From Adineta ricciae (taxonomy: Eukaryota > Rotifera > Eurotatoria > Adinetida > Adinetidae): a stretch of DNA of 64,000 nt. Location of the stretch: assembly GCA_905250025.1 (NCBI GenBank), contig CAJNOJ010000058.1, forward strand, positions 1-64,000. Direction: 5' to 3'. Each line of letters starts with the position of its first letter. The first letter of the stretch is position 1. Shown one piece after another: positions 1 through 64,000 of this stretch. Both the position numbers and the translations under genes were made by a program. The notes under the pieces are model-generated. The model saw nothing but the letters and a program-made list of their open reading frames with translations, did not search any database and had not been told where the DNA came from.

Positions 1-2187
1 CACAAAGTGAGCCGCGCTCTTGATTATATGATGATAGAAATATAGGTTGATCGTCATGAGATTCTCAGTGTGCTACATGTGAGACTATCGTCTTCGAGTC
101 AGGACTTTGAATGGCAGCGAGCTGCGCATTTCCGAATCGAAAATCACAGAAAGTGATTCGTGTGAAAATGTGCATCAGCAGAGATCAGTTTCAACATGAG
201 AGAGAAAAAAGGAGGAGATAGGAGAAAATTCTTTTTCTTTTTGAATATGTCTCAACATGTACTACACATGCATTTCACAAAGATTAGCGAAATACAGTAT
301 AAGAAGGAAAGGCGTAGAATTTTTAACATAAGCACATCATTCTCTACCTATGTGGTCTCAGTTAAGTGTTAGCTTGAAACTAACTACTGTTCCGTATGCA
401 CATAATATCATCGTTATTCCTCATGTTTATTAGTAATTGCCTGGCAATTTGCGAGAGTACCTAGAACGTCAAATATGATGCAATGTAGATTGCTAGCCAG
501 ACCCGATACATACAGCACCGCTACTGCTTACCTTCAATCTGTGATATCAAACGTGCCAGGTTACATCGGAAAAAGGCAGAGCGACATTAAATATCAAGTT
601 GGACAGTTGCAATACCACTCATTCCTACCTCTTACATGCCCTTAAAATTCAATAATCTTCAATCAGGAGCTCTAGAATATTTCATCTTCCAACTTTGGTA
701 GCTAATATTTTCATACGATCTTCATCGAAAGTTTCAGAACATTCTAGAAATCATTATTAGGTACATGTAATTCTGGACTTCAAGAAGCCTCGAGAATTTT
801 TCGTGTCTATCCTTTGACTTGGCATAGAAATGCGCGCGCATACACACACAGAACATTATGTATGTAGATGCTTCATCCTTATTTGTTGTTTCGTACAATA
901 AAGAACATAGTCTTTTGCAGAGAACACAGAAGAAACAAGGAAATGCGAAAAGACACAGCTTCACAAAGATAGTAAGAACATTAGTATCGTAAGATTATCA
1001 CGCAAGGATCATAATTCTCTTCAATGGTAATATTATAATTGCTTTGGTTATCGAAGGACTCTAAGTTCAGTTGTTTACACCTCGCAAGCCGATAAGGACG
1101 ATCGATAGACATATTTTTTCTGGGCAAAATAACTATCTGTGACGAACAATGGATGCAGGGGTGATAAGCACACGTCTGCTAAGACGTGCCACATCGATAG
1201 CAACCAAACAATCGAAGTTTAGTATCGATCTACATAATTCCAGAAACACATGAACATCGTCTGCCCTCGCTTTCGCCTCCTTTCTCGCTCATCTTCATTC
1301 GTACTCTTACCTTCATTTACACAAATATTCATAGTCATACTCTTATACTCTCATTCAGTCCCAATCCCCCTCATCCAGGAATGTTGCAGTTTGCAGCAAC
1401 TTCTGAACCTTCAGAAACAATTGCATAAGTGTTAACAAGTTCAATGAAGCATATCGGGATGACACGACATCTTGAAAAAATTTCGATTCCATCGCAAAAA
1501 TAGCTTCGTAGAACAGTTTTTTCAATTGCCAATGTGCATCAATTCGTCAGAAATACTTTTGGGCAGTTCAATGAGGATTAGGCAATTCGTTCAAAAAGCG
1601 CTCATATGAGTGCTTGCTAAAAAGGATCCAGATTACTCGTTCAATACCAACCCATGAAACTAATTAACCATATGCTTTTCGATCCCTGGCTTAATTGATC
1701 TATGGAATTTTGTTTTCTAATTCGTTCATTTCGTGAGTCAAATACATTTTCAATAAATGATCCGTGAACCATAACCTTTCATCACTGAACCTTCACGTTT
1801 GCTGTTTCGTCTTCCGTTTTTCCAGCTTAGACCTTGACGATGGCACAAACATGCAAACTTTTAATTTTATTATAAGCGAACTGAGCACCCTCTGACCGTG
1901 CAGATTCTAAAGGAACCATTTGGAATGAACACTGAGCCATTCAAGAGATATCGGAATATAAAATATAAAATTACCCACACATAGGCATAGACGAAAATGT
2001 GCAATATAGATGCATCCAGATGCAAAAATGAAAACTGAAAATAAAGGAAAAAGACAGAGAGGAAGTGTCCTCTTAGTTACAGCGAGCAAACACAGAGGAC
2101 AGGCAAGAATTTTCCATTATGCTAGAGAATAAAGCAAAAGCTTAAGCAGAGTTCATATATCAACCCCCACTCCATACAGTTCGAAGT
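1..2187. other. Gene-poor stretch, no supported gene
   Basis: Only short, low-quality open frames occur on either strand and none shows a domain, signal peptide or consistent splice sites. I saw no repeat shared with the rest of the window. It may hold the regulatory flank of a gene outside the window. Confidence 0.5.
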
Positions 2188-2753
2188 CTAATCTGATACG
2201 CTAATTGCAGTGAGAGCTTCTCGTCGAGGTGCTACCTCCTTGACCCTGTCAATGATGAATGTTTTTCTAAAATTTTCGAACGCTTTGCTTTGTTCCATTA
2301 ATTGATGTTTCATGTTCATAATCTGTTCTTTTATCTCCCAATCAGTATCTTGGCTTATTGATGTAATTGGCATTTTGTGTTTAGTTCCTTCATTATCCCG
2401 GGCCTGTACCTTTTTAGATACAGCCCCTACAATCCATACTGCTCCATACTTTTGTAGTCCTCAGATTGCGACAAAACACGCAAACTGCTGTTTATTGTTC
2501 ATCACTCGTCTTTCAGACAAAAGAAAAAGAATGCCATCTTGCATTTATTCATGCTTTTAAACTAGGAAAGAAAATTATTACATAGATTTCATACATCCAT
2601 GACTAATTTCGAATGTGAAACGATTGTATCTGTTTCGGAATCATACTTTCGAAGGCAAAGTTCTTTGGCATGTAAATGATCTGGAACACTCTCCATCGAA
2701 GGAGATTCTTGTGTTGGGTGGTTGTTTTGTTCTAAAACTGACATTCGTCTCAT
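2188..2753 (-). other. Two short coding-like fragments, unassigned
   Basis: Two minus-strand open frames lie just downstream of the methyltransferase gene: about 54 codons (ATG at 2753, stop at 2589) and about 60 codons (2373-2188). The second is rich in E, K, Q and M and could form a short amphipathic helix. I recognise no family. They could be small exons of an unseen gene, remnants, or chance. Confidence 0.2.
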
Positions 2754-2798
2754 TGCATATTTTCGTATTCCTGATGTGAATGGAGCTGAAGGCAACAA

Positions 2799-3827
2799 TC
2801 AACAAAACACCCTCAGTAGAGTCCACTCCACACATGCCTTATCGCCAGGATTAACTTCATGATAGAGAATTCGATAGCCGTTTCTCCACAATTGTTTGAA
2901 CATTGTTTGATGCAGTGTTGCATGATAAATGTCCCGGTTCCACCAATGCGACTCGAAAGATATTTGATACGGCAGGGTAAGCCCTCGTGGTGAGTTAAAT
3001 ATATCAGCAAATATGGCATATTCACCTCCTTCAATGTCCATTTTGAGCACATGCACATGAGTATGATTGTTTTCGCTAGTTATTTGACTGAAACTTTTGA
3101 ATTCATGATCACTGATGTTTATCTTTTCTTCTATGGTAGCATAAGGAAATAAGTACTGCTGTAGATTTGTCTTCATTCCCATGCATGTTTTGTGAAATGT
3201 ATGGTGTTTGATCGGATCCTTTGGCGGAGAACTAGTGCAATCATAAGTGTGGATCTCGCACGACGTTCTTCTTGACAAGGATTCTTCGAACTCGAAATTG
3301 TTATTTGAGCCCAAACTATACACAATGCATTTAGTGGAAGATGCAACACTCGACAGTCCGCACAAGACTTTGCCGACTCCTAATGACTTTCCATAGCGTA
3401 CTAAACCGTGCTTCTTCCAGCAAGGTAAATGATTCGTTCTTGGATAAATCATATCGACAATATATTCTTCAGTGATGTTGGGTGAAGGTGCAACTTTCGC
3501 AAGAATGTCATGTACAGTTTGCAATTCTGTTTCAAACCATTTGTGCCACACATGTTCCATATAAAACACTGTCTGTCGATCATAATTCGCTAAAAATGGG
3601 TTCGAAGAACACCACCGAAGTCCTGGTGATAGTGGAGTGTATAAATAATCGGACATGTTCACTGATGCACGTGAAGCTTGTTTGTAATGCCCGTAATCCA
3701 AAATCATCCATTGTACATGCTCGCTGATGAACGAAGTATAAACCGTTACGATGATAAACGTATAGATAATCATAAATGAGGCAAACAAGATTATAGGTCT
3801 TCGTTTGCGTGAGATTTGCGATCTCAT
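2799..3827 (-). CDS. Type II membrane FkbM/METTL24-like methyltransferase
   Basis: Single-exon gene of about 342 codons. I start it at the ATG at 3827; the frame is open further upstream but only from a TTG codon. A basic N terminus (MRSQISRKRR) and a hydrophobic stretch at roughly residues 11-32 look like a signal anchor, so the body probably faces the Golgi or ER lumen or the cell exterior. Near residue 255 the motif KMDIEGGEYAIF matches the SAM-methyltransferase core of the Methyltransf_21 (FkbM) and METTL24-like families. Paired cysteines before it suggest disulfides. The family puts methyl groups on sugars or other small acceptors; the substrate here is unknown. METTL24-like is my best guess. 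Confidence 0.75.
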   Translation of the reverse strand: MRSQISRKRRPIILFASFMIIYTFIIVTVYTSFISEHVQWMILDYGHYKQASRASVNMSDYLYTPLSPGLRWCSSNPFLANYDRQTVFYMEHVWHKWFETELQTVHDILAKVAPSPNITEEYIVDMIYPRTNHLPCWKKHGLVRYGKSLGVGKVLCGLSSVASSTKCIVYSLGSNNNFEFEESLSRRTSCEIHTYDCTSSPPKDPIKHHTFHKTCMGMKTNLQQYLFPYATIEEKINISDHEFKSFSQITSENNHTHVHVLKMDIEGGEYAIFADIFNSPRGLTLPYQISFESHWWNRDIYHATLHQTMFKQLWRNGYRILYHEVNPGDKACVEWTLLRVFC

Positions 3828-6047
3828 AGTGTACGTGTTGCAACCTATCAAGTAACTTTGGAAAGTTGTCGTGTTATCTATAATGAATATAAATTCGTAA
3901 TAGTCGAACGTATTGGGTGTGGGCAAAGGTTAATGCGAGCGTGGTAGTCGCGGAAAGGATTCTACTCAGATTTACATTTATATGCACATCCCATATTTTT
4001 CAATCCTCTATTAGTGCCATACTCATGAGAGAAACTCAACCTTTAACCATGACATATGTGTGTTTAACAAAACTATCAAGACACTGAAAATAGTTTCAGC
4101 AGAATAATAAACCGTCGAAAAGGGTTTATAACTGATATACCAGCGGGTTGGTTTTCTCTAGATCAACCCTGTTTGTCTTGATTAGTCCAACAGACCTTCC
4201 ACTATAGGGTTTTCCAACACCTATGAGAAACGCATGATTTTGGGCTTCATTCGTTTGATCAACGTACAAAGGGTTGATCAAGAGAGACTCAGATCGTCGT
4301 TATATCAGTTTGTAATGGAAGTCGAACCCATTGATGTGAAACTAGCGCGAACAAACGATGTATTAGCCAAACAAAATTGACTGAATAATGTAGTGTGGAA
4401 ATCGTTAACACGATTCGAATCCTAAACCTTCTTCGAATTTTAAACTTCTAAATCTAGAATTCGAAGCTTCGAGTTTTCGACTATTACATGTATGCCTGTT
4501 TCGACAATCAATGAGCATGCTAACTCAGATTCTCGATTACATTTGATACTTGAACTGACGCAAGAAGATTGGGGGAAAAGAATATTGTCTTATCCCAAAA
4601 CCTTATTCTAGAGATTCTAAAAGATCCTATCACCCCAGATCGGTTTTATTGCAATACGCTAGTAGGTCGTTTCCAATACAAAGTAGTCTGTTAGATTATT
4701 TTTCGTTCCTAGTGTTTGAATTATGAGCAAATATTATTGATCTATGCACTAGCATTAAATTGATTTTTACACTTACTTGTGATACTAATGCATTACTATG
4801 CCAGAGAATGCTTTCACAAAATATTCTAAACTAAATGATTTGGTCTGCATAGAACAGTGATATGTGAAATTTCATACTAAAAGATACATTTCATCATATA
4901 TTAAGTTTATAACTTATTATATTTCAAATTGAATTTTAGAAAAGAAATTAGCTTCCTCGCATCTGAAAAGCAGTGGGGTTACGGATATAAGAATATAATG
5001 CTTTCCATTAGACAAGGGCAACTTCTTAACACTTATTTAAGCGTATAGACCTAGCGAATATGCGATACTTAACGCTTGAAATGCTATGATTTCTTAATGA
5101 TAATCGACTAAATAGAATTGCATATTACTAATCCACTACCTTCCAGTCTATTCAATCTAGACAATCCGTGTGTATTTGCTTTGTATCTTTACTATAGCTG
5201 TATGGCTGCACTCAAGGTATCAAAAACGTTAAGCAAGCATGGACAAATAGACGAGAACAAAAAGAGATGAGATATAATATCACCCATGACTTAGGGTCAG
5301 GGTACAAATAGGGATATTCGAAATGCTTTTTCAATCGAACCAGATCCTACCGAGACCCACCGCGCACCCTCATCCTCATCGAGAGAGATCCCTACTGATA
5401 CTCACGCCTCACGTCTAAAATGATAAATACTAGGATTTTAAAAACCTTACTAACAGTTTTAATATTTCAAAGCCTCAGTACTCCCTTATTTCTCTCAAAA
5501 TTTAGTTTGAAATACAATAGATATTGTATGTATGTACATGATTAACAACCCATAGTATATCTCCATCCAATTTCTTTAGATAAGAAACGAGTGTACACTA
5601 TGCATATCATTAAAAAGAGTGAACCTGCTACGCTGAAAATAGTGCCTAAAATAAATTGTCTGTCACCGTTATGGGATTTTTTGTTTTCTATATGCGTATC
5701 GCAAATCTATTCCTAGTTCAGATAGTGCTCCAGGTTATTATGGCACTGTCGGCTCCGGCCAGAATCCGGCGGCAAGGAACTTGCTGGAATCGGCGAAAGC
5801 TGTGCCAGAATCGAGAAGAGCTGTACCGGAACCGACTCAGATTTCAACCAATCCAGTCGCCGGAATGACCGACTTGGGTGCTGTCACATCAACCGTACAG
5901 TGCGAAGTCTCCATAACCCTTTCTGGTCGGCTCGCAGAAGACAACAAGAAAGAAATGTTAATACTGCATATTCTGCATCTTTTATATATGGATGCTACCA
6001 TATTTCATCCGCAAGTTCAAAGAACTAACACAGAGCTGTTTGTCAAC
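3828..6047. other. Intergenic region, mostly featureless
   Basis: No supported gene. A weak inverted repeat around a TTGATCAACCCT-type core lies at about 4150-4180 and 4262-4295. Overlapping short frames at 5656-6077 start in a slightly more GC-rich patch containing repeated AATCCGGC/AATCGGC-like units, which resembles eroded repeat more than a gene. Confidence 0.45.
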
Positions 6048-6904
6048 ATGTTGCCATTTGGCAACATCTGGCCGTAAGGGTACAAAAAAATTTAAAAAGC
6101 CAGTTATTTTTTTTCATAGATGGGCAATAGTTTGGTGATAGTTCTATTCTATATAGTCAAAATAAAGCATACTTAGCTCATATATCTATCTTGTGGAGCG
6201 TTATGATGAAGTAGATCTCAATAATGTCAGAAAACTGATCAAAATGTCATAAATTTCAACAATTCCACTATAAATCATTATCTATTTAGGGAGATTCTAA
6301 TATTATTCAAAACGCATCAGAGTATCTTTACGTAGTCCATCATGCAACATTAAAAATCGTGTGAAAAATTAATCAACAAACGAGTATTTATAGTGGAATT
6401 GTTGAAATTTATGACATTTTGATCAGTTTTCTGACATTATTGAGATTTACTTCATCATAACGCTCCATAAGATAGATATATGAGCTAAGTATGCTTTATT
6501 TTGACAATATAGAATAGAACTGTCACCAACTCAGGTCAACAAATCCGATGCTGGATCCGATCGGATCTTACCGGATCCGACTAGAAAAATCCCGTCGGTT
6601 GTTGCAAATTTTATGAGCGATCTTTCTAGCTATATTCTATGATGACCCTTAGAAAATCCAGGAAATCCATGTTTCGGATCCGACGAGGGATCCGAGACCG
6701 TCGGAATCCAATGCGATTCCGTCACCAGGATTTCATCGGATCCGTCGAATTCCTGTAGGATCTGATAAAATTCTGTATTGGATCCGATGGGATCCGAGTA
6801 TGGGGTTGTTCGATCTGGGAAACTATTGCCCATCTATGAAAAAAATAACTGGCTTTTTTAATTTTTTTCTACCCTTACGGCCAGATGTTGCCAAATGGCA
6901 ACAT
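6048..6904. mobile_element. Long inverted-repeat (foldback/MITE-like) element
   Basis: The two ends are inverted copies. The left end opens with the 20-base near-palindrome ATGTTGCCATTTGGCAACAT followed by CTGGCCGTAAGGGTA; the right end is its reverse complement at 6866-6904. Left arm 6131-6276 pairs with right arm 6388-6530, leaving about 110 bases of loop. Together the arms run to more than 200 bases with high identity. No transposase frame lies inside, so it is non-autonomous. The right arm is interrupted at 6530-6819 by another element. A clear target-site duplication is not evident. Confidence 0.8.
6530..6819. mobile_element. GGATCCGA-rich MITE inserted in the right arm
   Basis: This segment breaks the right arm of the surrounding inverted-repeat element, so it arrived later. 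It is packed with GGATCCGA-type octamers. Its ends form short terminal inverted repeats: CAGGTCAACAAATCC on the left and the complement of CAGATCGAACAACCCC on the right. A shorter copy of the same sequence lies near the other end of the window (63038-63225). It has no coding capacity, so any mobility would depend on a transposase in trans. Confidence 0.75.
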
Positions 6905-7132
6905 ACTCAAATTTTGTTATTCGAAAATCCTAATTAATCCATAATATATTCTTAACAGATAATAGGGTTAGAGGCGAAAATTAAGCGCTAGTCACTTCTC
7001 ATGCACAATGCTTGAATAAGCGATAAGAAGATCTTTTTCATTCGGGAGCTCTTTTGGACGTTTCGGGAGAATTGATTCCATTCGCCAACAGAAGATTACT
7101 TCTCTCTAGCAAACACATATTTGTGCCATAGC

Positions 7133-7890
7133 TGTCATAATATCATTACGCTGGGTATCCAGAGCTGAACGTCTCGATACCCACGAGGATAACCAAATTG
7201 ACTTCGTCTGCTGATCTGGTTACCCGTTACCGGATACCCAAAGTGTATCTTTTGAGATGTGAGGAATTTGAGTGAATTTGGTCGCACTATCTCGCGACCA
7301 CAAATCAAAACTACATACTTCTGAACCAGCTTGGTGGTATAGGTATGAGGAAAAACCCGATCTGTAGGCAAAGCACAACATGAGGGTGTGGGGAAAGGTG
7401 TGGTGAGTAGGCAAAGCACAACATGAGGGTGTGGGGAAAGGTGTGGTGAGTAGGCAAAGCACAACATGAGGACGCTCGGAAAAGCTTGGTATCTGGACGA
7501 AAGCCTTTTAGAATTTTAACTCCAACAACTGATACCTCGACGAGGGCTTCGTATACTCATCAACTCTACCTCAGCAAGTTAGGCGTACAGTACCGAATTA
7601 CATTCTCTTCTAGATTCTTATATCTCTTACTGTCTCTGATATCATTGAGTGTTTCCATTAGACTCCGGTATTGAACAGCAACTTCTTCAGAGGCTATTCG
7701 TCGATAGCCATCTCGTTACCCGTCGGGTATCGACCAAATTCACTCAAATTCCTCAGCTTCTACAGATATAGTCATGGGTATCCATCTCGTTACCCGTCGG
7801 GTATCGACCAAATTTACTCAAATTCCTCCGGATTCTTAATATACTGTTGTCGATTTTTAAACGGATACCCGGGGTAATGATATTATGACA
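7133..7890. mobile_element. Non-autonomous TIR element with internal repeats
   Basis: The ends are inverted repeats: TGTCATAATATCATTAC then GGGTATCC on the left, and the reverse complement with two differences on the right. Inside, a second inverted pair (CGACCAAATTCACTCAAATT type) lies at about 7258-7285 and 7728-7753. A direct repeat of the block containing CTCGTTACCCGTCGGGTATC occurs at about 7707-7754 and 7780-7827. A 43-bp tandem repeat lies in the left half. Short open frames here are by-products of the repeats. No transposase is visible. Confidence 0.75.
7365..7472 (+). repeat. 43-bp tandem repeat, about 2.5 copies
   Basis: Units start at 7365, 7408 and 7451 with TAGGCAAAGCACAACATGAG; the spacing is exactly 43 bases and the two full units are near-identical. 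Each carries a TGTGGGG/TGTGGTG stretch. Low divergence suggests recent expansion. It sits inside the TIR element. Confidence 0.9.
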
Positions 7891-8049
7891 TCACTCATTT
7901 GTGCTAAAATGTGTGTAGTTCCCTTTTCTGAAAGAAAGGGTTATACAGCGTTTAAATGCTGTGTTAAAAAGCTTAAAGTTTGTCTGTCCTATCCAATCAG
8001 AAATCAGCATTCCTAAAATCAATGAAATTGATCGATAGTTGCTAGAAAA

Positions 8050-8430
8050 TGATAACCGGTAGGGTAATCGAGGTCGGGGAACTTGAATCTGAGGTTAGTT
8101 TTAACTAATTGTTAACTATTAATTAACTATCTACCAACTAGACATAGATTATTAATATACAGGGTAAGGGTTGACCGAAGGGTAATCAGGGTCGAGGATC
8201 ACGAATCTGAGGTTAGTTTCTCGAAATTCCAATCAGCTAATTCGCTAATTAAGTAATGAAAATTTTCTTCGTTGTTGAGTAAGGGTTGGCCGAAGGGTAA
8301 TCGAGGTCGAGGATCACGAATCCGACGTTAGCGTTGCTTAATTAATTATTAGTTTTTCACTAACTAGCCACGACTTATTAACATCCATTGTCAGAGTAGA
8401 CCGAAGGCTTTCTGACGTCGGGAAATTCGA
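8050..8430 (+). repeat. Degenerate tandem array, period about 115 bases
   Basis: The block GGTAATCGAGGTCGAGGATC, with variants and a following GAATCTGAGGTTAG, recurs at about 8056, 8180 and 8295, with a weak fourth trace after 8390. AT-rich TTAACTAATTATTA spacers separate the blocks. There is no coding capacity. It looks like an old satellite or a repeat-rich element relic. Confidence 0.65.
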
Positions 8431-8991
8431 AGTTGAGGGCGAATTTTGTCTTATTCGCTTAGCTTGGGCTTGTTCCTTCCTCTTTACAAAGGAGATATTT
8501 TTCTTTATCTGTTCTAAAATCTTTTGTAGAAGATGGTGAGCTGAACGCTATTCACGGACGTCACGCGTACAAAGATAGTAGCTCAAGAACTTACACGAAA
8601 CGATCTAATGCATTGTACATAATGATGTTTCTAATTCAAGAAATCCGAAAAAGTGATATGAACTTAGTATCATTTTTGCTTTGTAGGCTACATACATCAT
8701 GTCTTTTTATGGGAATTTAGTAGAAGTAGTTCACAAAGTGATATACCCGTCAGTGGAATTCCATCTTAGTAATTACAGACGCGTAGACTGTAGAAACAGT
8801 CTTCTGAACACATGCAGCGCTATGAAAGATGTTCGTTTCGAAGCAAATCATACAATAAGAGTTTCTTATCTAGTTTCTTTTGGTAGTCGAATGAATAGAA
8901 GACCATGACTGTCGAAGCGACAATAAAAGAAAACCCAATGGTTCAGTTTGGAAGTTGATCAAAGGCGAAAGGAATAACAGAGACAGCATGG

Positions 8992-9665
8992 CAACGGCTA
9001 GCCGTGAGTGACCGACCGGAGGGAGGTCGACGAACGACTAGACGTTTGATTTGAAAATTACTTGGAAGATGAGATTTATCAGTGTCTCAACTAAAGTCAA
9101 TGGTTTTTGAACGACCATAATTGATGTGTTTTCGAGCTTCGAGGATAGGGATTGCACATTATCAGCGCTTGAAATTGAACAGAGCAATAGAATATGTACT
9201 GTACACTACACAGTTACGAAGGGTTTTAATAACTTCGATCCCAGATCGACTCAGTATCAACGAGCTACTTCTTTATATGGAAAAACTATGAAAACTGATC
9301 ATGTGCGTCAACGGCTAGCCGTGAGTGGCCGACCGAAGGGAGGTCGACGAACGACTAGCCGTTTAAATGCTAGATTAATCCTAAAGTGTACGCTTAGAAT
9401 AACCTTGCCAGGCTTCAGATAATTTTGAAAGGGATTTGACGAATGGATATTCCTCAATGAAAATATTCGACAAGGTATCATTTTGTTGACAGGAGAGAAA
9501 AGAATCGGATTATCGCTGGAAGACACAAGCGAATGTTCAAACTTTTCAAGTAGTCTACTGTACATCATCCGTCTATGAGTGACTTAGTAAAGCATTTATG
9601 AAAATAGAAAAACAGATGACAAAGGTCAATGGTTGGCCGCGAGTGGCCGTCTGACTAGCCATTGA
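8992..9665 (+). repeat. Three dispersed repeats at 317/318-base spacing
   Basis: A block of about 55 bases containing CAACGGCTAGCCGTGAGTG and GGAGGTCGACGAACGACTAG starts at 8992, recurs at 9309, and recurs shortened and diverged at 9627. The spacing is 317 then 318 bases. The sequence between blocks is only weakly similar, as in an old tandem satellite whose core is kept. The open frame crossing 9126-9422 has no recognisable domain. Confidence 0.6.
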
Positions 9666-9983
9666 GCGATGAATTTTTCAGTCAATATAGTTAGTGCTGG
9701 AGAATTATCCACTGACAAATGGCTAATCGGTCTGATTCCTAAAAAGACTTTTGCATCCTATTTATTCTAGTGTGTGGCATAGTGCCATGATTCAGTTGAG
9801 CACTAGTAGCAATCGAAGTGCGTTTTTTCTCTTTCGAAGTCTCTGAATGTGTTCAGCATTCGGAAAAGTCTTTCAGAAAAGGGTCAGCGAATCCAACGGA
9901 TGAGCGTTACTTGTTATTTATCGAATGGCATGAAAAACTATATCTCTTCGTTTTAAGAAAAAACTTATATTAACATCAGTAAC
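9666..9983. other. Short spacer, nothing recognised
   Basis: No supported gene, RNA or repeat in this 318-base stretch between the dispersed repeats and the solo element end. Confidence 0.4.
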
Positions 9984-10025
9984 ATGTTGCCAAATGGCAA
10001 CATCCGATCGTAAAGGGATAAAAAG
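9984..10025 (+). repeat. Solo terminal sequence of the 6048-6904 element family
   Basis: ATGTTGCCAAATGGCAACAT is followed by a diverged version of the CTGGCCGTAAGGGTA segment, as at the left end of the element at 6048. No partner end is visible nearby, so this is a solo end or eroded copy. Confidence 0.65.
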
Positions 10026-10201
10026 TGCATGGTTTACGTGTATTGATAGAAAAATAAAACGAGTTTATAATCAAACATGATTCTCTACTTGTTCATGTGT
10101 ATACATGAGTGTAAATAACGTTTAGTAAAAAATAAAACGCGATACAACGATTAATAAGATATAATAAATCGGGGTTGTTAGCCGAGGCCTATGCTATTAA
10201 A

Positions 10202-10552
10202 TTATAAAAGAAAAAAAAGTAATATACCTGCTAAAAAAGAGAAAAGGAAATATGAAAATTTACGTACGTATTTGGCATTGAAAGAATTCATATATATTGC
10301 AGAAGAAAAGAGAAAAAAATATACGCGCACGCATAGAATCATTTTGCCATAGCGACCGTATAGATCTATTGGAAGGAAAAAAGAGAGAAGTAAAGTACAC
10401 AAAAATTCAAGCACGTTCACTTTTTTTGAGTAAAGGGTTGCTATAGGTAGTATAGTAACAATGAGTATAGCTAAACACCGGATGACTGTTATAATATTCG
10501 AAGATTTTACGCTTTCTTTCATTTTATCTAGATCTGATAACATGGTCGACAT
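10202..10552 (-). CDS. Small hydrophobic membrane protein, possibly Pmp3-like
   Basis: Intronless frame of 116 codons from a true ATG at 10552. The first 20 residues are polar, followed by three or four hydrophobic stretches ending at the C terminus. A stretch near residues 28-68 (LAILIVTILPIATLYSKK, then FLCTLLLSFFLP) resembles the Pmp3/UPF0057 pattern of two hydrophobic helices with an ILP motif, and two clear members of that family are present near 48-50 kb. The resemblance is loose and the protein is twice the usual length, so this stays tentative. Confidence 0.35.
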   Translation of the reverse strand: MSTMLSDLDKMKESVKSSNIITVIRCLAILIVTILPIATLYSKKVNVLEFLCTLLLSFFLPIDLYGRYGKMILCVRVYFFLFSSAIYMNSFNAKYVRKFSYFLFSFLAGILLFFLL

Positions 10553-11616
10553 TTACGTGGCATGGTATAGCATCTTTCTGGTCTGAATAAGCCAAGAACT
10601 ATACGTAAAAAATACGTGGTTTTAATTCGTAAAAACTATAATATATTACCGAACAGTTATGCCATGGGAATTTTACTACGTATCAAAATGAACAATACGA
10701 TTTTATAAAAAGCAGGACAGAAAAATTTTTACTAAAAATAAAATTGTAGAAAGTAGACTGACATCTGTTGACCGATCATTTATGAAAGAGAATGGATTGA
10801 ATGTAGGTATCTCGCTATATCAACGTGCAAAACTCCGAGTTTACAGAATTCAATGAGCCTATCATTCTCATCTGTTTAGACTTCACAAGGTATTGTGGCA
10901 TTTATATTTTAACAATCGACTTCATAAACATCTCGCACATAGTTTATTGTCGAATATTCTCAACTTTCCTGACACATTATTACTTTTTTGCAAATTTTCT
11001 CACGACAAGTTCTTTTTATGATGTAGTTTTATTTGTATTGTCTGCGGCAGTATCACTTCAAATATCAGAAATCTCCTAGAAGCTTTAACGGCAAGTTTCA
11101 AGCATAAATTATGTAAGATGTACATAATCGAAGCAATGAGACTCGCTGCTGTTATTATTTTCTTCGATACGAATCTACGTCAATTCAACTTGGTTCAATA
11201 ATAATGTATTAGAAACAATCAGATTCACTAAGATAAAGTATTTAGCACATACACGAACGATCTGCGTTAATTTCTTTTTGCTGAGAAAATTAATTTTCAA
11301 TTAACTTACTTTTCCAAGCGAGAATTTGCTGATTGAAAGAAAGAAGCATAGCTCAGTGCTTGTCCTCTTCCGAAGCTCCCAATTCTGTGAATGTCTGTAA
11401 TGATCAGATTGAAAAACAAATAAGTCAAACGCCGAAAAGCTAAGTATATTACGAAACATATGTACAGATTATAATTTCATGTTCTTTCCATCAAAGTTTC
11501 AGAGTCTAAAGCAGCACTGAATAGAATATGAATAAGCGCGTCGGCGTCGTCGAGATATACCTATAGCAAATATTGCTTATTTCGTTCTAAAATTCTTTTC
11601 TTTGTCATTTTAATTG
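10553..11616. other. AT-rich intergenic stretch
   Basis: No supported gene. The open frame at 10825-11079 is low in complexity and lacks a recognisable domain or splice context. Confidence 0.45.
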
Positions 11617-11738
11617 GAATAATAGAAATGACAGTTATATCAGCGTATCAACCAAAGGTAGCGACTCTCTATGCTACAGAACAACAGTTGTTTAGTTCAA
11701 GAGTGACCACTCATCATTTGACGGATGGTTCAACTGTT
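11617..11738 (+). other. Orphan coding-like exon
   Basis: The stretch has an acceptor-like AATAG before it and a donor-like ACG/GTACAT after it. It encodes a soluble, protein-like sequence (QQLFSSRVTTHHLTDGSTV near its end). The frame runs on to a TAA at 11859-11861, directly before the glycosyltransferase ATG and in the same frame. It could be a 5' exon or upstream frame of that gene, a remnant of another gene, or chance. Confidence 0.25.
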
Positions 11739-11861
11739 ACGGTACATACTATGTCTAGACTTCATTTATACGAAGTTTCTTTTTCTCGTCATCTATCTAT
11801 TTTGAACTTGGGCATACGTATATATGTGTGTTCGATACGGCTCATAGAACATAGTGCATAA

Positions 11862-13403
11862 ATGATAACAAAACATGCTCACCAACGAGTATCGCTCAAA
11901 AGATGTTTACTGATCATTGGTATTTTATTTTTTATTTCTATCATCGTATTTTGGTATTTTTCCGATCATTTACCTCGATATCAATATCAATTTAATCTTG
12001 TAGCTGAGTCAACATTACCATCTACGCCAGGATCGACTACAACTGCTGTTATAATTCAAGAATGGTCAATTCAGGATTGGGTTCGACAGTACAACGTAAC
12101 TCATCTGTTCGATTGGACTTGGCACAAAAATGGTGATTATAAGCGATGTCATATACCACCTAGTTATACTTCGAAATTCATACCTCGAAAACTTACTTCG
12201 ACAGTTGTCGTTCATGACACTTATGCTTATTTTCGTTCTCATCCCGACGAAGGATGTATTGTAGATAGTGCACCAACTCTACCAAATCCTATTCCTCATC
12301 CCGTACCTCGTGCTCGTTCATGGCCTGAAACATGTGCTGCATTGAACATTAGTCATAGTTGGATTCTATGTTTTCTACCACAATCGGAAGTAGGAAAATA
12401 TCTGCCGACTACGACTCACTTCGTAGCAACAGCTACATTTAATGCATTTGTCGACAAAGGTCACTGTAGTACAGATGTACCAGGCACAGTATTTACCGAA
12501 CATGCCACGTTTCATCCTCAAGGATGGGTCAATGCACGCTGTACAGTGGATCCTATCACTCGTCTACCACTGATTAAACCTAAAAATCGACACATCGAAC
12601 TTATTGATTCTCTTGGGGTTTATCTCTCAGCGCCTGGACATTTTGCACCACAGCAACTGCCAAGATTATTACGTTTACTTGCCGTCGCTCCAATGACAGC
12701 AAAAGTTCTCGTGGCAAAAGGTGGTGTCGCCGATTTATTGGTGGATGTTCTTGTCGAACGAGGTGTCGTTACACGTGATCGAATCATTCCTTTTGAAAAT
12801 GGTCGATACGCTGATCATTTTGCCAACATTGTATATCATAGTGAAAGTTGGCCATATCAATGGAATCAAACTCATTCACATCGTCTTCACGATCGAACGG
12901 ATGTGCAACTTGTCCATCGAGTCCTAGCCGGTGGTGCGGATCAATCATCAACTGAGAAAAGAAACCGTGTTATTCTTATTAAACGAAAACCCGGCCATTC
13001 ACGAGCATTGATTCAACATGAAGATGTTGCTGCATTTATGAAATCTGAAATCAGTAAATCAAATTTATCATCTACTCTTCATTTTGAAGTTTTTACAGCT
13101 CAAGGACATATACGCGACCATATTGCTTTATTTCGTCAAGCACGTATCATTGTTGGTCCCCATGGTGCTGGTCTAATGAATTGCTTGTGGGCGTCGCCAC
13201 GTACTTACGTTGTCGAAATTGGATATTCCACCGGTATGCTGTTGCCTCAAATGTATGCTGAAATGAGTCTTCATTTGGATCATAATTATTGGCTTTGTAA
13301 AGGACGTGGAGATTACGGTTCGCCTATTCATGTCGATATGGAAGATTTTGCGTATATCTTCAATGAAATTCTTCAGGAAATAAAATCGAATAACCAGTTT
13401 TAG
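11862..13403 (+). CDS. GT61-family (DUF563) glycosyltransferase, type II membrane
   Basis: Single-exon gene of 513 codons. A short cytoplasmic tail with K/R, then a membrane anchor at about residues 16-34, make a Golgi or ER type II enzyme. The C-terminal half has the DUF563/GT61 pattern: RNRVILIKRKPGHSRAL near 365, then a stretch ending ALFRQARIIVGPHGAGLMN near 430, followed by NCLWASPRTYVVEIGY. Relatives include EOGT, POMGNT2 and plant or fungal xylosyltransferases, which add GlcNAc or pentose to glycoproteins; the donor here cannot be told. The stop of a same-frame upstream ORF abuts the ATG. The next gene follows after about 165 bases on the same strand. Confidence 0.85.
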   Translation: MITKHAHQRVSLKRCLLIIGILFFISIIVFWYFSDHLPRYQYQFNLVAESTLPSTPGSTTTAVIIQEWSIQDWVRQYNVTHLFDWTWHKNGDYKRCHIPPSYTSKFIPRKLTSTVVVHDTYAYFRSHPDEGCIVDSAPTLPNPIPHPVPRARSWPETCAALNISHSWILCFLPQSEVGKYLPTTTHFVATATFNAFVDKGHCSTDVPGTVFTEHATFHPQGWVNARCTVDPITRLPLIKPKNRHIELIDSLGVYLSAPGHFAPQQLPRLLRLLAVAPMTAKVLVAKGGVADLLVDVLVERGVVTRDRIIPFENGRYADHFANIVYHSESWPYQWNQTHSHRLHDRTDVQLVHRVLAGGADQSSTEKRNRVILIKRKPGHSRALIQHEDVAAFMKSEISKSNLSSTLHFEVFTAQGHIRDHIALFRQARIIVGPHGAGLMNCLWASPRTYVVEIGYSTGMLLPQMYAEMSLHLDHNYWLCKGRGDYGSPIHVDMEDFAYIFNEILQEIKSNNQF

Positions 13404-13568
13404 CGATAGCGATGATTCAAGGATTGGAAAATACAGCCATTAATCCAATGGTAAAGTGCATTTACCTTCATGTATGAGAAGAATAAGTGATAGTGTCGCT
13501 TCAACAGTATTGGCTGTAAGGATGACAAATTATGTGTTCGAGTCTAATAGCATAATCATGAGAGAAAA

Positions 13569-15795
13569 ATGACGGCGGACTCTGAAGTACTCAAAGTGAT
13601 GAATGATCCATCTGCTAATTGTGACGAGATGGACACTGATAAATGTGGTACTGCTGATGAAGAAGGGCAACAGTACTTAGTAAAGTAAGAACTTTATTTT
13701 CAACAGTAATAAATTTTCTATTTCGTACTGTTATTAATACAGATATCAATTATTTGGTCCTGCATCTTTGTTCACCTGTCGTCATTATCTGATGACGAAT
13801 ATAATTAAAGAATATGTTACTGAGCATATTCGTTCGTACCTTCAAGAAGTATTTGATCTCATCATCTCAACAGATGTAGTGCACAACGATGTCATAAAGG
13901 AATTGCAAACATTTGCTGATAAATATGCTCTCAATCTATATATGTACACGATCGGAGGAGACGTAGAAGAACTCTACGAAATAAAGTCGTCGCTTGTGCT
14001 TGGAGATGGGAAAACCTTTTGTGCTTTTCTTGTATACGATCAAAGTCGTCAACAGTTCTACTTGTTCTCTGCACTTGGAGCAGATGCAAAAGAGCAATTC
14101 ATGTTTCTGATGAACGATCAACAAACTCTGCAATCATTCATAGATATTGTTGTCAGTTACGATTGGTCAGGTGATCAACAAGCTGATACGAAGAAAGACA
14201 AATCGCATATTGTGAACAATACTTCCGCTAAAGAAGTAGATATTAGCAAAAGTCAAATGAAATCTGTGCTAGAGACATCAGACTTATGTTATTTATTATT
14301 GAACAACGTTCACAGTCTTATTCCTTTTGTTGGATCGCAGCTCGATAACATCACTCATTTCCGCTTCAAATCTTCGGGTAGGAATCGCAATAATCTCATC
14401 TAGCACATCTATGTTTTCCACTTAGACTACCAACTAACGGACGACGATCATAAATCACCAGAAGCTTCGAACAAAGCTCTGCAGAAACAGCTTCAACTAC
14501 TTTCCAAGCTATCGAATTCAGCAGCAGAACTTTTGGAAAGAAATCGCACAACATGTACTTCTGTAGATAGTACTGATGACCTTGTTACCACACGAGATAG
14601 ACGTAAACAGTACTTTCTTTCTTTGCTTTATCCATCTCAAAATAAATCTGTTTAAACAGCAGCAACAACGATCAATGAAAACATCCTAGCAAGTGCTTCC
14701 CGTGGAGAGACACCATTACCGAAAGTACAACTATTGAATCAACCGGCACGCGTTCGCCGCCATCGAAATTTAGAAGAATTGCGTGACGATCATTGTCCTG
14801 CAGTACAAATTGAAGGAGCTATCACAGGCAAACCATTGGAATTTCACGTAAATTCATATATATGTACCTGACTGTTCCTATGTAGTGAAATTTTAGCTTC
14901 CAGCAGCCATACGTGATCGTTCAAATGTTTTGTATCTTGGAGCTCATGTTACAACCTACGATGGTGCAGAACACGATCAACGAATACCTGTGAGCATGAA
15001 TATGGCAGTAAAACAAAATTGTAATCTAAAGAAAAACGATCTGAACTGTTTTCAAATTGCTGATAATCAAGATAATAATTGCATATTTGACCAGAAAACC
15101 AGAGGTATTTTTTCGAAGATCACTCAGAGTGAAAAGAACAGTCTTAACAAAAGGTAGATTTGTATGATTTTGAAAACAGACCATTTCATTATATGTATTG
15201 CATAGTTGGAGTTTTCGAACAGTCAACTTATATCAAGATGATAAAATTACCAAGACAATAATTAAAAGTAAAAAGCTTCAATGGAGTCGATTCAAATTTG
15301 CAATCTACATCAAGTCATCGAATGGAGATTTTCAACAAATATCTCCGGTAACTTATTCAGATTTGTTTGTAGAAAGTAAAATATCAATTGTCTATTCGTA
15401 ATATTTTGCTCATATATGTTTTCATTAAAGCGACTGGCAACGCATCAATAGCAACGAATACGATTTTTCCAATGCGACTCTGCGCAAATGGCGGACAAAT
15501 GATATTTGTTCCGCTTTCCGAAGCGATGGAAAAAGACGGTAATTTATTCATTCGATCCAAAGTCTCTAATATTCACACTGTAGACATTGTCGTGCAATTG
15601 AATGGCGAAAAATTGAATTCAAACAAATTCGCAGTATCAAAACAAATCTTATCTTTTGAATCGCCGGCATGTACACAAAGAACAAATTCTCTCATTATCC
15701 AAGTCAACACTCACTCGTCTGATTGCTTTGAAATCTTATATCATCCGCACGAAGACGGTCACCCTGATCCATGCGGTCTGTTAGAGACTAATTGA
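13569..15795 (+). CDS. Large unknown protein, possible Rel/NFAT-like C-terminal region
   Basis: Seven exons keep one frame when joined: 13569-13684, 13743-14377, 14426-14602, 14660-14847, 14897-15153, 15206-15375 and 15431-15795, about 635 residues. All introns are GT-AG and about 48-58 bases. The N-terminal part (residues about 40-170) has alternating helices and strands and loosely recalls an OTU-type fold, but I see no clear catalytic triad. The C-terminal part has CPAVQIEG, then LYLGAHVTTYDG, then RFKFAIYIKSSNGDFQ followed by SPVTYSD, in the order and spacing of a Rel/NFAT DNA-binding region followed by an IPT-like beta domain. This similarity is by eye only; call it unknown if in doubt. 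Confidence 0.6.
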
Positions 15796-16713
15796 ATAAT
15801 AAATATCATCTGCTCTACTAGAGAAAGCTTGCCTTTTATCGTTGTGTATTTCAATTGCATGACAATATACTTTTTTTCATTTAAAACATATCGTATAAAA
15901 AAAGAGAAACGAATATCAGATGTAATCCCCACACAACTTGTTAAACAAAATAGTACACCACAATGCGATTGTGTCCATGCTGGTGATTGACAAGTGTAAA
16001 TATTAGGTTTTTTTTCTCTCTCTATGAACGTGATTCTGTTGAACAGACGTATATATTTATAAGTGCTTCATTGTACACGACCACCTAAACTCAAAGAAAT
16101 GTTATAAGCTGAAAAAATTTATGTGCATTGAATGATTTTATCGCTGCAGTACGGCCATACTAGTTGTAAAAGGAAGAGAAAAAAATCCTTTGGTTGAAAC
16201 AGGATTAGTAAATAGTAATTATGACAATATTTACTTTCAATGTTAATCGTATAATATCACAGTCATGATCACATTTCCTTCATTCATACAAAAATATGCC
16301 ATCGGTGCATACGTATTCAAGTAGTCAATAGACGGTATGTATAAAAGTATAGTATAAGACCTTCATTAAAATGCGTACTCAAACATCATAAATCATCAAT
16401 GTCGATCGATAAATATGATAGTCAAATTGCCTCATATAAAATCAGAGAAAGAAAGAGAAAATAGTGAAAAGAAAACCATGGTTTGATTTATTAGCGACTA
16501 ATGAATAGACGACACTTACACGTGGTCTCGTAAAATAGACGGCAAAAAAACATTGAAGTTTTCAATCTCGCCTGTTTTGCCGACGTTTGACGTTCTTCAA
16601 GTTTTTTTTTAAGATCAACAGAAGAGAAAAAAAAAACTTAGCAACATCTGCCGTCACTCTCTTTTCCTCGTGAAACGCTAATTATACGGTAGGCGTTTTG
16701 AATTGTCACTCTG
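15796..16713. other. Intergenic region / GH125 upstream flank
   Basis: No gene supported. The stretch has T/C and A runs near 16000-16030 and 16590-16640, and presumably holds the 3' end of the preceding gene and the promoter of the mannosidase. No clear TATA box was found. Confidence 0.4.
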
Positions 16714-18565
16714 ATGTCAGCTTTATTCAAATTTATCCGCTGGCGGGCAAAGTATACGCGTCTTGAAGTGATCGGTTCACTGATACTGATTAGTTTATTT
16801 ATCAATATATTCTCAATAAATCGATTGTTTCAATGTTCATCTTCAGTGACAACTGTATCGTCTGAATTGAAAACATTAGAAATACATTTGAATACAAAAC
16901 CAACAAGCACGATTGAACGGTCGAAAAAAGCGCTTGAAAATTTGAAAATCTTACTAAATAGTGTCCTGTCTGCTAACGATCAACCATGGATTTGGTCGCC
17001 ATCAGCTCAATATCCGTCTGTGCCCTACCAACCAACATCGTTGTTAAACCAAAAGATTCCTAAAGCAATCAATGCAAAGTCGATAGCTCCGCAAGTCGTT
17101 CAAGACGAAATTAACCGTGTATGTCGACGATTGACTAGTGTAAATAGTACTGGTGGACAAATCTGGTGTCAATTATTTACCAAATGTTATGCAGATACAT
17201 TGGCAACGACAGCAAGCTTACTGGATGATAATACAACCTATATCATAACCGGTGATATCGATTTGATGTGGTTACGTGACAGCAGGTACGAACAGAGATA
17301 TTGAATATCGCATTTAAAATTACTCTTCTCGTTTAGTGCTCAAGTTCATCAATATATGACCTTATCACACGATAAAGACATTCAACGTATCATTGAAGGT
17401 CTTATTCGTCGTCAAACACAATTTATATTTGCTAATCCATATGGCAGTTCTTTTCGTTTAACTCTTCGTGCAAATCCTCCATCGGATGATTCTCTTCAAC
17501 CGGTACATGTTCAAAAAGGTCGCAATATGCGTGTTGCCATGCATAATTACGAATTGGATAGTTTATGCTACTTTCTACGTTTGAGCTACACTTGGTGGAA
17601 GCAAACACAACGTACCGATGCATTCGATCGTCAGTGGCTATTGGCTGTTTCGATTATTGTTCAAGTCATGATTGTTGAACAACATCATTCAGAAATTTCG
17701 CCATATCGCTATACAGAATTAGGCAATAGTTACCAGGGCTCGCGTGTTTCTTACACGGGAATGACCTGGAGCGCGTTTCGACCGAGTGATGATCAAACGA
17801 AATTTGGCTACTTAATTCCAAGTAATATGATGGCAGCCGTCGTTTTAAAACAAGTAACGGAAATGATTAAGACTATCTTTCCTGACCAAACTGAACTCGT
17901 GAAACAAGTACACTTTGAGTATTATAAAAAAAAGTCAATCATAAGAAAACCTGCTCCATTTAGATTGATCAACTGCATGCAGATATTCTGTCGGGTATTC
18001 ACACATATGGAGTTGTTCAGCATGCTACCTATGGTAAAATTTATGCTTATGAAACCGATGGATTCTCTTCACCTCTTCTTCTCGACGATGCCAATGTACC
18101 ATCGCTCCTTTCAGGCGCATATCTTGGTTTCAAAACAACCTATGATCCTAATGATCAAATATTAGCATCAACACGCAAATTTGTGCTATCCACAGATAAT
18201 TCGTTGTTTTTTCAAGGTGAATATGCATCAGGAATCGGTAGTCACCATACCCAAGCTCAGTATGTTTGGCCAATGGCGATCATCATGGAAGGCTTTACTA
18301 ATCACTCACAAGCAAATCTTGATAGCGTTTGGAAGAGACTAGAAGCAAGTCATGCTGGAACGTTTGCTATGCATGAAAGTTTCGATGTTAACAATCCGAA
18401 ACAGTTTACTCGTACATGGTAAATTCACTTTTTTTTCCTTTAGTTTTCGTCTCTTCTACATCGTACCTGTTTACTTTCAGGTTCGCATGGGTGAACTCGT
18501 TGTTTGCTGAACTAGTGTTAGCTCATTTGGATAAATTAGAAAATTGGTTAAACTATCGCCGTTAA
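16714..18565 (+). CDS. GH125 exo-alpha-1,6-mannosidase, membrane-anchored
   Basis: Four exons (16714-17285, 17337-17907, 17964-18418, 18481-18565) give about 560 residues in frame. A membrane anchor at about residues 20-40 is followed by a lumenal GH125 (formerly DUF1237) domain. Family motifs in order: GDIDLMWLRDS, RMRVAMHNYELDS-like segment, YTGMTWSAFRPSDD, YETDGFSSPLLLDDANVP, then MHESF near the C terminus; the D in TWSAFRPSDD and the E in HESF sit where the acid and base of the family are expected. The family removes alpha-1,6-linked mannose. GH125 is best known in bacteria and fungi, so horizontal origin is plausible; the introns show it is now a resident gene. Intron 2 is inferred because the frame otherwise shifts. 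Confidence 0.85.
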
Positions 18566-19155
18566 AAGTTGTTTAATAAAAAAGATCATATCCGGTTATC
18601 AAAGTTTAGTTGAGCTGGATGTTACTTATAGAACAGGAAAAAGGAAACAAGAGGATGTAGCACAAGAAGAAAAAGGAAGAGTGTGATCACTATATTCTGG
18701 GCATGACGTATTTTCCCAATGTGCATATATATATATATATATATATATTATATTTTTTTATTAATTATTCTTAACAAGAGAAATATGTACTGATTTAATT
18801 GAAGGATGGATTTGCGTAAGTTCTTTTTCGCTACTCATTCATGATGACATCTTTTATTTGATTCACATGAATAAAAATCAACAAGAGAACGGGACAACAG
18901 CAATATTGAAATGAAGATTTTTTTTAAGAAAAGGATTCAGAGAGACAGAGTTGATTTTCATTGATGCCATTCTCAGGTTATTTATTTATTTTATTTATTT
19001 ATTCTTTATCTGACCGCCAAAATCGTGAATATTGCTGCGGTCTCTCTCTCTCTTTCTTTTCTTAGCTTCCAAACTTGATATTTATCTTCCTCTAGAATAC
19101 AAATAAAAAGAAAAAAACAGACCGAGTGAAGATAGTTGTCTTAAGAAGATTTTAT
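18566..19155. other. Convergent 3' flanks with AT microsatellite
   Basis: Two genes converge here. It holds a (TA)n run at about 18724-18748, an ATTT-rich tract near 18978-19005 and a (TC)n tract near 19040-19060. No open frame of note. Confidence 0.6.
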
Positions 19156-19963
19156 TTACACTAAATACGGATCCATTTCAGCTGAATATGGATACGATTT
19201 AACTTTTCGAGCTTCGAGCATTTGATTGATATAATCAATAGCAATTGGACCTTCAATTGAATTTCGCCATCGTTTAGCAAATCGTGACGAACACACTTGT
19301 CTAAAGATTGCAAAGAGAACTATTAATCATGGATATATTCTCCATAAAGGCATACGAAAGTTCATTCAGTCGAATAGTTGATTCTGTTTGGCCGTCATCT
19401 CTGTAAAGAAAAAGAAACGGATGTCTTAATTAGAAACTTCGACAAGATACAGACCGTTTCGCTACTTGTTCGCATGATTCAAATAAGTTGAATGCAGGTG
19501 CTTGCCCATGTTCTTCGATGAAGATATTGATAAAATTTGACATTTCTTCGGAATCTTTGGAAATGCTGTGCCAATGAACGAATAAATACAAGAGTACAAA
19601 CATATGTTGACTAGTTTCGATTACCTGCACAGATAGGCGTGAAAATCCTCCTTTGTCGCTCCGGTTTCTGTTCCACTTTTTATCTGTGATTGTTGTTGAT
19701 GATGATGATGAAGTTTAGGACTAGTTGACAAAAAACGATTCATGTCTGGAAAAGGTACAGCAAAACGTTTCTCCCTAATAATCAAATTTCAATGTCAGGC
19801 TCATCACAACAGACAAAAAGGACAAAACTTACCGTGATGAATGGTCCGTTGTTTCTATGTTGGAAATGTACGAGCAGAGACGATTAATTTGGCTAGGCGA
19901 TAAATTATCAATACTAGAACAATTTATTACGTTACCATCATCAATGGTCAATATTTTTCTCAT
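19156..19963 (-). CDS. Unknown spliced protein
   Basis: Minus-strand model from the ATG at 19963 to the TAA at 19156, with at least five exons joined by short GT-AG introns. The protein begins MRKILTIDDGNVINCSS and carries a His/Gln-rich segment (LHHHHHQQQ) near residue 70. It continues with a helical acidic stretch (ISKDSEEMSNFINIFIEEHG) and ends RKVKSYPYSAEMDPYLV. I recognise no domain. The last intron (about 19286-19340) is inferred, since reading through it meets a stop. Frame-keeping splices and protein-like composition make a real gene likely. Confidence 0.5.
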
Positions 19964-20933
19964 GATGAATATTTACTCGGAACTGACAATCATTGGGTAA
20001 CTGTGAATTGAAAATAGGACTGTTGATAAAAGGATTAGTAGTAAAGGTGAAAGAAAAGAAATCATCACGATATCAAAGTCAAGGATACAATCTGGAAAAG
20101 AAGAAAAAAGTAAGAAAAAAAAACAGAAACATGCATATATATAATAATAATTTGTTTATTTGATTAACGTATTGTAGTATAAAAGACATAAATCCATTGA
20201 AAATCAACAAAACATATTCCCGTATGTGGTCTGCTCGTTCAACATCATAATTTTCTTTTTCCTGCGTTTTTCTGTCTACTATTCAATTATTTATCTGCTC
20301 CGCCTCAACAAAGTCAGCCGTTCGTCCTCAATGATAGCACGTTCGTGCATAATTCTAGTCTTACTAATAGTGTTCGTTAGCAATAACCAAGAGAATAATT
20401 GTTTTTCAATCAGTGTTGCCTTGACGTCATCTTACCTGATAGAAACAAAATTGACATCCGAGAATGAGTTCGTTCCGAGTTCAAATCTTATATATATATG
20501 TAGATGTACACGCTATTGAAAAGCAAATTCTTAAATAGATATGTAAAACATCGAGTGAATGCTTTCCTTTGTGCAACGATGGAAATGCGGAACATATGTT
20601 CATTTCCATTTAGACTAAAAAAAGCCCAATGTCGATATATTCAAATTGCGTTACAAATCGGAACGTCATGCTGGTTAAGAATGAAAATACATTTAGCATC
20701 CTACGCTTTAGTTTGAAAAAACAGGCATTGGTTTCCTTTTACTGCGTTCATTCATTTCAGCTGATTATGTACTGAATAGAGATGATTTTTATTTCTAATG
20801 AAATCAAAGAGAGGGAGAGAGAGAGAGAGGGTAGATTTGTTTTTGATACTCTTAATTAGATTTTAATAATAAATGAGTATGGTTTTTGTAAATGTAGCAC
20901 ATCTGCGTTTCATGTAATTCTATTTTCGAAAGG
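19964..20933. other. Intergenic region with GA microsatellite
   Basis: No supported gene. Short hydrophobic frames at 20226-20716 lack support. A (GA)n run lies at about 20808-20830, and an AT dinucleotide patch near 20135. Confidence 0.45.
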
Positions 20934-21635
20934 TCAAGCTGTTAGAACAGGATTAAGATCTAATACTGCATACTCATTAAAGTCATGCAACGGTCGACTT
21001 CGTGTTAAATACTCGTCCGACGTTAAATTTCCTTCATGCGTAATTGTTTTTCCTTCACCGCCGAACAATTCATTCAAACCGATCTGATTGTGTAGAAATG
21101 CTCGAACGTGTAACAATGTTGGTGGTTCTTTCAAATTGAGAAAACGATTTAGATGCATGAAACCGTCAGATTTTGGCCCGAGATAATAGTTTTTAACAAT
21201 AATATATTCAGGGTCAATATCTTGGAATGTTCTTTGCTTCAATTCATCAGCATAACGTATCCAAACAGCAGAATCAATTTCAGGATAGGCTTTTGTCAGC
21301 AGATCAAATATATTATCCCATGTTGCTAATTTAACTTCATCAGATGGTGCAGAGAAAACTATCAATTTAAATTTATGCTGTTTTCCTAATTGGCAACGAA
21401 TCCATTCGGGTGTATGCCCTATATAAAGTAACATGTCTAAATGAGACATTTTGAGAAGTCGACGAAGTGTCTTATGATCAAATACCCATGAAAGACGTTT
21501 AGTGGGATCGTGTGACAAACGAGAAAAATCATCTTCTTTTACACCGCGTGTGAGACGACCATACATATTCGTCAAATCGCAATCTTCTGGTAAAGAGTTC
21601 AAACCGGTTTTAAAAGCATTAACATACGTATTCAT
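20934..21635 (-). CDS. Unknown single-exon protein, 233 aa
   Basis: A clean 233-codon frame with no intron, in a window where most genes of this size have several. The protein is soluble and mixed alpha/beta, with no signal peptide or membrane segment. Features are a WVFDHKTLRRLLKMSHL segment near residue 50 and a strand-like stretch FKLIVFSAPSDEVKLATW near 90. The C-terminal half is Asp/Leu-rich. I cannot place it in a family. Lack of introns could reflect a foreign or retrocopied origin, but that is speculation. Confidence 0.6.
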   Translation of the reverse strand: MNTYVNAFKTGLNSLPEDCDLTNMYGRLTRGVKEDDFSRLSHDPTKRLSWVFDHKTLRRLLKMSHLDMLLYIGHTPEWIRCQLGKQHKFKLIVFSAPSDEVKLATWDNIFDLLTKAYPEIDSAVWIRYADELKQRTFQDIDPEYIIVKNYYLGPKSDGFMHLNRFLNLKEPPTLLHVRAFLHNQIGLNELFGGEGKTITHEGNLTSDEYLTRSRPLHDFNEYAVLDLNPVLTA

Positions 21636-22057
21636 CTTATTCTAGAAAATATAGATTGCTCTGTTTTAGAACGATATTCATTCAGTTGCGAAATGGTCAC
21701 GCGGTGCTAATTAATTATAGATCGAATTTACATTTCTTTTTACAACACTCGTTGATATTTGTAACTTCTTCCGATCATTGATCAAGTCTCGTCGATTGCA
21801 TGTAGACTCACATATCCTATTGTATCTTTCAAGATGTCACTACTCATCATGATTAATAAGAAAGTAAAAAAAAACAACAGCTTTCAATCCCCTAGAGAAA
21901 AATATATAATAGATGACAAGGATATGATTTCTCTTCAAAGCCAAGGGAAAAACGGAGTGCAAGAAAAGTAATAAGAACTTTTTTTGATTAATACGCGGAT
22001 ATAAATACATGTCAGTAATACTGTTACCTGCCATTTCCATTTCTTATATCGCGTGGT
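21636..22057. other. Intergenic spacer between divergent genes
   Basis: This is the shared upstream region of the 20934-21635 gene (minus) and the small gene at 22105 (plus). No other gene seen. Confidence 0.4.
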
Positions 22058-22067
22058 TATATAAATA
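22058..22067 (+). promoter_or_regulatory. TATA box for the small gene at 22105
   Basis: TATATAAATA lies about 38-47 bases before the ATG at 22105, a good position for a TATA box with a short leader. The call is by match and position only. Confidence 0.45.
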
Positions 22068-22104
22068 AGAATATATATAGAAGATTTCACAACGTATCAA
22101 ACTC

Positions 22105-22272
22105 ATGGGCCAGAAATATTCACGACCCGAACCGTGTTATCACGGCTATGGTGATCAACCACCTGCCAAACGGCCATGTATATGTCGTCGTCGATCTTCG
22201 GGTTTACTATTACCACGAGGTTCTAAACCAGATCTGTTTCCTCATTATCAACGACCAAAACAACGTCGGTGA
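22105..22272 (+). CDS. 55-residue protein with myristoylation-type N terminus
   Basis: A short intronless frame starts MGQKYSRPE and ends with a basic PKQRR. A glycine at position 2 and serine at 6 fit the N-myristoylation consensus. It is Pro-, Arg- and Tyr-rich with a CICRRRSS stretch and is likely disordered. A TATA box is placed well upstream. A second mini-protein with an MG start (36386-36580) has a similar size and basic C terminus, though the sequences are not obviously alike. Function unknown. Confidence 0.45.
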   Translation: MGQKYSRPEPCYHGYGDQPPAKRPCICRRRSSGLLLPRGSKPDLFPHYQRPKQRR

Positions 22273-22694
22273 TGATCTTTTCATGTTATCACTTTTTTGT
22301 TTTAGTTAACATGAATTCTAATAAAAGATCTCATTCAGAACAAATCTATCTCTTGAAAAGGCATCTTTTCTATTCTACATTTCCATGAATACTCCTTAGG
22401 GAATGTTGGCCATAAATACATCAATTAGTTATGGTTGCTAAGCGACGATCACCAACTTATTAACTCCATCTATACGAAAAAATGACTTCTGATGATCTTG
22501 TTCATAATTTTAATTTTCTCGTTATTTTCTTTCAAATTAATCTATTTTTGTTGAGAAATATTCATGATCATTTTCTAGTGAGTCATTTCCATTTATATAT
22601 GTACTCCTCTATACTGTAGGTTATCTTTAATATTCATTTGATCTGATCATCTTGTTTTTATCCACGGCCACATCACGATAATACAATACGAACA
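22273..22694. other. Intergenic spacer
   Basis: An AATAAAAG-like signal lies just after the small gene (about 22320). The rest is the promoter region of the next gene; nothing else seen. Confidence 0.4.
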
Positions 22695-23273
22695 ATGTCT
22701 GTCGGTCAACGAAGTATTTTAGACACAATTGCTGCTGAAGGCGTTCATGTAAGCTTAGAGAGAAAAATGATCTGTTAATTATTATTCTTCTCTTCGTAGT
22801 TCGCACTATGGTCTTCAATTATGAGTGTCGGTGGTGGTTTAGGAGAAATCTTCGTCAATCATGATGCTCGTATGCATATTGCCGGTGAACACGCTATACC
22901 AGAACTTCTCGAAGCACACAAACGATCAAAATATTTAACAAACTTGATGTTACTTGTCAGCGGTGTTTCCGGTGCATTAGCCTACCAACAAACAAAAGAT
23001 AACTATTGGCTTATTGGTTCAGGTTTAATGCTCGGTAAAATCTTTCTGAATTTTTCATGTCTGTACCTATAAATTCTATCTGATTATTTAGCTGGTATCC
23101 CATACTGTGCACTAGTCGAATATCCAGTTGCTGAACAACTCAAATTCTTAACACTCGACGCTAAATCGGAAAAAGCTCGTACGTTACTCGCTTCGTGGGG
23201 TGGTATTCAACTTGGTAAACTCGCATTAGCTGTCGGTGGTGCCACAATTTTCTACTGGTTCGCTCGCCGTTAA
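22695..23273 (+). CDS. Four-TM small membrane protein, family uncertain
   Basis: Three exons (22695-22748, 22800-23034, 23092-23273) give about 156 residues. After MSVGQRSILDTIAAEGVHF come hydrophobic stretches near residues 17-35, 65-82, 86-104 and 132-152, the last with GGIQLGKLALAVGGATIF. Between TM1 and TM2 lies a conserved-looking NHDARMHIAGEHAIPE loop with two His. Size and topology loosely recall DUF1772/anthrone-oxygenase-like proteins, but I would not name it. The splice phases agree and the Gly-rich helices suggest tight packing. Confidence 0.65.
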
Positions 23274-23480
23274 ATCGATTTACAAATGATCGAATTTTTA
23301 TCTAATCCAGCGTATTTTGTCTCACACTATTCTTTTTTTTATGTATTACTATATATATCCGTGCAGTATAGATCTTTGTTAAAAAATATAAAATATTAGA
23401 AAAGGATTTCAGTCAAAGTAAAATATAGAATGTAATAAACAGACACCACACTGACGAATATTGTAGATACGAAAATATCC

Positions 23481-25055
23481 ATGACGGAAGATCTACTGAT
23501 TGGTATACGAAATTTTATTCAGCCGTATTTACCATTATTAAATACTCACAATGTTGATTATTTAACGCGTGATCATTGGACTACCTATGTACCAGATTGG
23601 GTTCGACAAGCAGAACGAATGAATCTTTATCATCTATTTGAACAACGATATCAAGAGTGTTCACCAGCACAACATCGACTGGAAGAACTAATTGATGATA
23701 TTGTCGGATGGAAGAAGAAAATCGAACAAATTACTTACACACGAGAAAGATTTCAAGATGAAGTTTTGCGAAACAAAGTTCAGCCCAAGCCATACCTCTG
23801 CACCAGTCGAACATTTATGAGTCAGAAAAAAGAACATGAAGTAGAAATTTTAGCTCCAGTGATTCATCAATTGGCGAATATGGCTAAGGCGGAAGCGGTT
23901 ATCGATTATGGAAGTGGCCGTGGCTATTTAGGTGTACAGATTTCTCATGATTATGAACGAAATGTTCTTGGAATTGAATCCTGTGAGGCCACTGTTCATA
24001 GTGGTGAACGACGAGTGGAACTTTTAGCAAAACATCAGAAGGAATCAATCGACGAACCCAAGTACAGAACGACATCAACTATAGTTACAAGTGAAACAAA
24101 TTTTGAAAAACTATTCTATCAAACATTCCATTCTCATTCGTCATCGTTTCTTCTCTGTGGTCTTCATGCATGTGGATCTCTCTCATGTTCACTTATTTAT
24201 CACTTTGTTGAAAAATCAAGTGTACGCGCTATCGCCAATGTCGCATGTTGTTATCATTTATTAGAAGAAAAATTCGTACCGAATCCTTTCACAAGTAAGC
24301 AATGACACATTAACAAAAATGACTCATCCATGATTCTAGAACATTGCAGCGAAAATGATCCATGTAGCTTTCCATTGAGTCACCAGTTAATCAAAGAAAA
24401 AACAAAATTGGGGCGAAATGCACGCATGCTTGCCGTGCAATCGTTTGAACGAAATAAAGAAGATGAAGTAAGAAGCAACAAAAATCATATTCACATTTAT
24501 TTTCTTTGACTTATAGACGTTGAATGCCGGTTTATGGTACCGATCATTGATGCAAGTTATTCTTATGGAAGTTTATGGACTGACAACGGGTTTAGAAGAT
24601 ATTAAGCTAGGTAAAATCAATCGCCGACCATTGACATTCGAAGGATATGTTTGGAAAGCATTAGAAAAGCTAAAACTAGACAAAACAAAAGTACAGTTTC
24701 TTATTGGATGGGAACGATAAACGATGTTTGTATGTAGATCACGTCGGATATTATTCAAGATTACTGGAAACGTTATGAATCTCAGCAACCTCAATTGCAT
24801 ACATTCGTTCAACTAAAAGTTCTGTTTTCTGGTTTAATTGAAATGATGATTCTACTCGATCGACTCGTTTTCCTTCAACAATCTGTTGGTTTCCTTTTGT
24901 TTCAGCTGAATTTTCTCCATATTTTCATTAAATTCTTTATTTTTCTATTTAAGATTCCATCGGCGTCATCCTATCTAGTGGCACTTTTCGATCCAATTAA
25001 ATCACCACGTCGTTGGTGCTTAATTTCAATAAAACCAAACGATCAGTCGGAATGA
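23481..25055 (+). CDS. METTL25: METTL25-family methyltransferase-like protein
   Basis: Five exons (23481-24294, 24340-24467, 24517-24690, 24738-24884, 24954-25055) join to about 454 residues. The N-terminal helical region (YLTRDHWTTYVPDWVRQ) is followed by the SAM-binding Rossmann core with VIDYGSGRGYLGVQISH near residue 145 and the family cysteine/His motif FLLCGLHACGSLS near 230. The C terminus LVALFDPIKSPRRWCLI is typical of METTL25/RRNAD1. Intron 3 (24691-24737) is inferred from frame; reading through gives an early stop. RABGGTB begins only 35 bases after the stop. The methyl acceptor is not established for this branch. Confidence 0.85.
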
Positions 25056-25090
25056 ATTTTATACTTTTTTGTTTTCAATTTATTTTTCAG

Positions 25091-26110
25091 ATGGGTACAC
25101 CTCAGCGAGACGTGACTATTGATTACGCAACTGCACAAAAAGAACTTCTAATCGAAAAACATTGCGCGTTTCTGACTGGTTACGGTCAATCGCACAGTAC
25201 ATATCAATATGGCGTCACCGATTATCTTCGTATGAGTGGAATATATTGGCTCTGCACGTGTTTGGATTTACTTCATTCACTAGATAAGATTGATCGCAAC
25301 TATATTGTGGATTACATACAGAAATGTCATGACAAAACAACTGGCGGATATGCACCGGCTCCCAATCATGATTCGCATTTATTGTATACATTGTCAGCAG
25401 TACAAATATTAGTTCAGTTGGATCGTGTTGATATGATTGATAAAGAAAGTTTATGTTCGTATATAAAACAACTACAACAAGAAGATGGCAGCTTCTTTGG
25501 TGATCAATGGGGTGAAATAGACACACGTTTTTCTTTTTGTGCCATTGCATGTTTGAAATTAATCGATTCATTGCATACTGTTGACATCGATCGTGCAACA
25601 GATTTTATTATGAGTTGTTTGAATTTTGATGGCGGATTCGGTTGTATACCTGGCGCTGAATCACATGCAGGACAGATCTACTGCTGTCTCGGATTTCTAT
25701 CGCTTGTTCAACGTCTCGACAGAATAGATTTATCGACAAGAAACATGTTAGCATGGTGGTTATGTGAACGACAATTGGAAAACTCCGGTGGATTGAATGG
25801 TCGACCCGAAAAGCTACCTGATGTTTGCTATTCTTGGTGGGTTTTGGCATCGTTGAAAATCCTCGGCAAACTTCAATGGATTAACAGTGAAAAACTAAGT
25901 AAATTTATTTTAGCTGCGCAAGATGATGAAACAGGTGGATGTGCTGATCGACCCGGTAATATACCTGATCCATTTCATACATTATTTGGTGTTACCGGTT
26001 TATCTTTACTCAAAGTTTTCGATGAGAATACAATTAAACAAGTCAATCCAGTTTTATGCATGCCTGAATATGTGATCCAACGACGAGGAATTACAATGCA
26101 ATTACTATAG
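25091..26110 (+). CDS. RABGGTB: Rab geranylgeranyltransferase beta subunit
   Basis: An intronless 339-residue protein, close to the usual length of about 330. It is an alpha-alpha barrel built from repeated prenyltransferase units, each with a Gly-rich turn: GGYAPAPNHDSHLLYTLSA, DGSFFGDQWGEIDTRFSFCA, DGGFGCIPGAESHAGQIYCC, SGGLNGRPEKLPDVCYSWW and TGGCADRPGNIPDPFHTLFG. The zinc ligands are the D and C of PDVCYSWW and the H of DPFHTLF. With the alpha subunit and REP it adds geranylgeranyl groups to Rab C termini. The ATG follows TTTTTCAG directly, as in a trans-spliced or UTR-spliced message. Confidence 0.95.
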   Translation: MGTPQRDVTIDYATAQKELLIEKHCAFLTGYGQSHSTYQYGVTDYLRMSGIYWLCTCLDLLHSLDKIDRNYIVDYIQKCHDKTTGGYAPAPNHDSHLLYTLSAVQILVQLDRVDMIDKESLCSYIKQLQQEDGSFFGDQWGEIDTRFSFCAIACLKLIDSLHTVDIDRATDFIMSCLNFDGGFGCIPGAESHAGQIYCCLGFLSLVQRLDRIDLSTRNMLAWWLCERQLENSGGLNGRPEKLPDVCYSWWVLASLKILGKLQWINSEKLSKFILAAQDDETGGCADRPGNIPDPFHTLFGVTGLSLLKVFDENTIKQVNPVLCMPEYVIQRRGITMQLL

Positions 26111-26792
26111 ATGTTTTATTTTATTGTTTTCTTTCTCTTTCGCCGTTTTTCAAAAAACAAAAAGCACGTTCCACAGGAATAAATTCAGTTCAAAAATTTT
26201 AACCAATGTTCGTGATATGCAACCGCTCGGAGACATTTCACGTCTACGTCAATGCAAAATAATCCTTGCTTAGTTGTACAATCTCATAAAGTCATTGTTA
26301 TCACGTCTGTAACATTCGTTGGGAATGGCTCTTTGCGTATAACCTTGACAATCTATACGATCTCAATAACATTTGATTACAATCACGTACTGACCATGAA
26401 AGGCTTACTTTCGCTCGATCTTTCTCTCAATCGAATGTTGTTGACATCTCAATATCGAGAAGAAAAGAAAAAATTTATATCTGCGTATTTTAATTATCAA
26501 AGGTTAAAAGTATTAATCTATATACGTAGCTCGAATACGAGACTTCTTTTATTGTTTCATCTATCATTAGATTAATCCCGTTTATAGGCCGATTTCAACC
26601 ATACAAACATAGACGCCGTGGATTCCCTAGCATTTTTTTGCATCGAAATTTTGTAATCCACAGACATATAGACATAAATATAAAGTACAGTGTCGTGACT
26701 TTTTTGTCAATGAAAGATGAAGAAGTAAAGAGAGGAAAAACAATAAGACCTTCATCTGAGGAGGCGAGCATTTGACAAGAAACTGTTAATCA
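26111..26792. other. Intergenic spacer
   Basis: No gene supported; the open frame at 26252-26575 has no recognisable feature. An AATAAA-like sequence lies near 26179. Confidence 0.45.
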
Positions 26793-26800
26793 TATATAAA
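26793..26800 (+). promoter_or_regulatory. TATA box of the chitin-binding gene
   Basis: TATATAAA sits 85 bases before the ATG at 26885; match and position suit a core promoter. Confidence 0.45.
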
Positions 26801-26884
26801 TATCTGTGAAAGATGTAACTAATCGTTTGATTTTGTGCCTCCTCGATCATATCATCAATAACAATAACAAGACAAGCTTTTGTG

Positions 26885-28667
26885 ATGCTATTCATAGTGA
26901 TTGCAGCACTTTTGAGCCATGGTATCTATGGATTACCAGCAATCAATTTTACAGATAGTGCCGTACCAAAGGAAATGATTAAAACATTGAGCGAAGCTCT
27001 TGTAGCTCCAACTGAACAACAAGCAGGTCAAGTTGATCCCAAAGGTAGGCATCTTTTGTTTTAGGAGAAGAATCCATCTATCGTATTGATTTTTACTCTA
27101 GGATTTTACTATCCATATGCATATCAAAATGTGAACTGGTACAACTTTCCTTATTTATGGCCTGCTGTTGCTGGTGGTCTTCTTGACCCAACTGCACCAT
27201 TTGCCGGTCTCGGTGCATCACTGACAGGTTTGGGAACTGGTTGTCCAACGGGTCTTTGCCCATCTGGTGCTACCTGCTCGCAACTTTCGGGTCAATGGCA
27301 ATGCGGATGTGGCCTCAACGGTTGTGTCGGAGGTATGTGAGCTATGTTTATTTATTTATCTATTCATTCATTCAGTTTTATTAGAAAGTTGTAAATTATT
27401 AAATTTCATTAGGAGAGATGTTTCTTTTTCTCGGAGTTTTTCTTGAACATTTTCGTTATGACGAGTGAGATACTCTTGGGAGACTTCTGCGAAGATTTGT
27501 TGGATTTGTTCACGTGTAACGTTTGGATATTGTCGACTGATATTATCGATCATGCCGACCAGATCAAAACTGGGCTCTTCAGCTGTTACCGTTGTTATTA
27601 GTGATGAATCTTGTGTAGTTTGATCGTCGGTTCCTGTTTCGTTAATAGTTGGAATTTTTAGAATAACTTCACGATGAACAGAAGCTGGCAATGCTTCAGT
27701 CAGTGGATAAGGAAAGAGTGGCTCTTCGAATAGATGAAAATCGATCTAGAAAACACGATAAAAAATTAGCGTCCTTGATGAAAAAGAGAGTGTCTTTACT
27801 GTTCTTGTTTCTTCGATGTTTTCAATTTCTTCTGGTTTTGCTTCGAGTAATGTTTCATACAAACGACGATGTTGAAAAATAATTTGAACAATATAATCGA
27901 TCACTTTCGGATACAGATGTGCATTGAAAACCACTGGTTTCTTCGCTGATTTTTCTCCCATTAAAATCGAACATGAATGTATGAATGCTTCGTTCAATTT
28001 TGTTGGATTAGTTTTATCTGTTCGTTCGATTTGACATAGTAGTCCATGAAGCAATGTAATCATACAAATTGTTTGTTTCGGCGTATAATCTGCACGAAGT
28101 AAATCATTTAGGAACGAGGTATACAGATCGACCAGTGCTTCATCTCGATACGTCTCACGTTTGAAGAATGTATTAGAATTTACTTTAAGAATATGGTCGA
28201 GAACAAACTGCTCTAATTGAACAGGAAGTGGCGAATTTCCTTGATTATCATCAAATAATTGCTTTAATTGTTCCGCTGTGATCAGAGAGTGTGTTACAAA
28301 ATCATTAATAGCTTGCAATTGAAGGAGATTTATATCCGCAATCGCGATAAACATTATTTTACGTATATTCAAATGTTTCTTTCTTCTTTTTTCTATTCTT
28401 CTTTTCGTTGTTGTTCACCAAGGTAACTTGACGGAGGCTGAAAATGCTTGACTAATGTCGTTTTCTCTTTTCTTTCTTTTAGTTAAAAATCCTTGCGGCA
28501 TCTATGGTCGATACTACTTCCCATACTATCCTGATGCTTCGCGATTTATTCAATGCGACCAGACAGGCGTCTTCTGGATTCGTAAATGTGCGCCAGGTAC
28601 AATCTTCGATCCGAAGATCGGCGTCTGCAACTACCCACCGGTCGTTGTCGAAACAGGCAAAAAATAA
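26885..28667 (+). CDS. Secreted protein with CBM14 (peritrophin-A-like) domain
   Basis: Three exons: 26885-27044, 27102-27332 and 28483-28667, about 191 residues. MLFIVIAALLSHGIYGLP is a clear signal peptide. The middle exon encodes a Tyr/Pro/Gly-rich region and a cysteine cluster (CPTGLCPSGATC, then CGCGLNGC) of EGF-like look. The last exon encodes a chitin-binding type 2 domain: CGIYGRYYFPYYPDASRF, then IQCDQTG, RKCAPGTIFDPKIGVCNYP. Such proteins bind chitin in cuticle, mastax or gut lining. Intron 2 is about 1,150 bases, over 20 times the local norm, and contains a complete gene on the other strand (27368-28354). Phase (G/TT) fits across it. Confidence 0.85.
27368..28354 (-). CDS. Nested gene, C8orf74-like helical protein
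   Basis: Two exons on the minus strand (28354 to about 27800, and about 27746 to 27368), roughly 310 residues, lie wholly inside intron 2 of the chitin-binding gene. The start is the ATG at 28354; the frame upstream begins only with TTG. The protein is all-helical with no signal peptide. Order of features: helical bundle, a segment LYETLLEAKPEEIEN, then IDFHLFEEPLFPYPLTEALP, then a Gln/Glu-rich C-terminal helix. This order resembles human C8orf74, including the acidic-then-FPYPL-type motif, but from memory only. Function unknown. Confidence 0.65.
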
Positions 28668-29006
28668 AACCAAAGAGAAGATTAACTTTACAAATGAACA
28701 TTTTCCCGATTTTTCTTCCATTTCTTTTTCGTATCTTTTATTTTTTTCGAATAAATTTCAAAATAAAATGTAGAGTCATAGTTACGACTGAAAATATATC
28801 GTAGAAATCATACGACCGTATGCGACCTACTTCTAATTAAATCACAGAAGTGAAACACAAAGGAAGAGAACACTATATTCTCTTCATTTACATTCATACA
28901 TTTGGTTTCAGAATCGATAAAAAAAGAAATCCAATAAATTTATATTTTTCTTCTGATTGAATGTGAAATTTTGATAATTAATCAAGAGAGAAGTTTCTCT
29001 TCACAG
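28668..29006. other. Intergenic spacer
   Basis: 3' flank of the chitin-binding gene with AATAAA-like signals near 28750 and 28935, then the 5' flank of the next gene. Nothing else seen. Confidence 0.4.
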
Positions 29007-30468
29007 ATGTCGTACGACCAATCAATTTCAAATAGAAACCAGACCTCTGCTGGTATTGTTTATCTACCATCCACCTATCAGCCAGAAACATTTCCAATGA
29101 GAAATGAATACCATCAACCGTCCCTGTCAAGTCATCCGAGTCTGTCATTCAAAAACAATCGAGTAGCACCACCACCACCGTATTCTCAAGATTACAATGC
29201 GTATGGACAGGCAAATAACTGTACGTATTAGGTCAATTGAATATCTGTATGAAATCTTTTCTTTTTCTTCCACCATTGAAAGTTTATGGAACTCCAGGAT
29301 CGACTACACCAACAAGGCCACTGATTCAGACAACGCGCATGCATCCGCAGAGGCAATCGACGCTCCCATCGGATAATCGTGATGCAGATGGCATGCCGGT
29401 GAGAATAAAAAAGGCATTTTTGTTCGAAAGATAACGACAATTTTTAGACATCATGGTGGTCGCATCGGTTGTGTTTTGGTTTGACACGTTTAAGTGGAGC
29501 AATCCTATTTGGTACAATGATAGTTTTAGCTGCTGTAAGCATCGCCGGTCTAATCACGACAGTAGTATTATATGTCAATGGTAAACAGAAATCAAAGGAC
29601 TCTTTCAATTTCATACTGCATTATTTTGATATTTGTAGATACGACATCGGATCCACAGTGGAAAATTCTAGGAATGGTTGTCTGTGCCGTTATGTTAATA
29701 ACAGTTATTACTACCTTCTTGATTTTTATTTACTGCTACAAAAATGGACACATTCATCTGTATGATAATCAAAGTGATCCGGTCTCATCAGAAAAATTTC
29801 AAGGAAGTAATTCAAGACTAGGCTACAACGATCAAAAGCCGAGGAATGATGCAACAATACCGTCTTATCACCATCCACCAGGAAATAGTTTCCCGCGATC
29901 AGATAACTATAATAATCAACCCTATAATAGATATGGCACGAATAGAAATCCCCCTTCGGCATCTCCGTATGAAAATGTTGTTCCCGTCGAAGACAAACTA
30001 ACTAATACAGAAAATACCATTTCTCCTCTACGACACAGAGATTACAAACGAGGTGTTTGGCCAGCACCGAATGCTTATGGTGGTATATCACATCGATCAA
30101 AGGAACCACCAAGAATGACACACCGTGTCACCCAAGCATTGCCAAATGATATTGATCAGTCGATGTCTCAACGAAGAAATCTGCCCGTCAAATTAAATCC
30201 ATCATCGATGAATCGGCAAGCATTCGGTGGTCGCGCAGCGGCACTGCAACCAAACTATGAAGTCATTGAAGAAATCTACGAAACATCACGAAAACAAAGA
30301 CCTGACGATTATGTCGAATACATTGAACCGCCTAAGCAAAGACGTGAGCAACCGGGTGTACATTTATCAAAACCAAGATATGGTGATGTTGTTGTCAGAC
30401 ATGTGAAAGTATTCGATGAAGCAAATGGTGACGAAAACGGTTTTAATACTGATCATTTTTATAACTAA
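29007..30468 (+). CDS. Two-TM membrane protein with long Tyr-rich cytoplasmic tail
   Basis: Four exons (about 29007-29220, 29283-29400, 29448-29581, 29640-30468) give about 430 residues. The ATG follows TCACAG directly. The N-terminal region is polar with a PPPPY motif, a likely WW-domain ligand. TM1 (GAILFGTMIVLAAVSIAGLI) and TM2 (MVVCAVMLITVITTFLIFIY) are separated by a short loop. The long tail is disordered with tyrosine signals such as YENVVP, YEVIEEIYE and DDYVEYIEPP, plausible SH2/PTB or endocytic sites. I know no family with this make-up. Topology with both ends inside is an inference. Confidence 0.65.
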
Positions 30469-30638
30469 ATTTCAAATGTAATTTTTTTCCCTTTTATTAA
30501 ATATACATAATACACACAGAAATCATAGTCCGGGAGCGCACGTTGTGCATTGCATCATCTTTAGCATTTGATCTGATGCAAGGTATAACTATAAATTGTT
30601 TTTGTCGTTTTTTCCTCGATTCATAAAAATATTTATTT

Positions 30639-31297
30639 ATGCAAGTGCAAATGGCTCTAGCTCGTGTAACTCAGCGTCTTTTCGTGCCTCGTTTAGCAAA
30701 GATCGTAGGTAGCCAGACTGGTTCAACACGGCATTTTTTCCATCGTCATCATTATCATAAATATCTACCGGAAACATCTTTCGCACCTATGGCCAACGTG
30801 TTTCAACGTTGGGAGAAAGAATTTGAACGGATGCAGAGTCAATTTAACAAATTCTTTCAAGATTCAAAAGTCGATCGTTCTGCTATGGATTTGACATTTG
30901 ATGGCAATAATAAACTGTCTGCAACAGAGAATGATTTGATTATTACAGAACCAGATGGCTCAAGAAAATTTCATCTATCTTTGAATACACATGGCTTTGG
31001 ACCAGAGGATATTAAAATAAAGGTGCAAAAGGGTTCTCTGTCAGTTTCAGCAAAGAAAGAGAAAAAGGTATTGTCCTGCTTTTTTATTTCTTAACACACT
31101 TTTTGCTGGCTGTTTGTATATAGGGAACAAACGGTTACTCTCTTCATGAATTTTCTCAAACATATTCATTGCCAGAAGAACTAAATATCGATCAGCTCAA
31201 ATCAACTTATGCAGAAAATGGCATTCTTGTCATCGAAGCACCATTACCCGAGGCAAAGACTAAAAATCGTCAAATTGAAATCGAACGTATTAAATAA
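30639..31297 (+). CDS. Small heat-shock protein (HSP20), probably mitochondrial
   Basis: Two exons (30639-31067, 31124-31297), about 200 residues. The N terminus MQVQMALARVTQRLFVPR is basic, amphipathic and lacks acidic residues, as in a mitochondrial presequence; the second ATG at 30651 is an alternative start. After a Phe/His-rich arm comes the alpha-crystallin domain from about residue 100: FHLSLNTHGFGPEDIKIKV to YSLPEELNIDQLKSTYAENG with the closing GILVIEAP motif. The family holds unfolding proteins as an oligomeric chaperone. In a desiccation-tolerant animal this is an expected class of gene. SBDS follows 195 bases downstream on the same strand. Confidence 0.9.
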
Positions 31298-31492
31298 AAG
31301 TCGATCGTATGACGCACGACGACATCTTTCATCCTCTATTCATACAGGACAAAGACCTAACCTTCTTCTGCTTCTCGTTGACTGAATTTCGCACCAATAA
31401 AATATTCCTTATTACAAAATTACAACATTCGCGTTTGATTGTCTCTTTGACATCTAAATCTCTTCGCTTTTTTTCTCGTAATTTAATGTGAG

Positions 31493-32504
31493 ATGGCTTC
31501 AAAAATCTTCACACCAACAAACCAAATCCGTTTAACTAATATTGCTACTGTTCGTTTGAAAAAAGGTGGAAAACGCTTTGAAATTGCTTGTTATCGTAAT
31601 AAAGTTGTTTCATGGAGAAATAAAGAGTAAGTTAGATAGATGTATAGATCTCTACTACGTTATTACTTATAGAGAAAAAGATCTGGATGAAGTTCTGCAA
31701 ACCCATACGGTTTTCTCCAATGTATCGAAAGGTCAAGCAGCGAAAAAAGAAGATCTCATCAGTGCATTCAATACCGATGATCAAACGAAAATTTGTCTCG
31801 AAGTAAAAAACGAAATCGATCGAATGAAACTTGAAAGGATATTTTGATGTTTTCAGATTTTAGAGAAAGGTGAACTGCAAGTCTCGGATAAAGAGCGAAC
31901 ACAACATCTAGAAACGACTTTTAAGGAAATTGCTTCTATTATCAGTGGCAAATGCATTAATCCAGAGACTAAACGTCCGTATACAATTTCAATTATTGAA
32001 CAAGCAATGAGAGATATTCACTATAGTGTGAATCCAAATCGTAATGCTAAACAACAAGTAAAAGCCATGAGTTCTCTTTCGTGACATTTTATTCTTTGAA
32101 TATGTTAATTAGGCACTGGATGTGATTCGACAATTGAAGCAATCCAATAATATTCCAATTCAACAAGCACAAATGCGTGTACAACTGACAGTGCCAGGTA
32201 GAAATATCTAATGAACTTGTTTTTATCTGAACTAAAACTGAGTTTTCCTCTAGCAAAAGATGCCAAGAAATTTAAAGAAAAAATGACCAAACTATCAACA
32301 GCACCACTTATTGATAACGAAGAATTCCTCGGTTCATCCATGCAATTGATATGTTCTATTGATCCAGGTGTTTTTCGAGAATTGGATGATCTATTGAGTA
32401 GTGAAACACGTGGACAAGGTCAGCTGGAGTTATTAAGTTTAATGGACGTTGCTGAAGGAGACGAAACTTTCAGTGATTTACATGATGAAAAAACCGAACA
32501 GTAA
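31493..32504 (+). CDS. SBDS: SBDS ribosome maturation protein
   Basis: Five exons (31493-31626, 31673-31802, 31857-32057, 32113-32197, 32254-32504) give about 266 residues against 250 in human. The N-terminal FYSH domain shows [20 protein letters not shown] and [11 protein letters not shown]. The middle shows [17 protein letters not shown] and the C-terminal ferredoxin-like domain [20 protein letters not shown] with the GTPase EFL1 evicts eIF6 from new 60S subunits. Splice phases all agree. The acidic C-terminal tail after the fold ([13 protein letters not shown]) matches other animal SBDS. Confidence 0.95.
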
Positions 32505-32828
32505 AAGTAAAGATTTTATGGTTGTTTTATGAACAGAAAGTTTAATCAAATAAAAATCATATGATCACCGAAGACAGAAAGATTCCTATAGCAGAGAAGC
32601 GTTTCTTTCATCAAAATGAGGTCATTTATGATTGGTATTGTCATGCCTAGAAGTAAAAATGATCCCATATGAATTAAATTGTACTTTCATAACATCATCA
32701 TTTTCACCTGAAACAAGCACTTTATCTTTTGAAAACATGTGTCATCCTTCTTTTCGCATAGTCATTCACAACCAGATTTTGAATAAAAACATGAATATTT
32801 CACCTGCATATACGACTTTGTTAGCAAA

Positions 32829-34636
32829 ATGTTTGAGTACAAAGTAACGTTTTGTCTTATATTCATATCTCTCTACGCTTATGCTCATGGCTCTAAATTC
32901 AAAAAGTCATTTTCCTCGACAGATGATATTCCTATATGTTCAACAACACTACGATCCTCACCGAAATTTCGTCTTCAAGAACAATACGACATAATTATAC
33001 TTGGAGCAGGCGCTGCTGGCAGTATTATCAGCGCGAAACTTGCTTCGAATTTAAACAATATGAGTATATTACTTGTTGAAGCAGGTGTAGAAACAGGAAA
33101 CAATGATAACGAGAATATTACGAATCCAGCTTTGTGGTTGTATGTAGTACACAATGATACGCTAGAATGGCGTTTTCAAACTGTTCCTCAGACAGCATTA
33201 AATAATAGAGTTATCGATCTGGGATTTGCGAAAGGTACGGGTGGTGGTGCTATGCACAATGCTATGGGATACGTTCGAGGAGGACAGAAATGGTAAGATA
33301 TATCCGCTAGAGATCAGATTCATTTACCAGTCAGAAATATATTCTATTTAGGATGGATGCTTGGGAATTAGATGAAGGCGCAACCAATTGGAATTCTGAA
33401 ACATTAACACCTTATTTTGATGCTGTAGAAGATATTCTGAAAGTTGTCTACCCCGCAAACGACACACAGGGTCTAGTCGATGCTATTTTCGAAGCGTCCA
33501 GAACAGCAGGATTTCCCTATAATCCATCATATAATCATGGACCAGACATGCTTGGTATTGCTAACTTTGTCATGAGTATCAATGATGTTGACAAGACAAC
33601 GAAACAACGAGCAAGGGATCCACATTATACCCGCGTTACTTCCTACCAAAAATATCTAGAAAATTATATACCGTCCAATCTACAGCTTGTGACTGGTCTT
33701 CAAGCTATTGGTTTTAATTTTAGTGATGGAGAGGTTCCTGTTGTAGATTATGTGGAATTATATAGTGAACAACATCAATGCAAATTTTCAATTGCAGTGA
33801 AGAAGGATTTAATTTTGAGTATGGGAGCTATAAATACACCTAAGTTGTTACAATTGAGCGGTATTGGTAACGCAACTCACTTGCAATCGTTAGGTATTAA
33901 AGTTGTAAAAGATCTTCCAGGTGTTGGCATGAATTTACGTGATGATGTCGTTGTCAACCTAGTTTTTAAAACCACTGCTGTCGAAATTGATAGTCCACCT
34001 GCCTCTTTTCTAAGTGCAGTCTTATTTGCGGTCGATAATAGTACAGCACAAAGCGTGTCCTATCGAAACGGAACTGGTTCATTAACAAATATCGAAATGC
34101 TGTTTAGCACAGGAAATATGATTGGAAATTCGTGGCCTATTGAATGGCAAAATTCAATAGTTCTATCACCTAACATTCAACAATGTAAATCGCGTGGTAC
34201 AGTTATGATAGAAAGTCTAGATCCATTGGCATTTCCTACTATCGATCCAGCTTACCTTACTGTTGACACAGATTTTGATCGAGTGCTCAATTCTATCGTA
34301 CTTGGACGCGAATTATTATCGCAACCAACTTTCTTCAAATGGAATATTCAAGAAGTTTTACCTGGTCCAGATTATACTACTCGTGATGAATTGATAGAAT
34401 GGATTCGTACTCATGCCACAACAGGCTTTCATTATATTGGTACATGTAAGATGGGAACAGATAAACTCTCCGTAGTCGATCCACTCAATATGAAAGTTCG
34501 GGGAATTGATGGTTTGAGAATTATTGATGCTTCTGTCGCTCCCGCATCGTTCTCTGCCAATACTCAATCGCTAACGTATGCAGTAGCAGCACGAGCTGTG
34601 GATCTTATTCTAGCAGAATATAACATTAGAAAATAA
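32829..34636 (+). CDS. Secreted GMC oxidoreductase
   Basis: Two exons (32829 to about 33294, about 33353-34636) give about 583 residues. Residues 1-20 are a signal peptide. The FAD-binding motif is DIIILGAGAAGSIISAKLAS followed by LLVEAG near residue 85. GMC signature features follow: GTGGGAMHNAMGYVRGG, a GAINTPKLLQLSGIG segment, and C-terminal FHYIGTCKMG with SANTQSLT, giving the His and Asn expected at the active site. The family oxidises alcohols, sugars or choline with FAD. Substrate unknown. A single intron is few for its length, and secretion suggests digestion, cuticle or defence chemistry; foreign origin is possible but not shown. Confidence 0.9.
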
Positions 34637-36385
34637 ATTCAACGTTTATACTTGAAGCGCTTTGTTTTAGAAAAGTTCAAATAAATAAAACTATCACTTA
34701 TCTTCTACTAAGAATTTGAATGAATATTCTAAAACTTGATTTACTCGATCAATTGACCGTCGATAATATTTTTGGAGAAATTTTAACCTTTAGCAAGAAT
34801 AACGAGACTATTGTAATGAGAGAAATAATAACTATTCCCTATTTTTCCTTGTCAATTATCGTTAGTCAAGAAGTAATAGCATCATTCATGGTATGGATTC
34901 TGTACCATTTAATTGGGCATCCAAATATTTAACAACGCTGTAATGAAATAGTTGTACAACAGTTTCGTCCTTTAAGATACTAGCCAAAATAATGTTCTCA
35001 CTATAAATAATAGAAGATCGATTCTTATGAAGAAAATATATGGAAGTTGTTGTTGATTTTTAAAGACTATATTTATTTTAGACCTAGAAAATTTCATGAC
35101 ATACAGATTATCCAGAATCTGACCAGCCACACCTCTTGCTGCTAACATACAAATCAACAGTTACCTGTTTTTTTTTCAACCGATCGTAACGATGGTGAAC
35201 ATATATTTATTCTCCACCGAATTATTATCTCTCTCGATGATTATGTAAGATAAGAGCTATTTTTATTATATATAGAGATATTCCGAAGTATTCAGTAGAT
35301 TTCATCGTTCTATCGTGTACTGAATGTTTGTCTCACTCTTTTTCTCGGTCGACCATAATGCATACGCGAAAATTCTCTTTCATGAAAATATTCGTCGCCC
35401 CAGGCACAGTTTGACATAGCTACTCGAGAGTTCTAACGTTCATCATTGGATGCAATATTGTTCAAGTATTTTCCACAATAGTGCACTTTCGTCGAATAAG
35501 TACGCAAGTCGAGATATCGATGATCTCGTCGTTTGCGATAATGCACAGCCCAGTATGATTGATTGGTATGCATATCATTTCAAAAGTAATAAAATAAACA
35601 TGCAAGCATTACTGAAAACAATAGAATATCGACGTCATTGTTTCTCTGTAATAGCAAAAAAATCAATCTCATATTCTTTTAAGCAAATTAGCTAAGCGCG
35701 TGTGTGTGTGTGTTTCTCTGCTCTTCAAAGAGTTTGAGAATAGGTTGCACATTAATTACTTCGAAATGCAGCACAAAAAAGAATTTCAAAAGGTTTTTTG
35801 TCTTTTACCTCACCACCTTCTCGTGCTATGAATCGGCTGAAAGACTGCGTCCTAGATTTCGCTTAATACTGCCTCTATTTATAAATCTTGCTTGTCATAT
35901 GAGAGACGTGAACTCGTGGCTGTTATATGTAAGATCTAGTATGCAATATGTCACCCGAGAGAAAAGCTTGTGCCTCGTTTTATGTATTCAAAATACACAG
36001 CTTGAATTTATTAAATGGAACTATTGTTGTCTTTTGTATCCAAAAATGTTTCACCATATTCAGCTAAACATCTTCATTAATTATTTATTCCTCTGGCCAA
36101 TCATCATAAAGAGTACTCTTTGCTTTAACTAAATATTTTTACGAAGATTTCTCTGAAAAACAATAACATTATGTACTTATGCCATTGATCTTTCTAGTCA
36201 TCTGTACGTGATATAGTTCGACTGTAGTAAAAAACACGTTTTGTTTCTTGACCTATTCTGTAACTTGAATAGAAATCAACAAAAAAAATGGGGTCAGTTA
36301 CTTGATTCAAATTGCTTTTTTTCGAAAGAAGTACATATAGCTACAGCAAATATGCGACAATAAGTATGTGCAAGTAGTCAAGAAA
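34637..36385. other. Intergenic region, 1.7 kb, no supported gene
   Basis: Several short frames (34720-34932, 35450-35695, 35704-36132) show no domain. A (GT)n run lies at about 35700-35714. A poly(A) signal-like AATAAA for the GMC gene is at about 34683. Confidence 0.45.
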
Positions 36386-36580
36386 TTAACAACGTCGGCG
36401 TATATGTGGTCGTGGTGCACCAAAACCAAATCCCGATCTCATATGATGATGATGGTGGTGATGCTGAAGACCGAGTCGAACTGTTGGTGTTGCACCATGC
36501 GCCGGACCCCATGTTGGTCCAAAGTAATTATTATAATGTTGATATGATTGTGGACGACACTGTGACTGACTAGTACCCAT
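36386..36580 (-). CDS. His-rich mini-protein with MG start
   Basis: A 64-residue intronless frame starts MGTSQSQCRPQ, a good N-myristoylation motif (G2, S6) with a cysteine at 8 that could be palmitoylated. It carries a run of seven His near residue 40 (LQHHHHHHHM), aromatic-Gly repeats and a basic RPHIRRRC end. Similar in build to the small gene at 22105. The upstream frame on the same strand (to 36823) is open but low in complexity. It may bind metal through the His run; function unknown. Confidence 0.4.
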   Translation of the reverse strand: MGTSQSQCRPQSYQHYNNYFGPTWGPAHGATPTVRLGLQHHHHHHHMRSGFGFGAPRPHIRRRC

Positions 36581-37350
36581 CCTATTTATTGAGTGATAGA
36601 CCAGAGATGAAGAGGAATCTACTATATTTTTTTGTGATAGAAGAGAGAGAGAGAGGAGGAGGAGAAAAAAAGCTATGACGACAGTAGTCGATTCTTCTTC
36701 CTGTTTTTTACAAGAAAAAGAATTATAAAACACATTAAAGAAATAAGTTTTTAAACGAGAATAAAATATTAATAAATTTTTTTTCCTGTAGAAAACAGTT
36801 CGACCTTTTGACGAAAAGACCACCCGTTATTGCCTCTACTTCTAGTTTAGTCTCAACAGATATCCTATAATTAGGAAAAATGACGTGATATCATTTGTTC
36901 GAGTCGATGGATAGTCGATAAACCTCGATGGACAAAATAACAAATATTTTTGTTAATTAGGAAATATTCTTTGGCGTTAAAAACAATTATAATCCGACAA
37001 AAACATACCGTAATCGGACTATTTGATCTAAATTAGCATACTTTCGAAGCAGTTGACCTTTAGCGACTCCACTGACAAGGAATGAACCGAAGCAAATATC
37101 CATATGTGTTGTTCGGTTGCACTAGGAACGACCAATAACGACAGTTTTCCATTAGCATCATTCTTGATTTTCAATATACGTTATATTTCTAATTGAATAT
37201 TATATTCTAAAGTTAAATTATGTCTGTTGGCCTGGTAGTTTCTCTACTTGGCTCAATAAGGCAAAAGAGAGCATTCAGAGTATGATTCGATTTGATAAAA
37301 AGTGAATGGATAGCGTACGGGGATTCTAAGTACATGGCAGAGCATCTGGC
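36581..37350. other. Intergenic spacer with GA-rich tract
   Basis: A (GA)n/(GGA)n tract lies at about 36640-36668. Nothing else supported. Confidence 0.45.
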
Positions 37351-37352
37351 CA

Positions 37353-37386
<34 letters not shown>

Positions 37387-37445
37387 ATGATAACTTCCAT
37401 ATCCACCGACCTGAGTTCACTACAGCAATCAGACACCCATTTTGC
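37351..37445 (-). pseudogene. 28S rRNA fragment
   Basis: Read on the minus strand, 37388-37351 matches the highly conserved 28S segment ATCCGCTAAGGAGTGTGTAA followed by CAACTCACCTGCCGAATG. The upstream part (GGTGGATATGGAAGTTATC and a diverged lead to about 37445) also fits the same order in 28S. Similarity stops soon after GCCGAATG. This is an isolated piece of about 60-95 bases, not a gene: no further rRNA sequence is visible on either side. Confidence 0.75.
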
Positions 37446-37774
37446 CATCCCTCCAGTTCTCAGACGAAGTATCCCCGCGAGAATACAAGCCAAACACTTA
37501 CGATTTTGCTCGGTATTTTTCCTTTTTATTCTGTTTCGCAATTCAAATTGTGCAATAACGTTCGCTTGACAACAAGCAACAGGAAGATGCTTTACGTTCT
37601 CCAATATGACTTACTTTTTTTGGTTAACATAACTCATGAGTCAAGAACAGGAACGTTTTCTTTTCTAAATCAACTTATATTTTCATTAGAACGAGAAATA
37701 AAACTATAAAAAATCAATTTTCATCCGATGCATGAGTCATCCGACATATAATATCCTAAGAGATCTGAAAAGAG
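37446..37774. other. Spacer, nothing recognised
   Basis: Short frames on both strands without features; no further rDNA identity was seen. Confidence 0.4.
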
Positions 37775-38770
37775 TTACAACCAGCGCATTCGATTCCAAC
37801 CACGAGACATCTTCGGCCGTTGATAATGATAATAGTAATGAAAGAGATCCGATGATGATGTCCAAGCAGCAGTAGAATTTTGTCGTGTCATTGATACATC
37901 TGTATTGATTCGAATAAAGGCGAGAAAACTTAAATATTTATCGTTGGAATATTTCTTTCTTAATCTTGTACGACAGCGATATGAAATTGATAGATAACCA
38001 CGATCGAAATCTTCGTAGAAAAGTCGATACGAATCCCAAAAACCAAAATCTATTTCAGATCGTTTTGTTTCGAATAAACAACTACGTTCATTGGCTTCAA
38101 CCTAATCCATCATTCAATTTCTCATAGTTTCGATCATTTATTTTACTTACTAAGCCGAACAATCGATGCTTTCGACCACATAGATATCGTTGACTTTGTT
38201 TATGTTGAATAAAAAAGAGATTCACAGCAACAGGAAGAAATACAAAGATACCTAAAAGCCAAAAACCAAGAATTTTCAGTTCCTGCGACCTTTACTAATA
38301 GAATTAATGTGTTCCAAGATGTATGTATTCTTAAGTATGTGCTGACAGCGAAGACTTGCCTTCTATGATCATTTATCAAGTGTCTGAGTCAATTATTCAA
38401 ACTTATTAGTAGTTCATTATGATCGAAAGATAAGAGTCATTAGCATAATGGTACGGATCTCTATTTCCGTCAATTTTTTTCCTTGGTTGCCGACACGGTT
38501 TGACTTACCATCAATGGTTTCTTTTGCATCGTGAAGATCAGTGACATGTTTTGCATGGATAAAACCGTCTAATGAACGCATCTGCAGCAAACATTGACTT
38601 CTCGAAATGATCTTATAAGTTGAGACAAGTTTTTCTCGTTCATCGTATGTATCGCGTTCACTACGCGATGGCAAATATTCTATTGCTGTTGCAGATAAGA
38701 ATATGATGAACGTTAAGTAGATGATTAAGACCACGAATCTTTCGTATAGAATAGCGAAGATGGCAAACAT
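37775..38770 (-). CDS. Two-TM unknown membrane protein
   Basis: Three exons on the minus strand: 38770-38509, 38251-38151 and 38101-37775, about 229 residues. TM1 lies at residues 12-32 (VVLIIYLTFIIFLSATAIEY). A polar loop follows with two charged blocks and a CLLQMRSLDGFIHAK segment, then TM2 (IFVFLPVAVNLFFIQ). The C-terminal cytoplasmic or lumenal part is Arg/Tyr-rich and ends PKMSRGWNRMRWL. The first intron (38508-38252) is long for this window and its acceptor was chosen because it keeps phase. The family is unrecognised. Confidence 0.55.
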
Positions 38771-40023
38771 GTGACGATGTTGTCAACTTGAATTAGTATG
38801 ACGTGAAGAGAACGAATATGAGCGTAAGACGATTAGCACAGTATATACTTGTTTGAGAATAAAAAAATGTCAAATCAGTTTCACTTGTCGATATAATGTA
38901 TATAAACGTTTGCAAATACAAAGAGAATTAGTACAATTAACCTTAGAAGTGTTACAGAATAGCAAAAAAAGACGATACTAAAGAAAGAACAGGACAAGTT
39001 TTTTTTCTGCCTATAATAGAACATCGTAGAAGAGTATTATCGGCTAGGAAAAGAAAGAGAAAAAAATTGTACTAAATTATCATTGACATAGGTACTTTAG
39101 AGCCGAAGTACGTATTCAGTATGAGAAAAGTGGCTCTTAACATCAACTATTTTACTATTGATCATTCGAAACTCGGATCAGAATCGTTTTTAAATCTAAG
39201 TAAGCGCTTTCTTGCTTGAAAAGAATAACGGAGGTTGTCTGTGTGCGAAGATCTTCACGAAATAGCACATAATTGCAAAGCATGATTTAATAAATCTCGT
39301 CGAATTTCAACTGATCAGTGCTTCATCAGTGCGAATAAAACCAGAGACGATACGGTACTACAAATCAATTCTAGCATATATCACATTAGGTGACATATCC
39401 CCAAGATCAATTTGACGTTAACTATCGACAATTATGTCGACTTGTTCAAAGATCAACAAATTGTTAGTCATTAGCTGGCCCGCATCGAATTGTTTTCTAT
39501 CGGAGTGCTTGCATTATTGAATTCGGTACTGTATCATATTTTGATAACGATTTTCCACATCAATCCGAGTTCTTCGCACGAAGGAAAGCGTATGTGCTGG
39601 TTATAGTCGCCGTATGTGATCAGTAATATGTCAAATGTAACGGACTAAGTAAACATGCGAAATGTTGTCAAAGGAGAAATAGCAGATTAAGAGTTCACAC
39701 AATCAGCTAATCACTATTAATTATTCCCGTCCAATAATCTGCTGTTTTTCACCTATTTACACCCTAATATCTTTCGTGATGAGCATGAGCTTGTGATAGT
39801 TTTCATTAGGTCTGATAATAAATCGAAATTGAGATGTGCTGATAACTTTTAACTGAATTTTTTAGACGATTCATTGTTTCATTATCGGAGTTGAAGCGGA
39901 CAAAGTAATTTTAATAATCTACTCGAAAGATATGACTGTTTACGCTGAATAAAATGGAGAATCAAACTATCACGGCCTAATTCATTGTTCTTTTCAATAA
40001 TAAAAACATAAATAAAGTACAAC
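38771..40023. other. Intergenic region, 1.25 kb, no supported gene
   Basis: No open frame of interest and no repeat recognised; an AATAAA-like signal for the minus-strand neighbour lies near 40010. Confidence 0.45.
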
Positions 40024-41435
40024 CTATTTATAAGTAATCAGGTATTCGGGTAAAATGTGTCTATTTGAAAAAACAACATGAATATTTGAACGACCTGCTA
40101 CTGAATCATAACCGGGTGGACACATTGATTCCTTCCAATTTCCTTTACAGCTCTGACCAGTGAGTACTCTGCACATAAGAATTCGTTTTTCGTTGGTCAA
40201 CGGATTTCGCAAAGCATATTGATCACTAAGTGATCGACTGGATGAGAAATAGAAGCCACGTCCATAAGAGCTACCTGTAGAATACATATTCATCATAGAA
40301 ATCTAGAAGTTATCATTCAGATATAGAATCTTACCATTCGCCCCAATACGTCCGTGATCAAATCCGTGGCGTAAAATCTGTTCAGCCGCAGCATAAGGAC
40401 ATCCGTGGAATAAAAGCTTTTCTGTATTATCATGACCAAGCCTATTATCTACCAATTGTTTTTGATTGAGATATTCTATTAACCATACAATATTGTCAAT
40501 TCGATGAACATGAACAATCGATGATGCACCGCCATCGAAATCATCAGCAACTCTTTGAAATTCATCAGACTCTTTCAGTACTTCCGTGAGTGTGCTCGGT
40601 GGTACGGACCAGTTTTCTTTTGAAATATGTGTTAATGGCAAACCAGTTGTGTCGGGTAAACCAAAACGCGGACAAAATACACCAGATGTTTGAGTAAGCA
40701 AAACAAACATTTCGTCAATCGACATATCACCATGAATAACACAATCAACTTTTACTTCGCCACGTAAAATGATTAAACAGATCAATAGTGGATATATTTC
40801 TTTCGGTGATGAATCAATGACAGCAGCTACCTCTTCTCCTACATGTTCAATAATAATACTCAAGAGTCTATAAAATTCAATCGAAGATCGTTACTCATTT
40901 TCGTTTCGTATCTTCAACTCACTCAAAATAATTTTCTTCGGTTAGATTCCATGACCATAGACCAAATTGTTCCATCAGACAAGCACGCATTTCTTCCGAT
41001 TTTGAAATAGTCCAATTAAAAAGTTCTGTCTTTATATTTGCATTATCATATATGTATAATGCCAACGGTCGAGACTAAAACATAGCGAACATGTGTATCT
41101 GTTTTTGAAAACAACCTCTTAAAGTACAATAGTTGCTCCATACAAAGAGTTAGATAAAGCTTGTTCGAACGATTGTTGACAAAATGATGCCAATGACCAT
41201 GGAGACTGATCAATAGGCCGTTCGCAGGAGAGGTCTTGTTCCAAAACTGGAAAATGCATGATTTAATTGACTTCAATGTAACCTTTCACTTGCCTTGTCT
41301 TACCTTCACTCTCATCGATTGATGTACACGACTCTGTTTTCGTTGTTATCTAAAAAGATTCTCAATACTTAAAGTTTCGCGATAGGAAACTCTGAATTAG
41401 CATACTAAAGTTTCAGTTGTTTGCAATGTTTCCAT
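40024..41435 (-). CDS. UAS-PARP fusion, predicted mono-ADP-ribosyltransferase
   Basis: Six short exons on the minus strand join from METLQTTETL (ATG at 41435) to the stop at 40024, about 370 residues. Residues about 40-175 form a UAS domain as in FAF1/UBXD8: SFEQALSNSLYGATI, RPLALYIYDN, FGLWSWNLTEENYFE, then PLLICLIILRGE and DMSIDEMFVLL. Residues about 215-370 form a PARP catalytic domain: EKLLFHGCPYAAAEQILR, YGRGFYFSSS, YDSVAGRSNIHVVFSNRH, ILPEYLITY. The triad reads H-Y-I, the mono-ADP-ribosyl type rather than the H-Y-E polymerase type. A phase-0 donor at the ATT codon before SRPLALY is inferred to keep the UAS frame open. It presumably marks proteins in a p97/ubiquitin-like or lipid-linked setting; this is inference. 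Confidence 0.8.
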
Positions 41436-42238
41436 AACTTCTCTTTGGTACACTATAGTTTTATCAAATGGAAACAGGAGAAATGATGTTGTAAGTTTTA
41501 AATATAATATCCCAGGCAAATTCCCATTTAGTTTACGTTAACAACGCGTCATACGTTAGAGAGAAAGAAAAAAGCAAATAGGCAAACAGAAAAAATACCA
41601 ACATAGTATCACAATGTATGGAAAAAAACCGGATCATTTTTCCTAGTAAACTAAAATAAAATGAGTATGACATACTTCAAAATGTATAAGATATCTGCCT
41701 GTTGACTGATATGATAAACCATAGGCAAGTTTAGTGATGGGAATTAACGAAAAAATGACATATACAAGTATGATGATTTGGCTTTACATTGAATCACTGA
41801 CCAAACATTCTTTATGTGACTTTTCACCTGTCGAGTAAGTGAATATGAATTTCATCATGCTGACTTTCAACAATTCTCAAAAATCATTTATCATAGTAAA
41901 GTCAGCCATATAGAAATGTGTAAAAGGAGATATTGGAACAATAATCAAGTTTCGATCATTAGATGAATTCCCGAATATTGACAAACACTGTCAAAACGAA
42001 TGATTCACTTATACTCTCTCGAGATGATACAAATCATAATTGAAACTTTCGATTGTTTTAGATAAACAAAAACCGATGATGTACTCCTCCCCTTCTCCAC
42101 GTCAATCGCTAACAATCGTGAATTGATGCACATTGTATTTCTATCATCTCTCGCTTACTTCGATCGATGCACTCAGGCATAAAATAGTCAAGATGTGACG
42201 ATGTCTGTCGCATCATTAATAAGATATTTATTAAAATT
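41436..42238. other. Intergenic spacer
   Basis: No gene supported. It holds the 5' flank of the UAS-PARP gene and the 3' flank of Orai. Confidence 0.45.
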
Positions 42239-43031
42239 TTAATGATTTCCATCGATATGAAATTCTACAGTTGTGGTCGGCGTAACAACAGGATTGTTGA
42301 GTAAAAGTCCCCGAGCAATAGCTCCCTGTTCGATCTTTTCCAAATCCGTTTGATGTAAATGAACTTTGGCTCGCGTGACACGAAAATAAAAACCAATTGC
42401 GAATAAAATAAATGGACAGCCAACAAGACACAGTGTCACAAGCGCTGATATTGCCGCTAGACGAGAGAATCCACTAACTTTAATCCAAATGATAATTCCC
42501 AATTCGATTATAAATAAAAATAAGCCAAGTCCAGTCGAAACGACCCAAGCTATTTCGATATAAATATTCAACGACGATAGCGGTTTACTATTTTCATTAT
42601 TTATCCACACATCACTTTGACGGATTACACTTTTCAATTCAGGTAAAATACACATCGACATCAATAATGCAAGAAGATGTATTCCAACTAACAGACATGA
42701 GATAATAGCATAGCAAACGAGTAGATTATCATTTGAACTATGATCTTTGTACGAATCTAACGATAATTCTACGATTGCAACCTTTGAAACAAAAGCAAAG
42801 CAAGGCTCGATAAGAAAGATGCGAGATCAGTGACTTACGATAGCAAATCCGCTGAGTAATGCAGACGTTTCATTGACACTCTCGAGTTTTGATTTACGGT
42901 AAAATAGATTTTGTAAGCGTTGGTCTGCTTTACCCGTTTTTCCTAAACAAACAATCGTTTGCATTAACGAAACAATGTATTTATTAATTAAATTTACCTT
43001 TCGTGGACAAATACAATGACGAATCAGACAT
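42239..43031 (-). CDS. ORAI: Orai store-operated calcium channel
   Basis: Three exons on the minus strand, from the ATG at 43031 (MSDSSLYLSTKG) to 42239, about 230 residues, shorter than human Orai1 (301). TM1 has ETSALLSGFAIVAIVELSL with the pore glutamate in place. TM2 has VGIHLLALLMSMCILPEL, TM3 IEIAWVVSTGLGLFLFIIEL and TM4 VGCPFILFAIGFYFRVTRAK, then a Q/E-rich helical tail for STIM coupling. The channel admits calcium after ER store depletion. In the extended TM1 helix the residues aligned with human K87 and R91 are both glutamate. The TM3-TM4 linker is short. Confidence 0.93.
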
Positions 43032-43625
43032 ACTTTCTTCTTATCAACTAAACTACAGCATAATAATACAACGATCAAGGAAAAAAAATTACAAATTCAT
43101 TCGACTGATTGTTTTTCGTTCGTTCGTTCGTTCGTTTCTTTCTTTTTCTTCTACCAGACGATACACAAATAGTCCGATCATTTTTTGATAAGCGTTACTA
43201 AGAGTGATACCTTGTTCTCTTTCTCGTTCGCTTTTTCTTTCATTCTGTTACATACTTGCTTGCCATACTAAGTGTATCATATCGAAATATTTGCGCACAT
43301 GTTGAATAGTTTCTTTCCTTTGATCAAAGTCAACATACAGATATTTGATTCACTTTATCAATCCAAGCCATTGAATACATCTCTATGCAAGTTCATCAAC
43401 AAGTCACGCTACAAATCATTTTATAATAAGAATGTACCGAATCTATTCGCATGATCACAATGCCGAAAGCGAAAGACTCCTGTCATGCAATTTCCATTTT
43501 AGTCTTTGATTATAAAGCGATATATTCTTGTCATAATTTGTTCTCTATTCCATTCAATTAACAGAGCATATTCTGTTTGTCAATATTACATCCCGTTCGT
43601 CTACATTGTGTACTCGCAGAGAACG
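43032..43625. other. Divergent upstream region with GTTC microsatellite
   Basis: This is the region between Orai (minus) and the KChIP-like gene (plus). It holds a (CGTT)n run of about five units near 43110-43133, followed by a TTTC-rich tract. No gene seen. Confidence 0.5.
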
Positions 43626-45645
43626 ATGAGTTCTTTGTTTCGAAGAACTAAACATAAACGAAATTTTACAGATTCATTTATTGAGAAAACACGTAAATTC
43701 GTACGACAAGGCCTGCAAGGTAAATATAATTGCAAATTTCTTTGTCTATTTACGCAAGAAATCTAAGAATACCATAGCAATAAGTTCTGCTATTTCTATG
43801 CATGTGATGATAAAAGAAGAATAAGAAGAAGAAGGAGCAGCAGCAGTGATGACGTATTGGATCGATATTCCTTATTCCGGAGAACGATACTCGATTATAA
43901 TATTATATATTTAGCAAAAATAGCATAGATATATCATCATTTCCACACGACGATTCTTGTTCTTGGCACGTTTGTATAATTGAGATTAATATTTGATATC
44001 TTAACAGAACTCAAAGTTTAAAATACGTCAATTCACTCAGATCACGTCACGCGTATGTATGTTGTTTTCATTCAGATTTCTGGATAAGAATATCTGACAC
44101 TAGTAAATTTTCAAAATGGGTGTTGCAATGGTAATAAACACACGAATTGGTGGAAGTAAGTGGCATGCAGAGTCGATTTAGTTCTTTCACAGCATGTATC
44201 CTCGAAAAGATTCCTTGTGATAATCAATACGTTCGTTTTTTGACGACGATTGAACCGATTAATCATCATCATCAAATATGACGCTCTCAACAATGTGTGA
44301 AATGACTCCTTGATGACATTTGATCGAATCGCGGCTATGCATGTCGTCTCTCTTAACATTGATAAGTGAGGAAGGGAACTTCGGGAGTTCTTTTGCTTTT
44401 TTTCTCTGATCATAAGATTAATCTTTCTTTCTTCTTTTCCTTCGAATCAACGAGCGAGAAATGAGAGAAGAAAAAGCTATTTATTTTACATCTCATGTCT
44501 GTCGAAATGATACTTTGAAAAACGTCTTCGATTGAGTTGATCATCATTATTTAGATTGTTGACATTCACGATATTCTTCTTTTCTTCTCCTCTCGTTACA
44601 TGAAAGATAGAGAGAAACGTTTTTTCCGTTTCGACAAAAATAATGGTACATCATCTCTTGCATTTCCAAGATTGTTTCAGATACAAACAACTTTTTTTTC
44701 TCGTTATAATCATATGGATGATCGACGATGGATGAATACTCCTCGTCTGTCGATTGTAAGTTTAGTAGAAAGAAAAAAGAATTGTACGAGATAGAGAGCA
44801 AGAAATCTCTTCTTAGTTTCAAACTAGACGAATCTAATCAAATACTCCCACTTGAGATTTTTCTTTCAACTGATCTATTTAGACACTGATTATGTTGATG
44901 ATGGAGTGGAAACATTAAAAAGATACAAACCGCGAAGTCTGGATGAATTGGCAATGCGAACGAAATTTAGTAAAAAAGAGATTCAATTAATTTATCAAGG
45001 TTTTAAACAAGAGTGTCCATCAGGTATGATTGGAGCGAAAATGGATGAAACTTGCGTGATCGTTTCTGTTCTATGCTCATAGGGACGGTGAATGAAGAAA
45101 CTTTTAAAAACATTTATGGACAATTTTTTCCATTTGCTGATACATCGACTTATGCCCATCTAATATTTTCGACATTTGATTTACGTTCCGCTGGCTTTGT
45201 GACTTTCGAAGATTTTCTCATTTGCCTATCGACATTATGTCGAGGAACGATCGAAGAACGATTAAAATGGATCTTTGCATTGTATGACACGAAAAAATCG
45301 GGTAAACTAACAAACGATGTAAGTAGTAACGATCAATAAGGAACACTGGCAAGTTATGAGTTGTTTTTTTCGTTTAGGATTTCTATCTGATTCTTTGTGC
45401 TATTTATTCTCTACTTGGAAATGTAGCCAATCGACATTATGATCACGAAACGATCCGAGAACATACGATGAATGTCTTTCAAAAATTCGACAAATTACAT
45501 CGAGGATACCTTACTGTACAAGATTTCGTTTCATACTGCTTGAAAGTAAAATGAAAACGTTTACAAATGCTTTCAATTCAATATTTCGATTTTCTAGGAT
45601 CCGTTAATTATTCAATCAATTGAATCATTACGAACGACTGTGTAA
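43626..45645 (+). CDS. KChIP-like EF-hand protein with degenerate loops
   Basis: Five exons (43626-43719, 44883-45023, 45083-45318, 45378-45545, 45598-45645) give about 228 residues. The core follows the Kv-channel-interacting protein layout: RSLDELAMRTKFSKKEIQ, then IYQGFKQECPSG, NIYGQFFPFADTSTYAHLIF and REHTMNVFQKFD. The N terminus is basic and lacks the MGxxxS myristoylation motif. Intron 1 is about 1.16 kb, long for this window and a possible regulatory site. All three expected calcium loops (DLRSAGFVTFED, DTKKSGKLTNDD, DKLHRGYLTVQD) lack the acidic or Asn ligand at position 3. Real KChIPs modulate Kv4 channels; here calcium sensing may be lost. Confidence 0.85.
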
Positions 45646-45873
45646 CGCAACAAATCATTCCGTTGGAGCAATGAATAAAGACCATTAGTATTTCATAGAT
45701 CATCTGCATGTTATAATTACATTTGTTCGAATTCGACGATATATTTGAATCTTACGATAATTTAATTTGAATAAGCTTTTTAGACATGAAAATCTTTATA
45801 AAAAAAACTCGTTACTTGCTTCGATAATTATATCAATCATGCTTTTATGCGTAAAAGAAACAAATGTTCGCCT

Positions 45874-46848
45874 TTAACTTCTTAAAGCTTCTAAACGTTT
45901 CTGCATTTCATCTTCTTCACTATCGACATCAACTGTCGGAAGTTTCAGTGGCTGATTATCAATCACAGGTGGTAGTTGGCTGACTTTTCCTGCAACAGAC
46001 AAAAACGCTTTCTGAGAGAAATCGTTCACGTTCATTGTTCTATTACCAGCAAGAATTTCGTTCAATATTTTATCCACTTCTTCGTCGGTTTCTTCTTCGA
46101 GGTCATTATTATCGGTAGCTGCATCGACAGCTTCATTCATCATTTCGCTCATAATACCCATCTGAAACGAAAAATGATGTTTGAAAATTTTTTTTCTCTC
46201 GAAACACTATGAAATATTTTCATACTTTGATTAGTTCTTTGGAAAATTGTTCGGAAATCGATTGAAATTGTTCAACTTTCATCAACTCTGCTAAGGAATG
46301 TGCAATTTGACTACTTGTTTGCATCACACCAGTTATTCTCACATTAGCTACACGATTCAATTCATAGATTTCAAACACAAATTTGCCTGTAGATTACTTA
46401 GTTGGCTTTTGACTGCACCATCGATCGTATCGAGATTAGCTTTCGCGGCGTATAGATTACTTTTATCGCGTTTAATTCTAAATATTTGACAAAAGATTAC
46501 ACTTTTCTGACAATAACTTATCTCTCTATTTACTTAACGACCGCTTTGGCTAATGTTCGAAGAGCGTCTTTGTTGTTGGTCATGGCATGTTTACGAATAT
46601 CGTTTGAAAGACGTAGAATCTCTCGGTCAGATTCTGTAAAAATGAAATTATGTAGGACAAGTCAATTGAATGACTCCCTTACGGTTAATTTGGCGATCTA
46701 ATTGTCGTTTTTCTTGTCGAATTTGTGTGCTAATTGCTCGCGACTGCAAAGGAAAAGATACAGATGAAAAAATTAAGAAAGAAAATCCCACCTGCTCACG
46801 AGCAATTTCATATGGGGTTCGTTTATCTTTTTTTCCGAAGAAACTCAT
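45874..46848 (-). CDS. CHMP3: CHMP3 (Vps24) ESCRT-III subunit
   Basis: Six exons on the minus strand from MSFFGKKDKRTPYEIARE (46848) to LEALRS and the stop at 45874, about 220 residues. A basic N-terminal membrane helix is followed by coiled-coil helices (IRQEKRQLDRQI, LRTLAKAVV, SNLYAAKANLD) and an acidic C terminus (NNDLEEETDEEVDKILNEI). The C terminus has a MIM-like EMQKRLEALRS for MIT-domain binding. ELIKMGIMSEMM and QLTNVRITGVM match CHMP3 more than CHMP2. It polymerises with CHMP4 and CHMP2 in endosomal sorting, abscission and membrane repair. The intron before TNVRITG was placed to restore frame. Confidence 0.88.
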
Positions 46849-47219
46849 GGAAATGTTTTTCTATTTGGCTAGATTTCGAAACCAATGAATGTTTATCGAA
46901 TGACGTTGACTGTCTCGCTTTTATACGATTATCTTATCTACAACCTAACAAAATTGTTTTTCCCTTTGCTGCTTGTTAGCGTTCTTATTTATTCTATGTT
47001 GTCATTTGATGAATAATTTCAGTTACAACTTACTCATTTCTGTTCGCTTTATTCACATTAGCATATCATACACTCTGCATTCTGGTAATGACATTGCTAA
47101 TTAAGAAAAAATCACTCCCTGAGAATTCTGAACATCTTTGAAAAAACTCCTCATGATTCTTCGTGTCAAAGTAGTCACGTTTTGTTTGTAATTTCCAGAT
47201 AAACCACTTTTCAACTTCA
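46849..47219. promoter_or_regulatory. Bidirectional promoter region, CHMP3 / PRXL2B
   Basis: 371 bases between two genes that start in opposite directions, presumably holding both promoters. A TTTCCAG just before 47201 may be a 5' UTR or trans-splice acceptor for the peroxiredoxin gene. No TATA box is clear. Confidence 0.4.
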
Positions 47220-47854
47220 ATGTCAGTCGATCAGTTGGATTCTGCTATTGGTGATACATTAGTAACACGTGTTACTGATAAGACCGATGTTCCGATTCGT
47301 TCGTTATATTCGAATCAACCTGTTGTTTTGATTTTTCTACGTCGTTTCGGTTGTCAACTATGTCGTTCGTATGCATTGAAATTAAGTAATGAATTACATC
47401 CTATTTTAAAAAAGAACAATATTGGTTTCGTCGGTATTGGACTGGAACAGTTTGGTTTAGAGGAATTTCAGCAAGGAAATTACTTTTCGGGCGATCTTTA
47501 TGTTGACGAAGGCAAGAAAACGTATCGTATCCTTGGCTTACCTTACCTAGGTTGGATAAAAGGCATTTCTGATATTTTCGCAAGTTCCACACGAACGTGG
47601 GACAACGAAACTAAAAAGATGGGTGTCACAGGAAACTTGAAAGGTGATGGCTTCCAGTTAGGTGCTACATATGTTGTCGGACCGAAAGATGGGAAAGTTT
47701 GGTTAGCTCATCCTCAGAAAGATTAGTAAGTAATTGATAAACTACATCGGATCAATGATTATATCATTCTGCATTTGTGTTTAGTGGTGATCATCCATCA
47801 ATCGACGAAATCGTCAAAACAATTCGAAATAACGTATCAGATTTTCGCGAATAA
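47220..47854 (+). CDS. PRXL2B: PRXL2B-like peroxiredoxin (prostamide/PGF synthase type)
   Basis: Two exons (47220 to about 47725, about 47786-47854) give about 190 residues, near the usual 198. The thioredoxin-like fold has VVLIFLRRFGCQLCRSYAL with the CxxC active motif, then GFVGIGLEQFGLEEFQQGNY, LYVDEGKKTYRILG and GNLKGDGFQLGATYVVG. PRXL2B reduces prostamide and PGH2 with thioredoxin; related PRXL2A acts in redox control. The strong RRFGCxxCR and GNL-GD motifs favour PRXL2B, though the natural substrate in an invertebrate is uncertain. Confidence 0.9.
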
Positions 47855-48398
47855 AGTTGTTATCATTTTAAATCGCTTTTATGCAATAAAATTTGATCTT
47901 CGTCTATCTGATAAGATGAAAGATATAGATCATTTTGAAAGAAATACATTCATCATCATTTATTCGAAAGAACTGAATGCATCACTTCAACAGAATTTAT
48001 TAATATTATATTCACACTATGATGCCAAATTCAGAAAAGACGACCAACGTCACTATTGATGTATGCTACATGATTTCTAAACGAAAATAAAACACGACGA
48101 CGTGAATCACTTCACATATTCTGAGTCGAGGGCGAACATGTTCCTTCCTCCATCCTTTTTTTTATGTCGTCGACATTGATGCACACTTCAGTCTTGACGT
48201 GACTTATTCTTATTATTGCAATAGAGCTATGTAAGGTTGACAGAACGTTAAAGGATATTTATTTGTGAAAAATGACTAAAGCTTCCATTTTGGCCCTTTG
48301 GTTTTTCGAGATTACAGAATAAAAGAAAATTGTTTCTTCCATAAAAATTCGACGAGACATGTAGACATGCTTGATTATCATTCACGATCGATGACTAT
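47855..48398. other. Convergent 3' spacer
   Basis: 3' flanks of PRXL2B and of the minus-strand Pmp3 gene, with AATAAA at about 48080. No gene seen. Confidence 0.45.
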
Positions 48399-48701
48399 TC
48401 ATTCTGTACGGTTACTCCAAATAAGCCAGAGAGCATGAATACAGCCAGGTAGAACACCAAGAATAGTAAGAAGACTAAACAGAAGAACAAAAAGCGATTG
48501 ATAGTAAAATTGCTTCATCTAATTCAAAAGTCGACTATACATGTTTAAAAAGAAATGGGATGTACATCCAACTTTTAACAAGGCAGCAACTGGTGGCAAC
48601 AAAATGGCCAAAATTGTCAATAGGCTAAAAATAGAAAGATCAACCAGTAGAGGATGAATCACTCGCTTCAATTGAACTTACAGGGTACCGCAACAGCCCA
48701 T
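48399..48701 (-). CDS. Pmp3/UPF0057 stress-responsive membrane peptide
   Basis: Three exons on the minus strand encode about 60 residues. Exon 1 (MGCCGT) is 48701-48682, and the other exons splice to the TGA at 48399. The two-helix core is LLTILAILLPPVAALLKVG, then CTSHFFLNILLTILGVLPG and CIHALWLIW. MGCCG suggests N-myristoylation plus palmitoylation. Family members are small plasma-membrane proteolipids affecting membrane potential and salt or cold tolerance in fungi, plants and nematodes. The frame was recovered only after splicing; it is too short for a simple ORF search. It is divergent from a second copy at 49809. Confidence 0.85.
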
Positions 48702-49808
48702 TTTGAACTAAAACTATTTTTCTAACGATTCGAATATCTTTTATCTGAAAGAGATTACAATGTAACTGTCCTTGATAAATAAAAACTGATCACATCGAAT
48801 CTATATTCAAATACGTGTGATAATGCTTACTGCATCATCAAATGACTATTTTTCTCTTTTCTCATTCTGTTTTTTTTTCTATTCTTATTACCGCGTTTTG
48901 GCATCGGATCAAACCCTTCGCCCTCACATATATAATCGACGACATATTCAATTCGCAATGTAAGTATTCGTCCATTTGCGCATCGAAGTACACGTATCAG
49001 TATGAATAGCTAGACAGACTGTACCCTGTTTTCATTAATCATAGAATAATTTCTGGCGAAAAATTATCGATCGTTTCGTAGCGATAATAACATGCTAAAA
49101 GTGATTGCGACCGTCTTATATTTAGTAAAGATTTTTCTACTTGAACTGCTCCTTTTCCACAAAAGAATAGTGTTAACTTTTGCCGTTCTTTTTCTTTTTA
49201 AGAAGAAAAACGAGATTTTCTATTAAGAACATTGTTAGCGGCGGTAATAAGTAATACTCTTCTTTTTTCTCTCTTTTTTTGCGATGAAATTCTTCTCAGG
49301 TCAATCAGTACATTACGTATGGAATTTTCGAAGTCTTGTTCAAAAGATATGACTTGAAAAACGTCATATTAGTTGATTTTCTCTCTTTTATTTTCTTCTT
49401 TGTGTGCATCGATTATTTTGGTAGCTAAGCAAACGAATGATTGATTGAGACGAAACGAGAGAAAAACCGACTCATGGAGCATATGTAATCGTATTACAAA
49501 TATCGAGTACTGTAGTTTTGTCGTCATACATGGGCGTCTGCCGTATATATCCATTTGTCCTTTTTCCTGCTCAGTACATAATACGAGAAATATTTTTGTA
49601 TCAGTATATACCAATATAATAATTGGTGTTTTTATATTTCGCTCTACTCATTAGATGCGTAGACTTACAGATAAACATAAATTATCATCAACGAATAGTA
49701 CGGGGTATAAAAACACTGATTCTCTTTACGTGTTTGTCATTTTTTTCAAGTTCCATACTATTATTTCAGATAAACTAGCGTTCTCCTCACCGATCGATTT
49801 TGTCTATC
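48702..49808. other. Shared upstream region of two divergent Pmp3 genes
   Basis: 1.1 kb between the two Pmp3-family starts with no open frame of note; likely promoters for both. Nothing else recognised. Confidence 0.45.
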
Positions 49809-50044
49809 ATGGGCGACATAATTGGCAATCTTCTTTTATCCATTTTGGCTATTATTTTGCCACCAGTTGCTGCTATTATCAAAGTAAAAATCCGAATTCA
49901 TTAAATCATGATTTTACTTAAACACTTCTGTTCATTTAGGTTGGATGTACAACACATTTTTGGATTAATTTGTTGTTAACTCTACTCGGTTGGTTACCTG
50001 GTTGTATTCATGCATTATGGCTTATCTGGGCCGGTTCAGTCTAA
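49809..50044 (+). CDS. Pmp3/UPF0057 stress-responsive membrane peptide
   Basis: Two exons (49809-49883, 49940-50044) encode 59 residues: MGDIIGNLLLSILAIILPP, then VAAIIKVGCTTHFWINLLL, TLLGWLPGCIHALWLIW. Both family helices and the GCxTxFxIN turn are intact. The intron after AIIK falls at the KVGCT junction. With the gene at 48399-48701 it forms a head-to-head pair of paralogues. Role as for that gene: a plasma-membrane proteolipid linked to ion and stress tolerance. Confidence 0.9.
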
Positions 50045-50185
50045 TTATATACAATTCTATTGAACAAATCATAAACTGAAAAGAAACATTTGTTTCTCTG
50101 TTACTTTTTTCTTTATTACTAATGTATCTTAAATCCAGCAAAAACTTTCTTATACATATAAAAGAAAAAGAAAAACCGACACTGT

Positions 50186-50794
50186 CTAATAGTATTGGCC
50201 GTATTGCGCATCTTGATCATGATAAGGAAGTTGCTGTTGTGGTGCTGCTGCTCGTGCTAAACCGGGTGGTCGTTGCATTGCTTGTTGTGCTTGTATTCTC
50301 CATTGATCCGTAAAATTTTGTCCACTTGGAGGAGCACCGCGACGCTTTGTTTCATGTCGATACTGTCCAGTAGCTGGATCACGAGTTCGCTCGATAATTT
50401 CTCCATGGTCGCCAACGAAATATCCTACTTGCATGCGATCGATGCCACGATCTGGATCGCGTAGGGCTTTTTTCGTTTGCCAGATGCCACCAGGTCCCAT
50501 TCGACGCTCGTCATGGGCTTGAACAATATGTGGACGACCATCTGGTCCACGAGATATTTGTGTCACATTCATCGAACTTATACCGAAAATTTTCACTCCT
50601 GAATCACCAGAGCTTATATTTGCCAATGAAGAAACACCGTCTACACTCGGTCCATTTTGTATCATATCATTCATCATTCGATTTGCGATGCCGAGAAATG
50701 AACGAAATATATCTCCGTCACTGCTTTCATTGAAGACAGCTCTATCAACAACTGCGCCGTTGTTCGAATTATACTGCTGAATTGGATACGACAT
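50186..50794 (-). CDS. MLF: Myeloid leukemia factor (MLF) family protein
   Basis: A single-exon 202-residue protein. The MLF core is at about residues 70-150: GISSMNVTQISRGPDGRPHI, RRMGPGGIWQTKKALRDPDR and QVGYFVGDHGEIIERTRD. The N terminus has a predicted helix (FLGIANRMMNDMIQNG) and the C terminus is Gln/Ala/Tyr-rich and disordered. MLF proteins shuttle between nucleus and cytoplasm, bind chaperones and transcription factors such as Runx in flies, and help with protein quality control. The 3' end lies about 140 bases from the Pmp3 gene on the opposite strand. Confidence 0.9.
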   Translation of the reverse strand: MSYPIQQYNSNNGAVVDRAVFNESSDGDIFRSFLGIANRMMNDMIQNGPSVDGVSSLANISSGDSGVKIFGISSMNVTQISRGPDGRPHIVQAHDERRMGPGGIWQTKKALRDPDRGIDRMQVGYFVGDHGEIIERTRDPATGQYRHETKRRGAPPSGQNFTDQWRIQAQQAMQRPPGLARAAAPQQQLPYHDQDAQYGQYY

Positions 50795-51859
50795 GCTAAT
50801 TTTTCAAAAGGAAAATATCTTGCACTTATGGATTCTATACGTTTGTATATATATTATTAACTTTCGTTGTAATGACGAAAAAAGGGTATTTTTATTACTT
50901 GAAACTTAGAGAATGAATGAATAATCATCGAGAATGATCGATGGTTATACTTGAATGATTTTACAACGCTTTGTTATTTTATTTTTGACGTGTTTATTCC
51001 GTATTTAATGTGAAAAACGATTTTAACGGGTGAAAGACAGAAGAAAAGTGATTGGATTCTTCATGGAACAACGTGAAAACTCATCGATTTAAATAGAAGT
51101 CTTGACATCGTAGCATTTTCATACTTGCAGTTTTTTTTAATATCATTTTAAATGACTCTAATCCTCTTTTACTGTTGTTTAATCCTCGGTAATATTCACC
51201 TTGAGACGGAAAGACAATAATATTTATTGAAGTCGTTTTGCCTCTAATCTATCATTTCAACTGGCAAATTATAATGAATAAACAGTAGAGAGACGATCGA
51301 TTATCCAATAGCGTTATCTCGATGTTTGGACTATACGATCCCAGACTAATAAAATACATTTTCTTCGAAAGATAATGAAACTTCGAAGAAAATTGGTTTG
51401 TATTCAATTAGTTTTCATTGTGAAATTCCTATCAGAACAAAAACAATATTTTCGTTCCTTATTTTTATTGAATCGTTCACAAATAATATTGAAACATATC
51501 TCGAATTGATGCATATCTTGCCGTTCTCGTGTCAAGATTCGCTTTCACTCTTTCCCTTTGACATATGTGCAAAGAAAAAAAAGTGATGCAGCGTTCATTT
51601 GGAACTAACACTGGTGACGCATCGGCAAGCCTACTGCGCTCTTCATTCATCGCGCGCTTTTTTTTCCTTTTCTATCGCGCGAGAGCGGACGGATGAAATA
51701 ATCCACGTTCGTCGTTCTTTTCTCTTCCTTTCTTCGCTATTCGTAACATCGCGCAGCATACGCACGCACCCCGACACGCACATCTATAGACAGAAGAAAA
51801 AGGACGACGATAGAGGCACTACTAGTAAACAAAGTGTCAATTGATTTGAAAAAAAAAAC
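50795..51859. other. MLF / SMARCC divergent upstream region
   Basis: About 1 kb with no supported coding exon. 51600-51830 is more GC-rich (GCGCGC, CGAGAGCGGACGG) than its surroundings, as a promoter or 5' leader might be. I looked here for the missing N-terminal exons of SMARCC (MarR-like, BRCT, chromodomain) and found none. Confidence 0.5.
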
Positions 51860-54790
51860 ATGGTAAAATAAGTAAATGCAATAATTTGAATACTATTCGA
51901 TTCTTTTAGCTTGTTCCGGAACGTAATCCATCGACACCAGTTTCAGCTAGCAATTCAAAAAAACGTTCGACACTGACTAAACAAAGAAAGTAAATATATG
52001 TCGTATTGATTTTCAAAACAAGAGAGAAATACCGAATATTTTACATGAATTCAGGTCAAAAAAAGTTCGCAGCGATTTCGATGATAACGATTTATCCAAA
52101 GATGGTGAAAACTCTTTGTCTCAGTCAATTTTCGAAGAATCGACTTCATCAAAAAATCGTAAATCTCAATTTTCCACAACTTTCAATTAATACATTGTCA
52201 TTTTTCTTTCGCTATAGAATTAATTGGACAGAAAATAACTGATTCTCAAATACCACGTGGAGCTGTTCTCACTGATTTGAATGATGAAGGCGATGATAAT
52301 ATTGACGATCAACAAATTCAAGGTGATTCGTATCAAATTAAAAAGTTTAATGAACCCGAAGCCTGTGAACAAACTCATCATATAATAATTCCAAGTTATT
52401 CAGCTTGGTTTGATTACAATGCGATTAACGCTATTGAAAAACGTGCACTAATCGAATTTTTCAATGGAAAAAATCGATCGAAAACGCCTGAAATGTAAAT
52501 TTTGAGTTGTCGATCATTTCTGCGAATTCATCACTGTTCGTTCGTTCTTTCTTTGTATTGTAGTTATATGGCATATCGGAATTTTATGATTGATACTTAC
52601 CGTTTGAATCCGAATGAATATTTATCAATTACTGCATGTCGAAGAAACCTGGCTGGTGATGTTTGTGCCATAATGCGAATTCACGCATTTTTGGAACAAT
52701 GGGGATTGATTAATTATCAAACAGACGCAGATCTTCGTCCAACGCCAATGGGACATCCGTCAACATCGCACTTTTCGATGCTTGGAGATCCAGCTTCGGG
52801 TTTAGCAGCTTCTAAAGTAGGTGCAATGATGAGATTTGTTTTCAATGATTGATCGATTTGAAATTTCTTCTGAATAGACGAATACAGCAAGTAAACAGAT
52901 TGCAGATTTAAAGCAAGAAGCGAAACGTGAAGAACGTGATGTTGAAAGTACATTAGGTCTGAGAACGGATCAATATAATAAAAAACTTAATCTAGTAAGT
53001 TTCAATTTGTAATACAAAGAAAAGTTCAATTTCATACTCGTTCGTTTGTAGAATACGAAAACAAAAGCAAAAGATTGGTCAGATCAGGAAATTCTTCTAT
53101 TACTTGAAGGTAAAACATCGAACTGATCTGTGCTTTGTTCTCTCAAAGGACATCTTTGTTTAAGGCTTGGAAATGTACAAAGACGATTGGAATAAAGTTT
53201 GTGAACATGTTGGAACTCGCACACAAGATGAATGTATTTTGAAATTTCTTCAATTGCCCATCGAAGATCCATACTTAGAAGGCAATGGCACTGCATCAGG
53301 TCCACTTGCTTATCCAGCTATACCATTTAGTCAAAGTGGTAATCCTGTTATGTCAACTGTTGCATTTCTAGCATCAGTTGTCGACCCACGTGTTGCCAGT
53401 GCGGCAGCCAAAGCTGCATTAGAAGAATTCTCTAAAACTCATGAAACAATATCAGCAACTACAGATGAGACGACGAAAGAGACTACTGAAGCGACTACTG
53501 TTGAACAATCAACCGACTTGAATAGTAATGAACATGAAGATTCATCTAAAATCAAACAAGAAAAAGTCGATGTCAATGAATCGGATGAAAGTAAAAAAAT
53601 GGAAGTCAATGATACGGAAGAACCTCAAGTAACAAACAATGATGAATCAACAACAGCATCATCATCATCATCTACTATTCCAAAACCGACAACAAACACG
53701 GATCAACAAGATCCTAGAAAATTATTAGCAGCAGAAATCAATGACAAAGATATTAAAGCAGCAGCAGCTAGCGCCTTAGCGGCCGCTTCTGTCAAAGCTA
53801 AAGTAAGTCTCTTCAGATCGAAAGATATCATATTAATGATCGTTGCTTGAAATTTCAGTATCTAGCTTCAATTGAAGAACGAAAAATCAAATCTCTAGTA
53901 GCACAAGTTGTTGAAATGCAAATAAAGAAACTGGAAATCAAACTGAAACATTTCGAAGAACTAGAATCCATAATGGACCGCGAACGTGAAATGATTGAAC
54001 TTCAACGGCAACAGTTATTGCAAGAAAGACAACAATATCAATTTGAATACGTTAAAGCCTCGGAACATAAACATCGACAAACTTTGGAAACTTTCAACGA
54101 TAAGTCATCACCGTTACCACCAGCATCCAATGTTACGAATGGAAACGACACACATATGCAAAGTGAAGAATCAATGGAATCACAACAAAGCGATAGTAAG
54201 GACTTAACTTTGAACTTGATTTAGCTAAGCATCTGTTCTTGTTTCTTTAGGTTCACCTGCACACATGTTGTTGAGAAATGAAGGTAAACTATAATACTTT
54301 TTCTGCTCGCTTCATTCATGCTTTTTTTCGATCGGTTGAACTGCATGTTAGAAATCTAGTTTTAAAATCAATTGACATGTATAATGTGCTCTCTCGCTGG
54401 TTAGGATATACAAATGAGCATTGGAAAAAAAAAACAAATTTATGCTCCTAAAACCAACATTTACTTGAGTCTAGTCTAATGCTTATACATAATATCTATT
54501 ATTTCCGTGTCAGTTGTCTTTCTATTATTCATGTGACGTTGATCTTCTATCGTTTTTTCTATTCTTCAATGATCCACTTGGGATAAATCAGAATTGAGCG
54601 AGAGAAAACGTTAATACATGTATTGTTATTGTGGATTCGATGTGACGGAATATCTTTTTTTCCAATTTCAGGCAATACAGTAGAAACCTCCTCTCATCCA
54701 AATGAAAAAATGCATCTGGAAAGTGCTGGTGAAAATGGTGACGATTCCAATAATATGTCTTCACTTACAGAAAATGATACGATCAATTAA
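51860..54790 (+). CDS. SMARCC: SMARCC (BAF155/170, Moira) lacking the N-terminal module
   Basis: About ten exons with phases that agree. The predicted protein starts [20 protein letters not shown], the basic linker that in other animals precedes the SWIRM domain. Then come SWIRM ([39 protein letters not shown]), SANT ([12 protein letters not shown] spliced to [15 protein letters not shown]) and the [20 protein letters not shown] region with [19 protein letters not shown]. An acidic Ser/Thr-rich insert precedes a coiled coil ([36 protein letters not shown]). This is a scaffold of SWI/SNF (BAF) remodellers. The usual MarR-like, BRCT and chromo part of about 400 residues is not found upstream. 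The intron before the last exon is about 380 bases. Confidence 0.9.
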
Positions 54791-55607
<817 letters not shown>

Positions 55608-55659
55608 CTCACATATTCTAGGAGATCTTCGCGAACAGTATCATCTGTAAAAACAATGT

Positions 55660-56020
55660 GTACTTTCTCCTAAATATTTTATTTATTAATCAGTCATCTC
55701 TATCACTAACTGCAGATTACCGTCTATATAGTCTTTTAGTATTGTAATCTAGATTGTCTTGTTTTCTTTGCTGAAATAAACATAGAACATTGTAGGATAA
55801 AAATATTAATCTAATCACACGCTACTAATAATACTAAACATGGACTACAAAATAAGAAGAAATGGGGTGAACTATATTGGAATGAATGCTTGTGCACAAA
55901 TGAGCGAGAAAGGAGGAAATTTATAGGAGCACATGTTTGTGTAATTGACATGTTAAGTCGATGGGTATGGTATTGGAGCGATTGAGTGAATGAGAAAAGA
56001 ATTAAATTTCACTCCTGTTC
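55660..56020 (-). pseudogene. Tandem copy of the GPI-protein gene with its CDS deleted
   Basis: 55660-55855 matches the 3' flank of the gene at 56961-57440 (compare 56861-57005), and 55874-56020 matches its 5' flank (57440-57590). The two flanks meet with only about 25 bases between them where the coding sequence of about 450 bases should be. The start codon trace survives but is mutated (ATGGTTCAC to ATAGTTCAC on the minus strand). The TATA-like element is kept (TATAAATTT). Confidence 0.8.
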
Positions 56021-56860
56021 ATAAAGACTTTGTCTGTAACTTTCAAGTCAACAAAAGGTGTGTGCAATATCGAAAAACATACATGTAACGTTATAACTTG
56101 AAACTTAAATTCAATTATCACGTCAATTATTCTAGATTTAGTTTGGCTTACATGTACAGATCTAGAAGGATGTTTTTAACAGGTTAATTACATTATGAAA
56201 ACGCGCAAAAGAATTCCTATGAAGTTTTAATACGATAGGAGTAATATTCGTAGAAATTATAGATTGGCGTTGATATCGAGATTGTTAAAAACATATTTGT
56301 TTTCAATGTGAGTCTGGCTTGGTGGGGCGTGTTGACCGGTAAGAATTGGATAGTTTTCAAAAACAGCGCGATGTTTGTAGTATTATGCTAGTGTATGAAT
56401 TGTCATTCACTATCTGAGACACGTAAGAATGTGATACCTATACTAAAAAAAACATGTTTTATATCGGCCCATGGGCGTCTGCGTACATAGCGTATGATTT
56501 GAAGCCTTGTGTAAGTAAGATGATAAAGTAGAACTCAATTGGAATACTGGAATAGTTAAAGTTAAATTTCGAGTTTAACACTATGGTCACACATCAACAT
56601 TGATAGTCAGATGGAATTGACCACTTGTTATGTCTATTTGTTATGTGTCTTTAAAGAGCAACTCAATGAAAGAAGAGGATTTATTAGGTTCTGGTGTTGG
56701 TCAACCTTCGCCCAATCCATAAATCCAATATGAATATGGTCAATCAATTTATCAAGAAAATACGGAACCATGTTGACCATCCGTATGACAAATTAAATGA
56801 TGCTACAGTTGGTTGAATTAGGCGTATATCATGATTATTGTTTATTCGAATATATATACT
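56021..56860. other. Spacer between the tandem copies
   Basis: No gene supported in this 840-base stretch; low-complexity open frames only. Confidence 0.45.
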
Positions 56861-56960
56861 TTCTCATAAACATTTTATTTATTAATCAGTCATTTCTGTC
56901 ACTAATCACTAACTGCAGATCATCACTCATGATCTTCGTTGAAATAAAAACAACATCAAT

Positions 56961-57440
56961 CTAATGATATGCCACTAATGATGATAATAATAGACTACAA
57001 ATGAGTAAAACAAAACGAACAGTTGTTGTCAATGTAGCCGACGACGCGCTTGGTGACATCTTCTCATCAAGACATGAGCCAGAAACACAACGAAGTCTTG
57101 TGGCGCAAACAACACCACGCGGATGTTGACATTTCAAATCAGCTACGCGACTTTTGCTATTCCACAAGCCTTTGCAACGATTTTGATTGAGAACTAAGTC
57201 CAATCGATTGTTTCCTGATGTTCCAACACCCACTTGAGTGACACCAAAACGAACAGCAAACGATGATTTTTGCTGATCCAGTATGAATGGTCCGTTTGGT
57301 TCGCATTTTTCCGTTGGCGATGTGCACTCACATGCATCGATGATATAGATTCCCTTCAAGTTTTCACCCGAGATGGATGATAGGATGGTTAAAATGATAA
57401 GAGAAAGGATAGGAAGACAGGTGACATTCGAGTGAACCAT
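56961..57440 (-). CDS. Secreted Cys-rich, probably GPI-anchored protein
   Basis: An intronless 159-residue frame. N-terminal signal peptide MVHSNVTCLPILSLIILTIL. The mature part has Cys pairs (CECTSPTEKCEPNG, NRCKGLWNSK, LKCQHPRGVVCATRLRCVSG) that suggest four disulfides. The end has a small-residue patch (SPSASSATLTT) and a hydrophobic tail VRFVLLICSLLLSSLVAY with no charged residue after it, as in a GPI signal. I know no family. A TATA box lies about 45 bases upstream of the ATG, and a tandem duplicate without CDS lies downstream. Confidence 0.7.
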   Translation of the reverse strand: MVHSNVTCLPILSLIILTILSSISGENLKGIYIIDACECTSPTEKCEPNGPFILDQQKSSFAVRFGVTQVGVGTSGNNRLDLVLNQNRCKGLWNSKSRVADLKCQHPRGVVCATRLRCVSGSCLDEKMSPSASSATLTTTVRFVLLICSLLLSSLVAYH

Positions 57441-57482
57441 GTTGGAATGAATACTTGTGTAGAAATGGACGTGAAAGGAGGA

Positions 57483-57490
57483 TATTTATA
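57483..57490 (-). promoter_or_regulatory. TATA box of the GPI-protein gene
   Basis: On the minus strand CTCCTATAAATATCC lies about 45 bases from the start codon. The same block is kept, with one change, in the CDS-less copy at about 55914-55925. Confidence 0.55.
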
Positions 57491-58155
57491 GGAGCACGTG
57501 TTTATGTAATTGAGATTTTAAGCTGGTGGATTTGATGTACAACTGAAGCGATTGAATGAGTAGAAAAGAATTTTATTTCATTTTTATTCGAAACGAGTAT
57601 ATTGATTATGCTTATGTATTGATAAGAAAGATTTGTAATCAGATACAGACAAGAAGAGAAAACTTTATTAATTGATTCTATATATGATCATGTTTGAAGA
57701 GTAGGCATTATTCAACCGAAGTTTTTTTCTATTCTTTTTTTAAGCCTTGATTATGACCTGGAGCTAATTTTAGTTTATGAAAACAAAATCTAATCGAAGC
57801 ATTGTGAATTCAAATTCGAAAGAGTGAGGAAAGCAAAACAAGATAGATGTGACTTTTCGTCATCATTCATTGTCGCTAATGAATAGAAATAACAAAGCTT
57901 AATCATAAATGTTCACAGTTCATATGGCGAAAAATATCCGTGACCAGTCGATGTGCACGCACTGACTGAATGACCTTATTATGTGGACACATACAAGAGG
58001 GTCACTTTCTTTATACACATACATATATAGATGTGTTCTTTCTGTTTCTGCTCGATTGGTCACGCAGTTAACGCTCTTTTCCATTTCTGTTTCTTTCGAT
58101 TATTCTTGCAAACAAACCAAGACTAAATTCGTTCGCTATCATCACAATTTCAACA
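57491..58155. other. Divergent upstream region, GPI gene / Amt1
   Basis: No gene supported. The open frame at 57981-58223 overlaps the transporter start and lacks features. Confidence 0.45.
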
Positions 58156-59851
58156 ATGAACAACTCCACTATTTCGAGCATAACAGATTCGCCGAAGACC
58201 GTAACTCACGACACAGGCGATAACGCCTGGATGATGACATCCGCTGTATTGGTTCTTCTAATGACACCAGCTCTAGCTTTCTTCTATGGCGGTTTGGTTG
58301 ATCGCAAAAATATTCTAAATCAACTGTTTCTCTCATTCATCTGCATGGGTATCGTATTTGTACAATGGGTACTATTTGGCTTTTCCTTTGCATTTGGACC
58401 ACCCATCAGTGCCGGTTTTGGTTCATTTGGTTGGTCGATATTACGATTTGGTGAAGCTAATAATGGTATCTACAGTCCAACATATCCATTATTAACATTT
58501 GCGATGTATCAAGGTACATTTGCTATTATTACACCAGCATTAATTTCTGGTGCTATAGTTGGCCGAATGAAACTCATTCCTTACATGCTGTTCATTTTCA
58601 TCTGGTCGACAGTCTGCTACGATCCAATGGCACATTGGGTATGGGGTAGTAACGGATGGTTGAAGCAGCTCGGCACACTTGACTTTGCTGGTGGTACCGT
58701 TGTACATATTCTTTCGGGTGTTTCTGGCCTTGTTGCCGCAGCTATACTCGGTAAACGATCTGATTATGATCCTCGAAGTACTGCTGCTCACAATCTTCCA
58801 TTCACCATCTTGGGAACTGGTCTTCTCTGGATAGGATGGTGCGGCTTCAATGGCGGTTCAGCTAATTTAGCGAAGTATGTACGAAGAATCAAACAATAAA
58901 GGTCGCCAACTAGTTGCTTCTATTTATCTATTTAGTGGTGTGGCTGCCCTCGCCTTAATTAATACAAACGCTGCTGCAGCTGCTGGCTTACTAACGTGGG
59001 TGATAATTGATGCTATTCGTGGACACGTCTCAATATCTGGTGCTTGTGTTGGGCCTATTATTGGTCTTGTTGCTGTAACACCAGCATGCGGCTTCATTCA
59101 GCCAGGATGGGCATTATTTTTTGGTGTATTCTCCACTTGTATCATCTATTGTCTTCTTCTATCCAAGAGATACATGCATTTAGACGATACATTAGACGTA
59201 GCGTTTGTGCATGGCGGAGGTACCGATGTTATTCGATAATATTTACGTGTAATAACTGCTTCTTTCCTTCTTTAGCTGGTATCTTGGGAGCTTTTATGAC
59301 TGGTTTATTTGCTGAACAGACAGCAAATCCATCAGGTGGCTATGATGGTGCCTTCTACGGTCGACCAATTCAACTATGGTATCAAATTGCTGGTATACTC
59401 ACAGCCATAGGTAATAGTATGATACTATTTGAAAATTTAATCGCCCGTATGTTATTTAGCATTTGCTGCTATCTGTACTGCTGGAATTCTTTATCCATTG
59501 GATTGGATTATTGGTATTCGTTTAGCAAAAGAAGACGAACTCGAAGGTCTCGATCTAGCTGGTATGAGACAATACTGTTTTAGTATACGATAAAAAGTTT
59601 GAATATACTCTGTCTTATGTCTAGCTCATGGTGAAGGTTGGGAAGTTGTTGCATCACGAGCTGTGGGTGATTTGGTGAAAAAAGTATTAGCCAATCAACA
59701 CACAACACGAAACGAAATATGTGACAACGGCACTTTTGAATTACACTATACTCCCACGGATCCAACTAGACAATCATTTAAAGTCAATATTCCAAATCTA
59801 CCGAAGACGACGAACGATTCAATCAATTCACCATCAATTAATCATCCCTAA
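58156..59851 (+). CDS. Ammonium transporter, copy 1
   Basis: Five exons with agreed phases, about 490 residues. Amt signature parts in order: DTGDNAWMMTSAVLVLLMTP, ALAFFYGGLVDRKN, FAIITPALISGAIVGRMK, STVCYDPMAHWVWG (conserved Asp), LDFAGGTVVHILSG (twin-His 1), WIGWCGFNGGSA, INTNAAAAAGLLTW, GACVGPIIGLVAVTPACG and FVHGGGAGILGAF (twin-His 2, across an intron). Eleven TM helices are expected. The cytoplasmic tail has DLVKKVLANQHTTRNE and ends in Pro/Asn-rich sequence. It carries ammonium in or out of cells. The loop after GFSFAFGP is PISAGFGSFGWS, unlike copy 2. Confidence 0.92.
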
Positions 59852-60238
59852 GCATAAAATTCTCATATCTCTGGTCTTATTAAATAATAAAATTAATAGA
59901 GTTGTGTATTCATCATAGAATGTTGGTGTACCTATAGGTACAGTAGAACATGACTGATGATAAGGATCAAACGTTTCGTTCTTTTAACAAAATTTCCCTT
60001 TCTATCCATCATGTTATCAATTTACACATAGGAGAGTTAGTTGATAAAGGTCATAGCTTTAGATACAATATGTACACGCGTCGAATGCCTGACTATTCAT
60101 GTCAATTTTGCTGGACTCTGAACATGAACAGAAGGAAAAAACGTAAAAAATATATCATCACCTTTTTTATCGTTTATTCAATACCTATCGTTGAAAGTCA
60201 TTCATTTCGTTGTTCTATTCAAAAGAGAAAGTACAGAT
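59852..60238. other. Spacer between the transporter copies
   Basis: 387 bases, presumably copy 1 3' end (AATAAT-like signals near 59888) and copy 2 promoter. No separate gene; the frame running in from 59950 overlaps copy 2 in another phase. Confidence 0.5.
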
Positions 60239-61896
60239 ATGAATTCAACGAAAGTTACAACACACGACACAGGCGATAATGCCTGGATGATGACATCCGC
60301 TGCATTAGTTCTTCTAATGACACCAGCTCTGGCTTTCTTCTATGGCGGTTTGGTTGATCGCAAAAATATTCTAAATCAACTGTTTCTCTCATTCATCTGC
60401 ATGGGCATCGTATTTGTACAATGGGTACTATTTGGCTTTTCCTTTGCATTTGGGCCCGAATTGAAATTTGGAATCGAATCGTGGAAATGGTTTGCATTGA
60501 GATTTGGTGAAGGTGATAATGCCATATATAGTCCAACATATCCATTATTAACATTTGCTATGTACCAAGCTACGTTTGCTATTATCACACCAGCATTAAT
60601 TTCCGGTGCCATAGTTGGCCGAATGAAACTCATTCCTTACATGCTGTTCATCTTCATCTGGTCGACAGTCTGCTACGATCCAATGGCACACTGGGTATGG
60701 AGCAGTAAGGGATGGTTGAAACATCTCGGTACACTTGATTTTGCTGGTGGTACCGTTGTACACGTCTTATCGGGCGTATCGGGTCTAGTAGCAGCAATTA
60801 TTCTGGGTAAACGATCTGATTATGATCCTCGAAGTACTGCTGCTCACAATCTTCCATTCACCATCTTGGGAACTGGTCTTCTCTGGATAGGATGGTCGGG
60901 TTTCAATGGCGGTTCAGCTAACTCAGCCGAGTATGTCAATAGTTGAGTATAAAGATATGCAGACAGCTGTTTATTCTCTCTTTAAGTGGTATAGCTGCTC
61001 TAGCATTAGTCAATACAAATGCTGCCGCGGCAGCTGGCCTGGTCACGTGGGTAGTAATTGATGCTATTCGTGGACACGTCTCAATATCTGGTGCTTGTGT
61101 TGGACCCATTGTAGGTCTCGTTGCTGTAACACCAGCGTGCGGATTTATTCAAACAGGATGGGCGTTATTTTTCGGGGTGACTGCCACATGTATCATCTAT
61201 TCTCTTTTATTACTTAAGCATTATATGCGTTTTGATGATACTTTGGATGTTGCAGTTGTTCATGGTGGAGGTATAATTAATCATCTGATGATTGATATTT
61301 GGGTATAAGCTTTTCGATTTCCTTTGTTTAGGTGGCATCTTGGGTGCGTTCATGACTGGTCTATTCTCTCAACAAAAAGTCAATCCAGCAGCTGCTTTCG
61401 ATGGCGCATTCTATGGTCGACCAATTCAGCTATGGTATCAAATTGTCGGTATTCTCATAGCAATCGGTATTATACAAAATTCATTCTGTTGAATAAAAAA
61501 ATAACGATCATTTGTCTTCTAGTTTTTGCTGTTGTATGCACTGCTGGAATTCTCTATCCATTAGATTGGATCATTGGTATTCGTTTAGCGAAAGAAGATG
61601 AACTAGAAGGACTTGATTTAACTGGTAAATGAACACTGAAGTTCTTTGACCATGTAGGACATTCGTTCTCTTTAGCACACGGTGAATGTTGGGAAGTGGC
61701 AGCATCGCGTGCTGTTGGTGATTTAGTCAAGCAAATTCTCGACGAGCAAGGTGTTAACAAAGGACAATTAGAAGACAATGGTTCGTTCGAATTGCATTAT
61801 ACACCTTCTGACGCAAATCGGAAATCGTTTACTGTTCCTGTAACAACGCGACCAACAACAATCGAGTGTGAAAGTGATGATCGACATTGGAAATGA
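60239..61896 (+). CDS. Ammonium transporter, copy 2
   Basis: Tandem paralogue with the same five-exon structure and all Amt motifs, including the conserved Asp and both pore His (GTVVHVLSG; VVHGGG). The start is the ATG at 60239 (MNSTKVTTHDTGD); the frame is open upstream. Exon 1 is almost identical at the DNA level to copy 1 for long stretches, while the external loop (GPELKFGIESWKWFALRF) and the C-terminal tail (ILDEQGVNKGQLEDNG) differ strongly. CGFNGG is SGFNGG here. The Asp/Gly-rich DELEGLDLTG linker is kept. Confidence 0.92.
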
Positions 61897-63037
61897 TGTA
61901 TACGATAATCTACTATCGCATAGACTATGCTTCAATCTTCTATTGTCGTTTTTTTCTCAACATAATATCCATGTGTATTAATGATTATTTTCTTTTTGCT
62001 AAATAAAATTGCCTTTATAATTGATTCAAGCAATCCAAGCTTTGTATCTTTGTTTAGTAAAAACAAGGCCACGAAGTTGATGTTAATATTGTAAATACAA
62101 GTGTCAGGTAAAATTGTCTTTGCAACAACGTATTGTAAATATCTCCTTCTTCATCTGCTCCATTATTGTTGACATCGTAATATCAGAACTTGGCGATAAA
62201 ACTAGCTTCCCATTCTCATTTAAACCGTTTTGCAAAAGAAGAAATACTTTTACGATTTAGTTTTACAATCGTCGTATAAATAGCGCAAGAACAACATCTA
62301 ATTCCAATAAATGAACTTGATTATCATCTGATACTATAGCGGCAAACCAATATTTTGAATAATCAACGGAAATATATTTAAACAGCAATTAGCAATAATA
62401 AATAAACTCAGTCAAACTTTTCTAAGATTCAAAAATTCGTTTAATTCCTTCTCACATTCAAAATAAACTTGCGAGAAAAATGATAATGTTATCTACTGAA
62501 ATTAAAAGCAACAAAAATGAACCTAATATCAGAAAGATAGGCAGTTCCTTTGGTTCAAACTATGATACGAATCTTTTTTCTTCCCTTTCCACAAAAATCC
62601 TCTATCATGACTAATAGAAAGAGAAGAGACAAAATCATCGATTACAGATCAATCAAAACAAATTAATATTTGTTTTCATCTTAAACTACGTTTAGTTTTT
62701 ATTTTCTTCCTTATTTAACTAATTTTCAAAATTAAGTCAAATTTCTTCCTCAATATTTTCCTTGTTTACCTTGTCAAACGTTCAGATTTCAACAATTTTG
62801 TCTACAGTTCTGTCTTCTATTTATTCGAGGACGACGTTGGATAGTACATCTGTCCACCTATATCTTTATCGACGGTCTATTCTGTTGTAACTAAAGTTAC
62901 ACGTGCTTAGAGAGAAAAACGTATATATAAACATGCAGTTTTGTTTACTGTACCATTCATTTAGATTCACAATGCATGTTTGCTGAATTACAAGTTAACA
63001 ACTATTTATTATACGAATTTTTTCAGATGTATAAATG
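61897..63037. other. Intergenic spacer, 1.1 kb
   Basis: AATAAA near 62000. No coding or repeat signal until the MITE; a TATATAAA lies near 62924. Confidence 0.45.
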
Positions 63038-63225
63038 CCCAGGTCAACAAATCCGATGCTGGATCCGAATGTTCTATGATGACCCTTAGAAAATCCATGT
63101 TTCAGATCCGAGACCGTCGAAATCCAATGCGATTCCGTCAGCAGAATTTCATCGGATCCGTCGAATTCCTGTAGGATCTGATAAAATCCTATATAGGATC
63201 CGAGTATGGGATTGTTCGACCTTGG
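63038..63225. mobile_element. Second, shorter copy of the GGATCCGA-rich MITE
   Basis: This matches 6530-6819 end to end with internal losses. It keeps the ends (CCCAGGTCAACAAATCC on the left; complement of CCAAGGTCGAACAATCC on the right) and the ATTCTATGATGACCCTTAGA-like core. About 80 bases after the first GGATCCGA and several further single GGATCCGA or AGGAAATCC units are missing. ATG lies on both sides and could be a 3-bp target duplication. Confidence 0.75.
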
Positions 63226-63523
63226 ATGTACATGCAACAACGTTTATGAATACCATGCCCAACTGTCGGTAGAAATATATCATTTTTAATACATCTGTCT
63301 TTGTCTTTTCGTTAGGATCGGCTGTATGAAAATGCATGACAGTATGGGATCAATGAGATATTCTATAAATTACATACATTTTTCTCTATCGTATTGTTTC
63401 CTGATGATGGAGAAAGAATTCTCCGAAAGCTCGAAATAAAATTGAAATTCGTTGAATTTCACAATGTATTTTATTGCAGTTATTTACTCACTCATTTTTA
63501 AGATATTACATACTGCTATTCCA
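63226..63523. other. Short spacer before the partial gene
   Basis: Nothing supported in about 300 bases; likely the promoter of the gene at 63524. Confidence 0.4.
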
Positions 63524-64000
63524 GATGGATTTATTGCATGACAGTAGTTTGTACCGGATCAATGATGAAAATCAAGTCAACATCTTAGCAATGGCCCTGC
63601 ATCAAAACGTGCCGAAAGGTCCAATTAGTTTTGGTCAATGTGAAGCGGATTTGAGACAAAATTACGAAATGTTTCCTCTTTCCAATGTGTCACGATAAGA
63701 AACCATTGTTTCATCGCAAAACATCATCGATCATTCCTCAATTTAGGCTGTCGGAGCAAAACTCGCATACACAGCAAAATAGTGCTTCAATGGTGACTTC
63801 AACGCCAACAATAATGAATTGTTCAGCGCAGACGATGTAAGTCGTGATACTGTGATCCTTAATCAATGCACGCTTCTCGGTTTTTCAACACTTAATAGAA
63901 GTAATTGCAATAAATGAAGTCGTCTGATGCGTCAGCGACGTGGAAAAATCGCAACATCGCCAAATAATGAGGTAGATTTTACAATAAATCCCATTCACGC
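63524..64000 (+). CDS. Partial unknown gene running off the window
   Basis: Exon 1 from the ATG at 63524 (MDLLHDSSLYRINDENQVN) has a segment FGQCEADLRQNYEMFPLSN. A second exon from about 63748 reads LSEQNSHTQQNSASMVTSTP in agreed phase. A possible third, after an intron ending ATGAAG near 63926, reads RLMRQRRGKIATSPNNE. The end lies beyond the window. The Ser/Thr/Gln-rich text with a basic patch suggests a nuclear regulator, but I recognise no domain and the exon edges are tentative. Confidence 0.45.

Follow-up and report, generated by a model that had tools for sequence, protein, structure and literature searches.

A bdelloid rotifer gene joining a FAF1-type UAS domain to a PARP14/15-like catalytic domain

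Introduction

PARP catalytic domains fused to domains of the ubiquitin pathway are already known. The available excerpts of one survey describe UBCc, UBA or RWD domains together with PARP6/8, a U-box in Dictyostelium clade 3 and a UIM in PARP10 (PMC4245714). A further ubiquitin-system domain, the UAS domain, is a thioredoxin-like domain without a CxxC motif (PMC8181520). The UAS domains of human FAF1 and FAF2 bind long-chain unsaturated fatty acids (PMC8181520, PMC10080908), and their fatty-acid-induced polymerization needs two positively charged patches, according to the excerpted text of PMC8181520. The UAS domain of UBXN7 binds the RING domains of RNF111, RNF165, and TOPORS, whereas those of FAF1 and FAF2 are reported in the same study not to bind RNF111 (PMC10080908). 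In Adineta vaga, 17 PARP genes are described as over-expressed 2.5 h following irradiation and 9 upon rehydration (excerpts of PMC10809525), which provides a setting only and is not specific to the gene described below.

Here we describe a gene of the bdelloid Adineta ricciae in which a FAF1-type UAS domain and a PARP catalytic domain stand in one reading frame. It lies in a 64,000-nucleotide stretch (contig CAJNOJ010000058.1, positions 1 to 64,000), referred to as the window. No report of a UAS-PARP protein appeared among the matches listed from a partial collection of the literature, the only kind of source searched, and the statement in the original prediction that no such pair has been described is upheld to that extent. 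The pairing of UAS with PARP therefore looks new.

Results

All reading frames of the region were listed, and the minus strand was read and spliced by eye at GT-AG sites. The resulting gene model, with splice sites inferred in this way, runs on the minus strand from a start ATG at 41435 to a stop codon at 40026-40024, exactly the extent originally predicted (40024-41435). Its six exons are separated by GT-AG introns and add up to 1,131 nucleotides, with the frame kept throughout, encoding 376 amino acids. The features are as follows; names such as C68 and C46 stand for contigs of the same genome, on which two further copies lie.

41406..41435, minus strand: exon 1, start ATG and N-terminal tail; the C68 copy has this ATG and the GTATGC donor too
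41304..41349, minus strand: exon 2, N-terminal tail; kept with its splice sites in C68
41128..41246, minus strand: exon 3, start of the UAS (SFEQALSNSLYGATI), followed by a phase-0 intron; in the C17 and C1 FAF1 genes and the C46 copy, a phase-0 intron occupies this place, ahead of RPL/QPL
40923..41074, minus strand: exon 4, UAS core (RPLALYIYD...WSWNLTEENYFE), followed by a phase-2 intron; the FAF1 genes and C46 share this phase-2 intron, which precedes LL
40335..40867, minus strand: exon 5, the fusion exon, with the C-terminal half of the UAS, the linker and the N-terminal half of the PARP domain, including catalytic H270 (40405-40407); from splicing
40024..40274, minus strand: exon 6, C-terminal half of the PARP domain, with Y302 (40249-40251), I358 (40081-40083) and the stop; phase-1 intron before this exon common to PARP genes on C340 and C406
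40696..41190, minus strand: UAS domain, residues 45-173, split by introns; PF21021, E = 2.6e-18
40024..40560, minus strand: PARP catalytic domain, residue 219 to the end, split by one intron; PF00644, E = 8.1e-18; PARP15, 3.7e-17

Exon 5 is the part of the gene that joins the two domains. It lies inside an uninterrupted stop-to-stop frame of 195 amino acids (40303-40890) that leads from the UAS into the PARP domain. Scanned alone, the two halves of this exon stay below the Pfam cut-off (E = 7e-4 for the UAS part and 1.5e-3 for the PARP part) because each domain is cut by an intron. An alternative start at the ATG at 41259, inside intron 2, was rejected, since that ATG is not conserved in C68 while exons 1 and 2 and their splice sites are.

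On the minus strand at 41436-41454, directly before the start ATG, an AG is followed by TGTACCAAAGAGAAGTT, an arrangement kept in C68. This could be a trans-splice acceptor, as the genome has spliced-leader copies. The query for these was what we take to be the bdelloid spliced-leader sequence; it has no exact match in the genome, but 46 matches with up to three mismatches, 41 of them with one, and none when the pattern is read backwards. This agrees with a rotifer host and indicates a bdelloid. Nearly all copies begin with T where our query has G, and many form opposed pairs, most of them with a spacing of about 153 bases (for example, C6:235175-235350 and C8:338768-338943). The upstream neighbor (minus strand, 42242-42826) matches Orai-1, a CRAC calcium channel (E = 2.3e-29). 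A scan of 41300-41700 for promoters of the bacterial type, which is not informative for an animal gene, found none.

Searched against Pfam, the spliced protein matches the FAF1 UAS family (PF21021) at residues 45-173 with 66.6 bits (cut-off, 27; E = 2.6e-18), covering profile positions 14-144 of 146, and the PARP catalytic family (PF00644) at residues 219-356 with 65.1 bits (cut-off, 26.7; E = 8.1e-18). These were the only two families above their cut-offs; neither a UBX domain nor a macro domain was found in the 376 residues. The original prediction of a UAS and a PARP domain in one gene is thus borne out, both domains passing their cut-offs and a single exon spanning them. The nearly full profile match agrees with its assignment of the UAS to the FAF1 type. 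A profile search at residues 40-175 had been set beforehand as a refuting test, and the domain was found there; all eight motifs quoted in that prediction are also present in the spliced protein.

Among sequences of the PDB, the UAS half matches the human FAF1 UAS domain (2ec4; 1e-9, 26% identity over 130 columns), and the PARP half matches human PARP15 best (3.7e-17), followed by PARP14 (3.4e-14). The histidine and tyrosine of the NAD+ site are present as H270 and Y302. In the alignment, the third position of the triad is I358, opposite the catalytic glutamate that a PARP1-like protein from this genome has within NEYIVY. A hydrophobic residue in place of the catalytic glutamate goes with mono-ADP-ribosylation, and the H270-Y302-I358 triad therefore predicts this activity for the protein. 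The H-Y-I triad had been named from the first reading and aligns as in mono-ADP-ribosyltransferases, but the isoleucine had been placed in the wrong motif: it belongs to NIHVVF rather than to ILPEYLITY.

In the genome searched (130.46 Mb), UAS exons gave 22 matches, of which those on C58, C68, and C46 are fused to PARP. PARP exons gave 125 matches, a large PARP set. The C68 copy (matches at 320397-321444) has six exons with identical lengths and splice positions and encodes 376 residues without any indel. The introns of the two copies are 89 to 95% identical, and flanks of 565 and 400 bases are 86% and 89% identical over ungapped columns. Because introns and flanks are similar, the C68 gene is, judged from its sequence, a collinear sister copy of the window gene, either an allele or a homoeologue. 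The catalytic H and Y are present in both copies, as are the loop YGRGFYFSS and the strand PEYLITY; no indels or stops interrupt them, and the C68 PARP domain scores 71.1 bits in Pfam. The two copies differ by 28 synonymous changes (247.2 sites) and 45 nonsynonymous changes (880.8 sites), giving a dN/dS of 0.43 (Fisher p = 0.0011). By domain, the ratio is 0.40 for the PARP domain (p = 0.011) and 0.28 for the N-terminal tail (p = 0.033); the values for the UAS (0.54; p = 0.33) and the linker (0.69; p = 0.70) are not significant, so this pair shows no clear constraint on the UAS.

The third copy, at C46:86685-87911, is more divergent. Spliced by eye, its frame is open and encodes a UAS followed by a similar linker and a PARP-like end; all three intron positions compared agree with those of the window gene. 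In a two-sequence comparison with the window protein across the linker and the early PARP region, 21 of 63 residues are identical (E = 2e-10). Its UAS is recognized more strongly than that of the window gene (Pfam E = 1.9e-34), and no PARP domain was seen by Pfam up to E = 1. LLYPC stands in place of LLFHG, and the stretch corresponding to YGxGxYF (YGRGFYF in the window) is missing from the frame as spliced. It appears that the C46 branch kept its UAS and lost catalysis, while the branch of the window gene and C68 kept the catalytic residues and changed its UAS. The C46 copy (loci L031/L046), without the catalytic His and the Tyr loop, is possibly a pseudo-ADP-ribosyltransferase.

Apart from C183, the nearest PARP match to any UAS match on the other contigs is at least 17 kb away, the remaining PARP rows having been read by eye. 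On C183 the two matches are 1.9 kb apart, but a fourth fusion was rejected here: the PARP match lies upstream in an open frame of its own, and the UAS is followed by a C-terminus of the F-box-like type. Sequence inspection covered the UAS matches other than those on C26, C34, and C186 and the second match on C183. Further decayed UAS-PARP fusions could have been missed, because the PARP search missed the decayed PARP domain of C46.

At seven loci, namely L039 (C642), L040/L041 (C293), L042/L045 (C256), L044 (C8), and L048 (C183), the UAS is followed by a different C-terminus of about 280 amino acids that looks F-box-like by eye. Four C-termini of such UAS genes were scanned; one gave an F-box at E = 0.012, below the cut-off, and three had no family. 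We therefore do not count these genes as certain F-box proteins; as read from their sequences, they are a possible second UAS fusion family with a possible link to ubiquitin.

Intron positions bear on the origin of both halves. With splice sites inferred, two introns interrupt the UAS of the FAF1 genes on C17 and C1, one of phase 0 ahead of RPL and one of phase 2 ahead of LL; C46 and the window gene have both. Joined sequence from the C17 gene also matches UBX (5.7e-08), which is what a FAF1 gene should show. Both introns seem to be present in an F-box-like UAS gene on C293 as well and thus indicate a relationship to the FAF1-type UAS genes collectively rather than to FAF1 itself. The window UAS is 27% identical to each of the FAF1 genes of the same genome and 26% identical to human FAF1, compared with 18 to 23% for the other six UAS sequences outside the fusion family; as a relative, FAF1 itself is thus favored by identity only. 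On the PARP side, a phase-1 intron near the YGxG loop is common to the window gene, C46, and the paralogues on C340 and C406. The upstream stretches of three paralogues were scanned, and those of the C406 and C340 genes (two of the three) contain macro domains. The best PARP matches of the same genome outside the fusion family are C105 and C406; the better of these, C105, has no intron near the YGxG loop, and Pfam found no macro domain in the one upstream stretch tested. Intron positions thus tie the UAS part to FAF1 genes and the PARP part to macro-PARP genes. On the simplest account, a PARP14/15-like macro-PARP gene contributed its 3' exons, and exons for a FAF1-type UAS became joined to them.

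Trees agree with this account only in part. The UAS tree places the three fusion copies in one group (93/94); the wider side, which adds the two FAF1 genes and C49, reaches only 69/74, and human FAF1 falls outside it. The UAS domains of the window gene and C68 sit on a long branch (1.7). The PARP tree is poorly resolved, with long branches, low support and poor rows for C364 and C46, and we did not name a PARP sister from it.

Discussion

We favor, with moderate confidence, the reading that this gene encodes a mono-ADP-ribosyltransferase of the PARP14/15 branch in which a FAF1-type UAS domain has replaced the macro domains as the part that chooses partners. The UAS would serve for protein docking and so carry the catalytic domain to certain partners, and the enzyme would attach single ADP-ribose units to the docked partners or to itself. 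By analogy with the UBXN7 UAS, parts of the ubiquitin system would be plausible partners and the likeliest class. Since the UAS domains of FAF1 and FAF2 do not bind RNF111, docking to RING E3 ligases cannot be carried over from UBXN7 to a FAF1-type UAS. The further suggestion of the original prediction, that the protein acts near p97, finds no support in the sequence, no UBX domain (the p97-binding part of FAF1) having been found.

The same prediction had proposed a lipid-sensing ADP-ribosyltransferase; on this reading, the UAS would bind long-chain unsaturated fatty acids, polymerize, and so switch or gather the PARP domain. The UAS is of the FAF1 type, and the human FAF1 and FAF2 domains bind such fatty acids (excerpts of PMC8181520 and PMC10080908), but it is acidic. 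It has 7 K/R against 19 D/E (pI 4.3); the corresponding counts are 13/13 for the human FAF1 fragment, 14/16 and 12/14 for the two FAF1 genes of this genome, and 12/16 for C46. Of the 13 basic positions in the human fragment, it retains two, as does C46, whereas 5 and 6 are retained in those two FAF1 genes. The acidic charge weighs against lipid sensing, with the reservation that the 13 positions are all the basic ones, among which the patch residues are not singled out. With two positive patches described as essential (PMC8181520), lipid sensing is unsupported, and we consider it very improbable. A decoy or sensor in conflict with pathogens, in which the FAF1-like UAS lures foreign proteins directed against FAF1 or its pathway and the PARP domain marks whatever has bound, is also improbable, if slightly less so. 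The 125 PARP exon matches, the joining of UAS to another C-terminus in other genes, and the link of vertebrate PARP14 and its kin to antiviral ADP-ribosylation and fast evolution (excerpts of PMC12687431) would fit such a role; the dN/dS values between the window gene and C68, however, are below 1, not above it.

Loss of catalysis deserves more weight, though it is still unlikely. The fusion might survive as a binding protein or be on its way out, as the C46 copy illustrates: its frame is open, yet it has LLYPC for LLFHG, lacks the YGxGxYF stretch, and has no PARP domain visible to Pfam. Activity has therefore not always been kept in the fusion family. The long branch of the window and C68 UAS domains points the same way. 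The intact H, Y, YGRGFYFSS, and PEYLITY of the window gene and C68, free of indels and stops, together with the low dN/dS of their PARP domains, argue against this for the window gene itself. That two adjoining genes were read as one has next to no probability. Although splicing was done by eye, both halves lie in exon 5 with no stop or intron between them, and the arrangement recurs on C68 and C46; we therefore reject this artifact. We return, then, to the UAS-guided mono-ADP-ribosyltransferase. A wider and distinctly speculative extension is that bdelloids made the FAF1 UAS a movable recognition module, duplicated and joined to PARP here and to F-box-like C-termini elsewhere. Such proteins might serve as lineage-specific sensors or adaptors, tagging what they bind with ADP-ribose or ubiquitin, perhaps in defense against pathogens or in response to desiccation damage.

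The gene naturally unites an ADP-ribosylating enzyme with the UAS, about whose role in FAF1 little is known. Should substrate choice lie with the UAS, the fusion would give a lead to the binding targets of FAF1-type UAS domains. The protein resembles FAF1 in its UAS profile match, and both introns within the UAS lie where the FAF1 genes of the same genome have them; no UBX was found, however, its UAS is acidic, and PARP is its only other Pfam domain above cut-off. UBXN7 offers a precedent for UAS as a docking module of the ubiquitin system, but its UAS is divergent from that of FAF1 and, in the excerpts of PMC10080908, differs from FAF1 and FAF2 in RNF111 binding. PARPs with ubiquitin-pathway domains share the principle of a PARP catalytic domain fused to a ubiquitin-system domain, although the terms "UAS" and "UBX" do not occur in the main text of the survey (PMC4245714). 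The catalytic half is closest to PARP14 and PARP15, its best PDB matches, and has the phase-1 intron of the macro-domain genes on C340 and C406; where those macro-PARPs carry macro domains, the fusion carries a UAS.
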